Below, piece after piece: positions 1 to 64,000 of a DNA stretch of 64,000 bases. Below the pieces are notes generated by a model. That model saw only the letters and a program-made list of their open reading frames with translations. It was not told the origin of the DNA and did no database searches. Source of the DNA: an uncultured Methanobrevibacter sp. (GTDB lineage Archaea; Methanobacteriota; Methanobacteria; Methanobacteriales; Methanobacteriaceae); NCBI RefSeq assembly GCF_946184425.1, contig NZ_CAMHFP010000003.1:24406-88405 (forward strand), in the 5' to 3' direction. Each line of letters opens with the position of its first letter. Position 1 is the stretch's first letter. Position numbers and translations under genes: made by a program.

Positions 1-909
1 AGAAATACTAAATTTATATTGCCTAATCATTTTTATCAAATGATTTATGTATTGCAAAAATATAATTTAGAATTATTTGAAAAGTTATTAACTTCAGATA
101 ATGTATTTTCTTTGGTTCTAATTATCAAATGCTTGTCCTTTAATCAAATAAATTCATTTTTCATAAATCATGAAATTAAGGAAAAAACATTACTTTGTTT
201 TTTAATGAAGTTTTTAAGAGCATCTTCGGATGATATTGAGAATTATCGTGACATGGTTGTAGAAATGTGTATTTGCTTATATAAATTGAATAAAACTCTC
301 TTCAATGGATTAATGGATATTTTTATGTATAATGAATTTTTCAATGAAGTAATTGGAGTGATGTTTTGCAAACTATCTAAAGATAATCTTAACATTTTAA
401 TTGAATCAATTCCATTGAATGATAATGTTGAATGGATTAATGTTAGGACAAAAATGTTAAATGAATGCAGTGAATGTGAGAATTCTGAATATATTAATGA
501 ATTAATTTATACTAAATGGAATAATCACCTTTCGAATTCGTTTAATGAGAAAAATAAGGGTTTGAATATTCTTTGCACTGATTTTTGTAATTTTATCATT
601 GCTTATTATTTCCATAACTATGATAATGATAAGTTATTGGATTCCATGAAAGAGTTATTTGTTAAGCTTAAAAACTTGGATAGTGAATGGTCATATAATA
701 TTTTACATCATAGAAATAAATTTTTCGTATATTACTCTAAATTATTTATTTTCAGTGTCATTTATGAATTTAATAAGTTGAATGATGATGAAATTAAAGC
801 GTATTATAATGAATTTTATGATGAGTATGTTTTGTTTAAAAAATTTTTAGATAATAAAAAAGAAGACTTTTTAGATAGGTTTGAAGAGAATTTATTGGGT
901 AAATTATAG
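1..909 (+). CDS. hypothetical helical protein, 5'-truncated by window edge
   Basis: Frame is open to base 1; the listed TTG start at 19 is probably not the true start. Leu/Asn-rich, apparently all-alpha; same strand and directly upstream of an ApeA-like gene. Confidence 0.6.
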   Translation, partial: RNTKFILPNHFYQMIYVLQKYNLELFEKLLTSDNVFSLVLIIKCLSFNQINSFFINHEIKEKTLLCFLMKFLRASSDDIENYRDMVVEMCICLYKLNKTLFNGLMDIFMYNEFFNEVIGVMFCKLSKDNLNILIESIPLNDNVEWINVRTKMLNECSECENSEYINELIYTKWNNHLSNSFNEKNKGLNILCTDFCNFIIAYYFHNYDNDKLLDSMKELFVKLKNLDSEWSYNILHHRNKFFVYYSKLFIFSVIYEFNKLNDDEIKAYYNEFYDEYVLFKKFLDNKKEDFLDRFEENLLGKL

Positions 910-951
910 TTTTACAAATATATTTAATAATTTAATTGATTTAAATCATTT

Positions 952-2433
952 ATGGGGATATTTATTATGAATACAAATTTTATTGGATGGGAACTGTTGG
1001 AAAAACCTATTAACATATGTTTATTAGGAGGAGAGTATCTTTTAGAAAATAACATTAATTTATTCAATATAATATTTAAGAGAAATGAAAATTATGAGTT
1101 AACCGCTATCCTAAATGGTTTTATTGATGAAAATATTGGGCGTAAAGTCAATATTTTTTTTAAATCTATTGAGAATAATAAAATTGTCATCAAATCATTA
1201 AATGGGCATGATATTACATTCCAATATAATGTTAGAGATTATAGTTATCATCAGGTTCATTATGCTGTGAAATTAGATATTCTGTATTTGAGAATTGGTG
1301 AAATTGATGAAGAAAAAGTCGAATGGAAATCTAGATGGTATATTAATGGATCCGATTTAATTTTACTAAGGAATCCAATATATACTATAGAAAAGGGTTC
1401 TAATTTTAAAAGGTTAAATGATGTTGGAGAGTTAATTATTAATACAGATTCGGAATTTAATCATTTTGTTTCCAGTTATTTTGTTGTTAAACCAGACACT
1501 CTAAATCAGTTCATTGTATCAAAAATTTCAAATAAATTCAATCCTCAATGGTCTAAAAAGATGAGTATTGATTTTTTTAGAGAATTCGGATTTCACAGTA
1601 AAGAACAAATTAATTTAATTGAAAATGTTTTATCTTTTGCTTTTGGAAGGTCATTAATTGATATTGGGGAAAGTCATTTTGATAAAAATGGTAGTTTAAT
1701 TTATTATAAAGCATATTCTCCAAGAATTTCCCATACCATTAATTTAAAATATATCTGCGATATGGGACCTAATTGTCCATTATTTTATACTTTTTTTGAC
1801 ATGAGACATGAAAATGATTTAGCGTTTATAATTGACAAATGTGAAGAAAGCAATGTTAATTATTATAATGTATTTAATTACTTAAGGGAATCTTTTAATT
1901 TGCCTCCTTTGTCTGAAATTGTTTTAATTGCTGGAGCATTGGAATTTTTAGCAGAAAATTGGTTACAAAATAATTCTAGTGGTAAACATGAGCACATGCC
2001 TCAAGAAGATTTTGAAAATCTAATTTCTGATGAATTAAACAGTTGTCATGAGAAATTTGAAGAATATGGAGTTAAAAGAATTGATGATTTAATGGATAAT
2101 ATTAAAGGAGCATATAAAAAACAAGGTTCCAAAAAATTAGATTTATTTTTTGATGAGTTAGGTATTACTCTGGGGAAAATTGAAGAGCCTGCAATACAGT
2201 ATAGGCATACTCCGGCTCATGGTAGAATAATGAATTTAAAAATGGCTCGAAAATTTTCGTTAAGGACATTGTCCTACAGGTTGTTATTGAATAGATGTAT
2301 ATTGAAATCTTTAAATTTTGAAGGATACTATTGGGATTTTTTCTCTAAATCTTATAAGAATCTAAGTGAATCTATAGATAAAGAAGATTTTAATAAAGTT
2401 CGAGATTCTGTGAAATTTATAAAAGATAATTAG
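952..2433 (+). CDS. ApeA-like HEPN-domain protein (putative anti-phage RNase)
   Basis: 493 aa; C-terminal helical domain with an R-X4-H HEPN motif (RHTPAH, codons at 2203-2220); N-terminal beta-rich region resembling ApeA NTD. Likely true start at 967 (MNTNFIGWELL). Confidence 0.55.
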   Translation: MGIFIMNTNFIGWELLEKPINICLLGGEYLLENNINLFNIIFKRNENYELTAILNGFIDENIGRKVNIFFKSIENNKIVIKSLNGHDITFQYNVRDYSYHQVHYAVKLDILYLRIGEIDEEKVEWKSRWYINGSDLILLRNPIYTIEKGSNFKRLNDVGELIINTDSEFNHFVSSYFVVKPDTLNQFIVSKISNKFNPQWSKKMSIDFFREFGFHSKEQINLIENVLSFAFGRSLIDIGESHFDKNGSLIYYKAYSPRISHTINLKYICDMGPNCPLFYTFFDMRHENDLAFIIDKCEESNVNYYNVFNYLRESFNLPPLSEIVLIAGALEFLAENWLQNNSSGKHEHMPQEDFENLISDELNSCHEKFEEYGVKRIDDLMDNIKGAYKKQGSKKLDLFFDELGITLGKIEEPAIQYRHTPAHGRIMNLKMARKFSLRTLSYRLLLNRCILKSLNFEGYYWDFFSKSYKNLSESIDKEDFNKVRDSVKFIKDN

Positions 2434-2553
2434 TAATTATTCGTCACCTTTATAATCGGGATAATTTTCATTTTTAAATTGGTTGTTAAAATTACCAAAA
2501 TTCTTTTGAGGCATAATACTAATTGTGAATATATGTAAATATTATTAAGATTA

Positions 2554-3357
2554 TTATTCATACGGAATATAAGTCAAATTAAAACTTGAATTATCTTTAA
2601 TCATTCTATAGACTGGGATAGCTCTTATTTCGCAAAGTTTTTTGATATAATATGCATCTTTGTCATCAATTTTATATCCTAAATAAACGGATTTCGGTGT
2701 TAAAAATTTAATATGGGGTTTATTATCATACCATATAATCTTAAATAGTTGTTTTGGATTTTTAAGCATAATTATTCTCCATTCTTGTTCATATTCCCAT
2801 TCTAGAGATTTATTGGTAAATGTTTCGATAGATGATTTTCCAATATCTGCTTTAGCAATTATTTTAGGCAAAATTTCTTTATTTCTTTCTTCTGTGACAT
2901 AAGCTATTGGGAAAAAAATTTCTTTTAGTAAATCATCATCTTTAAAATCATACTCCACACAAATTCCTTTATGTTCGCCCCCATAATGGTGCCACATGGG
3001 TGTTATATCGTTTTTTTCACTGAAACAAGCAATATAAACTCGATTTTTCATATCTTGATTTGCTTCATAAAAAAGGCTTTTAATACCTTTTTTGTCCAAA
3101 TTAGGGTTTCTTATAGGGTTATTATAAAATTCATCTAAATCATATAACAAATCACCTTCGAAAGGGTCATTTAAATCTTTTATTTCTCGCAAATACATTA
3201 AATCATCTAAAATTAATGTTTTTGCATGTTTAACACGTGTATATTGAAAAATTTTTGTTAAGTGCTGATTTTTACAGTCAATCCATTCTTTTTCATTATC
3301 CGCTTCAATTTTAAAATAATTATCAAAAAATTCATTTCTCCATTTTTTTTCTTCCAT
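2554..3357 (-). CDS. DUF2971 family protein (abortive-infection associated)
   Basis: Motifs DPFEGDL, CFSEKND..PMWHHYG..HKGICVEYD and EWEYEQEWRI are characteristic of DUF2971. Confidence 0.8.
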   Translation of the reverse strand: MEEKKWRNEFFDNYFKIEADNEKEWIDCKNQHLTKIFQYTRVKHAKTLILDDLMYLREIKDLNDPFEGDLLYDLDEFYNNPIRNPNLDKKGIKSLFYEANQDMKNRVYIACFSEKNDITPMWHHYGGEHKGICVEYDFKDDDLLKEIFFPIAYVTEERNKEILPKIIAKADIGKSSIETFTNKSLEWEYEQEWRIIMLKNPKQLFKIIWYDNKPHIKFLTPKSVYLGYKIDDKDAYYIKKLCEIRAIPVYRMIKDNSSFNLTYIPYE

Positions 3358-3429
3358 AGTACTATATTTATTTCACTATTAATAAATAACATAATGTATT
3401 TATTATCTTGAGATAAAAAATTTTATCAT

Positions 3430-4524
3430 ATGTCTTATAATGAATTCATTAAGGAAATTGAAATTAATAATTATGATGATTTAGTTAAGAGTATCCAAGG
3501 AAAATCTAAGAAATGTGATGATCTTCGTGATAAATTTATATTTAGAGGTGTTGAAGATAGTGAGTTTCAGTTAATTCCTTCTGCTCTTCGTGGAGATAAT
3601 ATTAATGATTTTGTTGATGAATCATTTGATATTACCTTATGGATTAATTCAGAAAATGTGGATGAATTTAATTGTATCACTGGAATTAATTTAGAGTATA
3701 GTGAAGGATTATTATATCCTGTTAGATTTAATAAATATCTTGAAGCATTAGATCATGATATTGTCAGTCAAGTTCATTCTTTTGGAGAAATACAGTTTAG
3801 AAAAGAACTCAATGCATTAATGAATTTTTTAAATTATACAGATAAGTCAGGATTAAAAATTCCAATCAAGCAGGAAACACGTGAATTAATCGAACATGAT
3901 ATTCGAAAAAAATTTGATGGAAATTCTCATTGGCCAGATTCTGATTTTTATGAGGTAATATCATTAGCTCAACATTATGGCATACCAACAAGAGCTCTAG
4001 ATTGGTCTTATGATTATAGGGTAGCATTATATTTCGCCGTTAAAAATATATTGGCTGATGATTATTCAATTAATAATACTCCAGATAATGCAGTATTATG
4101 GGCATTTAATTATAAGTATTTTGAAGTTAATCCTATGTATGATACTGCAACACCATTTCCAGTTCAATATTATCGGCCCGAATATAATTCAAATCCAAAT
4201 TTAAATGCTCAAAAAGGTTTGTTTACATTCATTGTTGATGATTTAGATAATATTTCAAAACAGCCATTTGATGAATTTGTTGTAGATAATTTATCTGGAA
4301 AATTGAATGATTTTATTGGATTTAATGGATCAAGCAGAGTTCATTTGCCAGAAGGTGAAAAAGCATTTTATAAATTCATAATTCCTGAAGATATAAAACC
4401 TGAGATTCTTGATGAATTGTATCATGAGGGTTATTCTGAAGAATATTTGTTTCCGGGTTATGGTGGTGTTAAACAATTTGTTGAAAATAGGATTAAATTG
4501 GATAAATTACTTAATAATCTATGA
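3430..4524 (+). CDS. FRG domain-containing protein
   Basis: FRGVEDSEFQLIPSALR and LAQHYGIPTRALDWSYDYRVALYFAV match the FRG domain signature. Confidence 0.85.
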   Translation: MSYNEFIKEIEINNYDDLVKSIQGKSKKCDDLRDKFIFRGVEDSEFQLIPSALRGDNINDFVDESFDITLWINSENVDEFNCITGINLEYSEGLLYPVRFNKYLEALDHDIVSQVHSFGEIQFRKELNALMNFLNYTDKSGLKIPIKQETRELIEHDIRKKFDGNSHWPDSDFYEVISLAQHYGIPTRALDWSYDYRVALYFAVKNILADDYSINNTPDNAVLWAFNYKYFEVNPMYDTATPFPVQYYRPEYNSNPNLNAQKGLFTFIVDDLDNISKQPFDEFVVDNLSGKLNDFIGFNGSSRVHLPEGEKAFYKFIIPEDIKPEILDELYHEGYSEEYLFPGYGGVKQFVENRIKLDKLLNNL

Positions 4525-4689
4525 TGTTGCAATAGGGTAACTGAAATTTAATGCACTCATGTACGGAGGTATTTTTGACTACAAACTGCTATAATAAGTT
4601 AACCATCCTTATATTTAGTATTTCCACTAAAACCTAATCCCTTAAGAATTTCAAAATCATCTGGGGATGAGTATTCTCCAGATATGTAT

Positions 4690-5721
4690 TTATTTTTTAC
4701 CTTCCAGCCGTTTTATGGATTTAATCAGGTTATCAAAATCAGATTCATAATTTCTATCCTGATCTATTCTGAATTCCTTATACTCATTAATCGCATGGGC
4801 TTTTGCTTCAACAGCTGAAACTTTACCCTTTCCTTCCAGTAGCGGCAGTTGGCTTAATTCAAGATATCCGTAAAGCAATGTTTTCCAGTCTTTCATGAAT
4901 GTTGGTTTTTGGGAATTTGCCCTTGTCTCGGCCAATGTTAAAAAACCGTCAACCAGTGTATTCAGTGAATCCAATTCCATTTCGTTTAAGTAGTTTTTTG
5001 AAATTACCACATCTGCCTGCAGGATTTTTCCATGAGGAGCATCTTCCCATGTTGTAAGTCCCATGTTAACTTTAGTTTTGTCGCTGCGGGATTTTATGAT
5101 TTCAGCGGCAGTCTGGCCGGTTATTGCAAAGAGTAGCATGTTCTGTACTGTGGCAAAGAAGTCTTTTGTTTCGTCGGCATCCAGATTGTAGTCGGCGCTT
5201 GTTGCATATAAATCAGTGATTTTCTGATTGAATCTTCTCTCTGATGCACGTATTTCACGGATTCTTGAAAGCAAATGGTCAAAGTAATCTTTCCCGAATC
5301 TTGAGCCTTTTTTTAATAATTCATCATCCAGTGCAAAACCTTTTACAATATACTCCTTAAGCACGCTTGTCGCCCATCTGCGAAAGTGTGTTGCCTGTTT
5401 GCTGTTTACACGATAGCCGACTGAGATTATGGCATCAAGGTTGTATAATATTGGCTGTGTTTTCGCATCGGGATTTATAATAACGATTCCACTATTAGTG
5501 GAATCGTTCGGATTGAAAGTGACTTCTGATTTTACCAACTCTCCGGACTCAAAAATATTAGTTAAATGTTTGCTTATGGTTTTAATATTTTTACCAAACA
5601 ATTCAGCCATTGTTTTTTGTGTAGTCCACATTGTGTCATTTTCAGAATCAATAATTACCTTTATGGCCACTGCTCCGTCTTCACTGGTGTATAATAATGT
5701 TTTTACAATTTCATTATTCAT
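4690..5721 (-). CDS. RhuM family protein
   Basis: MWTTQKTMAELFGKNIKTISKHLTNIFESGEL...ISVGYRVNSKQATHFRRWATSVLKEYIVKGFALDDELLK is the typical RhuM N-terminal region. Confidence 0.85.
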   Translation of the reverse strand: MNNEIVKTLLYTSEDGAVAIKVIIDSENDTMWTTQKTMAELFGKNIKTISKHLTNIFESGELVKSEVTFNPNDSTNSGIVIINPDAKTQPILYNLDAIISVGYRVNSKQATHFRRWATSVLKEYIVKGFALDDELLKKGSRFGKDYFDHLLSRIREIRASERRFNQKITDLYATSADYNLDADETKDFFATVQNMLLFAITGQTAAEIIKSRSDKTKVNMGLTTWEDAPHGKILQADVVISKNYLNEMELDSLNTLVDGFLTLAETRANSQKPTFMKDWKTLLYGYLELSQLPLLEGKGKVSAVEAKAHAINEYKEFRIDQDRNYESDFDNLIKSIKRLEGKK

Positions 5722-5843
5722 ATTATAAGCTCCTGCATCTAAAATTAATATAATAATAAGTAGGTTTATAATGTATATAAAGAATTAGAGAGACCATTTG
5801 GTAAGTAATATTTAGCATATCTTTTATTAAAAATCATGATGAT

Positions 5844-6080
5844 ATGATAGAGTTATTAGGTGCAGTTAAATCAATTTTAGAAAATTATTTTGAGGATTGT
5901 GAACCTCATATTCGAATTTCTCATAATCCTGAAACTGGTTCTGAAAAATTAATTATAGTGATTAAAATAACTAATGATGATTCAAATGATTTTATTAAGG
6001 ATTTAATGGCGATTAACTCAAAAATAAGGCCTTTAAAAAAGAAATTTAATTTAATTGGTAGTTTTTTAATTAATGTGTAA
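5844..6080 (+). CDS. small protein upstream of a HEPN pseudogene
   Basis: 78 aa; followed within 6 nt by a decayed HEPN reading frame; resembles the C-terminal half of the 135-aa protein at 40448-40855. Confidence 0.55.
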   Translation: MIELLGAVKSILENYFEDCEPHIRISHNPETGSEKLIIVIKITNDDSNDFIKDLMAINSKIRPLKKKFNLIGSFLINV

Positions 6081-6085
6081 TCATT

Positions 6086-6497
6086 ATGACTCATTTTGAT
6101 TGGAAAGGTTAGTATAATTTGGCTAAAAAATTATCTAAAAATATTGATGACGAAGCTTCAATTCGTTCAGCTATTAGTAGATGCTATTATTCTGCTTTTG
6201 TTCAGCTAGATATTATTTGGTTGAAGTAAAACATGAATAACATTTATTGGACACTGTAGGGGCGCACACGAATGTATATTCTTTCTTACAAAAATCAGAT
6301 AATTTTAATGAAATGAATTGGGGGAAGTATTAGAAACTTTGTTTGAAAAGAGGTATTGTGCAGATTATGATTGGCGAAAACACTGATTTAGAATTTTTTT
6401 TATCAATGATTTATCTATTGTTGAAACATTAGTTGAAAAAGCATTTTTGAATATGAATGTATTAAACAACAATCCTTCTGATTTTAGAATTCCATAA
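6086..6497 (+). pseudogene. decayed HEPN-domain protein
   Basis: Reads MTHFDWKG*YNLAKKLSKNIDDEASIRSAISRCYYSAFVQLDIIWLK* then frameshifted GAHTNVYSFLQKSDNFNEMNWG.EVLETLFEKRYCADYDW; stops and frameshifts interrupt a HEPN (PF05168-like) pattern. Confidence 0.7.
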
Positions 6498-6573
6498 ATA
6501 TTTTAATTATTTGTTTGTATTTAATAAATGCAAATTTTATCTATGTTTTATAGTATATAATTTCTTAAATTAA

Positions 6574-7230
6574 TTATATTCTAATAAACAATCTCCAAAA
6601 ATCTTCAATCTCTTCCTCATCAAAAACAATAGGATTATTCTCCATACTTTCACCGATTGTAGCTAGTTTAACAATTTCTGCAATATCTTCCCTTTTAACT
6701 CCAAAATTTCTTAAGTTAATCTTACTTTCTGAAATACTACCCAACCAATTCATGATATCATCTATATTATTTCCATCTCATGCATCCAAAAACAGTTCCT
6801 TTTCACTCACATATTTTCAGTTTCTTTTTATCACTTCAAATAATGTTATTGCTACTGCGAAACAATGGTTTATCCCATACATCATTGTCAGGGGTTATGA
6901 TATTGAGTGTGATGCGCTTGCACGTGGTTTGAAAATGCAAGTCCTGCAAAAAATAATCCATAATCACCTGCTTCTATACTCCAGATTATCCAAATCACTT
7001 AAGCCAATGGAGGATACTTTATGATACTTCTCATTGAATTTCTGACCAGTGTTCGAATGTATCTATCTGATGGTTTTGACCAGGTAAGATTCCATTGCAG
7101 GGGATAAAGCGTCAAGATTTGTTGATAATATCATATTCTTATCCATTGTGCTGGTCAGTTCAGCTACTAACCATGATTCCTTTGGATATATGTATTCTGA
7201 ACCTAAATTTAAATTCCATTCATTTATAAT
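6574..7230 (-). pseudogene. decayed iron-containing alcohol dehydrogenase
   Basis: Minus-strand fragments ...TNLDALSPAMES..., KPRASASHSIS*PLTMMYGINHCFAVAITLFEVIK and LRNFGVKREDIAEIVKLATIGESMENNPIVFDEEEIEDFWR follow Fe-ADH order but with stops and frameshifts. Confidence 0.7.
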
Positions 7231-7231
7231 T

Positions 7232-8215
7232 CTATTCATAGATTATATTTTTAAAACTTTCAATTAATTCCTCTGAAATATTATTTTTATGAATTTCATA
7301 AAATCTTCTTAAAATTACTTCTCCATCATTTCCATGTAATTGATTATTTCGTATTACACTATCAACTAATAAATCTATTTGATTTTCATCAAAATCTTCA
7401 AAATAAGGTTCAATATATCTTAATAACTTGTTACATTTATCATAATTCCAATTTAATCGGGGATTGTTTAATTTAGACAAAATGATATTTGTCATTGCAT
7501 AATGGTAATAATTAACAATTTCTTCTTGCATTTGGTTAATATTGCGAATATGCTTAGATTGAATTTTATTTAAAAATCCATAAGATTCTGTTCCATCAAT
7601 AGATAATGGAATTATCATACAACCTCTTTGCAAAGCCATTCCAACTTCCTGACTACAATAATCAGATTTTTTAAAATCATCACTTAATAATGCTATAAAT
7701 ATATCTACTTGTTTTAATTGATTAAATATTTCCTCAGCCCATTCACGAGAAATATTAATGTCTTCATGGGCTAGAAAACCATCAAGTCCAATTTCTTGCA
7801 ATGCATCTTTAATTTGTGCACAATATTCTTTATTTTGGTTTGAATAACTTATAAATGCAATTTTGTTTATTTCTTTTTTGTTATTTGTTGAAAAATCATA
7901 TTGGGCATATAAATCATCGATTTTCCTTGAACTTATGCCATATTTTCTAAATAAATATCGAATCATTTGTATTGCTTCTTCTTCATTATCGTGTAATGCT
8001 TCGGATATTACTCCAATAACATTGTATTCATAATCATCATCACCGAAATATTGACTTCTTGTTAATCTATCATATTCATTAAGTAAATAATCAAATTCAA
8101 AACTTTCTAAAATTGAATACCAATTAATTTGGTTTTCAACAGTTTCATTTTTAAGTAATAATTCACTTATTTCCATTGCTAGTATTTTTAATTCATCAGG
8201 CATTGTCTTCACCAT
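7232..8215 (-). CDS. TIR-domain protein, third gene of a Gabija-like operon
   Basis: IAFISYSNQNKEYCAQIKDALQEIGLDGFLAHEDI...SDDFKKSDYCSQEVGMALQRG..IIPLSID: TIR with candidate catalytic Glu; ATG immediately abuts the TAA of the GajB-like gene (TAAATG). Confidence 0.85.
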   Translation of the reverse strand: MVKTMPDELKILAMEISELLLKNETVENQINWYSILESFEFDYLLNEYDRLTRSQYFGDDDYEYNVIGVISEALHDNEEEAIQMIRYLFRKYGISSRKIDDLYAQYDFSTNNKKEINKIAFISYSNQNKEYCAQIKDALQEIGLDGFLAHEDINISREWAEEIFNQLKQVDIFIALLSDDFKKSDYCSQEVGMALQRGCMIIPLSIDGTESYGFLNKIQSKHIRNINQMQEEIVNYYHYAMTNIILSKLNNPRLNWNYDKCNKLLRYIEPYFEDFDENQIDLLVDSVIRNNQLHGNDGEVILRRFYEIHKNNISEELIESFKNIIYE

Positions 8216-9925
8216 TTATTTGTCATAAAATATAGATTTCCACATTCCATAATCTTTTTTCGGAACCACTAAATATAAAAGCTTTTTAGCTCTTGATAAT
8301 GCTACATAAATCACTCTTAATTCTTGGTTTTTATCTAAATTAAGATTATTTGGAATTATTTCACTATATTTCTCATTGTGCTCGGTTTCTTCTTTTAAAA
8401 GCAATAGTGTAGCATCAAAAGAACCCCCTTTTACACTATGCACAGTACCAATATTGTAATTTAAATTATTTTTTGAATCTTCATTAAATAACAAGTCAAA
8501 AGTAACTTCTTTTGTATAATAATCTGTTTTGTACATTTTACCATGTTTTACTTCACTTAATCTAAAATAATCTTTAAATCTATAATTCACTTCATTAATC
8601 CAAGAATTAATGGTCTGATTATTTTCAATTGGTGGAAAAACATTTATGAAATTATAAACATTTAAGCGATGATTTTGAAAACCTTGAATTTTAATTTCTT
8701 CAAATATGTCTAGGTTAGTAATCTTGTTATTATTATATTTAAGTTTAAGGTATTCTTTTTCCATTATCTGAAAACCTTCTAAATGATTTTTATTATTCCA
8801 GTGATACAAACCTTCGAGAATATTCACAGTCCGGCTTTTACTATCTGAATAAAATTCAAAAAGATATTGAACATCTTTGATTTTCAAGGACTTTTTATAT
8901 TTATTCACTTCTTTATTTCCCCTAAATAGTATTGAAACATTTTTTTCATCAAGTCTGATTCCATTTTTAATACATTCTTCTTCAAATTCATCTATTACAT
9001 GTTTATAATTATTTTTGTAAGGTATAATTTTTGGGGGTATATCTGTATCATGAGGACATTTTGAATAAATGCTTTCTATACTCGATAGTCTCGAGAAAAA
9101 GTCACAGATTTTTTGAGAGCTTCTAAAATTATAATCAAATATTATTGAATTATCTTTCCATTTTTCATATTTTTCATTGAATAATTCAGGTTTTCCTCCT
9201 TTCCATTCATATATTGACTGTTCTGGATCACCCACTAAAATAAGATTATTCAAACCATTCTCAACTAATAAATCAATTATCCTCATCTGAATATCTGAAG
9301 TATCTTGTGCTTCATCAATAATCATGTGAGGAAATCTAATGGACAATGCTTTTGCAATATGAGGATATTGTTCTAATACCCTCATTGCATGATAATTTGC
9401 ATCATTTTGAGTTGCAAATCCTTCTCTAGTTAACCTATATTTCATTTGTTTAACTGTATCATAATTTAAGTCTTTCTTTTTATAGTTTACTTCACCATCA
9501 ATTAAAAACTCCACCCTATCAAAATAATTTTCAATATAATCTCCGGAAGACCAATGACTAATGGGGTCTCCAACTAATATTGGTCTTTTTTCACAATTCA
9601 TTACTAAATGTCCATAAGGTAAAAATAGGTATTTGTTAAAAAAACTATCAAGTGTTCCAATAAAATGTGTATAATTGATTTCTAAATTTCTGTCTTTTTT
9701 CTCAAGATTTTCTTTTATTTCGTCAGCTGCAATGTTAGTGAATGAAAGAACAGCTATTCCAGATTTTTTATTATTCCAATTTTTAATAAATCTATAAACT
9801 CTTTCTGTAACTGCAGCAGTTTTTCCACTTCCAGGACATGCTTTTACAACAAATTTTCCAGTTTTATTTAAATCTAAAAATTTTTCTTGCATATCTGTCC
9901 ATGAATGTTTAGTTGTTTTAGTCAT
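8216..9925 (-). CDS. gajB: UvrD/Rep-type helicase, GajB-like
   Basis: Walker A ACPGSGKTAAV, IDEAQDTSDIQ, VGDPEQSIYEWKGG, IYVALSRAKK; directly downstream of an OLD-family nuclease gene. Confidence 0.85.
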   Translation of the reverse strand: MTKTTKHSWTDMQEKFLDLNKTGKFVVKACPGSGKTAAVTERVYRFIKNWNNKKSGIAVLSFTNIAADEIKENLEKKDRNLEINYTHFIGTLDSFFNKYLFLPYGHLVMNCEKRPILVGDPISHWSSGDYIENYFDRVEFLIDGEVNYKKKDLNYDTVKQMKYRLTREGFATQNDANYHAMRVLEQYPHIAKALSIRFPHMIIDEAQDTSDIQMRIIDLLVENGLNNLILVGDPEQSIYEWKGGKPELFNEKYEKWKDNSIIFDYNFRSSQKICDFFSRLSSIESIYSKCPHDTDIPPKIIPYKNNYKHVIDEFEEECIKNGIRLDEKNVSILFRGNKEVNKYKKSLKIKDVQYLFEFYSDSKSRTVNILEGLYHWNNKNHLEGFQIMEKEYLKLKYNNNKITNLDIFEEIKIQGFQNHRLNVYNFINVFPPIENNQTINSWINEVNYRFKDYFRLSEVKHGKMYKTDYYTKEVTFDLLFNEDSKNNLNYNIGTVHSVKGGSFDATLLLLKEETEHNEKYSEIIPNNLNLDKNQELRVIYVALSRAKKLLYLVVPKKDYGMWKSIFYDK

Positions 9926-9933
9926 AAAAACAC

Positions 9934-11655
9934 CTATTTTTTACAAACAAACTCTAAAGCGGTATCAATGTAGTCAGGTACAGTATAATTAATATCTTTA
10001 TCTTTATTTAATTCATTTGATAAGATCCAAGCAATTCTGGACTTTTTAATGCTCTTTTTTGATTCATTCATAATGGCACATATTTCTTCATTACTATTGT
10101 TAAATACATTTTTGAATATACTCGGATGTATTTTATTAAATGTTTTACGAATAAATGATTTATCAGGGTTGCAGATTAATAAATCATATTCAAATGTTTT
10201 TTCAGCACCACAAACTTTTAAATTTTTATTTTCTTTTTCTTCTAACATTTTAAAAGTATTAGATTCTGCATCATCAAGTTCTTTTCTATCTTTATCAGTT
10301 ATTATTGCTCCTTTGAATATTAATTCATTTTCTTCATCGAATAATGGGATAAAATGTTTAAAACTCACACCATTTAACATTACAACTTCAACACCTTTAT
10401 TTTCTAAATCATAACCTAATTTTTCAGCAAAAATGGGGACTAATAAAGCTTCTGATATTCCTTCAACAAAAATAACTCGTTTACTGAATAATAATTGGGA
10501 TTTGGTAACATCTAAAAACTTTTGTAAATATTCTTTATTTTCTTCATCAAAGTTCAATGATTTGAAATCAGCACTGACTACATTTTCATTTTCATAATCT
10601 CTTTGCAATATGATTAAGGAGTCTAAATCTGCTTTTGCGGTTATTGTTGGTGAATGTGATGTTATGAATATTTGAAAACTTTTCTTATCATTCAATTCTT
10701 TATTTAATGTATTCAAATAACTGAAAAATAGATTCTGTAATTGTGGCTGCAGGTGTGCTTCAGGTTCTTCAATTAACAATGATAGGTATAATGAATCATC
10801 ACTTTTTGATAAATCTTCTAATCGAGTTAGTAAAATTGCAATGTATATTAAATTGTTATGTCCTAAACCGTTTTGATGTAAATCTAAGTATTTTTCATTT
10901 GTTTCATCTTTTGTAAGTGGAATTTTGATTTTTAAATTTTTGCTGAGTTCTTCATAATCTTGATCAAGAGGCAGTATGTTTAGTGTAGCATCTTCATCAA
11001 AAGTAATTTTGTCTAAATGTTTTGCAATGTATGTTTTCTTGACTTCTTCAACAAAACCTGAAAATTCACTTTCTGCAATGTTGTTACTAAATTCTTCAAC
11101 CATAGTGTTACGATTGTAATCCTCGGATATATTTTTTTCATCAAGGCCAATAACCAAATCGCCCAATTGGTTATAACGTCCTGGTCTTAAGTATCGCTCA
11201 GCGTCTCTTAGGGCACCAAGATAAACTTGAATAAATGAATGAAAAACTTCCGATGGAATATTTGCTCCTTCGTTTTTACCTCCCCAAACATCACTATGGA
11301 TTCTTTCATATTTGTTATATTGTCTTAAACTGAATTTGAAGTGTAAATCTAATGAATCATTTTCAGCATCATATAATTCAATAAAATAACCAATTTCTTC
11401 ATCAACATCTTTTTTAAATGATAAATCAAATTCTATGGGTTTTAAATTTTTATCGGTTATTGAAATGTGAAAATCATTTTTAGTTACTCTTAATCCATCT
11501 TGGTCTCGGTATCCTAAACAGATTCTTAAAGCATCAATAATTGTTGTTTTTCCAGCATTATTTTCTCCAATTAAAATATTAATTCCTTTAGAAAAATTTA
11601 ATTCAATGTCTTTTATTGACCTAAAATTTCTTATTTTTAATTCAGTTAAATACAT
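9934..11655 (-). CDS. gajA: OLD-family ATP-dependent endonuclease (ABC ATPase + TOPRIM), GajA-like
   Basis: ELKIRNFRSIKDIELNF, Walker A GENNAGKTT, LLIEEPEAHLQPQ, TOPRIM VIFVEGISEALL and ITDKDR. Confidence 0.88.
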   Translation of the reverse strand: MYLTELKIRNFRSIKDIELNFSKGINILIGENNAGKTTIIDALRICLGYRDQDGLRVTKNDFHISITDKNLKPIEFDLSFKKDVDEEIGYFIELYDAENDSLDLHFKFSLRQYNKYERIHSDVWGGKNEGANIPSEVFHSFIQVYLGALRDAERYLRPGRYNQLGDLVIGLDEKNISEDYNRNTMVEEFSNNIAESEFSGFVEEVKKTYIAKHLDKITFDEDATLNILPLDQDYEELSKNLKIKIPLTKDETNEKYLDLHQNGLGHNNLIYIAILLTRLEDLSKSDDSLYLSLLIEEPEAHLQPQLQNLFFSYLNTLNKELNDKKSFQIFITSHSPTITAKADLDSLIILQRDYENENVVSADFKSLNFDEENKEYLQKFLDVTKSQLLFSKRVIFVEGISEALLVPIFAEKLGYDLENKGVEVVMLNGVSFKHFIPLFDEENELIFKGAIITDKDRKELDDAESNTFKMLEEKENKNLKVCGAEKTFEYDLLICNPDKSFIRKTFNKIHPSIFKNVFNNSNEEICAIMNESKKSIKKSRIAWILSNELNKDKDINYTVPDYIDTALEFVCKK

Positions 11656-11772
11656 GAAATCACCAACTATTATGAATATATGATTTGGAGATATTTAAAT
11701 TTCAACAGAGCATCTGAAAAGTAATGGTGCGATAAGTTAGGGTCTATTTCCCATTTAAATCAGTGAAATTTT

Positions 11773-11803
11773 ATTTCAATCCCGTTATGATGGGATTTTT
11801 CCC
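11773..11803. repeat. solitary CRISPR-repeat-like sequence (relic?)
   Basis: ATTTCAATCCCGTTATGATGGGATTTTTCC resembles remembered Methanobacteriales repeats (ATTTCAATCCCATTTTGGTCTGATTTTAAC), about 23/30 by eye; no array. Confidence 0.3.
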
Positions 11804-11811
11804 ATTTAAAA

Positions 11812-11835
11812 TCATAATCAAGTGATTGATTATGA
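11812..11835. repeat. perfect inverted repeat upstream of GajA-like operon
   Basis: TCATAATCAA-GTGA-TTGATTATGA, 10-bp arms. Confidence 0.6.
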
Positions 11836-12058
11836 AGTTGCATGATATTATGTACAAATAAATATAAAGCATTCATTATGTTTATGTGCTATGGAAAGAA
11901 TGAAAAAGGTTAACGTTAGTGAACGATTATAATCTTTGTAATGCAAGCCAATATGTAGAATGTAATGTTAAATTTAATTTAGCTACTATTGAAAGTAAAT
12001 TCAAAGGAATAATCAATTAATATATGGTTATTTAGTAATAACCTTGCAGTAATGGCAC

Positions 12059-13852
12059 TGTCAAAAATTGTCATGATTTTGCTTTGTTTTTTTAGTGAAT
12101 TGTGGGTTTTTAGTTGAGATTGTAAACAACATTTCTTTGTGTCCAGCGGGCTTTTTGTAGTCTTATCCATCGAATTAATCCTTTTTTTGTTCTAAATGTT
12201 CTTTTTAGATTTCTTGGAAGTGTTATTTTGAAGTATCCTTCAATTTTGTTGTTTGTTCGTGGTATTTGTGGGTTTTTATGGTATTCTGTTGTTTTGTTGA
12301 ATTTCTTTTTCAGGGTTTTTAAAAAATTCTGTGTGTTTTTGTCGAATTGGTTTATTTTGTTGTAAATTGTGTTGAATCTTTGTTTTGCTGCTTTTTCGGT
12401 GTCTGTATCATAAATTGCTCTTATTCTTTCAGTTATGCTTTCTTGGTCTTGTAGTTCTTTTCTTTTTTCGGATAAGTCTCTTCTGAGTTGTCTTGTTGTT
12501 TTTCTAATTTTTTCCTGGTTTTAATTCTGTTTTGGCGTGTTATATCTTTTATGCTTCTTCTTTTTTCATTTATTCCTTTACTTTTGTTTTTTATTCTCAG
12601 TATTCGTTCTTCATTTTTGTCTATTTTTGTTTCTAGGCTTTTTATTCTTCTTTGGATTTTGTTGATTATTTTGTAGGATTTGTCATGATGATTTTTGATT
12701 ATGTGGAATATGCAGAGTTGTTGTTTCATGCAAATTCTTTCAATTATTGGTGGATATGTCATGTGGCCGTCTGTTATTAGTATTTTTTTAGGTAATCCTT
12801 CTAAGCTGTATTTTAAGAAGATTTCCATGAATTCATTGTCGAAATCTTCTTGAGGAATTATCTGATCATTTATTATTAAATTGGTTACTGCATCTATTAT
12901 GGCTAATCTAACCATATTTATGCCGTTTTCGCATAAATATTCTTCATCGTAGTGATATATTCAGCTAGGTTCAATATTTGTTTCTTTTATGATTTTTTGA
13001 AGGTTTTCCTCTTTTTGTGTGATGAAGAATTCAGAATATTTAGATTCGTGATAATATGCCGTTTGACGAGGTAATTTTATTCCATTTTCAAGTTGAATTA
13101 GTTCTGCCTTTTTTTGGTAAGATAAATAAGCAATTGACTCATATTCTAATGATTTTTCACAAATGGCTCGCGTATAATTAGAATATCTTTTAATAAAATT
13201 TTCCAAGCTGGTTGTGTGTGTTTTCCCACATTCAGGACAGATATATTGTTTTTTACGTATATTCGACCATTTGTTTGGTTTTGCAGGCCTAGAACCATTG
13301 CTGTTCATCGTGCTATCGCAATTTGGACATAATGGCCTATCATACTCATAATATACAATTTCCGTGTAACAATCACAATAATATTCTCTAAAAAAGTTCA
13401 AATCATCAGGATCAATTAAATTACACACATTTAACCGATCACAATCCAAAAAATACAAAGGTTTATTTAAAATGTCAACAAAATTATTACTTGTAAAGGG
13501 TTTTATAGAGCGCATATAATTATAATATACCCTTTACATTATTTATACACTTCTATTTTTAATATTAGTCATTTTAAACACTTGAATTTATATTAACTTG
13601 ATATTCATCAAGTTATAAATCTATTAAAAACCAAATAGGAAGTTAAATTAAAAATAAATAATGATGATTAAAACAAATTTTTTTACAAAATTATTTAATT
13701 TAATCAACCGTATATTCCATTAAAATCAATTTAAAAATCAAATAATAATTAGTTTTTAATATAACTAATTTATAATTTTATAAAATGTATTTAACGTGAT
13801 AATATATTTTAAAGATTAAATTAAAGTGATTTTATCATGACAATTTTTGACA
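12059..13852 (-). mobile_element. decayed insertion sequence with 19-bp perfect terminal inverted repeats
   Basis: TGTCAAAAATTGTCATGAT at 12059-12077 and its exact reverse complement ATCATGACAATTTTTGACA at 13834-13852, flanking a broken transposase. Confidence 0.8.
12130..13515 (-). pseudogene. transposase with N-terminal zinc ribbons, inactivated
   Basis: Continuous in-frame similarity across a TGA (...NIEPS*IYHYDEEYLCENGIN..., ORFs 12961-13515 and 12433-12915), then a frameshift to LRRDLSEKRKELQDQESITERI...TNNKIEGYFKITLPRNLKRTFRTKKGLIRWI. Confidence 0.8.
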
Positions 13853-13923
13853 AAGCCTATCAATGTTTTTCCTATTGATAATGAGTGCTATTGTATCTTT
13901 TGTGGGTAATTCAGCTGTGTTGC

Positions 13924-14037
13924 TCATTTTAAATTCTCACAAATTTCTTCAATTCTATCTAAAATTTCCCACATTCTATCCCACAGTTTCTTTGGGATTG
14001 CAACATACATTTTTCCATTTATTTCCTTTTTTCTCAT
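13924..14037 (-). CDS. putative 37-aa microprotein
   Basis: MRKKEINGKMYVAIPKKLWDRMWEILDRIEEICENLK; its stop overlaps the ATG of a second small frame that runs into the IS end. Confidence 0.3.
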   Translation of the reverse strand: MRKKEINGKMYVAIPKKLWDRMWEILDRIEEICENLK

Positions 14038-14440
14038 GATTTTTCCTCTCCTGTTTTTCCATTCATGGGAGGATTATAAATTCGACAGTCTAAGCTCATG
14101 GGGTCAGGAATTTTTTAAAAAATAAATAACATGGCAAAATCAATTTTCCGTCTTTTAGCCAATATTTAGAATAAGATAAGTTTTGCTTTTTTGGATTTGA
14201 CAATCTTTATATATCCCTTAAAATAAACTAGTTATTGGGTTAAGTTTTGGAAAATATTAATTTTTAACATAGTTTCGCGACATGTCTAATTATTTTTATT
14301 TTTCTCACTGCCCATGGGATTATTCTAAAAATATCTTAATAGCTCGTCATTCAATTAAGTATTTTTTTTATAATCCTTTTTTCATGATCTGATTTTTACT
14401 ATTTCTTTTCTAGTATTTTACCTCTCTAAATTGATTTTCA

Positions 14441-14515
14441 GGCCTCACCAAAAAAAGTTGTCTCACCGTGAAAAGTTGATTTCACTTCGTAAAATTTACT
14501 TCAATGGTGGAGGCC
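14441..14515. ncRNA. candidate structured RNA element
   Basis: Nested inverted repeats: GGCCTCACCA (14441-14450) with TGGTGGAGGCC (14505-14515), one bulge, enclosing GTGAAA (14468-14473)/TTTCAC (14480-14485), in gene-free DNA. Confidence 0.35.
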
Positions 14516-15929
14516 AGTTGATAGTTTGTCAATTTGGATATATAAACATTTCTATTAGTATTTGTTGTTAAAATGTTCATTTTTTTGAGAAAAAATTGTG
14601 TCCATAAGCCTTGTATTTTTGGAAATTTTGCTAAACATTAAAACATAAATTGCCTATAAAAAAAGTCAAATGTATAAATCGGAAATGCTTAAGTAAGCCT
14701 TAAATTAATGTTTCAGGCCTAATAAAGCTTTATTATCCTTTTTATTATATTGTTTATATAAATGAAATAATAATGCCAGTATAGGCATTCCAAAAATTTT
14801 ATCAATTGCAAAAAATAAATTCTGTATCAGAGTTTTAGTGGTCCGAATCGATAAGTATCGGAACTTTTTTATTAGTTTTATACGAATTGTTCGTAAATAT
14901 TTGATTAATTGTTGCTTTTTTAATTAAAATTTTTCCTAAGTTAATGATTTTTTGATATATTTGAGGTGATGGTAGAGTGGATTGGTGGTCCACACTAATT
15001 AATTCAATCAATTTGTCAAATAATGTCACAAATTAAAATTCCACTTCATCGAAGTTCGTTTTTTAGAATCCTCACCTTGAAAACTGTTAACCTAGCTTTG
15101 ATTCCTATCAATCGTCAATCAGAAAAATGCTTGTTATATTCTTAACCAATATAGGTAGGAATATAAGTGACTGTTAAAAAAATAATGCAGTCAAGAAGCA
15201 TTTCTACCATCAACTCACCTTCCTTAGGAGGATAAAATATTTTGGATATTCGCTTTATCATTCTATGACTCCTAATTTTATATAGAATTTTTATCTGTTC
15301 CAGAGTACTATCATTTATTACTTTTATTATATAAAGTATTACTTTTTATTTTTTTACAAAATTTTATATATTAAAAAAAGGCAAGTAGTATTATTGGATA
15401 TTCGTTGGAATTCATTTTATGGTTCCATTTTTAATAATGGTTTAGAGTTATTTTTAACTCTATCCTATTATTAAGTTCTTATTTTATTAGAAAATTAGTT
15501 TTATACTGTAGTTTTAGTGCTTGAAATTGATAAGTATCAGAACTTTTTTATAAGTTTTATACGAACAGTTTTATGGTGATTTTATTGATTTAGGGTAAAT
15601 TTTTTAAAATTCGTCTTATTTTTTTAACATTTGAATTTTAATATGTATATCCTGGTCCGGTTAGATGAAATTGCTATTAAATAGAGTTTAACATAGTATC
15701 TGAAGAGTATCGCAACTTTTTTACATGCTTTTTTGATTTTTCCTTCAGCAAAAATTTTGTTCAGTTTTTGGGAATTCTTTAATTTTTCACGGTTAATTTT
15801 CTTATTTTTGTTCATGTTTTATGAACTTTATTTCACTAAATAGTAAGTTTTAAATAAGTAAAAACTATATTTCCAATCAAGCAGGTGAAAAAAATAGACT
15901 GTGGTAAAAAATCTAGAGAGGAAAAATTA

Positions 15930-16742
15930 ATGAAAAAAAGTCGAATGATTTTGATTATTATTTTAATTGCTATAATTATGGCTCTGGGCATTCTGTCTTT
16001 TGGACCGGGTGCTTCTCAAAGAATTGATATTGTTGGTTCCACATCAGTTCAGCCTGTAGCTGAAAAGCTTGTAGAGGAGTATAAAATCAGTCATCCTGAT
16101 GTAAAAATAAATGTTCAGGGCGGAGGATCCAGTTTGGGCATCAAAACTGTTCATGATGGAATTGCTGATATAGGAATGAGTTCCAAGGAATTGGACAGCA
16201 GTGGAAAAGAGGGCATTTCTGAATATGAAATTGGAAGAGATGGCATTGTAGTTGCCGTAAATGTTAAAAACAATGTCTCTGATTTAACAAAAAGTCAGCT
16301 GAAAGATATTTTTTCCGGAAAAATTACCAACTGGAGAGAAGTTGGCGGTAATGATGGTGAAATCCACATTGTATGTCGTGAAGCCGGATCAGGTACATTG
16401 AATGCATTTGAAGATATTGTAATGGGTGATACTAAGATTAAAAGAGATGCAATCGTTCAAAGTTCTACAGAGGCTGTAAAACAGTCTGTCAAACAGGATG
16501 AAAATGCAATAGGCTTTGTTTCATTTGCACATGTTTCTGATGATGTAAAGACTTTAAATATTGGAGGAGTAACTCCGGGAAATGAAACTATTGCAGACGG
16601 TTCATATGAACTGCAAAGACCTTTTTTATTCCTGGTTAAGGGAAATCCTTCAGGCGAGCTGAAAAAATTCATCGACTGGACGGGCGGAAGTGAAGCCCAA
16701 AAGATTATTGAGGAAGAAAAAATTATCAAATCAACAGAATGA
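15930..16742 (+). CDS. pstS: phosphate ABC transporter substrate-binding protein
   Basis: [19 protein letters not shown]...[11 protein letters not shown]...[12 protein letters not shown]; first gene of a pst cluster; start chosen at internal ATG (ORF opens at 15885). Confidence 0.92.
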
Positions 16743-16761
16743 TTTGTTGGGTGTGTTTATC

Positions 16762-17637
16762 ATGAAAAAATCTTTATATGAATTATTAATAGAAAATGCA
16801 CTGTTTTTAACGGCGCTTCTGTCATGCTTTATAATTTTAATTATTTCCGCTTTCATATTTATTGAAGGGCTGCCTGCAATTCAGGAATACGGATTTTTCA
16901 AATTTTTACTGGGAAATCTGTGGTCTCCCAATGACGGTGAATTCGGAGTATTTTCAATGATTGCAGGGTCACTTTACGTAACTTTCCTTGCACTTTTAAT
17001 TTCAACACCTCTGTCAGTTTTATGCGCTACATTTATGGCGGAAGTTGCAGGTGAAAAAGTCAGAAATATATTAAAGCCGATTATCCAGACATTATCCGGA
17101 ATTCCTTCTGTCGTTTACGGATTTTTCGGACTTGTAGTGCTGGTTCCTTTTATAATGTCTCATTTTGGGGGAAGCGGATTCAGCGTAATTACTGCCGCAT
17201 TAATCCTGTCGGTAATGATTCTTCCAACCATAATATCAGTTTCATATGATTCGCTTAGAGCAGTACCTGGCGAGTATAGGGAAGCATCACTTGGACTTGG
17301 CGCAACAGGATGGCAGACAATCAGAAGGGTTGTAATTCCATCAGCACTTCCAGGTATCATCACTGCAATAATTTTGGGAATGGGAAGGGCAGTAGGTGAA
17401 ACTTTGGCGGTGATAATGGTTGTCGGAAATGTTTCAAAAATACCTTACTCAATATTTGAGCCTGCAAGAACATTAACATCCAATATTGCGCTTGAGATGA
17501 GTTATGCAACCGGAATTCACTATCATGCATTATTTACAACAGCAGTCATACTGTTTATACTAATAATGCTGCTTCTGGTAGTTGTGAAATGTATTCAAAG
17601 GAGATTCAGCCTTGATATTTCCGGAGGGTCATTATGA
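16762..17637 (+). CDS. pstC: phosphate ABC transporter permease
   Basis: PstC-like TM protein with [28 protein letters not shown]-type EAA loop; start at 16762 rather than 16690. Confidence 0.9.
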
Positions 17638-18485
17638 AAAGCTTTTTATCACCGGGCACTTCACACAAAATCATGAATTCAGTATTGATTTTTTCAGGTG
17701 TACTTACAATTTCAGTTCTGGTAATCATTTTGGCATTCATATTGATTGAAGGGCTTCCGGCAATAGATTTGGAGTTTATTTTCGGCGGTGTTAAAGACCA
17801 GGGCAGATCCGGAGGAATATTTCCAGTAATTGTCTCCAGTTTGTATGTGACTCTAATTTCAGTTTTAATAGCAGCTCCTTTAGGCGTAGGTGCTGCTATC
17901 TATGTCGTTGAGTATGCAGAAAACAGGAAGCTTGTCAATATAATACGTTTCGGGGCAGAGACATTGGCATCTATCCCTTCAATTGTATTCGGTTTATTCG
18001 GATTTGCATTTTTCGTAATGTTTTTGAAGATGGGATGGTCTGTATTTTCAGCAGGTCTTGTTTTGGCAATTATGGCGATTCCTACAATATTTCAGGTTGT
18101 TGAGGTTTCATTAAGGTCAGTTCCAAGCACATATAAGGAAGGAAGCTATGGTCTGGGAGCAACAAAATGGCAGACTATATGCAATGTGATTTTGCCTGCG
18201 GCAATTCCCGGAATCGTAACTGGGATAATACTTGCAATGACAAGGGCCATTTCAGAAGCCGCCGCTGTAATGTATACAGTCGGTTCATCTGTTTCCATGC
18301 CGATTTCAATGTTTGATCCGGGCCGTCCGCTGCCCCTTCATCTGTATATTCTGGCAACTGAAGGAATATCCCTGCAGAATGCATTTGCAACTGCTGCGGT
18401 TCTTGTAATTATAGTGATGGTAATTACATTTTTAACCAATTATTTCACACAAAGGTATCAAAACAAAATGATGGGAAATTTATAA
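17634..18485 (+). CDS. pstA: phosphate ABC transporter permease
   Basis: [32 protein letters not shown] loop; overlaps pstC end. Confidence 0.9.
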
Positions 18486-18503
18486 AGTTTATGAGGTTTT
18501 ATT

Positions 18504-19256
18504 ATGTACAGGATTACTGCAGAGCATCTCAACACTTATTTCGGAGATGCTCATATTCTTAAAGATATCAGTTTAAAAGTAGCTGAAAACACGGTTATGG
18601 CGCTTATTGGTCCGTCAGGCTGTGGAAAATCAACTTTTTTAAGGTCAATCAATAGGATGAATGATTTAATAGCTTCATTTAAATTGGAAGGAACACTTCT
18701 TTTGGATGGAAATGACATTTATTCTAAAAACATGGATGTGGTGGATTTGAGAAGAAGGGTAGGAATGGTTTTTCAAAAGCCGAATCCCTTTCCCAAATCC
18801 ATTTTTGAAAACGTGGCATACGGACTTAGAATTCACGGAAATGATGATGAGGATTATATAGCACAGAGAGTTGAAGAAAGTTTAAAATCAGCGGCAATTT
18901 GGGATGAGGTAAAAGACAAGCTTGATCAGTCAGCTTTAGGTCTGTCCGGCGGTCAGCAGCAGAGACTTTGCATTGCACGTACAATAGCAAATAATCCGGA
19001 AGTTATTCTGATGGACGAACCGTGTTCTGCACTGGATCCGATTTCAACATTGAAAATAGAAGACCTGATTCATGAGCTTAAAAAAGATTATACGATTGTT
19101 ATTGTTACTCATAATATGCAGCAGGCTTCAAGGGTTTCTGATTTCACGTCATTTTTCCTCAACGGGGAGCTGATTGAAAGTGAAAAAACAGAAAAGCTAT
19201 TTGTAAGTCCGAAAGAGAAAAAAACAGAAGAATACATTACAGGAAGATTTGGATAA
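18504..19256 (+). CDS. pstB: phosphate ABC transporter ATP-binding protein
   Basis: [52 protein letters not shown]. Confidence 0.95.
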
Positions 19257-19272
19257 CGGGGGATGTGAAATT

Positions 19273-19944
19273 ATGAGCGAAAAAACACCGGGAATTTCAT
19301 TTCAAAACAGAATGGACAATATTGTAGATGATTACAGGGAACTTGGAAATCTTGCTATCAGATTAAACGGGGACGTTGTTAAACTGCTTGAAAATTATGA
19401 TGAATCAGTTCACAAAAGCATATCTGCAGGTTCCAGCACATTGGATATCAAAACAATTAACCTCGAAAGGGTCTGCATAAGATTCATGGCTACCGAACAG
19501 CCATTGGCTAAGGATTTGCTGTTTATAGAATCAATGCTCAGGGTTATCAGCCACATCAAAAGGGTTGGGCATTTGTGCGCCAAGATTGCCGATTCAATCA
19601 GAAATATTCACGAGGTTCCTATTCCCGAAAAGATACTTAATCAGATGGCTTTGATGGGTGAGTATATTGGAGTCATGTTAAAAAAATCATTTTCAGTATT
19701 TTTAAATCATGATCTCGACAAGGCAAGAGAGCTTGACAGGGATGATGATAAAATAGATGAGCTATACGATTCTATTTTAAATGAAGTTACATCAACAATG
19801 ATTAATGATGCTGAATTTGCCCCCTATATTATCGATACAATTTTTCTGGCAAGATATATGGAAAGAATAGCCGACAAGGCAGTAAGTATAGGTTCAAGAA
19901 CAATATTCATGATAACTTTAAAAAGACCTGGAATAGATGAGTGA
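19273..19944 (+). CDS. phoU: PhoU family phosphate uptake regulator
   Basis: PhoU helical repeats, RYMERIADKAVSIG; follows pstB. Confidence 0.88.
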   Translation: MSEKTPGISFQNRMDNIVDDYRELGNLAIRLNGDVVKLLENYDESVHKSISAGSSTLDIKTINLERVCIRFMATEQPLAKDLLFIESMLRVISHIKRVGHLCAKIADSIRNIHEVPIPEKILNQMALMGEYIGVMLKKSFSVFLNHDLDKARELDRDDDKIDELYDSILNEVTSTMINDAEFAPYIIDTIFLARYMERIADKAVSIGSRTIFMITLKRPGIDE

Positions 19945-19966
19945 GGAAATTCGAATAAATATTTGT

Positions 19967-19987
19967 ACTAGTTAAAAAATAACTAGT
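19967..19987. promoter_or_regulatory. inverted repeat upstream of HTH-PhoU gene
   Basis: ACTAGTTA-AAAAA-TAACTAGT, perfect 8-bp arms. Confidence 0.45.
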
Positions 19988-20013
19988 CATATCTTTTGTG
20001 GGGAGTCATTAAA

Positions 20014-20895
20014 ATGGGAAGAAGTAATAAAACACTGGAAGAAATTTTAGAGTACATATTTTATCAAAATCCGGCCAATCAGGATGAAATTGCCGATGAT
20101 TTGAAAATAAGCCGGAGGTATGTAACCAAATTGTTAAAGCCACTGGTCGATGAGGACATTGTCCGCAAGGTTTATGTTGTTAATCTGGAAAAATATGATG
20201 AAATTTACGGAGGTTTCGAACACAGCAATAAAAAAATTTCGACAGATTTTTTAATTAAAAACATTTTAAGGACTATGGCTGAGCATATAGAAAATCAGCT
20301 GGAACTCTCCTTTGAAGCAATCCTTGAAAATGACAAACAGAAAGCAAATGAAGCTATTGAACTCGATTTTACAACAAATAACATGTTTGAAAAGATTCGC
20401 TCATCAGTTGAAACAGTAGTCAATTTGGACCCTCACTCAAAACTTTCCAAAATTCTTCTTTTTAATGAAGTGGCTTATAATTACGAAAGAATCGGTGATT
20501 ACTGTATCCATCTCAATAAGTTTGTCATCAATGATGATTCTGTAGTTGACGATAAGATTCTTGACATCCTCAAAAAGATGTATAAATACGCAAAAAGATC
20601 TGTTTCATATGCAAGTGAAGCATTCATTGACGGTAAAGTTGAGTTAAAAGAAGATTTGATGGATACAGAAGAAAAGATGCATAAAATGCAGGATAGAGCT
20701 ATGAAGGAAATTGCTCTTCAGATGGGTGAGTCCACTTTTGATGATGTTGGCCATGCGAATTATTATATTTATCTCACACGAGTAATCAAAGCATTTGAAA
20801 GAACTGGAGATATTTCCGTTGAAATAATGGATATTGCAATCGAATTTCATAAAAATATTCCAAGATCTACCGTTCCCCGCTATTTCAGGGAATGA
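20014..20895 (+). CDS. PhoU-domain protein with N-terminal winged HTH
   Basis: N-terminal IFYQNPANQDEIADDLKISRRYVTKLLKPLVDEDIV (wHTH), then PhoU repeats (FERTGDISVEIMDIAIEF). Confidence 0.85.
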   Translation: MGRSNKTLEEILEYIFYQNPANQDEIADDLKISRRYVTKLLKPLVDEDIVRKVYVVNLEKYDEIYGGFEHSNKKISTDFLIKNILRTMAEHIENQLELSFEAILENDKQKANEAIELDFTTNNMFEKIRSSVETVVNLDPHSKLSKILLFNEVAYNYERIGDYCIHLNKFVINDDSVVDDKILDILKKMYKYAKRSVSYASEAFIDGKVELKEDLMDTEEKMHKMQDRAMKEIALQMGESTFDDVGHANYYIYLTRVIKAFERTGDISVEIMDIAIEFHKNIPRSTVPRYFRE

Positions 20896-21034
20896 TTTAT
20901 TTTAATTTTTTAGATTTAAGGATTAAGTTTACATTTTTCTTGGAAATGTTTTGCTAGTTGAATAATATCACGTGTCATTTTTGCCACATTAATTATTTAT
21001 TAATGAAAATGAAAGCGATAACCGGTGATAATAA

Positions 21035-21220
21035 ATGCCAGTTATTAGTTTTGATATAGGTGAATTAACCAAAGAGCAAAAAGAAACTTTAGCAAAAGAA
21101 TTCAGCGAATCAGCTTCCAGAGTTACCGGACTTCCAATTGAAATGATTTACGTTCTTTTCAATGAAAGGAAATTTGACAATGTCAGTGTTGGCGGAGTTC
21201 TTTTAAGCAATCAGGAATAA
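21035..21220 (+). CDS. 4-oxalocrotonate tautomerase family protein
   Basis: MPVISFDIGELTKEQKETLAKEFSESASRVTGLP..MIYVLFNE, N-terminal Pro. Confidence 0.85.
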   Translation: MPVISFDIGELTKEQKETLAKEFSESASRVTGLPIEMIYVLFNERKFDNVSVGGVLLSNQE

Positions 21221-21235
21221 TTTTTATAATTATTC
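21215..21235. terminator. hairpin across convergent stop codons
   Basis: GAATAATT-TTTAT-AATTATTC spans the tautomerase TAA (21218-21220) and the HxlR stop (21230-21232). Confidence 0.6.
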
Positions 21236-21643
21236 TATTTCTAAAATTTCCTTATACATTTCTTTTAATTCTTTTTTTTCATGTTCGGAGTAATATTCGT
21301 TATCGGTATCGTTTTCTATTGCAAACAACAATAACTCATAGAATACCTTGTTAAGTGATTTGCCTTTTTTTGTCAGGAAGTATTCAGTGTTTTTCGGATC
21401 GTCATCTTCATTTGTCTTATAAATCAAATCATTGTCCTGCATTGTTTTAAGACATCTTGCTAATGCTTTATTGTCTAAAGATAATCTGTTAACTTTAAAT
21501 TCATTAAAATGGCTTTTGCCTAAAAACAAGTCTCTTAAAATGTGTAATGTCCATTTATTGCTAATGAATTTGGTAATGTCTTCAAGGGGGTTTCGTTCAT
21601 ACTTTTTTTCATAATAAATTAATTTTTTCGGACTTAAAACCAT
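21230..21643 (-). CDS. HxlR-family transcriptional regulator
   Basis: NPLEDITKFISNKWTLHILRDLFLGKSHFNEFK...LDNKALARCLKTMQDNDLIYK. Confidence 0.85.
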   Translation of the reverse strand: MVLSPKKLIYYEKKYERNPLEDITKFISNKWTLHILRDLFLGKSHFNEFKVNRLSLDNKALARCLKTMQDNDLIYKTNEDDDPKNTEYFLTKKGKSLNKVFYELLLFAIENDTDNEYYSEHEKKELKEMYKEILEIE

Positions 21644-21686
21644 GTTAATTCTTATATGTGTTTTTACATTTAAATTTTAGTTTAAA

Positions 21687-21700
21687 TGGCATTCATGCCA
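21687..21700. promoter_or_regulatory. candidate operator between HxlR and MFS genes
   Basis: TGGCAT-TC-ATGCCA inverted repeat in the divergent intergenic region. Confidence 0.45.
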
Positions 21701-21745
21701 CTTTATATTTAAATATTTAATTTTTTAAATTATTTTTTAATTAAG

Positions 21746-22975
21746 GTGGAAAATATGGAATACATTGGTAATAATGATAAAACTGTTGAAATGACAAAAT
21801 TCTTAGCAATCTTGTTTGCTATATGTTCAGGTCTTGCAATAGGTAACTTATACTGGGCTCAGCCTTTACTTGTTCAAATAATGAATAGTTTTGGACTTCC
21901 GGCTGCAAACGGTGGACTGCTGGTCACTGCTACTCAGATAGGATATGCAATTGGAATTCTCTTTATAGTGCCGTTAGGAGATTTTGTTGAAAGAAAAAGA
22001 TTGATTACAATCGTAATGGCATTGTCCATAATTGCGTTAATTTCATGTGCGATAGCGCCTTCTTTTACCATACTGGCATTGTCTTTGTTCAGTATGGGTA
22101 TTGTAACAATTTCTGGTCAGGTCATTTTGCCTCTTGCGGGGGATTTAAGTAAAGAAGAAGAGCGTGGACATATTGTGGGGATTGTATCTTCTGGAATAAC
22201 TACTGGTATTTTATTTTCAAGATTTGCAAGCGGTATTATTGCAGGTTTGTGGGGATGGAGATCAGTATATGTAATCGCTGCGGTATTGAATCTGGCAATG
22301 GCTTTAATCATCATTTTTGTTTTGCCGAAAATTCCAAGGAAAAACAAACTTGAATCATATAAAAAACTTTTATCCAGTGTATTTACAACATTTAAAAGGC
22401 ATGAAACATTACCGAGAATATTGCTGCACAGCGGATTGATTTTTGGATTGGTCTTTAATATTTTCTGGACTTCATTAACATTCCTGTTATCCGGAAACCC
22501 TTTCAATTATGATACATTTCAAATAGGACTTGTTAGCTTGGCAGGACTTACTGCAGCAGTATTCGGTTTGGGAATTGGAAAATTGCAAGACAAGGGCTTA
22601 AGCGTACCTGCCCTTGGAATATTTATAATTCTAAGTTTAATCACTATGCTTTGCGGGCTTGTGTTTTATGATTCCATTATAGCAATCATAATTATTGCTG
22701 CCGTACTTTCAGTTGCAGTTCAGGGAATATCTGTTTTATCACAGGCAAGATTATTCAATTTATCAAATGAGGAACGCAGCAGACTAAATACTGTATTTGT
22801 TGTTAATAATTTCATATTTGGGGCAGTAGGAAGTGCTCTTGCATCATTATTATGGTCTTTAGGCGGATGGCAATATGTCATGATGGGGGCAAGTTTAATT
22901 TCATTAATGGCATTAATAGTTTGGTTGACTTCAAGAAGCTCATTTAATGAAATAGATAATAAAACAAGATTTTAA
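21746..22975 (+). CDS. MFS transporter
   Basis: 12-TM MFS pattern, PLGDFVERKRLI motif; divergent from HxlR regulator. Confidence 0.85.
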   Translation: MENMEYIGNNDKTVEMTKFLAILFAICSGLAIGNLYWAQPLLVQIMNSFGLPAANGGLLVTATQIGYAIGILFIVPLGDFVERKRLITIVMALSIIALISCAIAPSFTILALSLFSMGIVTISGQVILPLAGDLSKEEERGHIVGIVSSGITTGILFSRFASGIIAGLWGWRSVYVIAAVLNLAMALIIIFVLPKIPRKNKLESYKKLLSSVFTTFKRHETLPRILLHSGLIFGLVFNIFWTSLTFLLSGNPFNYDTFQIGLVSLAGLTAAVFGLGIGKLQDKGLSVPALGIFIILSLITMLCGLVFYDSIIAIIIIAAVLSVAVQGISVLSQARLFNLSNEERSRLNTVFVVNNFIFGAVGSALASLLWSLGGWQYVMMGASLISLMALIVWLTSRSSFNEIDNKTRF

Positions 22976-23077
22976 TTAAATAAATCAATATTAAAATACT
23001 GGAAATTCCACAGAAATAGTATTGTATTGGATTTTAAAATAAATAGATTCGAGTAAATGATGGAATCAGTGGCTCAA

Positions 23078-23752
23078 TTAGCTATTTTGATGTTTTTTCA
23101 ATGCGTTTTTTGTTATTCTAACCGCACCACTGCAATGAATGCGAACAGTGGAATTTTCATCATTTTCTGCAATACATTCTAATTTTTCTAAGTAAGGAAT
23201 CACATAGTCTGGTTTTTGTTTCCCAATTACTCTAAACATTTCGGGGGATTCTATCCTAACCTTTTCACTAGAATCCGAAATCATATCATAAAAGATTTCC
23301 AGTTTTTCACAAAACATCTCTGGTGCGTTTGAAGCTATATTTTCACAGGCCCATATAAATGCATGCCTGACGTTCTCAGATTCATCATATCTCATTTCCA
23401 TTAATTTTTCCAAATGTGGAGTTATTAGGTTTTTGTTTGCCCTGCATATTCTTCCTATTGCATTGGCAGACCTTTCCCGCAGTTTTGCATTTGTATTGTT
23501 CAAGTAACTGGCAATTTTTTCAATGTGGCATTCAATTTCTGCAGGATATTTCAGTCCCATCTCTCCAAGAAGCCACAGTGCTTTTGCTTTTATCTCAATG
23601 GAATAATTTTCACTCAATTTAGATGCGACATCATCAATGTTTGTTTTCCAGCATTCTCTGTTTTTTTGAATATCTCTTAATTCTTTCAGAATATCTTTAT
23701 CATCACTTGACATCTTATTCATCTCTTGAACTTTTGAATTATTTGCCTGCAA
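23078..23752 (-). CDS. HEAT-repeat protein
   Basis: Tandem HEAT-like repeats (KLRERSANAIGRICRANKNLI...ENVRHAFIWACENIASNAPE). Confidence 0.75.
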   Translation of the reverse strand: MQANNSKVQEMNKMSSDDKDILKELRDIQKNRECWKTNIDDVASKLSENYSIEIKAKALWLLGEMGLKYPAEIECHIEKIASYLNNTNAKLRERSANAIGRICRANKNLITPHLEKLMEMRYDESENVRHAFIWACENIASNAPEMFCEKLEIFYDMISDSSEKVRIESPEMFRVIGKQKPDYVIPYLEKLECIAENDENSTVRIHCSGAVRITKNALKKHQNS

Positions 23753-24449
23753 TGTCTTTAATCACTTCGCCTGCAATTATCAATCCCGCAACAGACGGAA
23801 CAAAAGAAACGCTGCCCTTCACTTTAAATTTCCTATCCTGGTTAATAACATGGTCGTTTGTGTTTATTGGATGTTCTTTGGAATAGACTACTTTCAATTT
23901 TTCTATATTTCTCTTTCTAAGGTCTTTTTTCATTATTCTTGCAAGCGGGCACACAGAGGTTTCATAAATGTCTGCAACTTCGAACATTGTTGGATCCAAT
24001 TTGTTGCCTGTACCCATTGATGAAATAACAGGAACTTCAAGGGCATCACATTTACATATTACTGCAATCTTGGCCATAATAGTATCCACGCAATCAACTG
24101 CATATGACAGGTCTTCTGTAAGGATGTCGGTTTTAGAATCAGCCATATAAAACTCCTTATAGACTTCAACATTTGCATTCGGGTTGATATCCAAGATTCT
24201 TTCCTTCATTAAATCAACCTTATATCTGCCGATAGTTTTTGTTGTTGCAATCAGTTGCCTGTTGATGTTGCTTTCATCTATCTTATCATAGTCCACCAAA
24301 ATAAAATTTCCAATTCCGCTTCTTGCAAGTCCTTCACAAACAAATGAGCCTACTCCACCAATACCAAAAACAGCAACTTTGGCATTGTTTAGTTTTTCCA
24401 TTCCCTCATTTTCAATTAACATTTCTGTTCTTGAAAATTTATTATCCAT
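23739..24449 (-). CDS. tcdA: ThiF/E1-like protein, probable tRNA threonylcarbamoyladenosine dehydratase
   Basis: VAVFGIGGVGSFVCEGLARSGIGNFILVDYDKIDESNINRQ, DCVDTIMAKIAVI. Confidence 0.8.
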   Translation of the reverse strand: MDNKFSRTEMLIENEGMEKLNNAKVAVFGIGGVGSFVCEGLARSGIGNFILVDYDKIDESNINRQLIATTKTIGRYKVDLMKERILDINPNANVEVYKEFYMADSKTDILTEDLSYAVDCVDTIMAKIAVICKCDALEVPVISSMGTGNKLDPTMFEVADIYETSVCPLARIMKKDLRKRNIEKLKVVYSKEHPINTNDHVINQDRKFKVKGSVSFVPSVAGLIIAGEVIKDIAGK

Positions 24450-24544
24450 ATCTGCACACCAAAAATTTAATTTAATTTAATTTATTATATAATTATTGAA
24501 GTCAGAATAATAAAAACTTATGCAAATAGATTTCATATCTTTTA

Positions 24545-25309
24545 ATGAGGATTTTCATGATAATAGATACACATTGCCATATTTATAATAGTGAAATGGA
24601 AAATGCAGAGGAAATTATAAGGCAAGCCGCAGAAAATGATATATATCTGATTTTGAATGGCACAGACCCTCTAAGCAATCGGGAAATATTGGAATTGTCC
24701 GATAAATATGAAAATGTTTATGCTGCATTGGGATATTTTTATTCTTTTGCAGATGAAATTACTGATGAGGATATTTCTTTATTGGATAATCAACTTGGCA
24801 ATGATAAAGTAATTGCTGTGGGTGAAATAGGACTTGACTATTATCATACAAAGGATAATAAGGCTAATCAAAAGGAATTATTTGACAAGATGTTGGTTCT
24901 TGCTGAAAAACATGATTTGCCGGTAATAGTTCATTCTAGAAAATCAATACAGGATACCTATGACATGTTGAAAATGCATGATGTAGTTGGGTCTATGCAT
25001 TGTTACCAGGGTTCAGCTGAAATGGCGGAGCAATTTATCAAACTGGGTTTCTATATGGGAATAGGAGGACCGATTACTCACACCAACAATAAGAAAATAA
25101 GAAAAATGGCGAGAAAAATAGGCATTGATAATATGCTTGTAGAAACAGATTCTCCATATTTGCCTCCGGAACAAAAAAAAGGTGAAAAAAACACTTCATT
25201 AAATCTGAAATATATAACAAGAGGGATAGCCGAAGAATTGGGCATGTCAGAAGAGGATGTCATTGAAATAACCTCAAAAAATGCAAAAAAATTGTTTAAG
25301 ATAATGTGA
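24545..25309 (+). CDS. tatD: TatD family hydrolase
   Basis: IDTHCHIYNSEM, GEIGLDYYHTKDN, PVIVHSRKS, MLVETDSPYLPP. Confidence 0.9.
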   Translation: MRIFMIIDTHCHIYNSEMENAEEIIRQAAENDIYLILNGTDPLSNREILELSDKYENVYAALGYFYSFADEITDEDISLLDNQLGNDKVIAVGEIGLDYYHTKDNKANQKELFDKMLVLAEKHDLPVIVHSRKSIQDTYDMLKMHDVVGSMHCYQGSAEMAEQFIKLGFYMGIGGPITHTNNKKIRKMARKIGIDNMLVETDSPYLPPEQKKGEKNTSLNLKYITRGIAEELGMSEEDVIEITSKNAKKLFKIM

Positions 25310-25403
25310 ATGATTTCTAATTATTAAGTTCTGAAAAATTAGTTTTAGTTATAATTTTTCGGTGAAGATAGTTAATTATACGAACTATTTTATATGTCCT
25401 AAA

Positions 25404-25416
25404 ACGAACAGTTCGT
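25404..25416. promoter_or_regulatory. palindrome upstream of MsvR-like gene
   Basis: ACGAAC-A-GTTCGT perfect palindrome; a further CGAAC half-site at 25381. Confidence 0.5.
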
Positions 25417-25536
25417 ATTATTTCTTTTTATTTCTTTTTATAATGTTCAAATTTATTTCAATAATTATATACAATATACTAATTTTTAATTTTTAGATAT
25501 ATTTATTAACTAATGATTTAAAATATATTTGTATAA

Positions 25537-26322
25537 TTGGGAGATTTTATCATGAAAGAACAAAAACCGATCCAAATTTTTTCAAATTTTGATGAGAAAA
25601 TTGGTGTAAATGTAATCAAAAGTCCTGTAAAACTTACTATTTTGGAAATGCTTAGAGATAGTGACATGGAATTTGATGAAATCGTTAATAACACTGGTAA
25701 ATCTAAATCTACCGTTTCAGTTCATTTGAAAAGTTTAAGGGAAAATGGAATCATATCATATAGGGTTCATCCAGTAGATAACAGAAAGAAAATATTTTAT
25801 TTAAATTCCAAATATATAGGATCTGTAAATATTGCTGAGCCAAAAGAGATTAAGGAAACCCAAGCGGACTATCTAATTGAAAATCTTGTTGATGATGATG
25901 CTGAATTTTCAACATTGCTTTTCCATACCTTAAAATCAATGCTTATTCAGGAAGGAATAAATATTGACCCTATTTTACAATCAACAGGAAATTGTATCGG
26001 TAATTCAATTTTTGGAAAGTTATATGATGATGATTTAGATATTTTCATGAGAAATATTGCTACATTTTGGGAAAATAAGGGTTTAGGTAGACTTTCATTT
26101 GAAGTAGGTCAAATTATTCGAATAACTACTTTTGATTGTTTTGAATGTGAACTGTTACCTAGAACAGGAAAACCAGCATGTTTTTTAGACACTGGAATTT
26201 TTGAAGCATTATTTACACAATACTTCAAACTGCCAGTCAGTGTAATTGAAACCCAATGTTACACTATGGGTGATGAAAAATGTGTTTTTGAGGTAGAACC
26301 TCTGCCAATTAAAAATTATTAA
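25537..26322 (+). CDS. ArsR-type HTH + V4R domain regulator (MsvR-like)
   Basis: HTH (KLTILEMLRDSDMEFDEIVNNTGKSKSTVSVHLKSLRENGII) plus Cys-rich V4R tail (FDCFECELLPRTGKPACFL...ETQCYTMGDEKCVFEV). Confidence 0.75.
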   Translation: MGDFIMKEQKPIQIFSNFDEKIGVNVIKSPVKLTILEMLRDSDMEFDEIVNNTGKSKSTVSVHLKSLRENGIISYRVHPVDNRKKIFYLNSKYIGSVNIAEPKEIKETQADYLIENLVDDDAEFSTLLFHTLKSMLIQEGINIDPILQSTGNCIGNSIFGKLYDDDLDIFMRNIATFWENKGLGRLSFEVGQIIRITTFDCFECELLPRTGKPACFLDTGIFEALFTQYFKLPVSVIETQCYTMGDEKCVFEVEPLPIKNY

Positions 26323-27023
26323 TCATCCCCAAATTTGATAACGGTTGTTGTAAGATAAGGTTTTTCATTAGAAAATCCTTCAATAATCTTTTCATTTTCT
26401 CTAGTACAGTTTTGCACTGAATAAATTTCCTTAGGTCTATTTTTTTCTTCGATAGTGTTTTCTAGTTTACTGGTGTTTCTTGAAGCTTTCATGAGGACAA
26501 TTGAATCACTGTATTCTAAGATTTCTTCTAGTCTATCATCAATTTTAGGTACGATTGTTAAAATTTGGTTTTGTTCTACAAGAGCTTTGTTACGAGCTGC
26601 CGCACAAGCAGTAAATGAAGTAATTCCAGGAATTGTTTCGATTTCATATCTTCCAGCTAATTTTCTTTGCACATAAGAATAAGTACTAAAAATTGAACTG
26701 TCTCCAAGAGTAATGAATGCTACATCCCTTCCGCTATCCAAGTACTGTGCAATCATTTCGGACGCACTGGTCCAAACTTTTTCAAGTTCATCTTTATCCT
26801 CAATCATTGGAAATATTGGTTCTACACGCATTAGTCTTTTGTAATCTTTTCTTTTTTCAATAATTGGTCTAACGATTGATAATGCAATACTTTCTTTTTC
26901 TTTTGAGGATTTTGGTGAGAAAATAACTGGCACTGTTTCTAATACTTTTACAGCTTTTAAAGTTAATAGTTCAGTATCTCCCGGTCCAACACCAATTCCA
27001 ATCAATTTTCCTTTTTTTGCCAT
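26319..27023 (-). CDS. cbiL: precorrin-2/cobalt-factor-II C20-methyltransferase
   Basis: GKLIGIGVGPGDTELLTLKAVKVLE, ITLGDSSIFSTYSYV, IPGITSFTACAA. Confidence 0.85.
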   Translation of the reverse strand: MAKKGKLIGIGVGPGDTELLTLKAVKVLETVPVIFSPKSSKEKESIALSIVRPIIEKRKDYKRLMRVEPIFPMIEDKDELEKVWTSASEMIAQYLDSGRDVAFITLGDSSIFSTYSYVQRKLAGRYEIETIPGITSFTACAAARNKALVEQNQILTIVPKIDDRLEEILEYSDSIVLMKASRNTSKLENTIEEKNRPKEIYSVQNCTRENEKIIEGFSNEKPYLTTTVIKFGDD

Positions 27024-27112
27024 ATAATCACTTTATTTAAGAATTATTCTCTTTGATATTAATTTTTCAATTTCTCTTTCTATAATTTATTTATAGTATA
27101 TTAACTAATATA

Positions 27113-28948
27113 ATGTTAATGTCTAATTCTATGTTTTGTCCAAATTGCGGTATGCTTAAAAGTAATTGTACTTGTAAAACTACAAGTAAAAATGAATCTA
27201 ACGGTCCAACTACTTTATTTAGTTTTTCTAAAAAAAGGACTTCTTCAATTTTAGATGATGAGATTCCTGAAGTCTATTCTGTTGATGACCATAAGTTGGA
27301 TGAGGGAACATCAGCTTACTTAAAGGAACTTTATCCTCATATAGATGATGTGATTATAGAGAATTTTCCTTTTGAACAGCCTAGATTAGGTCAGCTGGAG
27401 ATAATTCAGGATATTAATAATGCAATAAAAAAAGGATATAAGTATATTATTCTTGAAGCTGGCACAGGTACCGGTAAATCAGCAATAGCAACCACTCTTG
27501 CTAAAATGTATGAATCTGCATATATTTTAACCATGACAAAACAACTGCAGTCTCAGTACTCTGATGAGTTTGATTTTCCTTTAGTTAAAGGAAGGGGTAA
27601 TTTTGCATGTTTGAATGATAATCTGGAAACTACCTGTGATATGGGTACATGTAAAACAACTCCAACTAACAGCAATTTCTTTTGCCAATACGGTGTTGCT
27701 AAAAATCCGACATTGGATGCGGAACTTGCTTTTGAGGATTCATTTGGAGGATCAGTATTTTATCAGTCCGGAAGTCATTGCCACTATTGGAATCAGAAAG
27801 CCAATGCAATCAACTCTCCAATTACTTTAATGAACTATGATTATGCAATAGTTGAACTGAATTATGTAAAACATTTCGGCACACGTTCTTTACTGATTTT
27901 AGACGAGGCACACAACATAGAAAACAAATTAATGGCCACAATGGAAGTCACTTTGTATAATAGGGTTCTTGAAAAGGATATCAACAAAGCTATATCTAAA
28001 GAGACATTGAAAGATGGGGAGCTTGAAGACTGGAAAATGGAAATTGAGGCTATATGTGATAGTTACGAAGATATTGATTTGAAGGAAGTAACCAAAAACA
28101 AAGCGGATAGAATAAGATCAACAATTTCCAGATTAAAAAGTCTTAGAAATAACCTTGAAAAAGAGCCTAAAAATTGGGTTATTGACAATGACGAGTTCGG
28201 CGTCACATTCAAGCCGTTAAGGGTTCATCATTATGCTAAAAATAATTTGTTGAAATATGGTGATGTTGTTATTTTTATGAGTGCAACCATTCTTTCCCAT
28301 AAGATGTTTGCAAAATGGTTAGGATTAAATCCTGCTGAAGTTTATCATATTAAAGTTGACAGCCCATTCACTAAGGAAAAACGACCTATCATTCTTAATT
28401 TGGCAGGAAAGATGTCTGCCAACAGAATTAAAAAAACAGCTCCAAAGACTATTCCTATTTTGCAGGAGATTTTGAAAAAGCATGAAGGCGACAAAGGTTT
28501 GATTCATACTCACAGTTATAAATGTCAACAGTATATTACCCGTAATTTAAATAATTCCCGTTTAATATCTCACACACCACAAAATAGGGAACAGATATTG
28601 AATTTCTTTGAAAAAGATGAAAATCCCTTGGTACTGATTTCACCATCCATGAGTGAAGGTGTTGATTTGCCGTATGATAAGTGCAGGTTTCAAATTATCT
28701 ACAAAATGCCCTTCCCTTATTTGGGTGATAAGCAGGTAAACATGAGAATGAAGCGAGATAAAAAATGGTATGCATATAAAACAGTAATGACTCTTATGCA
28801 GGCGTATGGTCGTGGAATGAGGGCTGAAGACGACTCATGTTATACCTACATTATTGACAGTGATATAAATATGTTGTTTAAAAGTCCAATGTATAGGTCA
28901 CTGATACCTGACTTCTTTAAGGAAGCTGTTGTTAGGGTTAAAAATTAA
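27113..28948 (+). CDS. XPD/DinG-type superfamily 2 helicase
   Basis: EQPRLGQLEIIQDI, EAGTGTGKSAIAT, LLILDEAHNIENK, SPSMSEGVDLPYDKCRFQII, QAYGRGMR; Cys residues consistent with an FeS domain. Confidence 0.85.
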   Translation: MLMSNSMFCPNCGMLKSNCTCKTTSKNESNGPTTLFSFSKKRTSSILDDEIPEVYSVDDHKLDEGTSAYLKELYPHIDDVIIENFPFEQPRLGQLEIIQDINNAIKKGYKYIILEAGTGTGKSAIATTLAKMYESAYILTMTKQLQSQYSDEFDFPLVKGRGNFACLNDNLETTCDMGTCKTTPTNSNFFCQYGVAKNPTLDAELAFEDSFGGSVFYQSGSHCHYWNQKANAINSPITLMNYDYAIVELNYVKHFGTRSLLILDEAHNIENKLMATMEVTLYNRVLEKDINKAISKETLKDGELEDWKMEIEAICDSYEDIDLKEVTKNKADRIRSTISRLKSLRNNLEKEPKNWVIDNDEFGVTFKPLRVHHYAKNNLLKYGDVVIFMSATILSHKMFAKWLGLNPAEVYHIKVDSPFTKEKRPIILNLAGKMSANRIKKTAPKTIPILQEILKKHEGDKGLIHTHSYKCQQYITRNLNNSRLISHTPQNREQILNFFEKDENPLVLISPSMSEGVDLPYDKCRFQIIYKMPFPYLGDKQVNMRMKRDKKWYAYKTVMTLMQAYGRGMRAEDDSCYTYIIDSDINMLFKSPMYRSLIPDFFKEAVVRVKN

Positions 28949-28949
28949 G

Positions 28950-29023
28950 CGGACCTGGAGGGATTTGAACCCCCGATCTCAGGATCCGAAGTCCTGCGTC
29001 ATTCCTGACTAGACCACAGGCCC
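28950..29023 (-). tRNA. tRNA-Arg (anticodon TCG)
   Basis: Minus strand GGGCCTG...CAGGACTTCGGATCCTG...GGTTCAAATCC...CAGGTCC: acceptor, anticodon (loop CTTCGGA) and T arms fold; CCA not encoded. Confidence 0.88.
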
Positions 29024-29043
29024 TTAAAATAAAATTAAAAAAG

Positions 29044-30039
29044 TTATTCCTTTTTATTTTCTTCTTGAGAATCAATAGAAATTATAGGAATATCTTCAAT
29101 GCCTTCAACTTCAGCGAAAATATCATCAATAGATTCGTTATCAAGTTTTACTTTTTCATATTCTATTTCTTCGATTTCCTCTGTTGTCAAACCTTTTCTT
29201 TCAGCAGGTTTTTCACGTGCTGGAGGAATATCATCGATATTTTCTTGTGGTGTGGTTTTAGGTTTAGAATTAGATTTTGATTTTTTGAAAGTATTTTTTA
29301 AATCACCGAATTTAAATTCTCCTATTTTGAAGGATTCCTTATCTAATGGAATGTTGCTTTTAGGTATGATATTTTCATCCTCTTTTTCCATTTTTTCGGT
29401 TTTAATATCATTTTCATTATCAAGTGAGTCAATACTATTCGAAATATTCTCCAACGGATTTTTCAATCCAATAACTTTGTATAATCCGTAGATTAATAGT
29501 AATAAACCAAAAACAATAAAAATTACTGTGATAAAACTACTTTCTCCTGAAATAACATTATCTACTATTCTTTCACTACGGGAACTGTAAACAATTGCTC
29601 CGATTACGATTAATATTAAACCTAAAACTGTACTTACTATGCCTAAAACTGGAGTTCTGCCAATTTTGGCATTAATGACATTGTCAAAGTTTTCACTTAT
29701 TTCTCCTACAATTATATCGTCATCGAATTCTTCATCTGAATCTAAATTTTCTTCGTTTAATTGATTTTCACTTTCTTTTGGTGTTTTAATCAAAAAGTCT
29801 TCATCAATAGGATTTTCTTCTAAATTAATAGCATTGTTATCATCATTGTCTGGATGATAGATGAATTCATCATCAATTTCTAAATCTCCATAATCACGGG
29901 TATTTTCATTAAGATAGTCAATTAATTCACTATCTTCTTCAATATCCTCATATTTGATACCTTCTTCTTCATCTTTCACGGTATCAATCATATCTTTGAG
30001 ATTAGAAATTCTATGCTCTTTTTCTTTAGAATCTTTCAT
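29044..30039 (-). CDS. hypothetical acidic membrane protein
   Basis: Two TM segments (VLGIVSTVLGLILIVIGAIVY; FITVIFIVFGLLLLIYGLY) between highly acidic regions. Confidence 0.6.
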   Translation of the reverse strand: MKDSKEKEHRISNLKDMIDTVKDEEEGIKYEDIEEDSELIDYLNENTRDYGDLEIDDEFIYHPDNDDNNAINLEENPIDEDFLIKTPKESENQLNEENLDSDEEFDDDIIVGEISENFDNVINAKIGRTPVLGIVSTVLGLILIVIGAIVYSSRSERIVDNVISGESSFITVIFIVFGLLLLIYGLYKVIGLKNPLENISNSIDSLDNENDIKTEKMEKEDENIIPKSNIPLDKESFKIGEFKFGDLKNTFKKSKSNSKPKTTPQENIDDIPPAREKPAERKGLTTEEIEEIEYEKVKLDNESIDDIFAEVEGIEDIPIISIDSQEENKKE

Positions 30040-30048
30040 ATAAAAACC

Positions 30049-30360
30049 TCAGTCGTATTCTCTCCAAGTATATTTGCACTCAGTACAAGTAAAGAAACGT
30101 GTAGGTGCTTCATCAGCACTACGGGTTTGTTTTATTTCATAATAAGCTTTATCATTTCCACATTCTGGGCAAACTTCAGTGGTGGTTGGACGAACATCTG
30201 ATTCGTCTCCGAGCACTTTGACATTTTCACTTTCTTTTATATCTCTGGAGACTTCATATTCATTATTATTGGATAATGATTTTTCATGTCCGCATGAATT
30301 ACATTTTAATATTCCCTCTTTTGGAAGCATCATTGCTCCACATTCAGGACAAAATTCCAT
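30049..30360 (-). CDS. transcription factor S (TFS)
   Basis: MEFCPECGAMMLP...CNSCG and C-terminal TFIIS zinc ribbon VCPECGNDKAYYEIKQTRSADEAPTRFFTCTECKYTWRE. Confidence 0.93.
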   Translation of the reverse strand: MEFCPECGAMMLPKEGILKCNSCGHEKSLSNNNEYEVSRDIKESENVKVLGDESDVRPTTTEVCPECGNDKAYYEIKQTRSADEAPTRFFTCTECKYTWREYD

Positions 30361-30434
30361 TTAACTCCTCCTTAAAAAGATTCATAATCTTCTTTAAATT
30401 GTAATATTTTTTTCAATATATTTAAATATATACC

Positions 30435-30857
30435 TTAAAAAGTAGTTTTAGCTTTGTTTAAACAATCTTTTATAATTTTATCATGGTCAAAAGCAAGATT
30501 GATTTCATTTAGTTTTTCAACTGAAAAGATGCCAATATCTTTTGCATCACTGCTGGCATGCATATTGTTCATATCTCCGGTAGCTATGTAAGCTATGGAT
30601 ATTGTATGACCTCTACTATCTCTATTGGGGTCAGAATATACGTTCACTAATCCTTTTAAGTTTACATCAATATTAGTTTCTTCTTTAGCTTCTCTAATAG
30701 CCGCATTTTCCACAGTTTCACCGTATTCTACGAATCCTCCGGGTAATGCCCAGTAATTTTTAAAAGGGTCATTATCCCTTTTAATTAAAATGAAGTTAAG
30801 ATTCTCATCAAAAATGAATATATCTGTAGTTAGTGAAGGGATTTTATATTCTGTCAT
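30435..30857 (-). CDS. NUDIX hydrolase
   Basis: Nudix box GGFVEYGETVENAAIREAKEETNI. Confidence 0.9.
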   Translation of the reverse strand: MTEYKIPSLTTDIFIFDENLNFILIKRDNDPFKNYWALPGGFVEYGETVENAAIREAKEETNIDVNLKGLVNVYSDPNRDSRGHTISIAYIATGDMNNMHASSDAKDIGIFSVEKLNEINLAFDHDKIIKDCLNKAKTTF

Positions 30858-30880
30858 TAAATCACAATAAAAATAATGGT

Positions 30881-30896
30881 GAAGCTATAAAGCTTC
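30881..30896. terminator. hairpin across rpoL stop codon
   Basis: GAAGCT-ATAA-AGCTTC; stop at 30885-30887; T-rich downstream on minus strand. Confidence 0.5.
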
Positions 30897-31166
30897 GTCA
30901 ATAAGTTTTTTAAATTCTGAACTTTCTTTTTGAAGTTCTTCAGCTGCTTTTTTCAATACTTTCCTTGGTCTTTTTCCTCTTTTTGTTTTAATAGTCATTT
31001 CTGGTTTTCCAGTAAGAGGGTGATCGATATTATAAACAGCATATTCAACATCAGGGTCTTGCATCAAAATGTGTCTGAGTGCATTGAAAACACCGTGACT
31101 TTCATCTTCTACTCTAAATGTTAATTCTAATGTTTTTTCTTCAATAATTTTAAAATTTTCTTCCAT
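30885..31166 (-). CDS. rpoL: DNA-directed RNA polymerase subunit L
   Basis: LELTFRVEDESHGVFNALRHILMQDPDVEYAVYNIDHPLTGKPEMTIKT. Confidence 0.92.
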   Translation of the reverse strand: MEENFKIIEEKTLELTFRVEDESHGVFNALRHILMQDPDVEYAVYNIDHPLTGKPEMTIKTKRGKRPRKVLKKAAEELQKESSEFKKLIDEAL

Positions 31167-31180
31167 TATATCAACCTTAA

Positions 31181-31747
31181 TTAATTAACATAGTTTTTAG
31201 AAACTTTTCTTTTTTCTTTTTTATTACATGAATTACATTGAAGTTCATTTTGCTTTTTTGTGGTGTGCATGTAATCTCTGCAGCGTGTACACATAGCTTT
31301 TAGGACTCCACAATCATCGTCTACAGTACCTAAATCAACATTATCTCCAGTAATTTTAACTACTTTAGCTTGAACTATGTCTCCTATTCTAAAAGCATCA
31401 GATAATTTTTCCAAGTAGTCTTTTTTTGCTTGTGATATGTGGATAGCACCCATATATGGTAATGCCAATGGCCTTGCATTGTCTTTGATACATTCAATAT
31501 TTACATTAGCTCTTTGAGGTTTAATGTCGGTTATTTGTCCGTAGATTATGTCTCCAACTTTTAATAAAGCAGGTTTTGCGTCGGATTCAACAGATATAAC
31601 CTTCATTTTTTGATTAATTTTAACATTACCAAGTACTGATGATTTTATTTCACCATTGTCATCGTAAGTACCTTCTCCTGGCAGATACTGTTCTATGATT
31701 CCTAATTTATCTCCAGGCATTACAATTTGTTCCTCTTCTATACTCAT
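31181..31747 (-). CDS. exosome complex subunit Csl4
   Basis: VMPGDKLGIIEQYLPGEGTYDDNGEI, S1-like KVGDIIYGQITDIK, C-terminal zinc ribbon. Confidence 0.88.
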   Translation of the reverse strand: MSIEEEQIVMPGDKLGIIEQYLPGEGTYDDNGEIKSSVLGNVKINQKMKVISVESDAKPALLKVGDIIYGQITDIKPQRANVNIECIKDNARPLALPYMGAIHISQAKKDYLEKLSDAFRIGDIVQAKVVKITGDNVDLGTVDDDCGVLKAMCTRCRDYMHTTKKQNELQCNSCNKKEKRKVSKNYVN

Positions 31748-31822
31748 ATTAAAATCACCAAAATAAAGATTTGATAAAAATTTTTATTTAATATAATAAT
31801 TTTATTTATATTACTATTTAAA

Positions 31823-32851
31823 TTATTTGTATCTTTCATGGAATAATATTTCGTCTAACTGATAGTTTTCCCATTCTCTTTTGTTCAATACGATTTCTAA
31901 CTCTTGTGGTGTTAATAATGGCTTTTTATACATTTGTGAATCATCTATAGCTATTCGAGGACATGCACTAACAACAAATGCCTCCAATTCCATATAAGGT
32001 AAAAGCACATCCGGATTAACATTGTCCATTAAGAGTATATATGCTTCCATTCCTTTTTCTTCAAGAATTTTTTTTATTTCCTTTGCAAGTTTCATCCGAT
32101 ATTGTCCTTCTTTGGAAGATACGATGATTCCCCATTTTTTAGCACTTCTTGCCTTGGTTATTCTTGCAAATCTTATCCTTAAAATTCTGTCTGCATACTC
32201 GTCCATTCTTCTAAGTTCATTGTTGTAAGGATCTAGTGCCAGTACAGGTGTATTTGAAAATAGATTAATTCCTAACGGATGAAAATTGCCGCTGCCTATG
32301 AACAGAAATATTTCAGCATCCAGATTTTTGATGGAAGAGAAATTGCATCCCAAAACCTGTCCTTTCCGGGTTGATTTTGATGAACCGAGCACGACTTCTT
32401 TGCCGTTATCTTCTAGATAATCTTTTATTTCATTTAAAAGATGTAAATGTTGTGTTGTTGTTACTAAAGCTACTTTAGAATAATCTTTTAGAGCATCTAA
32501 ACATTTTTCTAAATCTTTTTTGATATCAATTTTTGCAAATGCTTCAATAAAAATTGTAGGAACTTCATATTTTAGGGGAAGCGGTGTATGTCCGTAATGC
32601 ACAATCAAATCAACTGAACCTTTCATTTTATAGTCGCTTACATCACATGCTCCAAAACACGGATCGCCTGAAATGATAACTGTGGCATCGGTTTCATCTT
32701 CAATTTTTCGTGCAATTTTCACGGCCTGCATTTTCAGTCCTTCCGGAAATTGAAGGCCTACTGTTTCTACATTTTTGGAGTTGATTTTACGGATTACTCT
32801 GTCTAAATCCATATCGTACATTGACATTTTAATCTTCGATTGTTTTTTCAA
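31823..32851 (-). CDS. dph2: diphthamide biosynthesis enzyme Dph2
   Basis: [40 protein letters not shown]; likely start at internal ATG (32827 or nearby). Confidence 0.9.
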
Positions 32852-33410
32852 TTACTACTTTTCCATCAATTACGTCTAATTTTACAATAGACAATACCTC
32901 TACGTTGGTTTCATTTTCAACTATTTCTTTTCCTTTTCCCTTTTCAATAACGGCAACAACAGACTTGATGTCTAAGCCCATGTCTTCTAAAGTTTTTATC
33001 AATGCAATTAGGGTTCCGCCGGTACTTACCACATCATCGATGAGAAGAATTTTTTCTCCTTCATGCAAATCATTAACATAAAGGTTTGATGAGCCGTATC
33101 CTGTTTTCTGATAAACTTCCTTTTCTCCTTCGAGACCATATTGTCTTTTACGTATAACGACAAATGGAATGTCGGTTGTCAAGGATAGTGCAGTAGCTAA
33201 ATGGATTCCCATAGCTTCAACAGCAACAATTTTATCAATATTTAAATCAGCATGTTTATAAACTGCTAAAGATAATTCTCTAAGCATTTTTGGGTCCATT
33301 GCTGGTACGCCGTCACTAATTGGATTTACAAAGTAATTGTAATCTCCTTTCTTCACAATAGGGGATGCTTCTAAAGATTTTTTTACTTCTTCTAACATAG
33401 TATCACACAA
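32829..33410 (-). CDS. hpt: hypoxanthine/adenine phosphoribosyltransferase family protein
   Basis: PRTase motif [31 protein letters not shown]. Confidence 0.88.
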
Positions 33411-33495
33411 AAATTATAAAAACTTATTAAATATAAATATAATTTAATACAATTATATAATTTTGCTAAAAATGAATTTTTATTAAAGTGATAAT

Positions 33496-34845
33496 ATGGC
33501 AATGCTCGGAAGTTTAGGAGAAAATCTTACTAATACAATGAAGAAATTAGTAGGGATGTCAGTTATTGATAAAAAAACAATTAAAGAAGTTGTAAAAGAT
33601 ATTCAACGAGCTTTAATTCAATCTGACGTAAATATTAAATTAGTTTTAGATTTATCCAAAAAAATTGAATCAAGAGCTCTTGAAGAAGAACCTCCAAAGG
33701 GTATCACTCCAAGAGAACATGTTATAACAATTATTTATGAAGAAATGGTAAACCTACTGGGTAGCGATGCTGCAGGTTTGGACATTAATGAAAAACCTTA
33801 TAAAATTTTATTCCTTGGTCTTCAGGGTTCAGGTAAGACAACCACTATAGGTAAATTATGCAGATATCTGCAGAAAAAAGGGTTCAATCCTGCTGTTGTT
33901 TGTACAGACACATGGAGGCCTGCTGCTTATGAGCAGTTAAGGCAACTTACAGAAGAAATGGATGTTCCATTGTATGGGGATCCAAATAATAAGGATGCTT
34001 TGGATCTGGCACAGAAAGGTTTGCAGGAGTTCAAAAACAGAAAAGTTATTATTTTCGATACAGCAGGTAGGCATAAGCAGGAAGAGGACCTGATTGCTGA
34101 AATGGATGAATTGGATAATATAATCAATCCTACTGAAGCTATTCTGGTTATTGATGGAACTATCGGTCAGCAGGCTGGTGAACAGGCAAAAGCATTTTCA
34201 CAAGCTACTGATATAGGTTCAATCATCATTACAAAATTGGACGGTTCAGCTAAAGGTGGAGGTGCAATGTCTGCGGTTGCAGAAACTGGTGCTCCAATTA
34301 AATTCATAGGTACTGGTGAAAGAATCGATGACTTTGAGTTATTTGATCCTCAAAGATTTATTTCAAGATTGCTTGGTATGGGAGATATCCAGTCCCTGAT
34401 TGAAAAAGCTGAAGAAAATATCGATGAAGACATTGCTGAAAAGACTATGAACAATATGCTTACAGGTAAATTCACCTTGTTGGATATGAAAAACCAGTTC
34501 GAAATGATGAATAAGATGGGTCCGATGCAGCAAGTGCTGAATATGATTCCTGGTATGGGAAATAAGATTACCAAAGAAGCTTCAAAAATGACTGAGGATA
34601 AGATTGATTCTTATAAGATTATGATGTCTTCCATGACGGAAGAGGAAATGCTAAACCCAAAAATCATCAAACAGTCACGTATTCAAAGAATTGCAAGAGG
34701 ATCCGGTGTTGATGAAAGTGAAGTAAAAGAACTTTTAAAATATTATAACAACACCAAAAAGACCATGAAAGGTATTGGAAAACGTGGTGGCCGTTTAGGC
34801 GGCGGAGCAATGAACCGTATGATGGGACAATTTATGAACAGATAA
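33496..34845 (+). CDS. srp54: signal recognition particle protein SRP54
   Basis: [43 protein letters not shown] domain. Confidence 0.96.
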
Positions 34846-34846
34846 C

Positions 34847-36055
34847 ATGTATGAATTAGCTAAACAAATACTTGATGAAACTGATGGTAAAATCTGTAAG
34901 AATTGTCTCGGCCGCAAATTATCTAAAACAGTTGAAGGATCCAATAATATTGAAAGGGCGGATAAGATCTGCAGTGAATTTGGAATAGACTTGGATGATG
35001 TGGACTGTGTTGTTTGCGATAATCTGTTCGATAAGCTCAATGATGATTTATATAAAAAGATTGATGATAAGATTAATCAGCTGGGCGTTGAATTTGACAC
35101 ATTTTTAGTGGGTTCAAAAATCAGTAAGGATATTCAAAATAGAGATGAGGAATTATCTGAAAAATTAAATTTAAGTGTTGAAACTATTAAAAAGGAAGTT
35201 AATCGATTAATAGGTCTTGGCATTTGGGAAATATATGACAAGGAAGCAGAATTTGAAAGTCAGGACATAGTTTTCAATATAGACTTAATTAATGAACCTA
35301 AAGTCAGAATTCAGATTAACCCGTTATATGTTGAAGGCAAATACAATAAATTAAAACGTGGAATACCTCAAACCAAATGGCCATGTACCAAATGCAAGGG
35401 AAGAGGCTGTGAAGAGTGCAATTACACGGGCAAACAGTATCCTGAATCAGTTGAAGAATTGATTTCCGAGCATTTTTTAAAACTGACCAAAGGAAAGGAA
35501 GCCAAATTCCATGGTGCGGGCAGGGAAGATATTGACGTTTTGATGTTGGGTTCTGGTAGGCCATTTGTTTTGGAAATCAAGGAACCTAAAATTAGAAATC
35601 TTGATCTGCCATCATTAGAAAAGGAAATTAATAAGATTAATGAAGGTAAAACTTCTTATCATAATTTGCATGTTTGCCAGAGAAGAAGAAAAGCGGAAAT
35701 TAAGCAATCTTCTCCGGATACATATAAGGTTTATAATGCATTTGTCAAATGTGAAAATGCATATGACAAAGATAAGCTTGAATTATTAACAGAATTCGAT
35801 GAAATACATCAGCAAACTCCTTTGAGGGTTTTAAGGCGCCGTGCAGATAAGGTACGCATCAAACATGTGTTAGATTTATCTTATGAAATTGTGGATGATA
35901 CAACATTTAATATGCGCATCAAAACTGAAGGCGGACTGTATATTAAAGAGTTAATTTCAGGCGATGACGGAAGAAGTCATCCTAATGTTAGTGAAGTTTT
36001 AGGAGTCACTGCAGTTTGTGAACAATTGGATGTAATTGAAGTAAGCGAGAAGTAG
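34847..36055 (+). CDS. pus10: tRNA pseudouridine synthase Pus10
   Basis: [74 protein letters not shown]. Confidence 0.93.
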
Positions 36056-36060
36056 ATATT

Positions 36061-36528
36061 ATGGCAGATGAATTTACACATTTAACTGATAGCGGAGTAC
36101 ATATGGTTGAAGTTGGTGCTAAGCCGGACCAAAAAAGAAGGGCTATTGCCAGAGGTAGTATTTTTTTAGATAAACATACTGTTGATTTAATTCAAAATGA
36201 AGAAATTAAAAAGGGTAATGTACTTACCACTGCTCAAATTGCAGGAATTCAGGCAGTTAAAAATACTTCTTCAATAATTCCACTTTGTCATCCGTTGGCT
36301 TTAACTGGTATTGAACTTGATTTTGAAGTTAAGCAAACAGAAATCATAGCTACCTGTGCTGTTAATACTTTAGGTAAAACTGGAGTTGAAATGGAAGCTA
36401 TTACTGGCGTTAGTGTAGCGTTGCTTACTGTATGGGACATGGTCAAGGCAGTTGAAAAAGATGAGAACGGCCAATATCCAGATACTCGTATAAGTGATAT
36501 CAAGGTTATCAAAAAAGAAAAAATTTAA
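36061..36528 (+). CDS. moaC: cyclic pyranopterin monophosphate synthase
   Basis: [64 protein letters not shown]. Confidence 0.94.
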
Positions 36529-36597
36529 ACTATATATACTATGAAAAAAATATTTATATACAATTATTTTAATTAATTAATTAGGAAGGAGATTACT

Positions 36598-36759
36598 ATG
36601 GCAAAAAAGGATAATAAGATTTCTATGCCTCAGACAGGTGCAGGTTTAGTAAGATATTTTGATGAAGAAAGTGTAGGCCCAAAACTTTCTCCTGAACATG
36701 TTCTCGTTGCTACTGTTATTATAGCAATACTTTGTTTTGTTTTAAGATATTCTGCTTAA
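36598..36759 (+). CDS. preprotein translocase subunit SecG/Sec61-beta
   Basis: MAKKDNKISMPQTGAGLVRYFDEESVGPKLSPEHVLVATVIIAILCFVLRYSA; absent from the ORF track (53 aa). Confidence 0.92.
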   Translation: MAKKDNKISMPQTGAGLVRYFDEESVGPKLSPEHVLVATVIIAILCFVLRYSA

Positions 36760-36808
36760 GAATATTCTATAAGCAAAAATTCACTACTTTTTTTATTATT
36801 TTGATACT

Positions 36809-37633
36809 ATGTTAACTAAAAGAATTATTCCATGTCTAGATTGTGATTTGCAGGTTCCGGAAGGTAGGGTTGTAAAAGGTGTTGAATTTAAGGAAATCAA
36901 ATATGCAGGTAATCCTGTAGATCTTGCAACACGATATTATGAAGAAGGTGCCGATGAAGTTGTAGTTTTGGATATTACTGCTTCACATGAAAGACGAGCT
37001 ACCATGGCTGATGTTATTGACAGATTGACTGAAAATGTGTTTATGCCAATTTGTGTTGGTGGTGGAATAAGGAAAGTTGACGATTACATTAAAATGCTTA
37101 AAGCGGGTGCAGATAAATGCTCAACAAACACTGCGGCTATCAAAAATCCGGAACTTTTAACTGAAGCATCAAAAGTAGTCGGATCACAGGCTGTTGTAAT
37201 TGGAATTGATGCAAAAAGAAGATATGTTGATCATCCTGATGATGTGCCGGATAAAACAGTTATTGAAACTGAAAAAGGTTACTGCTGGTTTGATACTAGT
37301 ATTTATGGTGGTCGTGAATTCACAGGCATCGATGCTATTCAATGGGCTCAGAAATGTCAGGATTTGGGTGCCGGTGAGATTTTATTGACCAGTATGGATG
37401 GTGACGGAACTCAAAACGGATATGATATTGAGTTGAATAAAACCATTAATGATGCAGTTGATATTCCGGTAATTGCCAGTGGTGGTGTTGGTGAGCCAAA
37501 ACACATTTTAGAAGTGTTTGAAAAGACTGATGTGTCAGCTGCTCTTGCAGCAAGCATATTTCATTTTAACCAATATTCAATAGGCACTGTAAAGGAATAC
37601 TTGAAAGAAAATAATGTGGCTGTTCGCTTATGA
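36809..37633 (+). CDS. hisF: imidazole glycerol phosphate synthase subunit HisF
   Basis: [61 protein letters not shown]. Confidence 0.95.
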
Positions 37634-38544
37634 TTGTTGAAGCACCTATTGATTTGGAACTGACACAACTGTCCGGTCAGACTTCACAGCCTCCCTGGAT
37701 GGAAGTTGATAACTGTTACAGCAATGTTGTTCTGGTTGATGGTGAGCCGGTTGTTTTTAATTTGAGGCAGGCCGGTGATTTTCTGGATTTTAATTTTAGG
37801 GGCAATGTTTCTCAAAAGAAAGCTATTTCGAAATTAAGCTATATTTTTGATTTGGATTTTGATTTGAATAAATTCTATAAATATCTGGGTAATCATGCTG
37901 AACTTGCAGAAATGTCCAAGTTCTGCAATGGTTTAAGACTATTTTTGGCACCCGATCCATTTGAGTGTATAATATCATCAATATGTTCTGCCAACAATTC
38001 CATTAAACGATGGACGAAATCAATTTCTCAGATAAAGTGTAATTGGGGAAATCAATATGGAAATTACTATACTTTTCCTCAAAGCAAGGATTTATTAAAT
38101 GTATATTTGGATGAAGAACAGGAATTAAATTCATCAAATATTCAAAATATTTCAATGTGTAATAATAATCTTAAAAGTTGTGGCGTAGGATATAGAGCAC
38201 CATACATGAGAATGGCATCAGAGATGTTTACAGGTGAAATTGATTTCAGGGAAATTTTTGCAATGGATTATGATGAAGCATTTGAAACAATATTGAAAGT
38301 TCCTGGAGTCGGTCCGAAGGTCGCTGATTGCATATTGCTTTATGGATTTAACTTTAGGGAAGCTTTTCCTTCTGATGTCTGGATAAAACGTATAGTTTCA
38401 CATTTATATTTTGACGGAAAGGATATGAGTGTGGCCAAAGTCCGTGATTTTGGAATGGAAGAATTTGGAAATAATGCTGGATATGTACAGCTTTATTTGT
38501 TCCATTATGCAAGAAAATCCGGTTTGATGAGTAAACTAAAATAA
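37630..38544 (+). CDS. 8-oxoguanine DNA glycosylase / HhH-GPD family
   Basis: [50 protein letters not shown]. Confidence 0.88.
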
Positions 38545-38680
38545 ATTTAATTTTTAGGTGCATCTTTTTTAATACATTTTTCTAAAGTTTGTAGAAATGT
38601 TATATATTGAAAGTTAGGTTCCATGAACTGTGGAATATTTTAAAAAATATATAAAGTTCATTTTTAATATATAATTATTA

Positions 38681-40048
38681 ATGGAAAAGAAAAATTTACT
38701 TTTATTAGTTTGTACTGTATTGTCATTTTTCACGGTTTTTGCAGTCAATGCGGTGACTATTGTCATTCCATCAATTGCAGCCGAATTTCACATGAGCAAT
38801 ATTGTTCAAAACTGGGTAACTATCATTTTTTTACTTGTAGTGGCGATACTGTCTGTTCCGGCAGGTCAGATTTCGGGAAAATACGGTCTTAAGAAAGTTA
38901 CAATCCTGAGTATAGTTTTATTTATCATTATTTCAATTGTCAATGTGCTTGTAACATCACAGGAACAATTCTTGGCCTGCAGATTGATTTTAGGCATTTC
39001 ACTATCTTTTATTAATGTCACTTCGATGGCGATGATTGTTAATGCTTTCCCTCCTGAAGAACGTGGTAAGGCATTGGGTATAAATATAACTGGTGTTTAT
39101 GTAGGTTTGTCATTGTCTCCTTTTATTGGAGGTGTCTTGAATTATAATTTGGGTTGGAGATCTGTAGTATTGTTCGGTGTTCCATTCCTGTTTGTAATTT
39201 TAGCTTTACTTCTAACAAGAATCGATGATGAATGGAGTTCATTTGAAAACATTCCGCTTGATATAAAAGGATCATTTGCCTATGGAATTGGAATAGTGCT
39301 TTTCATGTATGGATTCACTATTTTAAACACTCAACTGGGTATAATACTGACAGTTCTGGGCATAATAATTCTTGTGATATTCGGATTGATAGAACTGAAA
39401 CAGACATATCCTGTATTTGACATAAGATTTTTCAAAAATCGCAAGTTTTTATCCTCTAATTTTGCTTCATTATGTGCATATCTGGCAACTTATGCTGTAA
39501 CAACAATTTTAAACTATCACTTGCAGTATATTAAAGGATTCGATTCACAAACTGCTGGTCTGATATTGCTTGTGGCACCATTGTGTCAGGTGATTTTAGC
39601 CCCTATTGCCGGAAGATTGTCAGATAAGTTTGTTCCCCAAATTCTTGCAGCTATCGGTATGGCACTCGGAACAGTTTCGCTTGTCATGTTCTCATCTTTG
39701 GATAGCACAACATCAATGGTATTTTTAATCGTGGCGATGATAATCTATGGTATAGGTTTCGGGTTGTTCTCTCCGCCTAATACAAATGTCATCATGGGTT
39801 CCGTTCCGCCGAAAGACACATCAGTAGCATCAGCTGCAGTAGCGACAATGCGTACAGTAGGTCAGGCAATGAGTATGGGGATATTGACATTAGTATTTGC
39901 ATTTGTGATGGGTGATGTTCCGATTATCGCTCAATATTATCCTTTATTGATAAGCAGCTGTCAAATAACATGCATTATTTGTGTGGTGCTATGCATTGCA
40001 TCAGTATTTGCTTCATTTGTTGGAATTAAATCAGATAGTTCAAATTAA
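38681..40048 (+). CDS. MFS transporter (drug:H+ antiporter-2 like)
   Basis: 14-TM-like MFS; PSIAAEFHMSNIVQNWVTIIFLLVVA, GYLGWRSVVLFGVPF-like region. Confidence 0.85.
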   Translation: MEKKNLLLLVCTVLSFFTVFAVNAVTIVIPSIAAEFHMSNIVQNWVTIIFLLVVAILSVPAGQISGKYGLKKVTILSIVLFIIISIVNVLVTSQEQFLACRLILGISLSFINVTSMAMIVNAFPPEERGKALGINITGVYVGLSLSPFIGGVLNYNLGWRSVVLFGVPFLFVILALLLTRIDDEWSSFENIPLDIKGSFAYGIGIVLFMYGFTILNTQLGIILTVLGIIILVIFGLIELKQTYPVFDIRFFKNRKFLSSNFASLCAYLATYAVTTILNYHLQYIKGFDSQTAGLILLVAPLCQVILAPIAGRLSDKFVPQILAAIGMALGTVSLVMFSSLDSTTSMVFLIVAMIIYGIGFGLFSPPNTNVIMGSVPPKDTSVASAAVATMRTVGQAMSMGILTLVFAFVMGDVPIIAQYYPLLISSCQITCIICVVLCIASVFASFVGIKSDSSN

Positions 40049-40458
40049 TTCAATTTCCTGAAGCAATTCAAATATTTTTTTAGATTTTCTACAGCAGCGA
40101 TTGTATATATGTTTTAGATTTTTAGGATTTTTGGAATCATAATCTACTGTGTTTCTGTATTTTCTTAACACATTTAATCTTTGGCTTATCCGGGCACCAA
40201 TATTGTTTTTATTTAATTTTTCATGTTTTTTAAAGGTGAATCTGGTTTCATGATGGATCCTACCTGATGTGGACCTCATAATTTCTTCATTATATGGATT
40301 TAAAATAGTTCATGGTTTAAAATATAATCTCTAGATTCTAAAAAGGAGGAATAATAAAATCTTCCAATTCCTGTTCTCGTTTTTGCAATATCTTCTTCAG
40401 ATTTATATGATTCGGCAAGTTTAAAATAATCATGCCAATCGAAATCATTATTCTTCAT
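40040..40458 (-). pseudogene. frameshifted HEPN-domain protein
   Basis: MKNNDFDWHDYFKLAESYKSEEDIAKTRTGIGRFYYSSFLESRDYILNHELF (40458 downward), then a frameshift near 40300 to TILNPYNEEIMRSTSGRIHHETRFTF...LNVLRKYRNTVDYD (ORF 40040-40279). Confidence 0.72.
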
Positions 40459-40855
40459 AAGGCTCCACCAGAATTATGTATTCAATATCTGTTTTTGGAT
40501 ATCTGTCAATGATTCTATCGCTGATTAAGTCTTCTTTTAGGAGTAATGTTTTTTCATCCGATGTGGAATAGATTACTATTTCAAGGATTTTTTCATGGGG
40601 ATCTGTTTCTTTCAAGAAATCCAGTGTAAGTTCATTATAGGATAACTCTTCGGATATAATTTCAGGTAAATTTAAAATAATGTTTTTCATTTCAATGTCT
40701 TTTGAAATAAACTTTTCAATCAACTCTGAATTTGAAGAGGGAAATTTAAAGTATTTTTTTAGTGTTTCATAAAGATTTGGGATTATTTTTACCTCATTTA
40801 ATGAACTTTTATGAGGAATTTGCATTTCTAGTTTTTGCTCGTAAAATTGTTTCAT
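40448..40855 (-). CDS. hypothetical partner of the HEPN protein
   Basis: 135 aa; its stop overlaps the HEPN start by 11 nt. Confidence 0.6.
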   Translation of the reverse strand: MKQFYEQKLEMQIPHKSSLNEVKIIPNLYETLKKYFKFPSSNSELIEKFISKDIEMKNIILNLPEIISEELSYNELTLDFLKETDPHEKILEIVIYSTSDEKTLLLKEDLISDRIIDRYPKTDIEYIILVEPYEE

Positions 40856-40978
40856 ATTTAAACCTCTGGATTTTAATTTAAATCTAATTATAGTATGGTG
40901 AGAGGTTTATTTATAGTTAACTTTAATTTAACATCAATTTTACAAATTTAAAGCAATTTAAAATAAAAAAAGAAAATT

Positions 40979-40998
40979 GAAAGATGTAATTATCTTTC
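40979..40998. terminator. hairpin across cyclophilin stop codon
   Basis: GAAAGAT-GTAATT-ATCTTTC; stop at 40990-40992. Confidence 0.5.
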
Positions 40999-41421
40999 TT
41001 CGACGGTCACTCTGTTCATTACATCTCCCTGTTGGATTGCATTTACAACATCCTGACCTTTGATAACTTGACCGAATACTGTGTGAACACCGTCTAAGTG
41101 TGGTTGTGGACAATGGGTAATGAAGAATTGGCTTCCTCCAGTGTCTTTACCAGCATGTGCCATGGATAATGCACCGGTACCGTGTTTGTGTGGGTTTCCT
41201 TCGGTTTCACATTTTATGGTGTAACCTGGTCCGCCGGTACCGTTTCCGTTTGGACATCCACCTTGAATTACAAAGTTAGGAATTACTCTGTGGAAAGTTA
41301 ATCCGTCGTAAAATCCTTCTTTGATTAATTTTTCAAAGTTGGCTACAGTTCCAGGTGCTTCATTAGGAAACAGTTCAAGTTCTATATTTCCTTTGTCAGT
41401 TTCGATTGTTGCGACTTTCAT
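40990..41421 (-). CDS. peptidyl-prolyl cis-trans isomerase (cyclophilin)
   Basis: [59 protein letters not shown]. Confidence 0.95.
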
Positions 41422-41492
41422 TTTATCACCTATTTTTAAATAATATTAATATTATAAATATTAATGATTAAATAGTTTATGGAGGTTTTTAT

Positions 41493-42653
41493 ATGAATAC
41501 TAAAGAACTTATAGAGATTGAAGATGAATACTTTATTAATACGTTTACAAGACAACCAATTGTATTGGACCATGGTGATGGTGTAAAAGTCACTGATATT
41601 GATGGAAATGAATATATGGATATGTTTGCAGGGATTGCTGTAAACTGTTTAGGTCACAATCACCCAAAACTTGTAAAAGCAATTCAAGAACAGGCAGAAA
41701 AACTAATTCATATTTCCAGTATTTATTATAATGAACCTGCTTTAATTTATGCAAAAAGACTGATTGATAAAACTCACTTTGATAGAATATTCTATTCAAA
41801 CAGTGGTGCTGAAGCAAATGAGGGAGCTATTAAGTTAGCTGTCAAATACACTGGTAAAAGTGAAGTCATATCAACTGTAGATTCATTCCACGGAAGAACA
41901 ATAATGACTCTTGCAGCAACAGGTCATGATGAATATCACGAACCATTCAAACAAATAATGCCAAAAGGTTTCATTAATGTCCCATATAATGATATTGAAG
42001 CTATTAAAGAAGCAATAACTGATGAAACTGCTGCCATTATTGTTGAACCTGTACAGGGTGAAGGTGGAGTAAATATTCCTGATGCTGATTATTTAAAAGA
42101 AATTCAAAAGATTTGTAATGAAAAAAACATTGTATTCATTGTGGATGAAGTGCAAACAGGATTTGGAAGATGCGGAACATTATTTGCTCATGAACTATTT
42201 GATGTTAAACCTGATATCATGACAATGGCTAAGGGTATCGGTGGAGGAGTTCCAATGGGTGGAATTCTTGCAACTGAAAAAGTGGCCAGTGCGTTTGTAC
42301 CTGGTGATCACGGTACCACTTTCGGAGGAGGACCATTAGTTGCAGCAGCAGCAAATGCAGTCCTTGACGTATTTGAATCAGATAACATATTGGACAATGT
42401 AAATGAAGTCGGTGACTACTTTATCTCCGAGTTAAAAAAATTAGACAAAGACATAATTGCCGATGTAAGAGGTAAAGGATTAATGGTCGGTATTGAATTG
42501 ACCAAACCTGGTGCTGAATATGTGGACAAACTTCGCGAAGCAGGATTTTTAATTAACTGTACTGCCGGCAATGTTTTAAGATTAGTGCCACCATTAATAA
42601 TTACAAAAGAAGAAATTGACGAATTTGTAAAAGCTTTAGATGAAATATTATAG
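41493..42653 (+). CDS. argD: acetylornithine aminotransferase
   Basis: Class III aminotransferase; FIVDEVQTGFGRCGTLFAHE, TMAKGIGGGVPMGGI, GDHGTTFGGGPL. Confidence 0.93.
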   Translation: MNTKELIEIEDEYFINTFTRQPIVLDHGDGVKVTDIDGNEYMDMFAGIAVNCLGHNHPKLVKAIQEQAEKLIHISSIYYNEPALIYAKRLIDKTHFDRIFYSNSGAEANEGAIKLAVKYTGKSEVISTVDSFHGRTIMTLAATGHDEYHEPFKQIMPKGFINVPYNDIEAIKEAITDETAAIIVEPVQGEGGVNIPDADYLKEIQKICNEKNIVFIVDEVQTGFGRCGTLFAHELFDVKPDIMTMAKGIGGGVPMGGILATEKVASAFVPGDHGTTFGGGPLVAAAANAVLDVFESDNILDNVNEVGDYFISELKKLDKDIIADVRGKGLMVGIELTKPGAEYVDKLREAGFLINCTAGNVLRLVPPLIITKEEIDEFVKALDEIL

Positions 42654-42678
42654 TTAAATAATCTTTTGGAGGTTTATT

Positions 42679-43380
42679 ATGGCAAGACAAGTGGAATATT
42701 TATGTAATACTTGCGGATACACTTATACTTCAATAGATCAAATCTTTTGGATTGATGAGGTTGGACAAGTAACTCTAAAGCCATTGGTAATGTCAACATC
42801 AGCTGAAAGTTCTAACGCTCCGGTAAAAGGATTTTTTGCAAACTATTACTGTTATGAATGTCAAAAATTTATTAATAAATTCATTATTTATAAGAAATCA
42901 TCTGAACTGGATGATGGAGAAATTATTCAGCTAATTGAAAATTATAATGATAATCCCAAAATCATTCAATTTGACGATGAGTTCCAGAGATGTTTGGACT
43001 GTGGTAGTGAATTGCCTTCAAAAGCAGATTATTCATTCGCTCTGGATGTATCCGATGAATTCCATATAGGGGAAGATGACTATGACTTTTCTAATGGTGA
43101 TGATTTTAAATTTGCAGGAGTTTATCATGGATATTTCTGTTCAAATTGTAAAAAACAAATTAATAAATTTGTCATTACTGAAAATAAAGCTGACTTTTCC
43201 GATTCGGATATTAAATCTGTACTTACTGAACATACTAACGATTTAACAATTTTCATTCGCCGTGATTTTGACATATGTCCGGATTGCGGTGAAGAAGTAT
43301 ATTATTTGAATCAAAATTCCACATGTCCAAAATGCAGAAGAGATAGTTTGACCATTGTGGGGCACATGATGGTTGATTAA
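42679..43380 (+). CDS. hypothetical zinc-ribbon protein
   Basis: Repeated CxxC pairs (YLCNTCGYTY, CLDCGSE, FCSNCKK, CPDCGEE, CPKCRRD). Confidence 0.7.
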   Translation: MARQVEYLCNTCGYTYTSIDQIFWIDEVGQVTLKPLVMSTSAESSNAPVKGFFANYYCYECQKFINKFIIYKKSSELDDGEIIQLIENYNDNPKIIQFDDEFQRCLDCGSELPSKADYSFALDVSDEFHIGEDDYDFSNGDDFKFAGVYHGYFCSNCKKQINKFVITENKADFSDSDIKSVLTEHTNDLTIFIRRDFDICPDCGEEVYYLNQNSTCPKCRRDSLTIVGHMMVD

Positions 43381-43778
43381 ATCTCCCATTTTCTTTTTTT
43401 CAATACTTTTTTAAGGGATGTTGAAATATCTAATGTTTTTATTTTTTCTAAATTTGCCCACATCCAGTCTGTATGCTCTTCACTTATTTTCACTTCTCCA
43501 GTAACATTTTCCATATACATCATTAATTGAACGGTTCTTTTGTGTGTATAGTCGTTTTGTATTGCCTCTGCGAAGTCTCCAACTTCACAATCAAGATTGG
43601 TTTCCTCTTTAATCTCTCGAACTAATGCATCGGTAAAGAACTCTCCTTTTTCTACTTTTCCACCAGGCAGTTCCCACATTTCCGGGTCGGTTCGGCTTTT
43701 GGGGTGTCTTTTTAAAATTAAGATTTCTTCATTATGATTTTTGATAATTCCTCTAACAGTTAGTCCATATGATTTCAT
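43377..43778 (-). CDS. NUDIX hydrolase
   Basis: GGKVEKGEFFTDALVREIKEETNL. Confidence 0.9.
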   Translation of the reverse strand: MKSYGLTVRGIIKNHNEEILILKRHPKSRTDPEMWELPGGKVEKGEFFTDALVREIKEETNLDCEVGDFAEAIQNDYTHKRTVQLMMYMENVTGEVKISEEHTDWMWANLEKIKTLDISTSLKKVLKKRKWEI

Positions 43779-43905
43779 ACTATCACTAATTAATTTTATA
43801 GTTTAATGTTTAATAATTTGAACGGAAAACCTTTTTCCTTAAATAATCTTAAATAAAAGTTGGGACATAATATTATTATAATGTAACTTTTTAGGAGTTT
43901 TAATT

Positions 43906-45189
43906 ATGGATTTAAATATTAAAGTAAACGACAAAAACCACCTTGATATAGGTGGTGCTGATGCTGTAGATATTGCAGAAGAATTTGGAACTCCAACCTT
44001 TGTAATTGATGAAAATAGGGTAAGATATAATTATAATAAATTTTATAATGCATTTTCAAAATATTATCCTGATTTTAAAGTATTTTATGCATGTAAAGCT
44101 AATACAAACCTTGCTGTCATGAAAATTTTAGAAAGTGAAGGTTGTTGCATTGATGCTGTATCTCCTGGTGAAGTTCACATTTCAAAAATGCTTGGATTTT
44201 CCGGAGATAGAATTTTATTTACAGGTAACAACATCACAAATGAAGAATTGGAATATGTTCACAATGAAGGGGTTGTCCTTAACATTGATTCAGTTTCTGC
44301 ATTAAACAGATTAGCTAAAATCATTGACCCTGAAGGAGTTAAACTTTCATTCAGAGTCAATCCGATGGTAGGTGCAGGGCACCATGAACATACCATTACC
44401 GGTGGAGTAATGAGTAAATTCGGTATTATGGATAATGAAGCTAGTGAAGTTTATAAATTAGCTCAGGAATTAGGATTTAATCCAATTGGTATGCATTCTC
44501 ATATCGGATCTGGAATTTTGGATCCGGAACCATTCAAATTAGCTATCGAGTCAACAATGGATATTGCGGGAAAAGTTCATGAGGATACTGGAATAGACTT
44601 TGAATTCATTGACTTCGGTGGAGGTGTGGGTGTTCCTTACACTCCTGAAGAAAATCTTTTGGATTTGGACAAATTTGCAGAAGTCAACGTTGGTTTATTT
44701 AAAGAAAAATTAGAACAGTATGGTATGGGAAATCCTACAATGTTTTTAGAACCTGGAAGATACTTAGTTGCCGATGCATGTGTTCTTCTTGTAACTGTAA
44801 ACAGTGTAAAACAAAGTTACAGAAAATTCATTGGAGTGGATGCAGGTTTCAACACACTCCAAAGGCCAGCAATGTATGGTTCATACCATCATATTGTAGA
44901 TGCAAGCAGGATGGATGCTCCTAATACTCAGGAAGTGGATGTTGCAGGTAATGTATGCGAATCAGGAGATTTATTTGCACGTGACAGACCTTTGCCTGAT
45001 ATAGAAGAAGGAGATGTTTTAGGAATCATGAATGCTGGAGCTTATGGATTTACCATGTCTTCACATTATAATTCAAGACCTTTACCTTCAGAAATATTAG
45101 TGACTGATGGAAAATGCTCTGTAATTCGTCAAAGAGAAACATTCGAAGATTTATACAAAAAACAATGTATTCCTCCACATTTAAAATAA
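43906..45189 (+). CDS. lysA: diaminopimelate decarboxylase
   Basis: [49 protein letters not shown]. Confidence 0.95.
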
Positions 45190-45198
45190 GTTGATACT

Positions 45199-46059
45199 AT
45201 GGTAGATTTAAAAGGATTAAAATTTTCAAAAATGCATGGAATAGGTAATGATTTCCCTATAATTGATGAAAGTAAGGGAGAAGTTATTCCTGAAGCTGAT
45301 AAACCTGAAGTCTGTAGGATTTTATGCCACAGAAACTTTGGAGTAGGTGGTGACGGAGTATTATTCGTAGAACCATCTGAAGTTGCTGATATTGGATACA
45401 GAATGTTCAATCCTGATGGAAGCGAAGCTGAAATGTGTGGTAATGGTATTAGATGTTTTGGTGATTTTGTTTACAGAAAAGGTATTTTAAAACAAGAAAA
45501 AATGACTGTAGAAACTAGGGCAGGAATTAAAACTATTGAAATTACCTTGGAAAATGATGAACCTGTATTATTTAAAGTTGATATGGGGTTATCTACTTTT
45601 AAAACTCCTGAAATACCAATGACTGCTGATGTTGATGAATTTTTGGATGGTGAACTGGAAGTATTGGACACTACTTTTAATGTTACCGCCATCAGTGTAG
45701 GAAATCCTCATGCAATAATATTCGTTGACAATGTTGATGAAATCGATATCAATAAATATGGTCCTGCTATCGAAGCGCATGAAGTCTTCCCGGAAAAAAT
45801 CAACGTTCACTTTGTTGAAGTTATTTCCAAAAACGAAGGTAAAATGATTACTTGGGAAAGGGGCGCTGGTGTGACTCTTGCATGTGGTACTGGAGCAACC
45901 TCAACAGCTATTTCTGGTTTTAAATTAGGTTTATTTGATGAAGATATTTTGCTCCACTTGCCTGGCGGGGACTTAAATTTCAACATATATGAAAAAGAAG
46001 ATGAGCTTGGAGCTTTCATGAAAGGTCCAGCTACACTTGTTTTTGATGGAGAATTTTAA
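45199..46059 (+). CDS. dapF: diaminopimelate epimerase
   Basis: FSKMHGIGNDFPII, AEMCGNGIRCFGDFV, TWERGAGVTLACGTGATS. Confidence 0.95.
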   Translation: MVDLKGLKFSKMHGIGNDFPIIDESKGEVIPEADKPEVCRILCHRNFGVGGDGVLFVEPSEVADIGYRMFNPDGSEAEMCGNGIRCFGDFVYRKGILKQEKMTVETRAGIKTIEITLENDEPVLFKVDMGLSTFKTPEIPMTADVDEFLDGELEVLDTTFNVTAISVGNPHAIIFVDNVDEIDINKYGPAIEAHEVFPEKINVHFVEVISKNEGKMITWERGAGVTLACGTGATSTAISGFKLGLFDEDILLHLPGGDLNFNIYEKEDELGAFMKGPATLVFDGEF

Positions 46060-46065
46060 TTCTCC
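46048..46065. terminator. hairpin across dapF stop codon
   Basis: GGAGAAT-TTTA-ATTCTCC followed by TTTTA; TAA at 46057-46059. Confidence 0.6.
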
Positions 46066-46067
46066 TT

Positions 46068-46226
46068 TTAATTATTTTTTCTGACAAATCCAGTAATCAT
46101 CATCAATACAGCTATAATAATCAGCAGTATGCCTAAATATGCATATTTTTTTGTTATTGCAAGGAATATTATTGCAATTATTAAAAAAATTATCCCGGAT
46201 ATTATTGATTTCATTCCACTATTCAT
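46068..46226 (-). CDS. small membrane protein (52 aa)
   Basis: MNSGMKSIISGIIFLIIAIIFLAITKKYAYLGILLIIIAVLMMITGFVRKNN; absent from the ORF track. Confidence 0.6.
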   Translation of the reverse strand: MNSGMKSIISGIIFLIIAIIFLAITKKYAYLGILLIIIAVLMMITGFVRKNN

Positions 46227-46237
46227 TTTTTCATCTC

Positions 46238-46822
46238 CTATATTTTGTATGCATTAATTAATGTTATATCTTCAAAAAAGAAATGTTCTGATGCAGCTAT
46301 TTCTGCAATAAATCCTAATTCATCTAATTTTGCTAATGTTTCATCATTGCCCGAAAGTGAAGACTGTATCATCTGGACAATTCCTCCATCATTTAAATGA
46401 TTTCTCACTTCATCTAAAAACATGTCAATAACTTTCCGTCCATTTAATCCTCCATCAAATGCATAATTTATAGTGTTTTCTAAAACTTCCTCATCTTCAG
46501 TAGGTAAATATGGAGTATTAAATAAAATTACATCAAACTTTCTGTTTTTGACAACTTCAAAAAGATTGCCCCATAAAATTTCCACGTTTTCTATGTTGTT
46601 TTCTTGGAAATTTTTTCGGGCAAGTTCACATGCATCAAAATTTATGTCGGTTACTGTTATTTTATCAGTCAGTTTTGAAGCATACATTGCAACAATTCCT
46701 GATCCTGTTCCAATTTCTAAAACACTTTGCCCTTCCTTAATTTCCAAATTATCAGCTAATAGATAACTGTCTTCGGCAGGAATATAAACATTATCATCAG
46801 TATTAATAATAAAATCTTGCAT
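46238..46822 (-). CDS. HemK-like class I methyltransferase (archaeal release-factor type)
   Basis: VLEIGTGSGIVAMYASK, DVILFNTPYLPTEDE (NPPY-like). Confidence 0.85.
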   Translation of the reverse strand: MQDFIINTDDNVYIPAEDSYLLADNLEIKEGQSVLEIGTGSGIVAMYASKLTDKITVTDINFDACELARKNFQENNIENVEILWGNLFEVVKNRKFDVILFNTPYLPTEDEEVLENTINYAFDGGLNGRKVIDMFLDEVRNHLNDGGIVQMIQSSLSGNDETLAKLDELGFIAEIAASEHFFFEDITLINAYKI

Positions 46823-46827
46823 AATAT

Positions 46828-47700
46828 CTACTCATTAAAAATAGGATTTAAATTTTTTGATAAATACATTATCTCTTCCGGAGTTAGTACAATAACTCTT
46901 TTTGAGAGATAGTCATTTATTTCGTCGTCTACAATAGCATTTAATCGTTTTTTAAGAATTTTTTTATCAATATTGCCTATGATATGTCTTGAATCAATTA
47001 ATGCATTTTTAATTTTTTTATTCCTGTGTTGGAATAATGCCTTTGTAAAATTAGAATATATTTCAAAATCCTCATCTGAAATTTTATTTTCTTTTGGTGT
47101 TAATTTAACCACTGTTGAGTCAATTTTTGGTTTTGGTATGAAACTTTCTGAACTAACATCAGTCAAGGTTTCTACATTGCATCTGAAATATAACATTGCT
47201 GAAAGTCGGGAATAGTTTTTGCTTCCGACTTCACCATTCATTCTATCTGCAAATTCTTTCTGATACATTAGAATGGCCAGATCAAAATCGTAATTTAAAA
47301 ATTTAAAGGTTATTGGTGATGAGATTTGATAAGGTAGATTTGAAATGATTTTATTGAATTTTGGAAAATCAACTTTTAATGCATCATCATTAATCAGTTC
47401 TACATTATCGATTTTTTCATCTTTAAGTCGTTTGGTTAAAATTTTATAGATATTTTCATCTTGTTCAATAGCTATTACTTTTTTTGCTTTTTTAGCAAGT
47501 TCAATTGTTAGTGTACCTATTCCAGTCCCTATTTCTAAAATAATATCATTTTTATCAATATTTCCAAAATTGATAATTTGATCTCGTTTATTTTTATCAA
47601 TCAAGTAATTTTGGCCAAGATTCTTATTTAATGTTATCCCATGTTGATTTAAAATGTTTTTAGTAATTTTAGATAAAGATTGGGAGGTATCACTAGTCAA
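46828..47700 (-). CDS. ksgA: 16S rRNA dimethyladenosine transferase
   Basis: LNKNLGQNYLIDKNKRDQII, ILEIGTGIGTLTIELAKKAKKVIAIEQDE, IISNLPYQISSPITF. Confidence 0.95.
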   Translation of the reverse strand: MTSDTSQSLSKITKNILNQHGITLNKNLGQNYLIDKNKRDQIINFGNIDKNDIILEIGTGIGTLTIELAKKAKKVIAIEQDENIYKILTKRLKDEKIDNVELINDDALKVDFPKFNKIISNLPYQISSPITFKFLNYDFDLAILMYQKEFADRMNGEVGSKNYSRLSAMLYFRCNVETLTDVSSESFIPKPKIDSTVVKLTPKENKISDEDFEIYSNFTKALFQHRNKKIKNALIDSRHIIGNIDKKILKKRLNAIVDDEINDYLSKRVIVLTPEEIMYLSKNLNPIFNE

Positions 47701-47708
47701 TTTATCAC

Positions 47709-48362
47709 TTATTTTCTTGGTTTTCTCTGTCTTCTTTGTGGTTTCCTTTGAGGTCTAGGAGCTTGTGTAAACAAATTATATTTGTTTTTTCCTCGTTTAG
47801 GAGTTGAAGTGTCGAGTTCTTGTTGCACTCTTTTTGTAATCATTCCTGCAGGATCTGCTAAATTAGGAAGCCTTTGTGAAAAGTCTTCAAAGCTTTCAAA
47901 AGGTTTTTCTTCTCTTGCTTCAATAATTTCCCACATGTATTTTTTACCAATTCCTGGAATTAACTCTAACTTGTGGAGCCTTGTACTTAATGCTTCAGCA
48001 GTGTTGAAAAATTCAACGAATTTTTCTTCTTGTGATTCAACAATATCGCGAATTGCATATTCTAATTCGATTCTACTTGTTGCAGTTAAGTTTTCAAAAT
48101 CTAATCTTCCAAGAACTCTATATATTTTGTCTCTTTTTTCTTTTCCAATATATACAGTGTCTTGTATTTCTAAATCTACTCCGGTTTTGGGAGCTAATTC
48201 TAGTAAAGTGAATTGTTCTGTACCAATAGCTTGAGCAATAGCTTTTCCACCAAATTTGGACATATCGGATTTGACATATCCACGACTTAAATAGTCAAGT
48301 ACAACAGCATATTCTTCTTTTTTAACTGTTGGTCCTTTATTATTATTGTTTTTATTATCCAT
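47709..48362 (-). CDS. DUF655 family protein (HhH)
   Basis: AVVLDYLSRGY, GRLDFENLTATSRIELEYAI, ELIPGIGKKYMWEIIEAREEKPFESFEDFSQR. Confidence 0.88.
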   Translation of the reverse strand: MDNKNNNNKGPTVKKEEYAVVLDYLSRGYVKSDMSKFGGKAIAQAIGTEQFTLLELAPKTGVDLEIQDTVYIGKEKRDKIYRVLGRLDFENLTATSRIELEYAIRDIVESQEEKFVEFFNTAEALSTRLHKLELIPGIGKKYMWEIIEAREEKPFESFEDFSQRLPNLADPAGMITKRVQQELDTSTPKRGKNKYNLFTQAPRPQRKPQRRQRKPRK

Positions 48363-48500
48363 GTTATCACTTCACTATTGTTTTATTATCAAAAATTGAC
48401 TAAAGATAAACTTATTAATAAATTTTATTTTTAAATGTAATAAACATATCTAAAAAAAGTTAGTAATAGCTAATAAAATAAGTAAAATAATAAAAAAAGA

Positions 48501-48521
48501 GAATAGTTTTAAGAACTATTC
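48501..48521. terminator. hairpin across rpoF stop codon
   Basis: GAATAGTT-TTAAG-AACTATTC; stop at 48516-48518. Confidence 0.55.
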
Positions 48522-48863
48522 ATCAATATCATATTGCTCTAAAATTTCTAAAATTTCTTCCATTTCTTCTTTAGAAGGTTGATATGGTTCTTTAGCAAAT
48601 ATTAATCTTAAATCTGCCAAATCTTTAGGAATTAAATCTACAATATGGACAATTGCTCTAGTTCTTAAGTTTGGTAATGCTTCTTGAAGTTTTTCCATGA
48701 TTTCTTCACTGTCTTCCACAGAATATCTTTTGAATCGTGAAAGATGGTTTAAAGTTAAGTTTTGTTCATAATTTAATTCATTATCATCTGAAAACTCTTC
48801 AAGAATTTCTTTTACTTTTGCGCTTGGTATTGCTTCACTTTCAATTATTTCTTTTCCGATCAT
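48516..48863 (-). CDS. rpoF: RNA polymerase subunit F (Rpb4)
   Basis: Rpb4-like; directly downstream of L21e and upstream of DUF655, as in many euryarchaea. Confidence 0.88.
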   Translation of the reverse strand: MIGKEIIESEAIPSAKVKEILEEFSDDNELNYEQNLTLNHLSRFKRYSVEDSEEIMEKLQEALPNLRTRAIVHIVDLIPKDLADLRLIFAKEPYQPSKEEMEEILEILEQYDIDE

Positions 48864-48868
48864 AAAAA

Positions 48869-49159
48869 TCAGTTTTGTAATTTTAAGTGGTCTGGTCTAA
48901 CAATTAATTCTTTAGCTTTGTTTCCATCTTTTAATGATATGATGTAAGCTTTTCCTTTTTGACCAGTGACTTTACCAGTTTTTCCATGGAATCTAGGAGC
49001 TGGTTGTCCTTTTTGAATACTTGGGTTAATTGTAATGTGAACTAAATCTCCTTCTTCAAATTTTTGAAGTCTGTTTGTAATTGGGTTAGTTCTACCTGGC
49101 CTTTGTACTTTAGTCATTTTTTTTCTTGATCTACTTTTTAATCCTCTTGATCTTTGCAT
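48869..49159 (-). CDS. rpl21e: 50S ribosomal protein L21e
   Basis: [64 protein letters not shown]. Confidence 0.95.
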
Positions 49160-49193
49160 TATATAACCTCTTATCAGTTCGTCTGGGTATGAA

Positions 49194-49248
49194 TCTATGT
49201 TATCAGCGACCTAGTATTAAAAAAGCCCATAAATACTAGTAACATAGA
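49194..49248 (-). promoter_or_regulatory. bulged hairpin in L21e operon leader
   Basis: TCTATGTTA(49194-49202)/TAACATAGA(49240-49248) plus CTAGTATT(49211-49218)/AATACTAG(49232-49239), with an 8-nt one-sided bulge. Confidence 0.5.
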
Positions 49249-49376
49249 ATGTGAAAATAACTATTACCATCAGTGATATGATAATATTATAATTTTAGTT
49301 TAATGGTATTAATATACTTTTAGTTTTTTTGTTATTATTATAAAATTTTCAATTTAAAATTTAAAATAAAAAAAGT

Positions 49377-49400
49377 AAAGCTAAATAAATATTTAGCTTT
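49377..49400. terminator. hairpin across MATE gene stop codon
   Basis: AAAGCTAAATA-AA-TATTTAGCTTT; stop at 49393-49395. Confidence 0.6.
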
Positions 49401-51072
49401 TATCCATAACATATTCAATTGTATTGAATCCTAAGACTTCCGCATATTTAAGGAGGTCTTTTGGGAAGTTATTTTTCAAATGTTTGAGATTTTCATGCTC
49501 CCCGTCGTACTTGATGTCAAGGTGTATATTGTCATCATAATCAATGACCAGCACTTCCACATATGTATCATGAGGGTTTGTATCAAAAATCACATCAAAA
49601 ATCTTATTTGCATTGCTACAGAATTCATCGTCAGCATTCAAGTTTTTCAAATGCTGTATACATTCTTCCCGTGCATTGATATCGTTATCTGTTAAAACAA
49701 AGTTTTTGGTTTTAGGAATCAATGCCTCTTCAATAAAGAATAATCCACTGTATTTAGATTCTCTTTTTTGAATTACTTTAACGATAATTACAATAAGAAT
49801 CATTGAAATTATACAGGCTACCGGAAATCCTAGCCATATTCCGTCGGATCCTATTAGGTTATACAATACGAATACTGAAATCAATGGCAATACGAGTGTG
49901 TAAAGGGTTGAAACTGCTGTTGAGAGTACAGACCTTTCAATAGCTTCGTAATAGAATACCAATAAGTTAGGAAGTATTGACAGCAGGAAGAAGAGTGAAT
50001 ATAATCTAAGTGCATGTGCTGCAAATCCTGCAATATCCTTGTGGTGGAAATTATAAAGTGCCAGGAATCCTTCAGGCCATATCCATATCATTAATGTTAA
50101 AATAACTGCCGCCACTACAGAAATTATAAGTGAAATTTTAATTAAATGATTCACATTTACATAATCGTGTTTTGCATAATATATTGGAATGATTGATGTC
50201 AATGTTTCTGAAATACCCACATCGATAATACTTGCGATTACCAATGCATCCATACACAGCATGTATGTAGTCAATCCGGTATCTCCTAATGTTATAGCTA
50301 GGAAATAGTTTAATATGTAAACGAAAATCACATCAAAAACACCGATACTTGCACCAGGGAAACCTACTTTTATCATTTCCGCGCTGGTTTTGATGAATGT
50401 CTTAAGTTTAAGTGCCGCTCTGGTAAATTTGAATGTTCTTTTTGGATTGCGGGCATATAATATGCATACTGCAAGGCCTACTGTATATCCTATAAATGTT
50501 GCAAGTGAAGCTGAACTCATGCCCATACCTGAAGATAAGAATATATAATCTAAGAAGAGATTGATTACATTTGCTATTATGATTACTGCTGTTGCAAAGT
50601 TTGGCTGTCCATCTACACGGATATATTGGGTAAGTACTCCTGCAACGGTGGAAACAATAAAACATCCAAATAAATATCTAGAATATTCCAGTACTAACGG
50701 TTTGTTTGCGGGTGTTGCATGTAAAAGTGAAGCTAGGGGATCCATAAATATTACACAAAAAATGGCCATTATTAAAGAGGCAACAAAAGATAATACTATG
50801 GATACTGTAAAGTAGCGATTACTTCCTTCCGTATCGAATTCTGCTTTTTTGTTTAATGCTAAAATTTGACCTCCAAGTCCAAATAACCATTCAAAAACAG
50901 TTACTAATAATATCACTGGTTCTAAAACTTCAATTGCTCCAACTGCATATTCACCAATAAAAATACCCACGAAAACACTATCGACAACAGAACTTATGTT
51001 CAATGCCATTACAATAAGCATTGTGGGCAATAATAATTCCTTAAATTTACTATTTGCTATTTTAAAATTCAT
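49393..51072 (-). CDS. MATE family efflux transporter with C-terminal cytosolic domain
   Basis: 12-TM MATE-like protein; about 110-aa C-terminal extension resembling an RsbW-like ATPase domain (similar to the 63275-63694 protein). Confidence 0.82.
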   Translation of the reverse strand: MNFKIANSKFKELLLPTMLIVMALNISSVVDSVFVGIFIGEYAVGAIEVLEPVILLVTVFEWLFGLGGQILALNKKAEFDTEGSNRYFTVSIVLSFVASLIMAIFCVIFMDPLASLLHATPANKPLVLEYSRYLFGCFIVSTVAGVLTQYIRVDGQPNFATAVIIIANVINLFLDYIFLSSGMGMSSASLATFIGYTVGLAVCILYARNPKRTFKFTRAALKLKTFIKTSAEMIKVGFPGASIGVFDVIFVYILNYFLAITLGDTGLTTYMLCMDALVIASIIDVGISETLTSIIPIYYAKHDYVNVNHLIKISLIISVVAAVILTLMIWIWPEGFLALYNFHHKDIAGFAAHALRLYSLFFLLSILPNLLVFYYEAIERSVLSTAVSTLYTLVLPLISVFVLYNLIGSDGIWLGFPVACIISMILIVIIVKVIQKRESKYSGLFFIEEALIPKTKNFVLTDNDINAREECIQHLKNLNADDEFCSNANKIFDVIFDTNPHDTYVEVLVIDYDDNIHLDIKYDGEHENLKHLKNNFPKDLLKYAEVLGFNTIEYVMDKS

Positions 51073-51365
51073 TCAAATTCACCTTAAGTTAATCAAGTAA
51101 TGCACATTATCATTTGAGATATCTTCATCCATTCAGCAAGTTAAATTTATGATGGATTTTCACTATCTCTGTCAAATCTGTATTTTTGATTATTGTTAAG
51201 ATTTATTTTTTTATTAAGTTAAATATTTATTGTTTTATTCAATTTTACCGATAATATATGAATAAATTTAAAAAATGAATTGTAAATATAACTGCATGTA
51301 AATTATATAGGATAATGTTAATTAAAAAAATTGGAATGCTAATTTCATTCATTAAAAAATTAAAA

Positions 51366-51384
51366 AATGTGACTGAGTCACATT
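51366..51384. terminator. palindrome downstream of 51411-51887 gene
   Basis: AATGTGACT-G-AGTCACATT followed by a T-rich run on the minus strand. Confidence 0.5.
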
Positions 51385-51410
51385 CTAAAAAAAAGTTTTA
51401 AACAAAAGTT

Positions 51411-51887
51411 TTATTTTATTACAGATTCGATATCTGCTTCAGTTGGTGCTTTAATTTCAACTATTTTACCGTCAACACTATAATCGAAAATTGCATTATC
51501 CTCGTTTTGGGTGAGGAATCCTTTATGGCCAGCAATAGTTTTTGAATTATTGCCGGTTAAATTTTCAAATTCGCCGTCATCAGCGAAGAATGTTTTAACG
51601 ATGATGGTAGTGTTGTCTTTAGTAAGTTCGGTAAGTGATACTTTACAAGGTTCACCACATAATTCTGTTTGATTTGCTAATAATCTGCCAGTTTCATTTT
51701 CTTTAAATCCATTAGGAATTTTGAATTCTACTCCTTGAATGGTAAGTTTATCATTTTCTATTGTTATGTCTCCACCATCAGTATTTGATTCGCTTCCAAA
51801 TGAAAAATTAAATCCCTCAGCGCTAACAGCACTAATAGATACTCCAATTGCAATCAATGCAATTAAAACAATCATTATCTTTTTCAT
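51411..51887 (-). CDS. hypothetical secreted/anchored protein
   Basis: N-terminal signal-like MKKIMIVLIALIAIGVSISAVSA. Confidence 0.65.
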   Translation of the reverse strand: MKKIMIVLIALIAIGVSISAVSAEGFNFSFGSESNTDGGDITIENDKLTIQGVEFKIPNGFKENETGRLLANQTELCGEPCKVSLTELTKDNTTIIVKTFFADDGEFENLTGNNSKTIAGHKGFLTQNEDNAIFDYSVDGKIVEIKAPTEADIESVIK

Positions 51888-52127
51888 AAAATCACCTATT
51901 TATACATTGTTTTATTGATTATATGAGAATAATTATATAAATAGTTATCCTTGCTTTGATAACTTTTAAATATTTCAACAATATATCTTTTAATTTGTTA
52001 GAATACATATTTAATAATTATATTCATTTAATTTTATTCAAAATATTAAAAAGTGAGAGTATGGTAATTTCCTAATATTTAATATTGGTGTTGTTTGATG
52101 GTTTGTAAAAAAAATAAGGTGGAATAA

Positions 52128-52149
52128 GATAACTAGGTATCTAGTTATC
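52128..52149. terminator. hairpin across nrdD stop codon
   Basis: GATAACTAG-GTAT-CTAGTTATC; stop at 52141-52143; T-run downstream on minus strand. Confidence 0.6.
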
Positions 52150-54468
52150 TTCAAATCTTCTTCTGTCAATTAGTTCTTGACGTTTACCAGGGTTCCATCC
52201 GCCAGAAGCGGATTTTGCACGTCCTACTTGTTGCACGTATCCGGTAATTCTGTCATACCATTCTACATCTTCGCTTTCACCGCAAGTAGGGCAGGTTGTG
52301 TTTAATCCTTTCATTAAAGTTTTACATTTAAGACAGAAACTTAATGCGGAACTGTAAGCCCAGAATCCGATATCGGATTTTTTAGCAATTTTATTTGTTA
52401 AACTCATTAAGGAATCTGGATCAGAGTAGGATTCTCCCATGAATGCATGGAAGATGTGTCCTCCAGGAGTTAAGCTGTGGTATTGTTCTTCAATTTTGAT
52501 TTTTTCAATTAATGAAGCACCGGTGTCCACTGGTACGTGTGAAGAGTTGGTGTAGTAGTTAGCATTTCCTTCACCTTGTACGATAGCCTGGTCTCCGAAT
52601 TGTTTTTTGTCAAGTGTTGCAAACCTGTATGCAGTAGATTCTGCAGGGGTTTGTAAAACAGACCATCTGAGTCCAGTTTCTTCTTGTAATTTTTTAGCTC
52701 TTGCATTAACGTATTCGAGACATTTTACACCAAATTTGTTTGCATCTGGGTTTTCGATACCTTCGCCGAATAAGGATAATAACATTTCGTTAAGTCCAAC
52801 GAAACCAAAGGATAATGTTGAATTTTGGATTCTGTAATATGAATCTTCAGCAACTTGTTGTTTTAAGAATGGTAAGATGTGGAAATCGTTTAAACATTTT
52901 AATCCTTGTTCTCTTCTGAGCATTAAGGTTTCTACTGCTAAATCCATATATTCATCTAAGTATTCAAATACTTGGGTTTCGTCTTTGGATTGGTATCCGA
53001 TTCTAGGGAAGTTTAAGGTTACATATGCTAAGTTACCGGTTCTTAAACAATCTTGATCCCAGTCACCGGTCCAAGTATCTTGTAGACAGGTTCTGCATCC
53101 CATGTAGTTTGCCATTTTTCCTCTGTATTCTGGGAACATATTTACAAAGTAGGATGAACCGTATTTTGCAGATAACTCGTGAACTAATCTGATGTCATCT
53201 TCATATTCGCTGGTCATTGTTTCAGGTCTTAAGGTGTAAATAGTATTTGGGAATAAATGAGGTTTACCTTCATTATCACCAGCAAGTAAAGTTTCAGTAA
53301 ATGCTCTTTGGATTAATCTGGTTTCTTCTTCAAAGTCAGCATAAGTTCCAACTACTTTACCTTTAGGTCCGTATGCAGTTTCGTCTTTTAAGAAATCCGG
53401 AACACCAAATTCCAATGCCATACTTGTGAATGGCACTTGTGATCCTCTTGCGGCATATGCCATGTTTAAGTTGTAAACAAGCATTTGTACAGATTGTTTG
53501 ATTTCATCATATGTTCTTCCTCTTGCAAATGGTGCAACAAATACGTTCCAAAGGGACATTCCTTGTCCTCCAGACATGTTTTGTTGTGCTGCGAGCATGA
53601 TTTCACCAGTATGGTTCATTAAAGTTTCCATATGGTTTGGTGCTCCTGCAATGGAGGTGTGGTCACCAGTACCGTCTACTTTAAGTCCGTATCTGATGAA
53701 TGTTCTGATATCGTGTTGCATACAGTTTAATGGCCTTCCTGCGAAAAATTCTAAATCGTGAATGTGAATGTCTCCAGCCATATGTGCATCTGCTAAATGT
53801 GATGGGAGCATTTTTAATAATGCATATTGTTTTAATGCTTCGTCTGCTACATGTTTGTGGATACTTTCTGGGTTATGGATCATATTTGCGTTATCTCTGT
53901 TACCGTTTTCAATTAATGAAGTAATGTTGTATACTGGAATACCTAAACGAGTGTAACGGCTTCTTAAATCTTCTAATCCGTATTCAATTAATTTTGTGTT
54001 AACCATTTCCCTAATCATTGGAGCGGTTAAATATTCAACATTTAATTTTTTAAGTTCTTTCCAGGTTTCAGTAGCAATTTCAAAAGCAGTTTCTTGGCTA
54101 GCACCGGTTTCTTCAATCAAAGTATTTGCAATTTTAGATAAATCGAATGCTTCGATTGTATCTCTGGAAGTACGTACTTTTAATTGGGTACTTGCTAAAT
54201 ATTTGTTTGCGATTTCACTGTCGATGTTTTCTAAACATTCGTAAACAATTTTTTTAATTTCTTTAGTTGTGATTCCGTCGTATAATTGTGATACAACAGT
54301 TGCAATAATCTTATCAGATTCAAAAAATGGTGTTTCAACCATTACTAAAGATTTAACTAATTTTTCATAACTAAATCTTTCTTTAATTCCGTTATTTTTT
54401 TCTACGTTTATTTTAACGGATTCATTTAAATTATTTCCGATTTCTGAACTTCTTTCCATATTATCCAC
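52141..54468 (-). CDS. nrdD: anaerobic ribonucleoside-triphosphate reductase
   Basis: ATP-cone N-terminus, HIHDLEFFAGRPLNCMQHDIR, C-terminal CLKCKTLMKGLNTTCPTCGE and glycyl-radical RxxG region (VGRAKSASGGWNPGKRQEL). Confidence 0.93.
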   Translation of the reverse strand: MDNMERSSEIGNNLNESVKINVEKNNGIKERFSYEKLVKSLVMVETPFFESDKIIATVVSQLYDGITTKEIKKIVYECLENIDSEIANKYLASTQLKVRTSRDTIEAFDLSKIANTLIEETGASQETAFEIATETWKELKKLNVEYLTAPMIREMVNTKLIEYGLEDLRSRYTRLGIPVYNITSLIENGNRDNANMIHNPESIHKHVADEALKQYALLKMLPSHLADAHMAGDIHIHDLEFFAGRPLNCMQHDIRTFIRYGLKVDGTGDHTSIAGAPNHMETLMNHTGEIMLAAQQNMSGGQGMSLWNVFVAPFARGRTYDEIKQSVQMLVYNLNMAYAARGSQVPFTSMALEFGVPDFLKDETAYGPKGKVVGTYADFEEETRLIQRAFTETLLAGDNEGKPHLFPNTIYTLRPETMTSEYEDDIRLVHELSAKYGSSYFVNMFPEYRGKMANYMGCRTCLQDTWTGDWDQDCLRTGNLAYVTLNFPRIGYQSKDETQVFEYLDEYMDLAVETLMLRREQGLKCLNDFHILPFLKQQVAEDSYYRIQNSTLSFGFVGLNEMLLSLFGEGIENPDANKFGVKCLEYVNARAKKLQEETGLRWSVLQTPAESTAYRFATLDKKQFGDQAIVQGEGNANYYTNSSHVPVDTGASLIEKIKIEEQYHSLTPGGHIFHAFMGESYSDPDSLMSLTNKIAKKSDIGFWAYSSALSFCLKCKTLMKGLNTTCPTCGESEDVEWYDRITGYVQQVGRAKSASGGWNPGKRQELIDRRRFEDN

Positions 54469-54516
54469 CTTATTTTTTTTAACTATAATTATATTGAATT
54501 TAATTGTATAAATATT

Positions 54517-54534
54517 GTTCGTATTTGCACGAAC
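54517..54534. promoter_or_regulatory. TTCG-N8-CGAA box 1 upstream of nrdD
   Basis: GTTCGTATTTGCACGAAC, next to a TATA-like TTTATAC (minus strand). Confidence 0.55.
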
Positions 54535-54574
54535 ATAATATAGTCAATACTTTGAATTTTTTAGTATATAAATC

Positions 54575-54592
54575 GTTCGTCTTGCATCGAAC
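54575..54592. promoter_or_regulatory. TTCG-N8-CGAA box 2 upstream of nrdD
   Basis: GTTCGTCTTGCATCGAAC, next to TATA-like TTTATATAC (minus strand), same geometry as box 1. Confidence 0.55.
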
Positions 54593-54669
54593 AATATTTA
54601 TATACTCTGAAATTTATTATGTATTTGCTATTAAAAATTAAATGCCCGAGAGCATTTGAAAAGTAATTG

Positions 54670-54697
54670 GTTCTTTAGAAAAATATATCTAAAGAAC
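54670..54697. terminator. hairpin across DP2 stop codon
   Basis: GTTCTTTAGA-AAAATATA-TCTAAAGAAC; stop at 54675-54677. Confidence 0.6.
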
Positions 54698-57600
54698 TTT
54701 GTTTTGATTTATCACTTTCAAAAAGCGAGTTAATACCAAATTCTTGGATTTCAAGACGTTGTTCCAGATAATGGGAAACGGGATATCTATTAACCAGGTC
54801 TCTTGAAATTTCAAGATATTTTGTAACTGACCCTTTTGAAACTGAAAGAATTAAATTTCCTCCACATTTTTGGCATTTTCCTGTAAGTGGCATTCTACGA
54901 TATTTTGATCCGCATTTGGTGCATCTGACCTTTTGTTTGGAAAATGCTCTGGAATTGCCCATAATGTCAGGCAAAAAGTGGGATGATAAAACTTTTTCAA
55001 CAACTCCTCTTTGATCAACCGCCCTAATTTTTTCAGCAAGACTGATTTGGGCCTCAACTTTTTCTCTCATTGATGGCAATCTTTTATAAAGACATACTGT
55101 AGGTCCCGCATGAATGCTTGAGGTATGATGTGAGAACATTAATCCTTCATACTGCTCAGGTGTTCCTAAATGCATTTCTACATTATCAATATATTCTAGA
55201 ACCTCTGCCGGTTTGTGAGGGGTATAGGTCTCTTCATAGAATTCAACAGGGAATCTTTCAAAAATATCCAGGTTGTGTGATTCATCATCTATCTCTTCAG
55301 GGTCGATTCTTGAAGATAAAACTAAAGGAGCATCCATACTTCCTCCTCTAGTGTTAGGAAGGTATGTTTTTGAAAAGTTTATTAAAGCATCTAAAAGTAG
55401 CATTATAGCATCTTCGTCACTGTCACAATTCCTACGTTTTGCAGAGTGGAAGTAAGGGTGAGCATAACAGCCCAATGCTTTTGTAAAACCGACAATTCTT
55501 CCGAGAACTCCTGCGGAAGTGTGCGGTGCAAGACCTGCCACTAAATGTCCAATCAAATCACTTTTTTCATTAACATTATAAAATGGCTCCATATCATAAT
55601 AACGTGTAAGTTCATCATCAATGAATTTGGCAGTTCTCAGTAGATAATCTCCGCAGTTGTCTGAAATAACAATGTCCTGGACTCTAAGTTCAACGATTTG
55701 ATTCTCATTTTCGATAGGATTTCCATAACAGTCCTTTTCATAACCCATTTCATGGAGCTTTTCAACTGTCACTCCAATTTCTTTAGGAATGAAATGTGTC
55801 AAAGGCAAGTCAGTTGAGTCGTGACGTATAGTCCCGTCTTTAAATGTAAATACTTCATTTTTAGCTCTTAATATTCCTTTTTCAAGAGGTTCTGGTAATT
55901 TGGCCTCGGAAATCATTCCGACAACTCCTTTTACTTCATCCACTCTTCTCACTTTAACATTGTCTGATGCTTTTTTAAGCATACTTGCAAGTGGAATATT
56001 TTTTGAACTTGGTGAACTGATTTCGGTCGGATGACCGCATTCTGGACAGAGTGAATTGTAAGAGCTAAGTCCACAGCTTGGATTTGTACATTTTCTTCTT
56101 GATAATTCAACTTTAATATTTCCTTTCTTAGCCGCAGTTGCTATTAATCTTCTAGAACCACCATAATTGCCGATAGGGAATAATCCATGTGGGGCAGGTT
56201 TCATTAATCTTTCTTTTGATTTTTCAGGCCTACCTACACGTGTACCAATGTATGCAGGAGCTTTATTCTTGATTTCAACTGGGGATACCTCATTTATCGC
56301 TTCAATGGTGGTTGATTTTTGAGGTAATCTTTTAGGCAATGTTATAACTAATGCATAAGAATGGTCTTTATCTATAATAATTTTGCCATCACGGACAATA
56401 TGGGGAACACCAATAATTTCAAGGGTTCTTTTTTGATAGGACAATTCTAATTCAAGCTCTTCACCTGGACTGTAATTAATTTTATGTTTGTTTATCAGGT
56501 CAATAAGAGAGTTTAAATCTGTAATTGTCACGTCATTATAACAATAAGTGTATTTTGGGTGAAGTGGTATGTTATAATTCTTTGATAAAGTAAATGCCTC
56601 GATTGCAGTTAAATATTCATATTCAAGTTTGTATAAATCTAAATCATTATTGTCTTTATCATAGTTTTCGCTTCTGGTCAGTAGTTGAATCCACCATTCC
56701 TCACACCATCCTGATGGATATAACGGCTGGTTATTTCTTAAAAATTCTCCAAATGCCACAAGCATGTCTCCTAGGAATAAGATTTCAACTACATCCTTTT
56801 TAACTTCACGTGCCTGTTTCACACTGTCAATGATTACAACGTCTCCATTTTTAAGCTTTACGACAGGTCCTTCAATAGAATCCACTGGAACAACACAGTT
56901 ACCTTTTCCGGGATATTCAATTTTAAGTTGTGTTCCAACTGCTAAAAATTCCAGCAATGCCATTGTTGCCGGATGAACACCCATTGTAGCAAGACCAGTA
57001 TTTCGGCTTCTTCCGTATCTAAGTCTGAACGCTCCTTTTTCAGAAGGATATCCTAAAATAGGTCTTCCGCCGATAATATCCTGAATGTATTTAGGTTCGC
57101 TGATGATATCGGAGTCTCCGTCATCATCTCCTTTCGAATCATCTTTTTTAGGTTTGGAATATTCTGTAAGCCATTCCCAGTTAAGGCCTAATTTATTGGA
57201 AATTTTGTGTATCTTCTTTGATTTTTGGATAACTCCTTCAACCATCGCAAGAAGTGCTCCTCCACGAATATTATTGGTTTCAACACGTTCTAAATCTCTG
57301 TGGGATACTTCAACTTGATCAGTCTGTTCTCCGGTTACCTCTACAGGTATATTGTTTGCAGCGAATCTCACTTCTTCTGGTGTTGGTGAGTATTGTAGAT
57401 TTGTAACCTCAGATTCGTAAAGTTCAACTTCCTCCACATATCTTTCAATTTCATCTTCTATTGGTTTAAATGCATCAATATTAATTGCTCTTCTGATTTT
57501 ATCTCCTAAAAGAACTGAAAGTGCCGCTGCTGTACCTCCAGCACTTCTGATAGGTCCTGCAAAATAAACTCCAATATATTTGGTTCCGTCGAAATTATCT

Positions 57601-57977
57601 TTAATTTTTACTTGTGAAATTCCTTCAAGCGGTGCAGCTACTACTCCTTCAGTAAGAATAGCTAGTGCAGTTCTTAAACCTTGGTCACATCTTTGCTCTT
57701 CATTCCATTCTGCCTTTTCACCAGTAAGTTCAAATTTTCCTGATGCAATTTCAGCAGCAATTTCAAAAGCAACAGATTCCCTATCCATATTTTTCTCTAA
57801 TTCTTTGATACGATTCGCAACTCCTTCAGGACCAACAAGCCCTTCTACTCTTTCAGCTAAATCCTTTGCAAGAGGTACTTCAGTTTTTGTTTCAACATCC
57901 AATCCCTTTGATCTAGCTTCATTAGCTATGTCATATAGGTGATGGGTTTCAGCTTCTAATCTGTCAAAATAATCCAT
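54675..57977 (-). CDS. polC: DNA polymerase II large subunit (DP2)
   Basis: IGVYFAGPIRSAGGTAAALSVLLGDKIRRA, GLAPHTSAGVLGRIVGFTKALGCYAHPYFHSAKRRNCDSDEDAIMLLLDAL; no intein apparent. Confidence 0.95.
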   Translation of the reverse strand: MDYFDRLEAETHHLYDIANEARSKGLDVETKTEVPLAKDLAERVEGLVGPEGVANRIKELEKNMDRESVAFEIAAEIASGKFELTGEKAEWNEEQRCDQGLRTALAILTEGVVAAPLEGISQVKIKDNFDGTKYIGVYFAGPIRSAGGTAAALSVLLGDKIRRAINIDAFKPIEDEIERYVEEVELYESEVTNLQYSPTPEEVRFAANNIPVEVTGEQTDQVEVSHRDLERVETNNIRGGALLAMVEGVIQKSKKIHKISNKLGLNWEWLTEYSKPKKDDSKGDDDGDSDIISEPKYIQDIIGGRPILGYPSEKGAFRLRYGRSRNTGLATMGVHPATMALLEFLAVGTQLKIEYPGKGNCVVPVDSIEGPVVKLKNGDVVIIDSVKQAREVKKDVVEILFLGDMLVAFGEFLRNNQPLYPSGWCEEWWIQLLTRSENYDKDNNDLDLYKLEYEYLTAIEAFTLSKNYNIPLHPKYTYCYNDVTITDLNSLIDLINKHKINYSPGEELELELSYQKRTLEIIGVPHIVRDGKIIIDKDHSYALVITLPKRLPQKSTTIEAINEVSPVEIKNKAPAYIGTRVGRPEKSKERLMKPAPHGLFPIGNYGGSRRLIATAAKKGNIKVELSRRKCTNPSCGLSSYNSLCPECGHPTEISSPSSKNIPLASMLKKASDNVKVRRVDEVKGVVGMISEAKLPEPLEKGILRAKNEVFTFKDGTIRHDSTDLPLTHFIPKEIGVTVEKLHEMGYEKDCYGNPIENENQIVELRVQDIVISDNCGDYLLRTAKFIDDELTRYYDMEPFYNVNEKSDLIGHLVAGLAPHTSAGVLGRIVGFTKALGCYAHPYFHSAKRRNCDSDEDAIMLLLDALINFSKTYLPNTRGGSMDAPLVLSSRIDPEEIDDESHNLDIFERFPVEFYEETYTPHKPAEVLEYIDNVEMHLGTPEQYEGLMFSHHTSSIHAGPTVCLYKRLPSMREKVEAQISLAEKIRAVDQRGVVEKVLSSHFLPDIMGNSRAFSKQKVRCTKCGSKYRRMPLTGKCQKCGGNLILSVSKGSVTKYLEISRDLVNRYPVSHYLEQRLEIQEFGINSLFESDKSKQSSLDIFF

Positions 57978-58177
57978 TTTATCGCCACAAATTATAAAAT
58001 TAATTCAGTATATAATTATTGATTTTCATAATATTAATAATATTTGCAAGTGCTGAATTATGAAAAAATTTCTAAAATAAATTTTGATAAATTTTAAATA
58101 TACAGTAAAAGAAAATTTTATTTTTAGTATACTGATAGTTGAACTTAATATTTAATATTGCTATTTCGGTGATATAA

Positions 58178-59257
58178 ATGTCTGATAAAAAACCTATTAA
58201 TGCCATGTATGGCTCTAAAATGAGTTTAAATCTTGATAAAATTAAAAATAAGAAGTCTAAAGAAGAAAAAATAGTTGAAGAAACTCCTGTTGAGCAAATT
58301 AATGAAACTATTGAGGAAACTCCTGTTCAAGAGGTTGTTGAGGAGTCTTCTGCTGAGGTAGAAGTTGTTGAGGAAGTTCCTGCAGAGGTTGTTGAGGAGT
58401 CTTCTGCTGAGGAAGATGTTATTGAGGAAGTTCCTGCAGAGGTTGTTGAGGAGTCTTCTGCTGAGGAAGATGTTATTGAGGAAACTAAAGAAAATCCTGA
58501 ACAAAATAAAACTGTTGAAACTTCTGTAGATTCTGATGTTGTTTCTAAACTGAAAAATGAAATTTCTGAAAAATCTAAAAAACTCTCCAATCAATCAAGT
58601 GAGCTTAATTATTTAACTAATAAGGTCATTCCTAAACTCAAGAAAGAAAATTCTGAATTGAAAAGTGTAAAAATGGAATTGACTGAAGCTTTAGAAAAAA
58701 CTACTAGGAAATACTTCGATCAGTTAGATATTAGTGCAGATTTAAGTAATAAAATCGGAAAACTCGGTGCGGAGGGTGCTGTTAATAAAGTAAGGGCAGA
58801 CAAATTAGAATCTGAATTGGAAACCATCAAGTCAGATTATGAAACTAAAATTGCTGATTTGAAAGAAGAATTAAATTCTAAAGATGTTCATGAATTAGAA
58901 AAATTAAAAGAACAAAATAGTAATTTAAAAGAAAGAATTTCAGATTTAAATGAAAAAATTGACAGTGCAAAAGCTGAAAATCTTGAACTCACTTCAGAAA
59001 TTAATGAGTTAAGACAAGATTTAATTGAAATAGGTAATTATAAAGAAGAAATTGATAAAAATAATAAGGAAACTATTTCTAATTATAAAGAAGAAATTTC
59101 AAGTCTTACAACTCAATTAAAAGTCAAAGAAAGTAGTTATGATAAATTATCTAACGAAACAAATAAAACAATTTCTGATTTAAGAAAACAAGTTAAAAAA
59201 CTTGAAGATGCATTAGAAAAAGAATCCAACAAAGGATTGTTTAATAGATTTAAATAG
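58178..59257 (+). CDS. hypothetical coiled-coil protein with acidic repeats
   Basis: Acidic repeats VEESSAEEDVIEEVPAEV, then a long heptad-like coiled coil. Confidence 0.65.
   Translation: MSDKKPINAMYGSKMSLNLDKIKNKKSKEEKIVEETPVEQINETIEETPVQEVVEESSAEVEVVEEVPAEVVEESSAEEDVIEEVPAEVVEESSAEEDVIEETKENPEQNKTVETSVDSDVVSKLKNEISEKSKKLSNQSSELNYLTNKVIPKLKKENSELKSVKMELTEALEKTTRKYFDQLDISADLSNKIGKLGAEGAVNKVRADKLESELETIKSDYETKIADLKEELNSKDVHELEKLKEQNSNLKERISDLNEKIDSAKAENLELTSEINELRQDLIEIGNYKEEIDKNNKETISNYKEEISSLTTQLKVKESSYDKLSNETNKTISDLRKQVKKLEDALEKESNKGLFNRFK
58331..58492 (+). repeat. 54-bp in-frame tandem repeat, about 3 units
   Basis: Units at 58331-58384, 58385-58438 and 58439-58492 (the last diverges at its 3' end). 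Confidence 0.9.
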
Positions 59258-59275
59258 ATGATTAATTCATCTATT
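59253..59275. terminator. hairpin across stop codon
   Basis: AATAGATGA-TTAAT-TCATCTATT; TAG at 59255-59257; T-rich downstream. Confidence 0.6.
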
Positions 59276-59294
59276 CATATTTTCTTTTTTTAAG

Positions 59295-59765
59295 ATGATT
59301 GATGATACTTATTTTATGGATGAAGCTATTAAGGAAGCTCAAAAGTCTTTAACGGAGGGTGGAATTCCAATTGGGGCTGTTCTTGTTAAAGATGGTGAAA
59401 TCATATCTAGGGGTCATAATAGACTAATTCAAAATGATTCTGTATTGTTGCATGCTGAAATGGATGCAATTGAAAATGCGGGACGTCTTGATTATGATGA
59501 TTATATACACTGTACATTGTACACTACACTTTCACCATGTCCAATGTGTTCTGGGGCCGTGATTTTATATAATATTCCTCGGGTTGTAATTGGAGAGAAT
59601 ACTACTTTGATGGGTGCTGAAAATTTATTAAAATGCAATAATGTTGAGGTAGTTGTTTTAAATGATGTAAGATGTAGAGATTTATTTTTAAAATTCGCAT
59701 GCAATAACCCCGGTGTTTGGGAAAATGAACTTGCAAAAGTTGGAAATTCAACAGAGGTCAAATAA
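59295..59765 (+). CDS. cytidine/guanine deaminase family protein
   Basis: HAEMDAIENAG and TLSPCPMCSGAVILYNIPRVV zinc-deaminase motifs. Confidence 0.9.
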   Translation: MIDDTYFMDEAIKEAQKSLTEGGIPIGAVLVKDGEIISRGHNRLIQNDSVLLHAEMDAIENAGRLDYDDYIHCTLYTTLSPCPMCSGAVILYNIPRVVIGENTTLMGAENLLKCNNVEVVVLNDVRCRDLFLKFACNNPGVWENELAKVGNSTEVK

Positions 59766-60142
59766 TGGAGATAATTGTAACTGACGAGCGTGACGAGCGC
59801 TTTATAAAATTTTGTAAATCATTTGGTTGTGAAGTGGATGATCCTCAAGTAGTCTTGCTTTTAAATAGTTTTAATAAAATTGTTGGATGCACTAGTTTTA
59901 AGGTTTATGATGCTGATTCATGTGAAATTACAACACTGTTTTTAAATTCTTATGATGAAAGGGAAAAGATAGCTTATAAGTTGATTAGGCAGCTGGAAAA
60001 AATAGCTATTGATTATGAATTCAAAAGTGTTATTGTAAGCTTTGACAGTAAGGAAGATATTCTAGTAGAAATATTTGAAAAATTAGATTATTGCTTTATA
60101 GATAATTTTGTAATGAAAAAAGAGTTTAAAAGTTTAATTTAA
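59765..60142 (+). CDS. GNAT-like protein
   Basis: Short acetyltransferase-like pattern; overlaps the deaminase stop. Confidence 0.5.
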   Translation: MEIIVTDERDERFIKFCKSFGCEVDDPQVVLLLNSFNKIVGCTSFKVYDADSCEITTLFLNSYDEREKIAYKLIRQLEKIAIDYEFKSVIVSFDSKEDILVEIFEKLDYCFIDNFVMKKEFKSLI

Positions 60143-60168
60143 TTTTGTTTAAAAATAAAAGTTGAAGA

Positions 60169-61752
60169 TTAAGCTTCTTGTCTTAATCTTTTTACAACAA
60201 AGTCTTTATCTAAACTTAGTAAAAATGATGCTGCTCTAGGGCCTTGTTTTTGACCAAGAATCATTTTATAAATTGCCTGGAAACCTTTTTGTGGTTTTAA
60301 ACCTTGACCTTCTAAGATTTCATACATTGCATCGTGTAATACGGCTGCATCATTGAATTCGGTTTTTTCCATTAAATCCGCCAAATCACTTAAGAATTGT
60401 GTTTGTTCATCTGTTAGTGGTAATTTTGGAACTTTTTTAGTTTGCACTTGGAATTTTACGAATTTCGGTGCATAAGTATCTAACCAGTATTTCACATTGT
60501 CAACTCTTTCACGGTATTGGGTTAATTCCAACTCTGTTAATTCGCCAAATTCCTTGTCTTCAAAGCTTTTTGTTAATTGGGAGTTCCTTTTGAGAATATC
60601 AAAAATCTTTTCAAGGTCGTCTCCTGCAATTTGATAAGCATTAACCAGGAATCTGAATGGTGGTCTGAAAGGTAAAGGTGCATCAGGATTCATTTGAACT
60701 ATTTCATAGATTTCTTTGAATTTTTTACCTTCTTTTTCAGATGGAGCTTCTACTTCATCGTAGAATACTTTTTCAACTGTATCGAACTGGTCAATAAAGT
60801 CTAAAAAAGGCATTTTTGGTGAGAAATCTTTTGCTTTCATCGGTTTTGACCTGAATAAGTAATAATGAAGACTTTCAGCAGGTCCTATTTTTAGCCATTC
60901 TTCAGGAGCAAAGAAAACACCATGGGATTTACTCATTGCTTCACCGTCAAGGGTAATCCATTCGTATGGCACTGGATATGGTGCAGGATAATCAAATATT
61001 TCTTCTGAAATAACGCTACTTACATCATATGATCCTCCACTTGCAGCGTGGTCTTTTCCGAATGGTTCACAAGTTGTTCCAAATATTTTCCATCTTGCAG
61101 CCCATTCCACTCTCCATGTAAGTTTACCGTTTCCGGATTTGATGTCCATTTCACCTTCATGGCCACATTCACATCTGTATTTTACAATATCTCCATCGAA
61201 ATCATAAGCTTGAGTTGTGTTTACTCTTCCGCACTCTTCACAAATAGGATTATATGGGAGCCAATCATCAGCTAGTGGCTCTCTTCTGTATTGATTAAAT
61301 ATCTCTTTGATTCTTTCAACATTTTCAAAAGCAGTTCTTATGTAATCATTATAAATGCCTGATTGGTACATTTCAAAACCGGATTTATGTTCCATTTCAA
61401 TTCCATAATCATCCATTACTGAAAGCAAAGGTTTTTCAAAGTGTTCTACAAAGTTAGCACAGCATCCGTCAGGGCATGGAATTGTAGAGTAGGGCATGCC
61501 CAAGTATTTGTCATAATCTTCAGGTAATGGATAAGGAACCTTTCTGAGTGGGTCATGGTCATCGGCAATCCAAATTGTTTTAGCTTTTTTTCCTTTTTCT
61601 CTTAATTTTTTTCCAATTCCGTTAGCTATAAATATATCGCAAGAGTTTCCAATGTGTATTGAACCTGAAATGGAGGTTCCACTTGCGATGACATGTTCTT
61701 CTACATCCATTTTGCTTAATTCATCAGCTATGTTTTCAATCCAATGTGTCAT
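60169..61752 (-). CDS. lysS: lysyl-tRNA synthetase (class I)
   Basis: [18 protein letters not shown] (HIGH-like), AMSKSHG (KMSKS-like), [17 protein letters not shown]. Confidence 0.93.
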
Positions 61753-61834
61753 CTAAATTCACCAATATAAAAAAATAAATTATCATTAAAATAAGTTATA
61801 CTAATAAATCTTTGTAGTTATTAATATAAAAAGA

Positions 61835-63025
61835 TTATTTTAATTGTAAATTTGCTCTTGATGATTCGATAATTTTATCAATTGCATCCAGGAAATCTTT
61901 TGTTATTACAATTTTTCTATTATTTCTGATTGCAAACATTCCCGCTTCAGTACAGACAGCCTTCAAATCGGCTCCTGAAAAACTTTCTGTTATTTCGCTT
62001 ATTTTGTCAAAGTTGATGTCATCTTCAACTTTCATTCTTTTGGTGTGAATTTCAAGGATGTGCTTTCTTCCGTTTTTTGTAGGATTTGGAACTTCTATAG
62101 TTCTGTCAAATCGTCCAGGTCTTAAAAGGGCATCATCCAGAATGTCAGGTCTGTTTGTAGCTCCGATAATTCCAACATCTCCTCTTGAATCGAATCCGTC
62201 AAGTTCAGCTAAAAGCTGCATCAAGGTTCTCTGGACTTCTCTGTCTGCACCGCTGGTTTCTCCCATTCTTTTTGTTCCTATTGCATCGATTTCATCGATG
62301 AAAATTATTGTAGGGGTCTTTTCACGTGCAAGTTCAAACACTTCCCTGACATATCTGGATCCTTCTCCGAGATATTTGTTTACAAACTCTGATGCCACCA
62401 GTTTTATGAATCTTGCTTTGGTTTCATTTGCTACCGCTTTTGCAAGGAGTGTTTTTCCTGTTCCCGGAGGTCCGTAGAGAAGAATTCCTTTTGGAGGGTC
62501 TATTCCAATTTCTTCAAATATTTCAGGGTGTTTTATCGGAAGCTCAACGGTTTCTCTCAGCTCTACTATCTGGTATTTGAGACCTCCGATATCTTCGTAA
62601 GTTACATTAGGCCGTTCTTCAATTTCCATTGCGGTGATGTTTTTATCTTTCTTTTTTGGAAATACGTTGACGACTGTCAAATTGGTTTGGTTCAGCGCTA
62701 CTCTGGATCCAGGTTCTAATAAATCCTTATTGATTGAACCGGGGTAGTTTACAAGAAACTCATGGCCAACGTTTCCCTGGATTCCGACCTGTTTGTCATC
62801 GAATACTTCCGTTACTGTTGCAAGGATTAGTGGAGTTTTCTTGAATGAGTTGATTTCTCCTTTAAGTTCTCTGATTTTGCCTTCAAGCTGGCGGTTGTTG
62901 ACATTGGATTTCAACTGTTCTCCTTCAAGACTTCTGATTTTTTCACTCAATTCTTCGATTTTGTTATTATCTTCTTTTAAGGATTCTATCAGTTCTTCTT
63001 TTGTGGCATCTTCAAGGGATTCCAT
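61835..63025 (-). CDS. pan: proteasome-activating nucleotidase (PAN)
   Basis: Coiled-coil/OB N-terminus, GPPGTGKTLLAKAVANET, IIFIDEIDAIGTKR, GATNRPDILDDALLRPGRFDR. Confidence 0.95.
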   Translation of the reverse strand: MESLEDATKEELIESLKEDNNKIEELSEKIRSLEGEQLKSNVNNRQLEGKIRELKGEINSFKKTPLILATVTEVFDDKQVGIQGNVGHEFLVNYPGSINKDLLEPGSRVALNQTNLTVVNVFPKKKDKNITAMEIEERPNVTYEDIGGLKYQIVELRETVELPIKHPEIFEEIGIDPPKGILLYGPPGTGKTLLAKAVANETKARFIKLVASEFVNKYLGEGSRYVREVFELAREKTPTIIFIDEIDAIGTKRMGETSGADREVQRTLMQLLAELDGFDSRGDVGIIGATNRPDILDDALLRPGRFDRTIEVPNPTKNGRKHILEIHTKRMKVEDDINFDKISEITESFSGADLKAVCTEAGMFAIRNNRKIVITKDFLDAIDKIIESSRANLQLK

Positions 63026-63274
63026 GCTATCACCTTGTATTTAGATTTGTTGGGCATATTATTTTAACATTAACATTATCAGGTTCATATTTAAAAGCAA
63101 TTTTTGAGTTGTGTGTGACTTCTAATTTTCAAACATAAGTTCAATGCCAAGGATTTAAACTCAAAAACTTTTCTCTCACATCTATATTTTTTAAAGTATA
63201 TTTTCCCGTTTTAATAGATATTAAATATTTAAAATGCTTTATTTTTATTTTTAATTTACTTATACTCCAAGTAT

Positions 63275-63694
63275 ATGAATAAAAAGACTAATAGACAATG
63301 CTCCGGGTTGTTTTTAAGAATGAACGATAATCAAAATGAAAAAATGAGGGAATATACAATTAGTGGAAATAAGAAAGATGGTGCATATCTCTCCAATCAG
63401 GTTCGGGAATTCATATCCTGCGATAAATCTGCTCTCTATGTTAGTTCGGCGGTAGAGGAAATGATTGTCCATATTGTGGATATGAATGATGATTTGGAAT
63501 GGATTGATGTAATCATTCGTTATAATGGTGAATATACTGTTATTTCAATGAAATATTCCGGAATAGGATATAATACAAATGATGATTCAAATTTCAATTG
63601 CGAGAATACTGGTATATTAAGCAGCATTTCAGACAGTATTGATAATTCTCAAATATTGGGGTTAAATAATATTGTCATGACAATTAAAATGTGA
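63275..63694 (+). CDS. stand-alone RsbW-like ATPase-type domain (MATE C-terminal-like)
   Basis: VSSAVEEMIVHIVDMNDDLEWIDVIIRYNGEYTVISMKYSG...LGLNNIVMTIKM parallels the C-terminus of the MATE protein. Confidence 0.55.
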   Translation: MNKKTNRQCSGLFLRMNDNQNEKMREYTISGNKKDGAYLSNQVREFISCDKSALYVSSAVEEMIVHIVDMNDDLEWIDVIIRYNGEYTVISMKYSGIGYNTNDDSNFNCENTGILSSISDSIDNSQILGLNNIVMTIKM

Positions 63695-63921
63695 TTGATG
63701 AATGTATTTTCATCTGAAATTGAATATCATAATCCATCACCATTTTTTTTTAATTTGTAGGTTTAGAAGGTTTTCATATATGGTGTATCTAAGCTTGGAT
63801 TTTCTCCTATACCTTGCTTTAACAGATGTATATATCCCAATTTAAAAATCAGTGGAAATTTCAAAACGTTAATGTTAAAATTGAGTCTATTAGATTAAGA
63901 GTTAAAATAAAAAAAGAAGTA

Positions 63922-63945
63922 AAATAGATAGAAGTCTATCTATTT
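63922..63945. terminator. hairpin across stop of the partial CDS at the window edge
   Basis: AAATAGATAG-AAGT-CTATCTATTT; stop at 63940-63942. Confidence 0.5.
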
Positions 63946-64000
63946 GATTAAGTCAGAATCGGATTGGTCTAACCATTCGTTAACGATTTTTACTGCACAG
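63940..64000 (-). CDS. C-terminal fragment of a gene continuing beyond the window
   Basis: Reads ...CAVKIVNEWLDQSDSDLIK* on the minus strand; open to the window edge. Confidence 0.45.
   Translation of the reverse strand, partial: CAVKIVNEWLDQSDSDLIK

Follow-up and report, generated by a model that had tools for sequence, protein, structure and literature searches.

Organization of the Gabija locus

The window, which is the entire 64,000-nucleotide stretch of DNA analyzed here from an uncultured, methane-producing Methanobrevibacter sp., carries three co-oriented minus-strand genes, gajA, gajB and a TIR gene, all of which proved open and intact in an ORF check. The features of the locus, in the order of transcription, are the following.

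11657..11703, minus strand: gajA leader, with a TATA-like ATTTAAATATC followed by a GGTGAT Shine-Dalgarno-like motif, both read by eye
9934..11655, minus strand: gajA, OLD-family ATPase with a TOPRIM nuclease domain, 573 aa, class 2 OLD
8216..9925, minus strand: gajB, UvrD-like SF1 helicase, 569 aa
7232..8215 as called (probable 7232-8203), minus strand: AbiJ_NTD5-TIR-tail gene, 327 aa as called, Pfam TIR_2 at 1.2e-17 and AbiJ_NTD5

Both core proteins match their PADLOC profiles over essentially the whole length (GajA at 8.1e-130, GajB at 4.7e-149). GajA contains the Pfam domains AAA_15 (5.7e-33) and OLD-like_TOPRIM (PF20469, 1.6e-14), and its TOPRIM acidic residues E398, D454 and D456 are invariant in the alignment with its relatives, as are its Walker B and H-loop residues. 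GajB contains UvrD-helicase (2.7e-36) and UvrD_C (4.1e-10), and its Walker A GSGKT and DExQD motifs are likewise invariant among the aligned relatives. With an OLD ATPase-TOPRIM protein and a UvrD-like SF1 helicase encoded by adjacent genes in the same orientation, separated by 8 nt, the locus is a Gabija system, a common kind of antiviral defense, and the profiles and motifs bear out the earlier note, which had recognized this pair as canonical GajAB. The locus shares with canonical Gabija both core genes, their order, their spacing and their intact motifs; however, canonical Gabija consists of two genes (PMC10781630; PMC10568477), whereas here a third gene, encoding a TIR protein, follows. 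Gabija is further characterized by a GajAB assembly of 4:4 stoichiometry that acts as an anti-phage nuclease.

The leader at 11657..11703 is a candidate for the single promoter region of a gajA-gajB-TIR operon. A scan for sigma-70 promoters gave the same result as shuffled sequences and a terminator search found none, both being uninformative for an archaeon. An Rfam search of positions 1-16000 of the window found no RNA.

At the gajB/TIR boundary the sequence reads ...GACAAATAAATGGTGAAGACAATGCCT, with the TAA stop of gajB directly abutting an ATG, exactly as first noticed (TAAATG), although the TIR gene probably starts further in. A second ATG (Met5), located four codons inside the called ORF, is preceded at 5 nt by a GGTGA Shine-Dalgarno-like motif recognized by eye, comparable motifs being visible before gajA (GGTGAT) and gajB (AGGTG), and it forms an invariant column in the alignment of the TIR protein with five archaeal relatives. 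Because of this motif and the invariant Met column, Met5 is probably the true start, which would place the gene at 7232-8203 with a gap of about 12 nt after the gajB stop. The intact ORFs and tight spacing agree with the operon-like, co-oriented arrangement described before. The GC content of the three genes is 0.25-0.27, compared with 0.32 for the window and 0.37 for the neighboring RhuM and pst genes; this common low GC is consistent with, but not proof of, an arrival together or from similar sources.

The surroundings resemble a defense island, with candidate defense genes at 2554-5721 encoding DUF2971 (PDC-S31), FRG-domain (PDC-S15) and RhuM (PDC-S05) proteins. Directly behind the TIR gene, at 6600-7230 on the minus strand, the reading frames are broken and, judged by eye, resemble the remains of a gene of the iron-containing alcohol dehydrogenase type (DALSPAMESYLVK; NPIVFDEEEIED). 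Upstream of gajA, two short minus-strand ORFs at 12433-13515 appear by eye to be pieces of one broken transposase.

Domain architecture of the third protein

The product of the third gene consists of three parts.

7946..8131, minus strand: AbiJ_NTD5 domain, putative sensor/gating module, residues 29-90 (PF18865, hmmscan)
7544..7855, minus strand: TIR domain, residues 121-224 (TIR_2, hmmscan), with candidate catalytic Glu E190 in SDYCSQEVG
7232..7543, minus strand: C-terminal helical tail, about residues 225-327, defined from alignments; a related tail occurs in solo TIR proteins

The earlier note had placed about 125 aa of helical sequence before the TIR domain but had missed that this segment holds a recognized domain, AbiJ_NTD5, which scores 29.9 bits against a gathering cut-off of 26.7 (32.0 bits in the closest full-length homologue, see below). 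The TIR domain itself scores 65 bits against a cut-off of 28 (PF13676). The C-terminal HEPN domain of AbiJ (Abi_C, PF14355) has no match in this protein, the TIR domain standing in its place, and ThsB_TIR (PF08937) remains below its cut-off (18.8 versus 21.2).

The candidate catalytic glutamate was rightly singled out: E190 is invariant in all seven aligned family members, some of which are TIR proteins encoded on plasmids of Klebsiella, Rhodococcus, Pseudarthrobacter, Paenarthrobacter and Megaira. Solved TIR structures are matched by the family profile, 7uwg and 8g83 (the NAD+ hydrolase AbTIR) being two of them, and the SDYCSQE motif aligns with the ...DWTNYE... motif of chain 7uwg. The protein thus has a TIR domain with a catalytic-type Glu, as is characteristic of TIR NADase effectors, and by these sequence features it is predicted to be an NADase.

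The helical tail was also described before, and comparison extends it: the Methanobrevibacter homologue retains it and solo TIR proteins of bacteria retain it in part, with an alignment motif, ft..q....N.QlyG, that is partly common to the bacterial plasmid proteins. The tail of the Megaira relative matches the C-terminus of PD-T7-3 (1.1e-6). A structure prediction for the TIR protein was poor (mean pLDDT 59), although the last ~60 residues are helical at pLDDT 75-88. Its Foldseek matches mixed TIR domains with unrelated folds; the model gives no information on gating and was set aside.

Homologues of the TIR protein

The nearest full-length homologue, from Methanobrevibacter RUG020 (G033; L026/L056), is 41% identical and has the same three parts. 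Its gene follows a DUF5655 gene at a distance of about 220 nt; Gabija is absent from the neighborhood, and no GajB was detected in that genome at E < 1e-20. Solo plasmid TIR proteins of Klebsiella, Rhodococcus, Pseudarthrobacter and Megaira, which have an FVAHEDI-type motif, share the TIR subtype with its catalytic QEVG motif and a related helical tail, but they have other N-termini (AbiJ_NTD5 was absent in the two scanned) and are not adjacent to Gabija. A scan of genome contigs, based on a two-sequence alignment, returned only one homologue, a solo one; the patterns of the scan were narrow and one of its two was of low information, so that for bacteria it is a weak negative. In viral contigs, neither the full TIR protein nor AbiJ_NTD5 had any relative in the scans. 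The genome from which the window comes (G000) has tandem TIR gene pairs at other sites, C33:20738-21993 and C1:10640-11815 (L001, L002, L004, L005), and similarly closely spaced TIR matches are present in several congeneric genomes.

Distribution of TIR genes at Gabija loci

We scored by script 41 distinct GajAB loci, taken from plasmids, phages, IMG/VR and the genomes of the order; in 39 of them the sequence extends at least 1 kb beyond gajB. A TIR gene lies within 5 kb in one of the 41, that of the window, and no other of these loci has a TIR or AbiJ_NTD5 gene nearby. Behind the gajB whose product is closest to ours (48% identity, G021), a different gene follows at 106 nt. Across 151 genomes of the order, GajB is present in nine and a full-length homologue of the TIR protein in two, with both in this genome alone, a co-occurrence that is not significant (Fisher p = 0.12). 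The same third gene was therefore not encountered in independent GajAB loci of this sample, i.e., no recurrent three-gene system was found. The earlier note had presented the locus as a kind of system, Gabija with a built-in TIR gene, to be given up if the TIR gene adjoined GajAB only in this genome or was equally common alone. That is largely what the co-occurrence check returned, with one locus, one coinciding genome, and a full-length homologue and bacterial TIR-plus-tail relatives that were solo where examined; as a kind of system, the proposal is not supported in this sample. For bacteria the sample consists of plasmids, phages, IMG/VR entries and a single narrow scan of genomes, and the counts are compatible with a rare bacterial recurrence, below about 8% of Gabija loci (rule of three, these collections).

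Two Gabija-like loci from IMG/VR have a further gene closely behind gajB, at 14 nt (L177) and 21 nt (L179). The first (L177:10199-10960) encodes a PD-(D/E)XK nuclease (PF12705), another possible occupant of a third-gene slot.

Genomic context of AbiJ_NTD5

Fourteen AbiJ_NTD5 loci, including the window, were examined; in two of them (L027 and L202) the domain score falls narrowly short of the Pfam cut-off. The majority are solo or stand behind unrelated genes (L026, L027, L029, L201-L205, L207, L208), and four of the 14 are located at the 3' end of a recognizable defense operon. Besides the window, these are a provirus-like region (L028:5570-8133) in which an MkoA-like, UPF1-type helicase gene (Mokosh-like) is followed after 5 nt by an AbiJ_NTD5-HEPN gene, a PifA-like KAP NTPase operon (L030), and a restriction-modification operon (dcm/Vsr/REase; L206). 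The first of these has the same helicase-then-NTD5-effector layout as the window with a different effector. AbiJ proteins from three plasmid loci (L198-L200), of which two are encoded behind restriction-modification genes, were considered as further examples and left out of the tally, as hmmscan found no PF18865 in them.

AbiJ-NTD5-TIR fusions were already recorded by Anantharaman et al. 2013 (PMC3710099), who also proposed that AbiJ N-terminal domains recognize invaders and hold back the toxin domain, and who noted the coupling of AbiJ proteins with restriction-modification operons. Our protein has the domain order of those fusions, AbiJ_NTD5 then TIR, but differs in being archaeal and in that its gene stands third in a Gabija operon. 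It shares its N-terminal domain with the AbiJ_NTD5-HEPN (Abi_C) proteins of the AbiJ family, a version present in congeneric archaea (G046, G049, G088, G102), but carries a TIR effector rather than a HEPN RNase. The domain combination is thus known, since such fusions have been recorded, and its placement in a Gabija operon was not found described in the open-licence literature; no report of a Gabija-TIR operon was found in open-licence PubMed Central.

Proposed role of the TIR protein

We favor, at about even confidence, a reading in which the third gene encodes a modular, self-sensing AbiJ_NTD5-TIR abortive effector that is co-transcribed with Gabija as a backup. An AbiJ_NTD5-TIR gene would have been appended to the 3' end of a canonical gajAB pair, with GajAB providing a first-line, DNA-targeting defense and the TIR protein acting as an autonomous abortive effector. 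The NTD5 module, the helical tail or both would keep the TIR domain inactive and respond to an invader cue; once released, the TIR domain would oligomerize and degrade or cyclize NAD+, halting the cell if a virus passes GajAB. Co-transcription would then provide co-expression and layered defense with no obligatory complex. The intact domains and active-site motifs argue for such a backup, as do the modular distribution of the protein (a homologue without Gabija; NTD5 joined to TIR or to HEPN), the minority of AbiJ_NTD5 genes that close other defense operons, the 2013 proposal on AbiJ N-terminal domains, and the common low GC of the three genes, whereas the occurrence of the arrangement in one genome only, in which selection for the linkage is not measurable, argues against it.

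The same rarity suggests that the linkage may be incidental, a solo AbiJ_NTD5-TIR gene having landed behind gajB in a defense island and sharing its transcription with no functional relation, and we regard this as the main alternative, a real though less than even possibility. It would fit an arrangement unique among the GajAB loci scored, the insignificant genome co-occurrence, the solo homologue, and the setting, a mobile defense-type island where transposase-like fragments accompany the PDC-S05/RhuM, FRG and DUF2971 genes. It accounts less well for three intact genes of shared low GC joined at ~12-nt spacing with a well-formed Shine-Dalgarno-like site, so tidy a junction being less expected from a fresh random insertion.

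The earlier note had offered two roles for the TIR protein, licensing by GajAB or a second line of response. A second-line abortive effector is plausible, whereas licensing has found no comparative support, and we consider it unlikely that the locus is a true three-component system in which GajAB, by binding or cleaving invader DNA or by nucleotide depletion, licenses the TIR protein through NTD5 for an abortive response. The operon position and the similar layout behind the MkoA-like helicase speak for such licensing, and work cited in PMC10822852 calls Gabija abortive through nucleotide depletion. On the other hand, NTD5-TIR and NTD5-HEPN proteins occur without GajAB and do not recur with Gabija in the loci scored, and P. 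aeruginosa PA14 Gabija has been reported as non-abortive, without any such partner (PMC12407980). We are equally doubtful of the wider form of this idea, in which the protein is a genuine third Gabija component whose NTD5 would sense that GajAB is engaged, or that a viral anti-Gabija protein has blocked it, and would switch on NAD+ depletion, so making a non-abortive DNA-targeting system abortive, with AbiJ_NTD5 generally a plug-in that links various defense NTPases to exchangeable toxic effectors, either HEPN or TIR. Signaling as in Thoeris, where the TIR protein would make a cyclic nucleotide for another effector, is highly improbable: the weak similarity of the TIR domain to ThsB profiles stays below the cut-off, and the adjacent genes include neither ThsA nor a caspase nor any other partner that would sense a ligand.

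Because the relatives of the TIR protein are mostly found away from Gabija, it has the look of an add-on backup weapon rather than a standard Gabija part. If the linkage is incidental, the locus would be an ordinary defense-island juxtaposition. If the coupling is functional, it would show, in compact form, how an archaeon can layer its immunity: DNA cleavage would come first, backed by an added suicide module that has its sensor domain in common with HEPN-type Abi proteins. The neighborhoods of AbiJ_NTD5, which include restriction-modification, a Mokosh-like helicase, a PifA-like NTPase and Gabija, make the 2013 idea of a sensor and restraint for swappable toxins directly testable.
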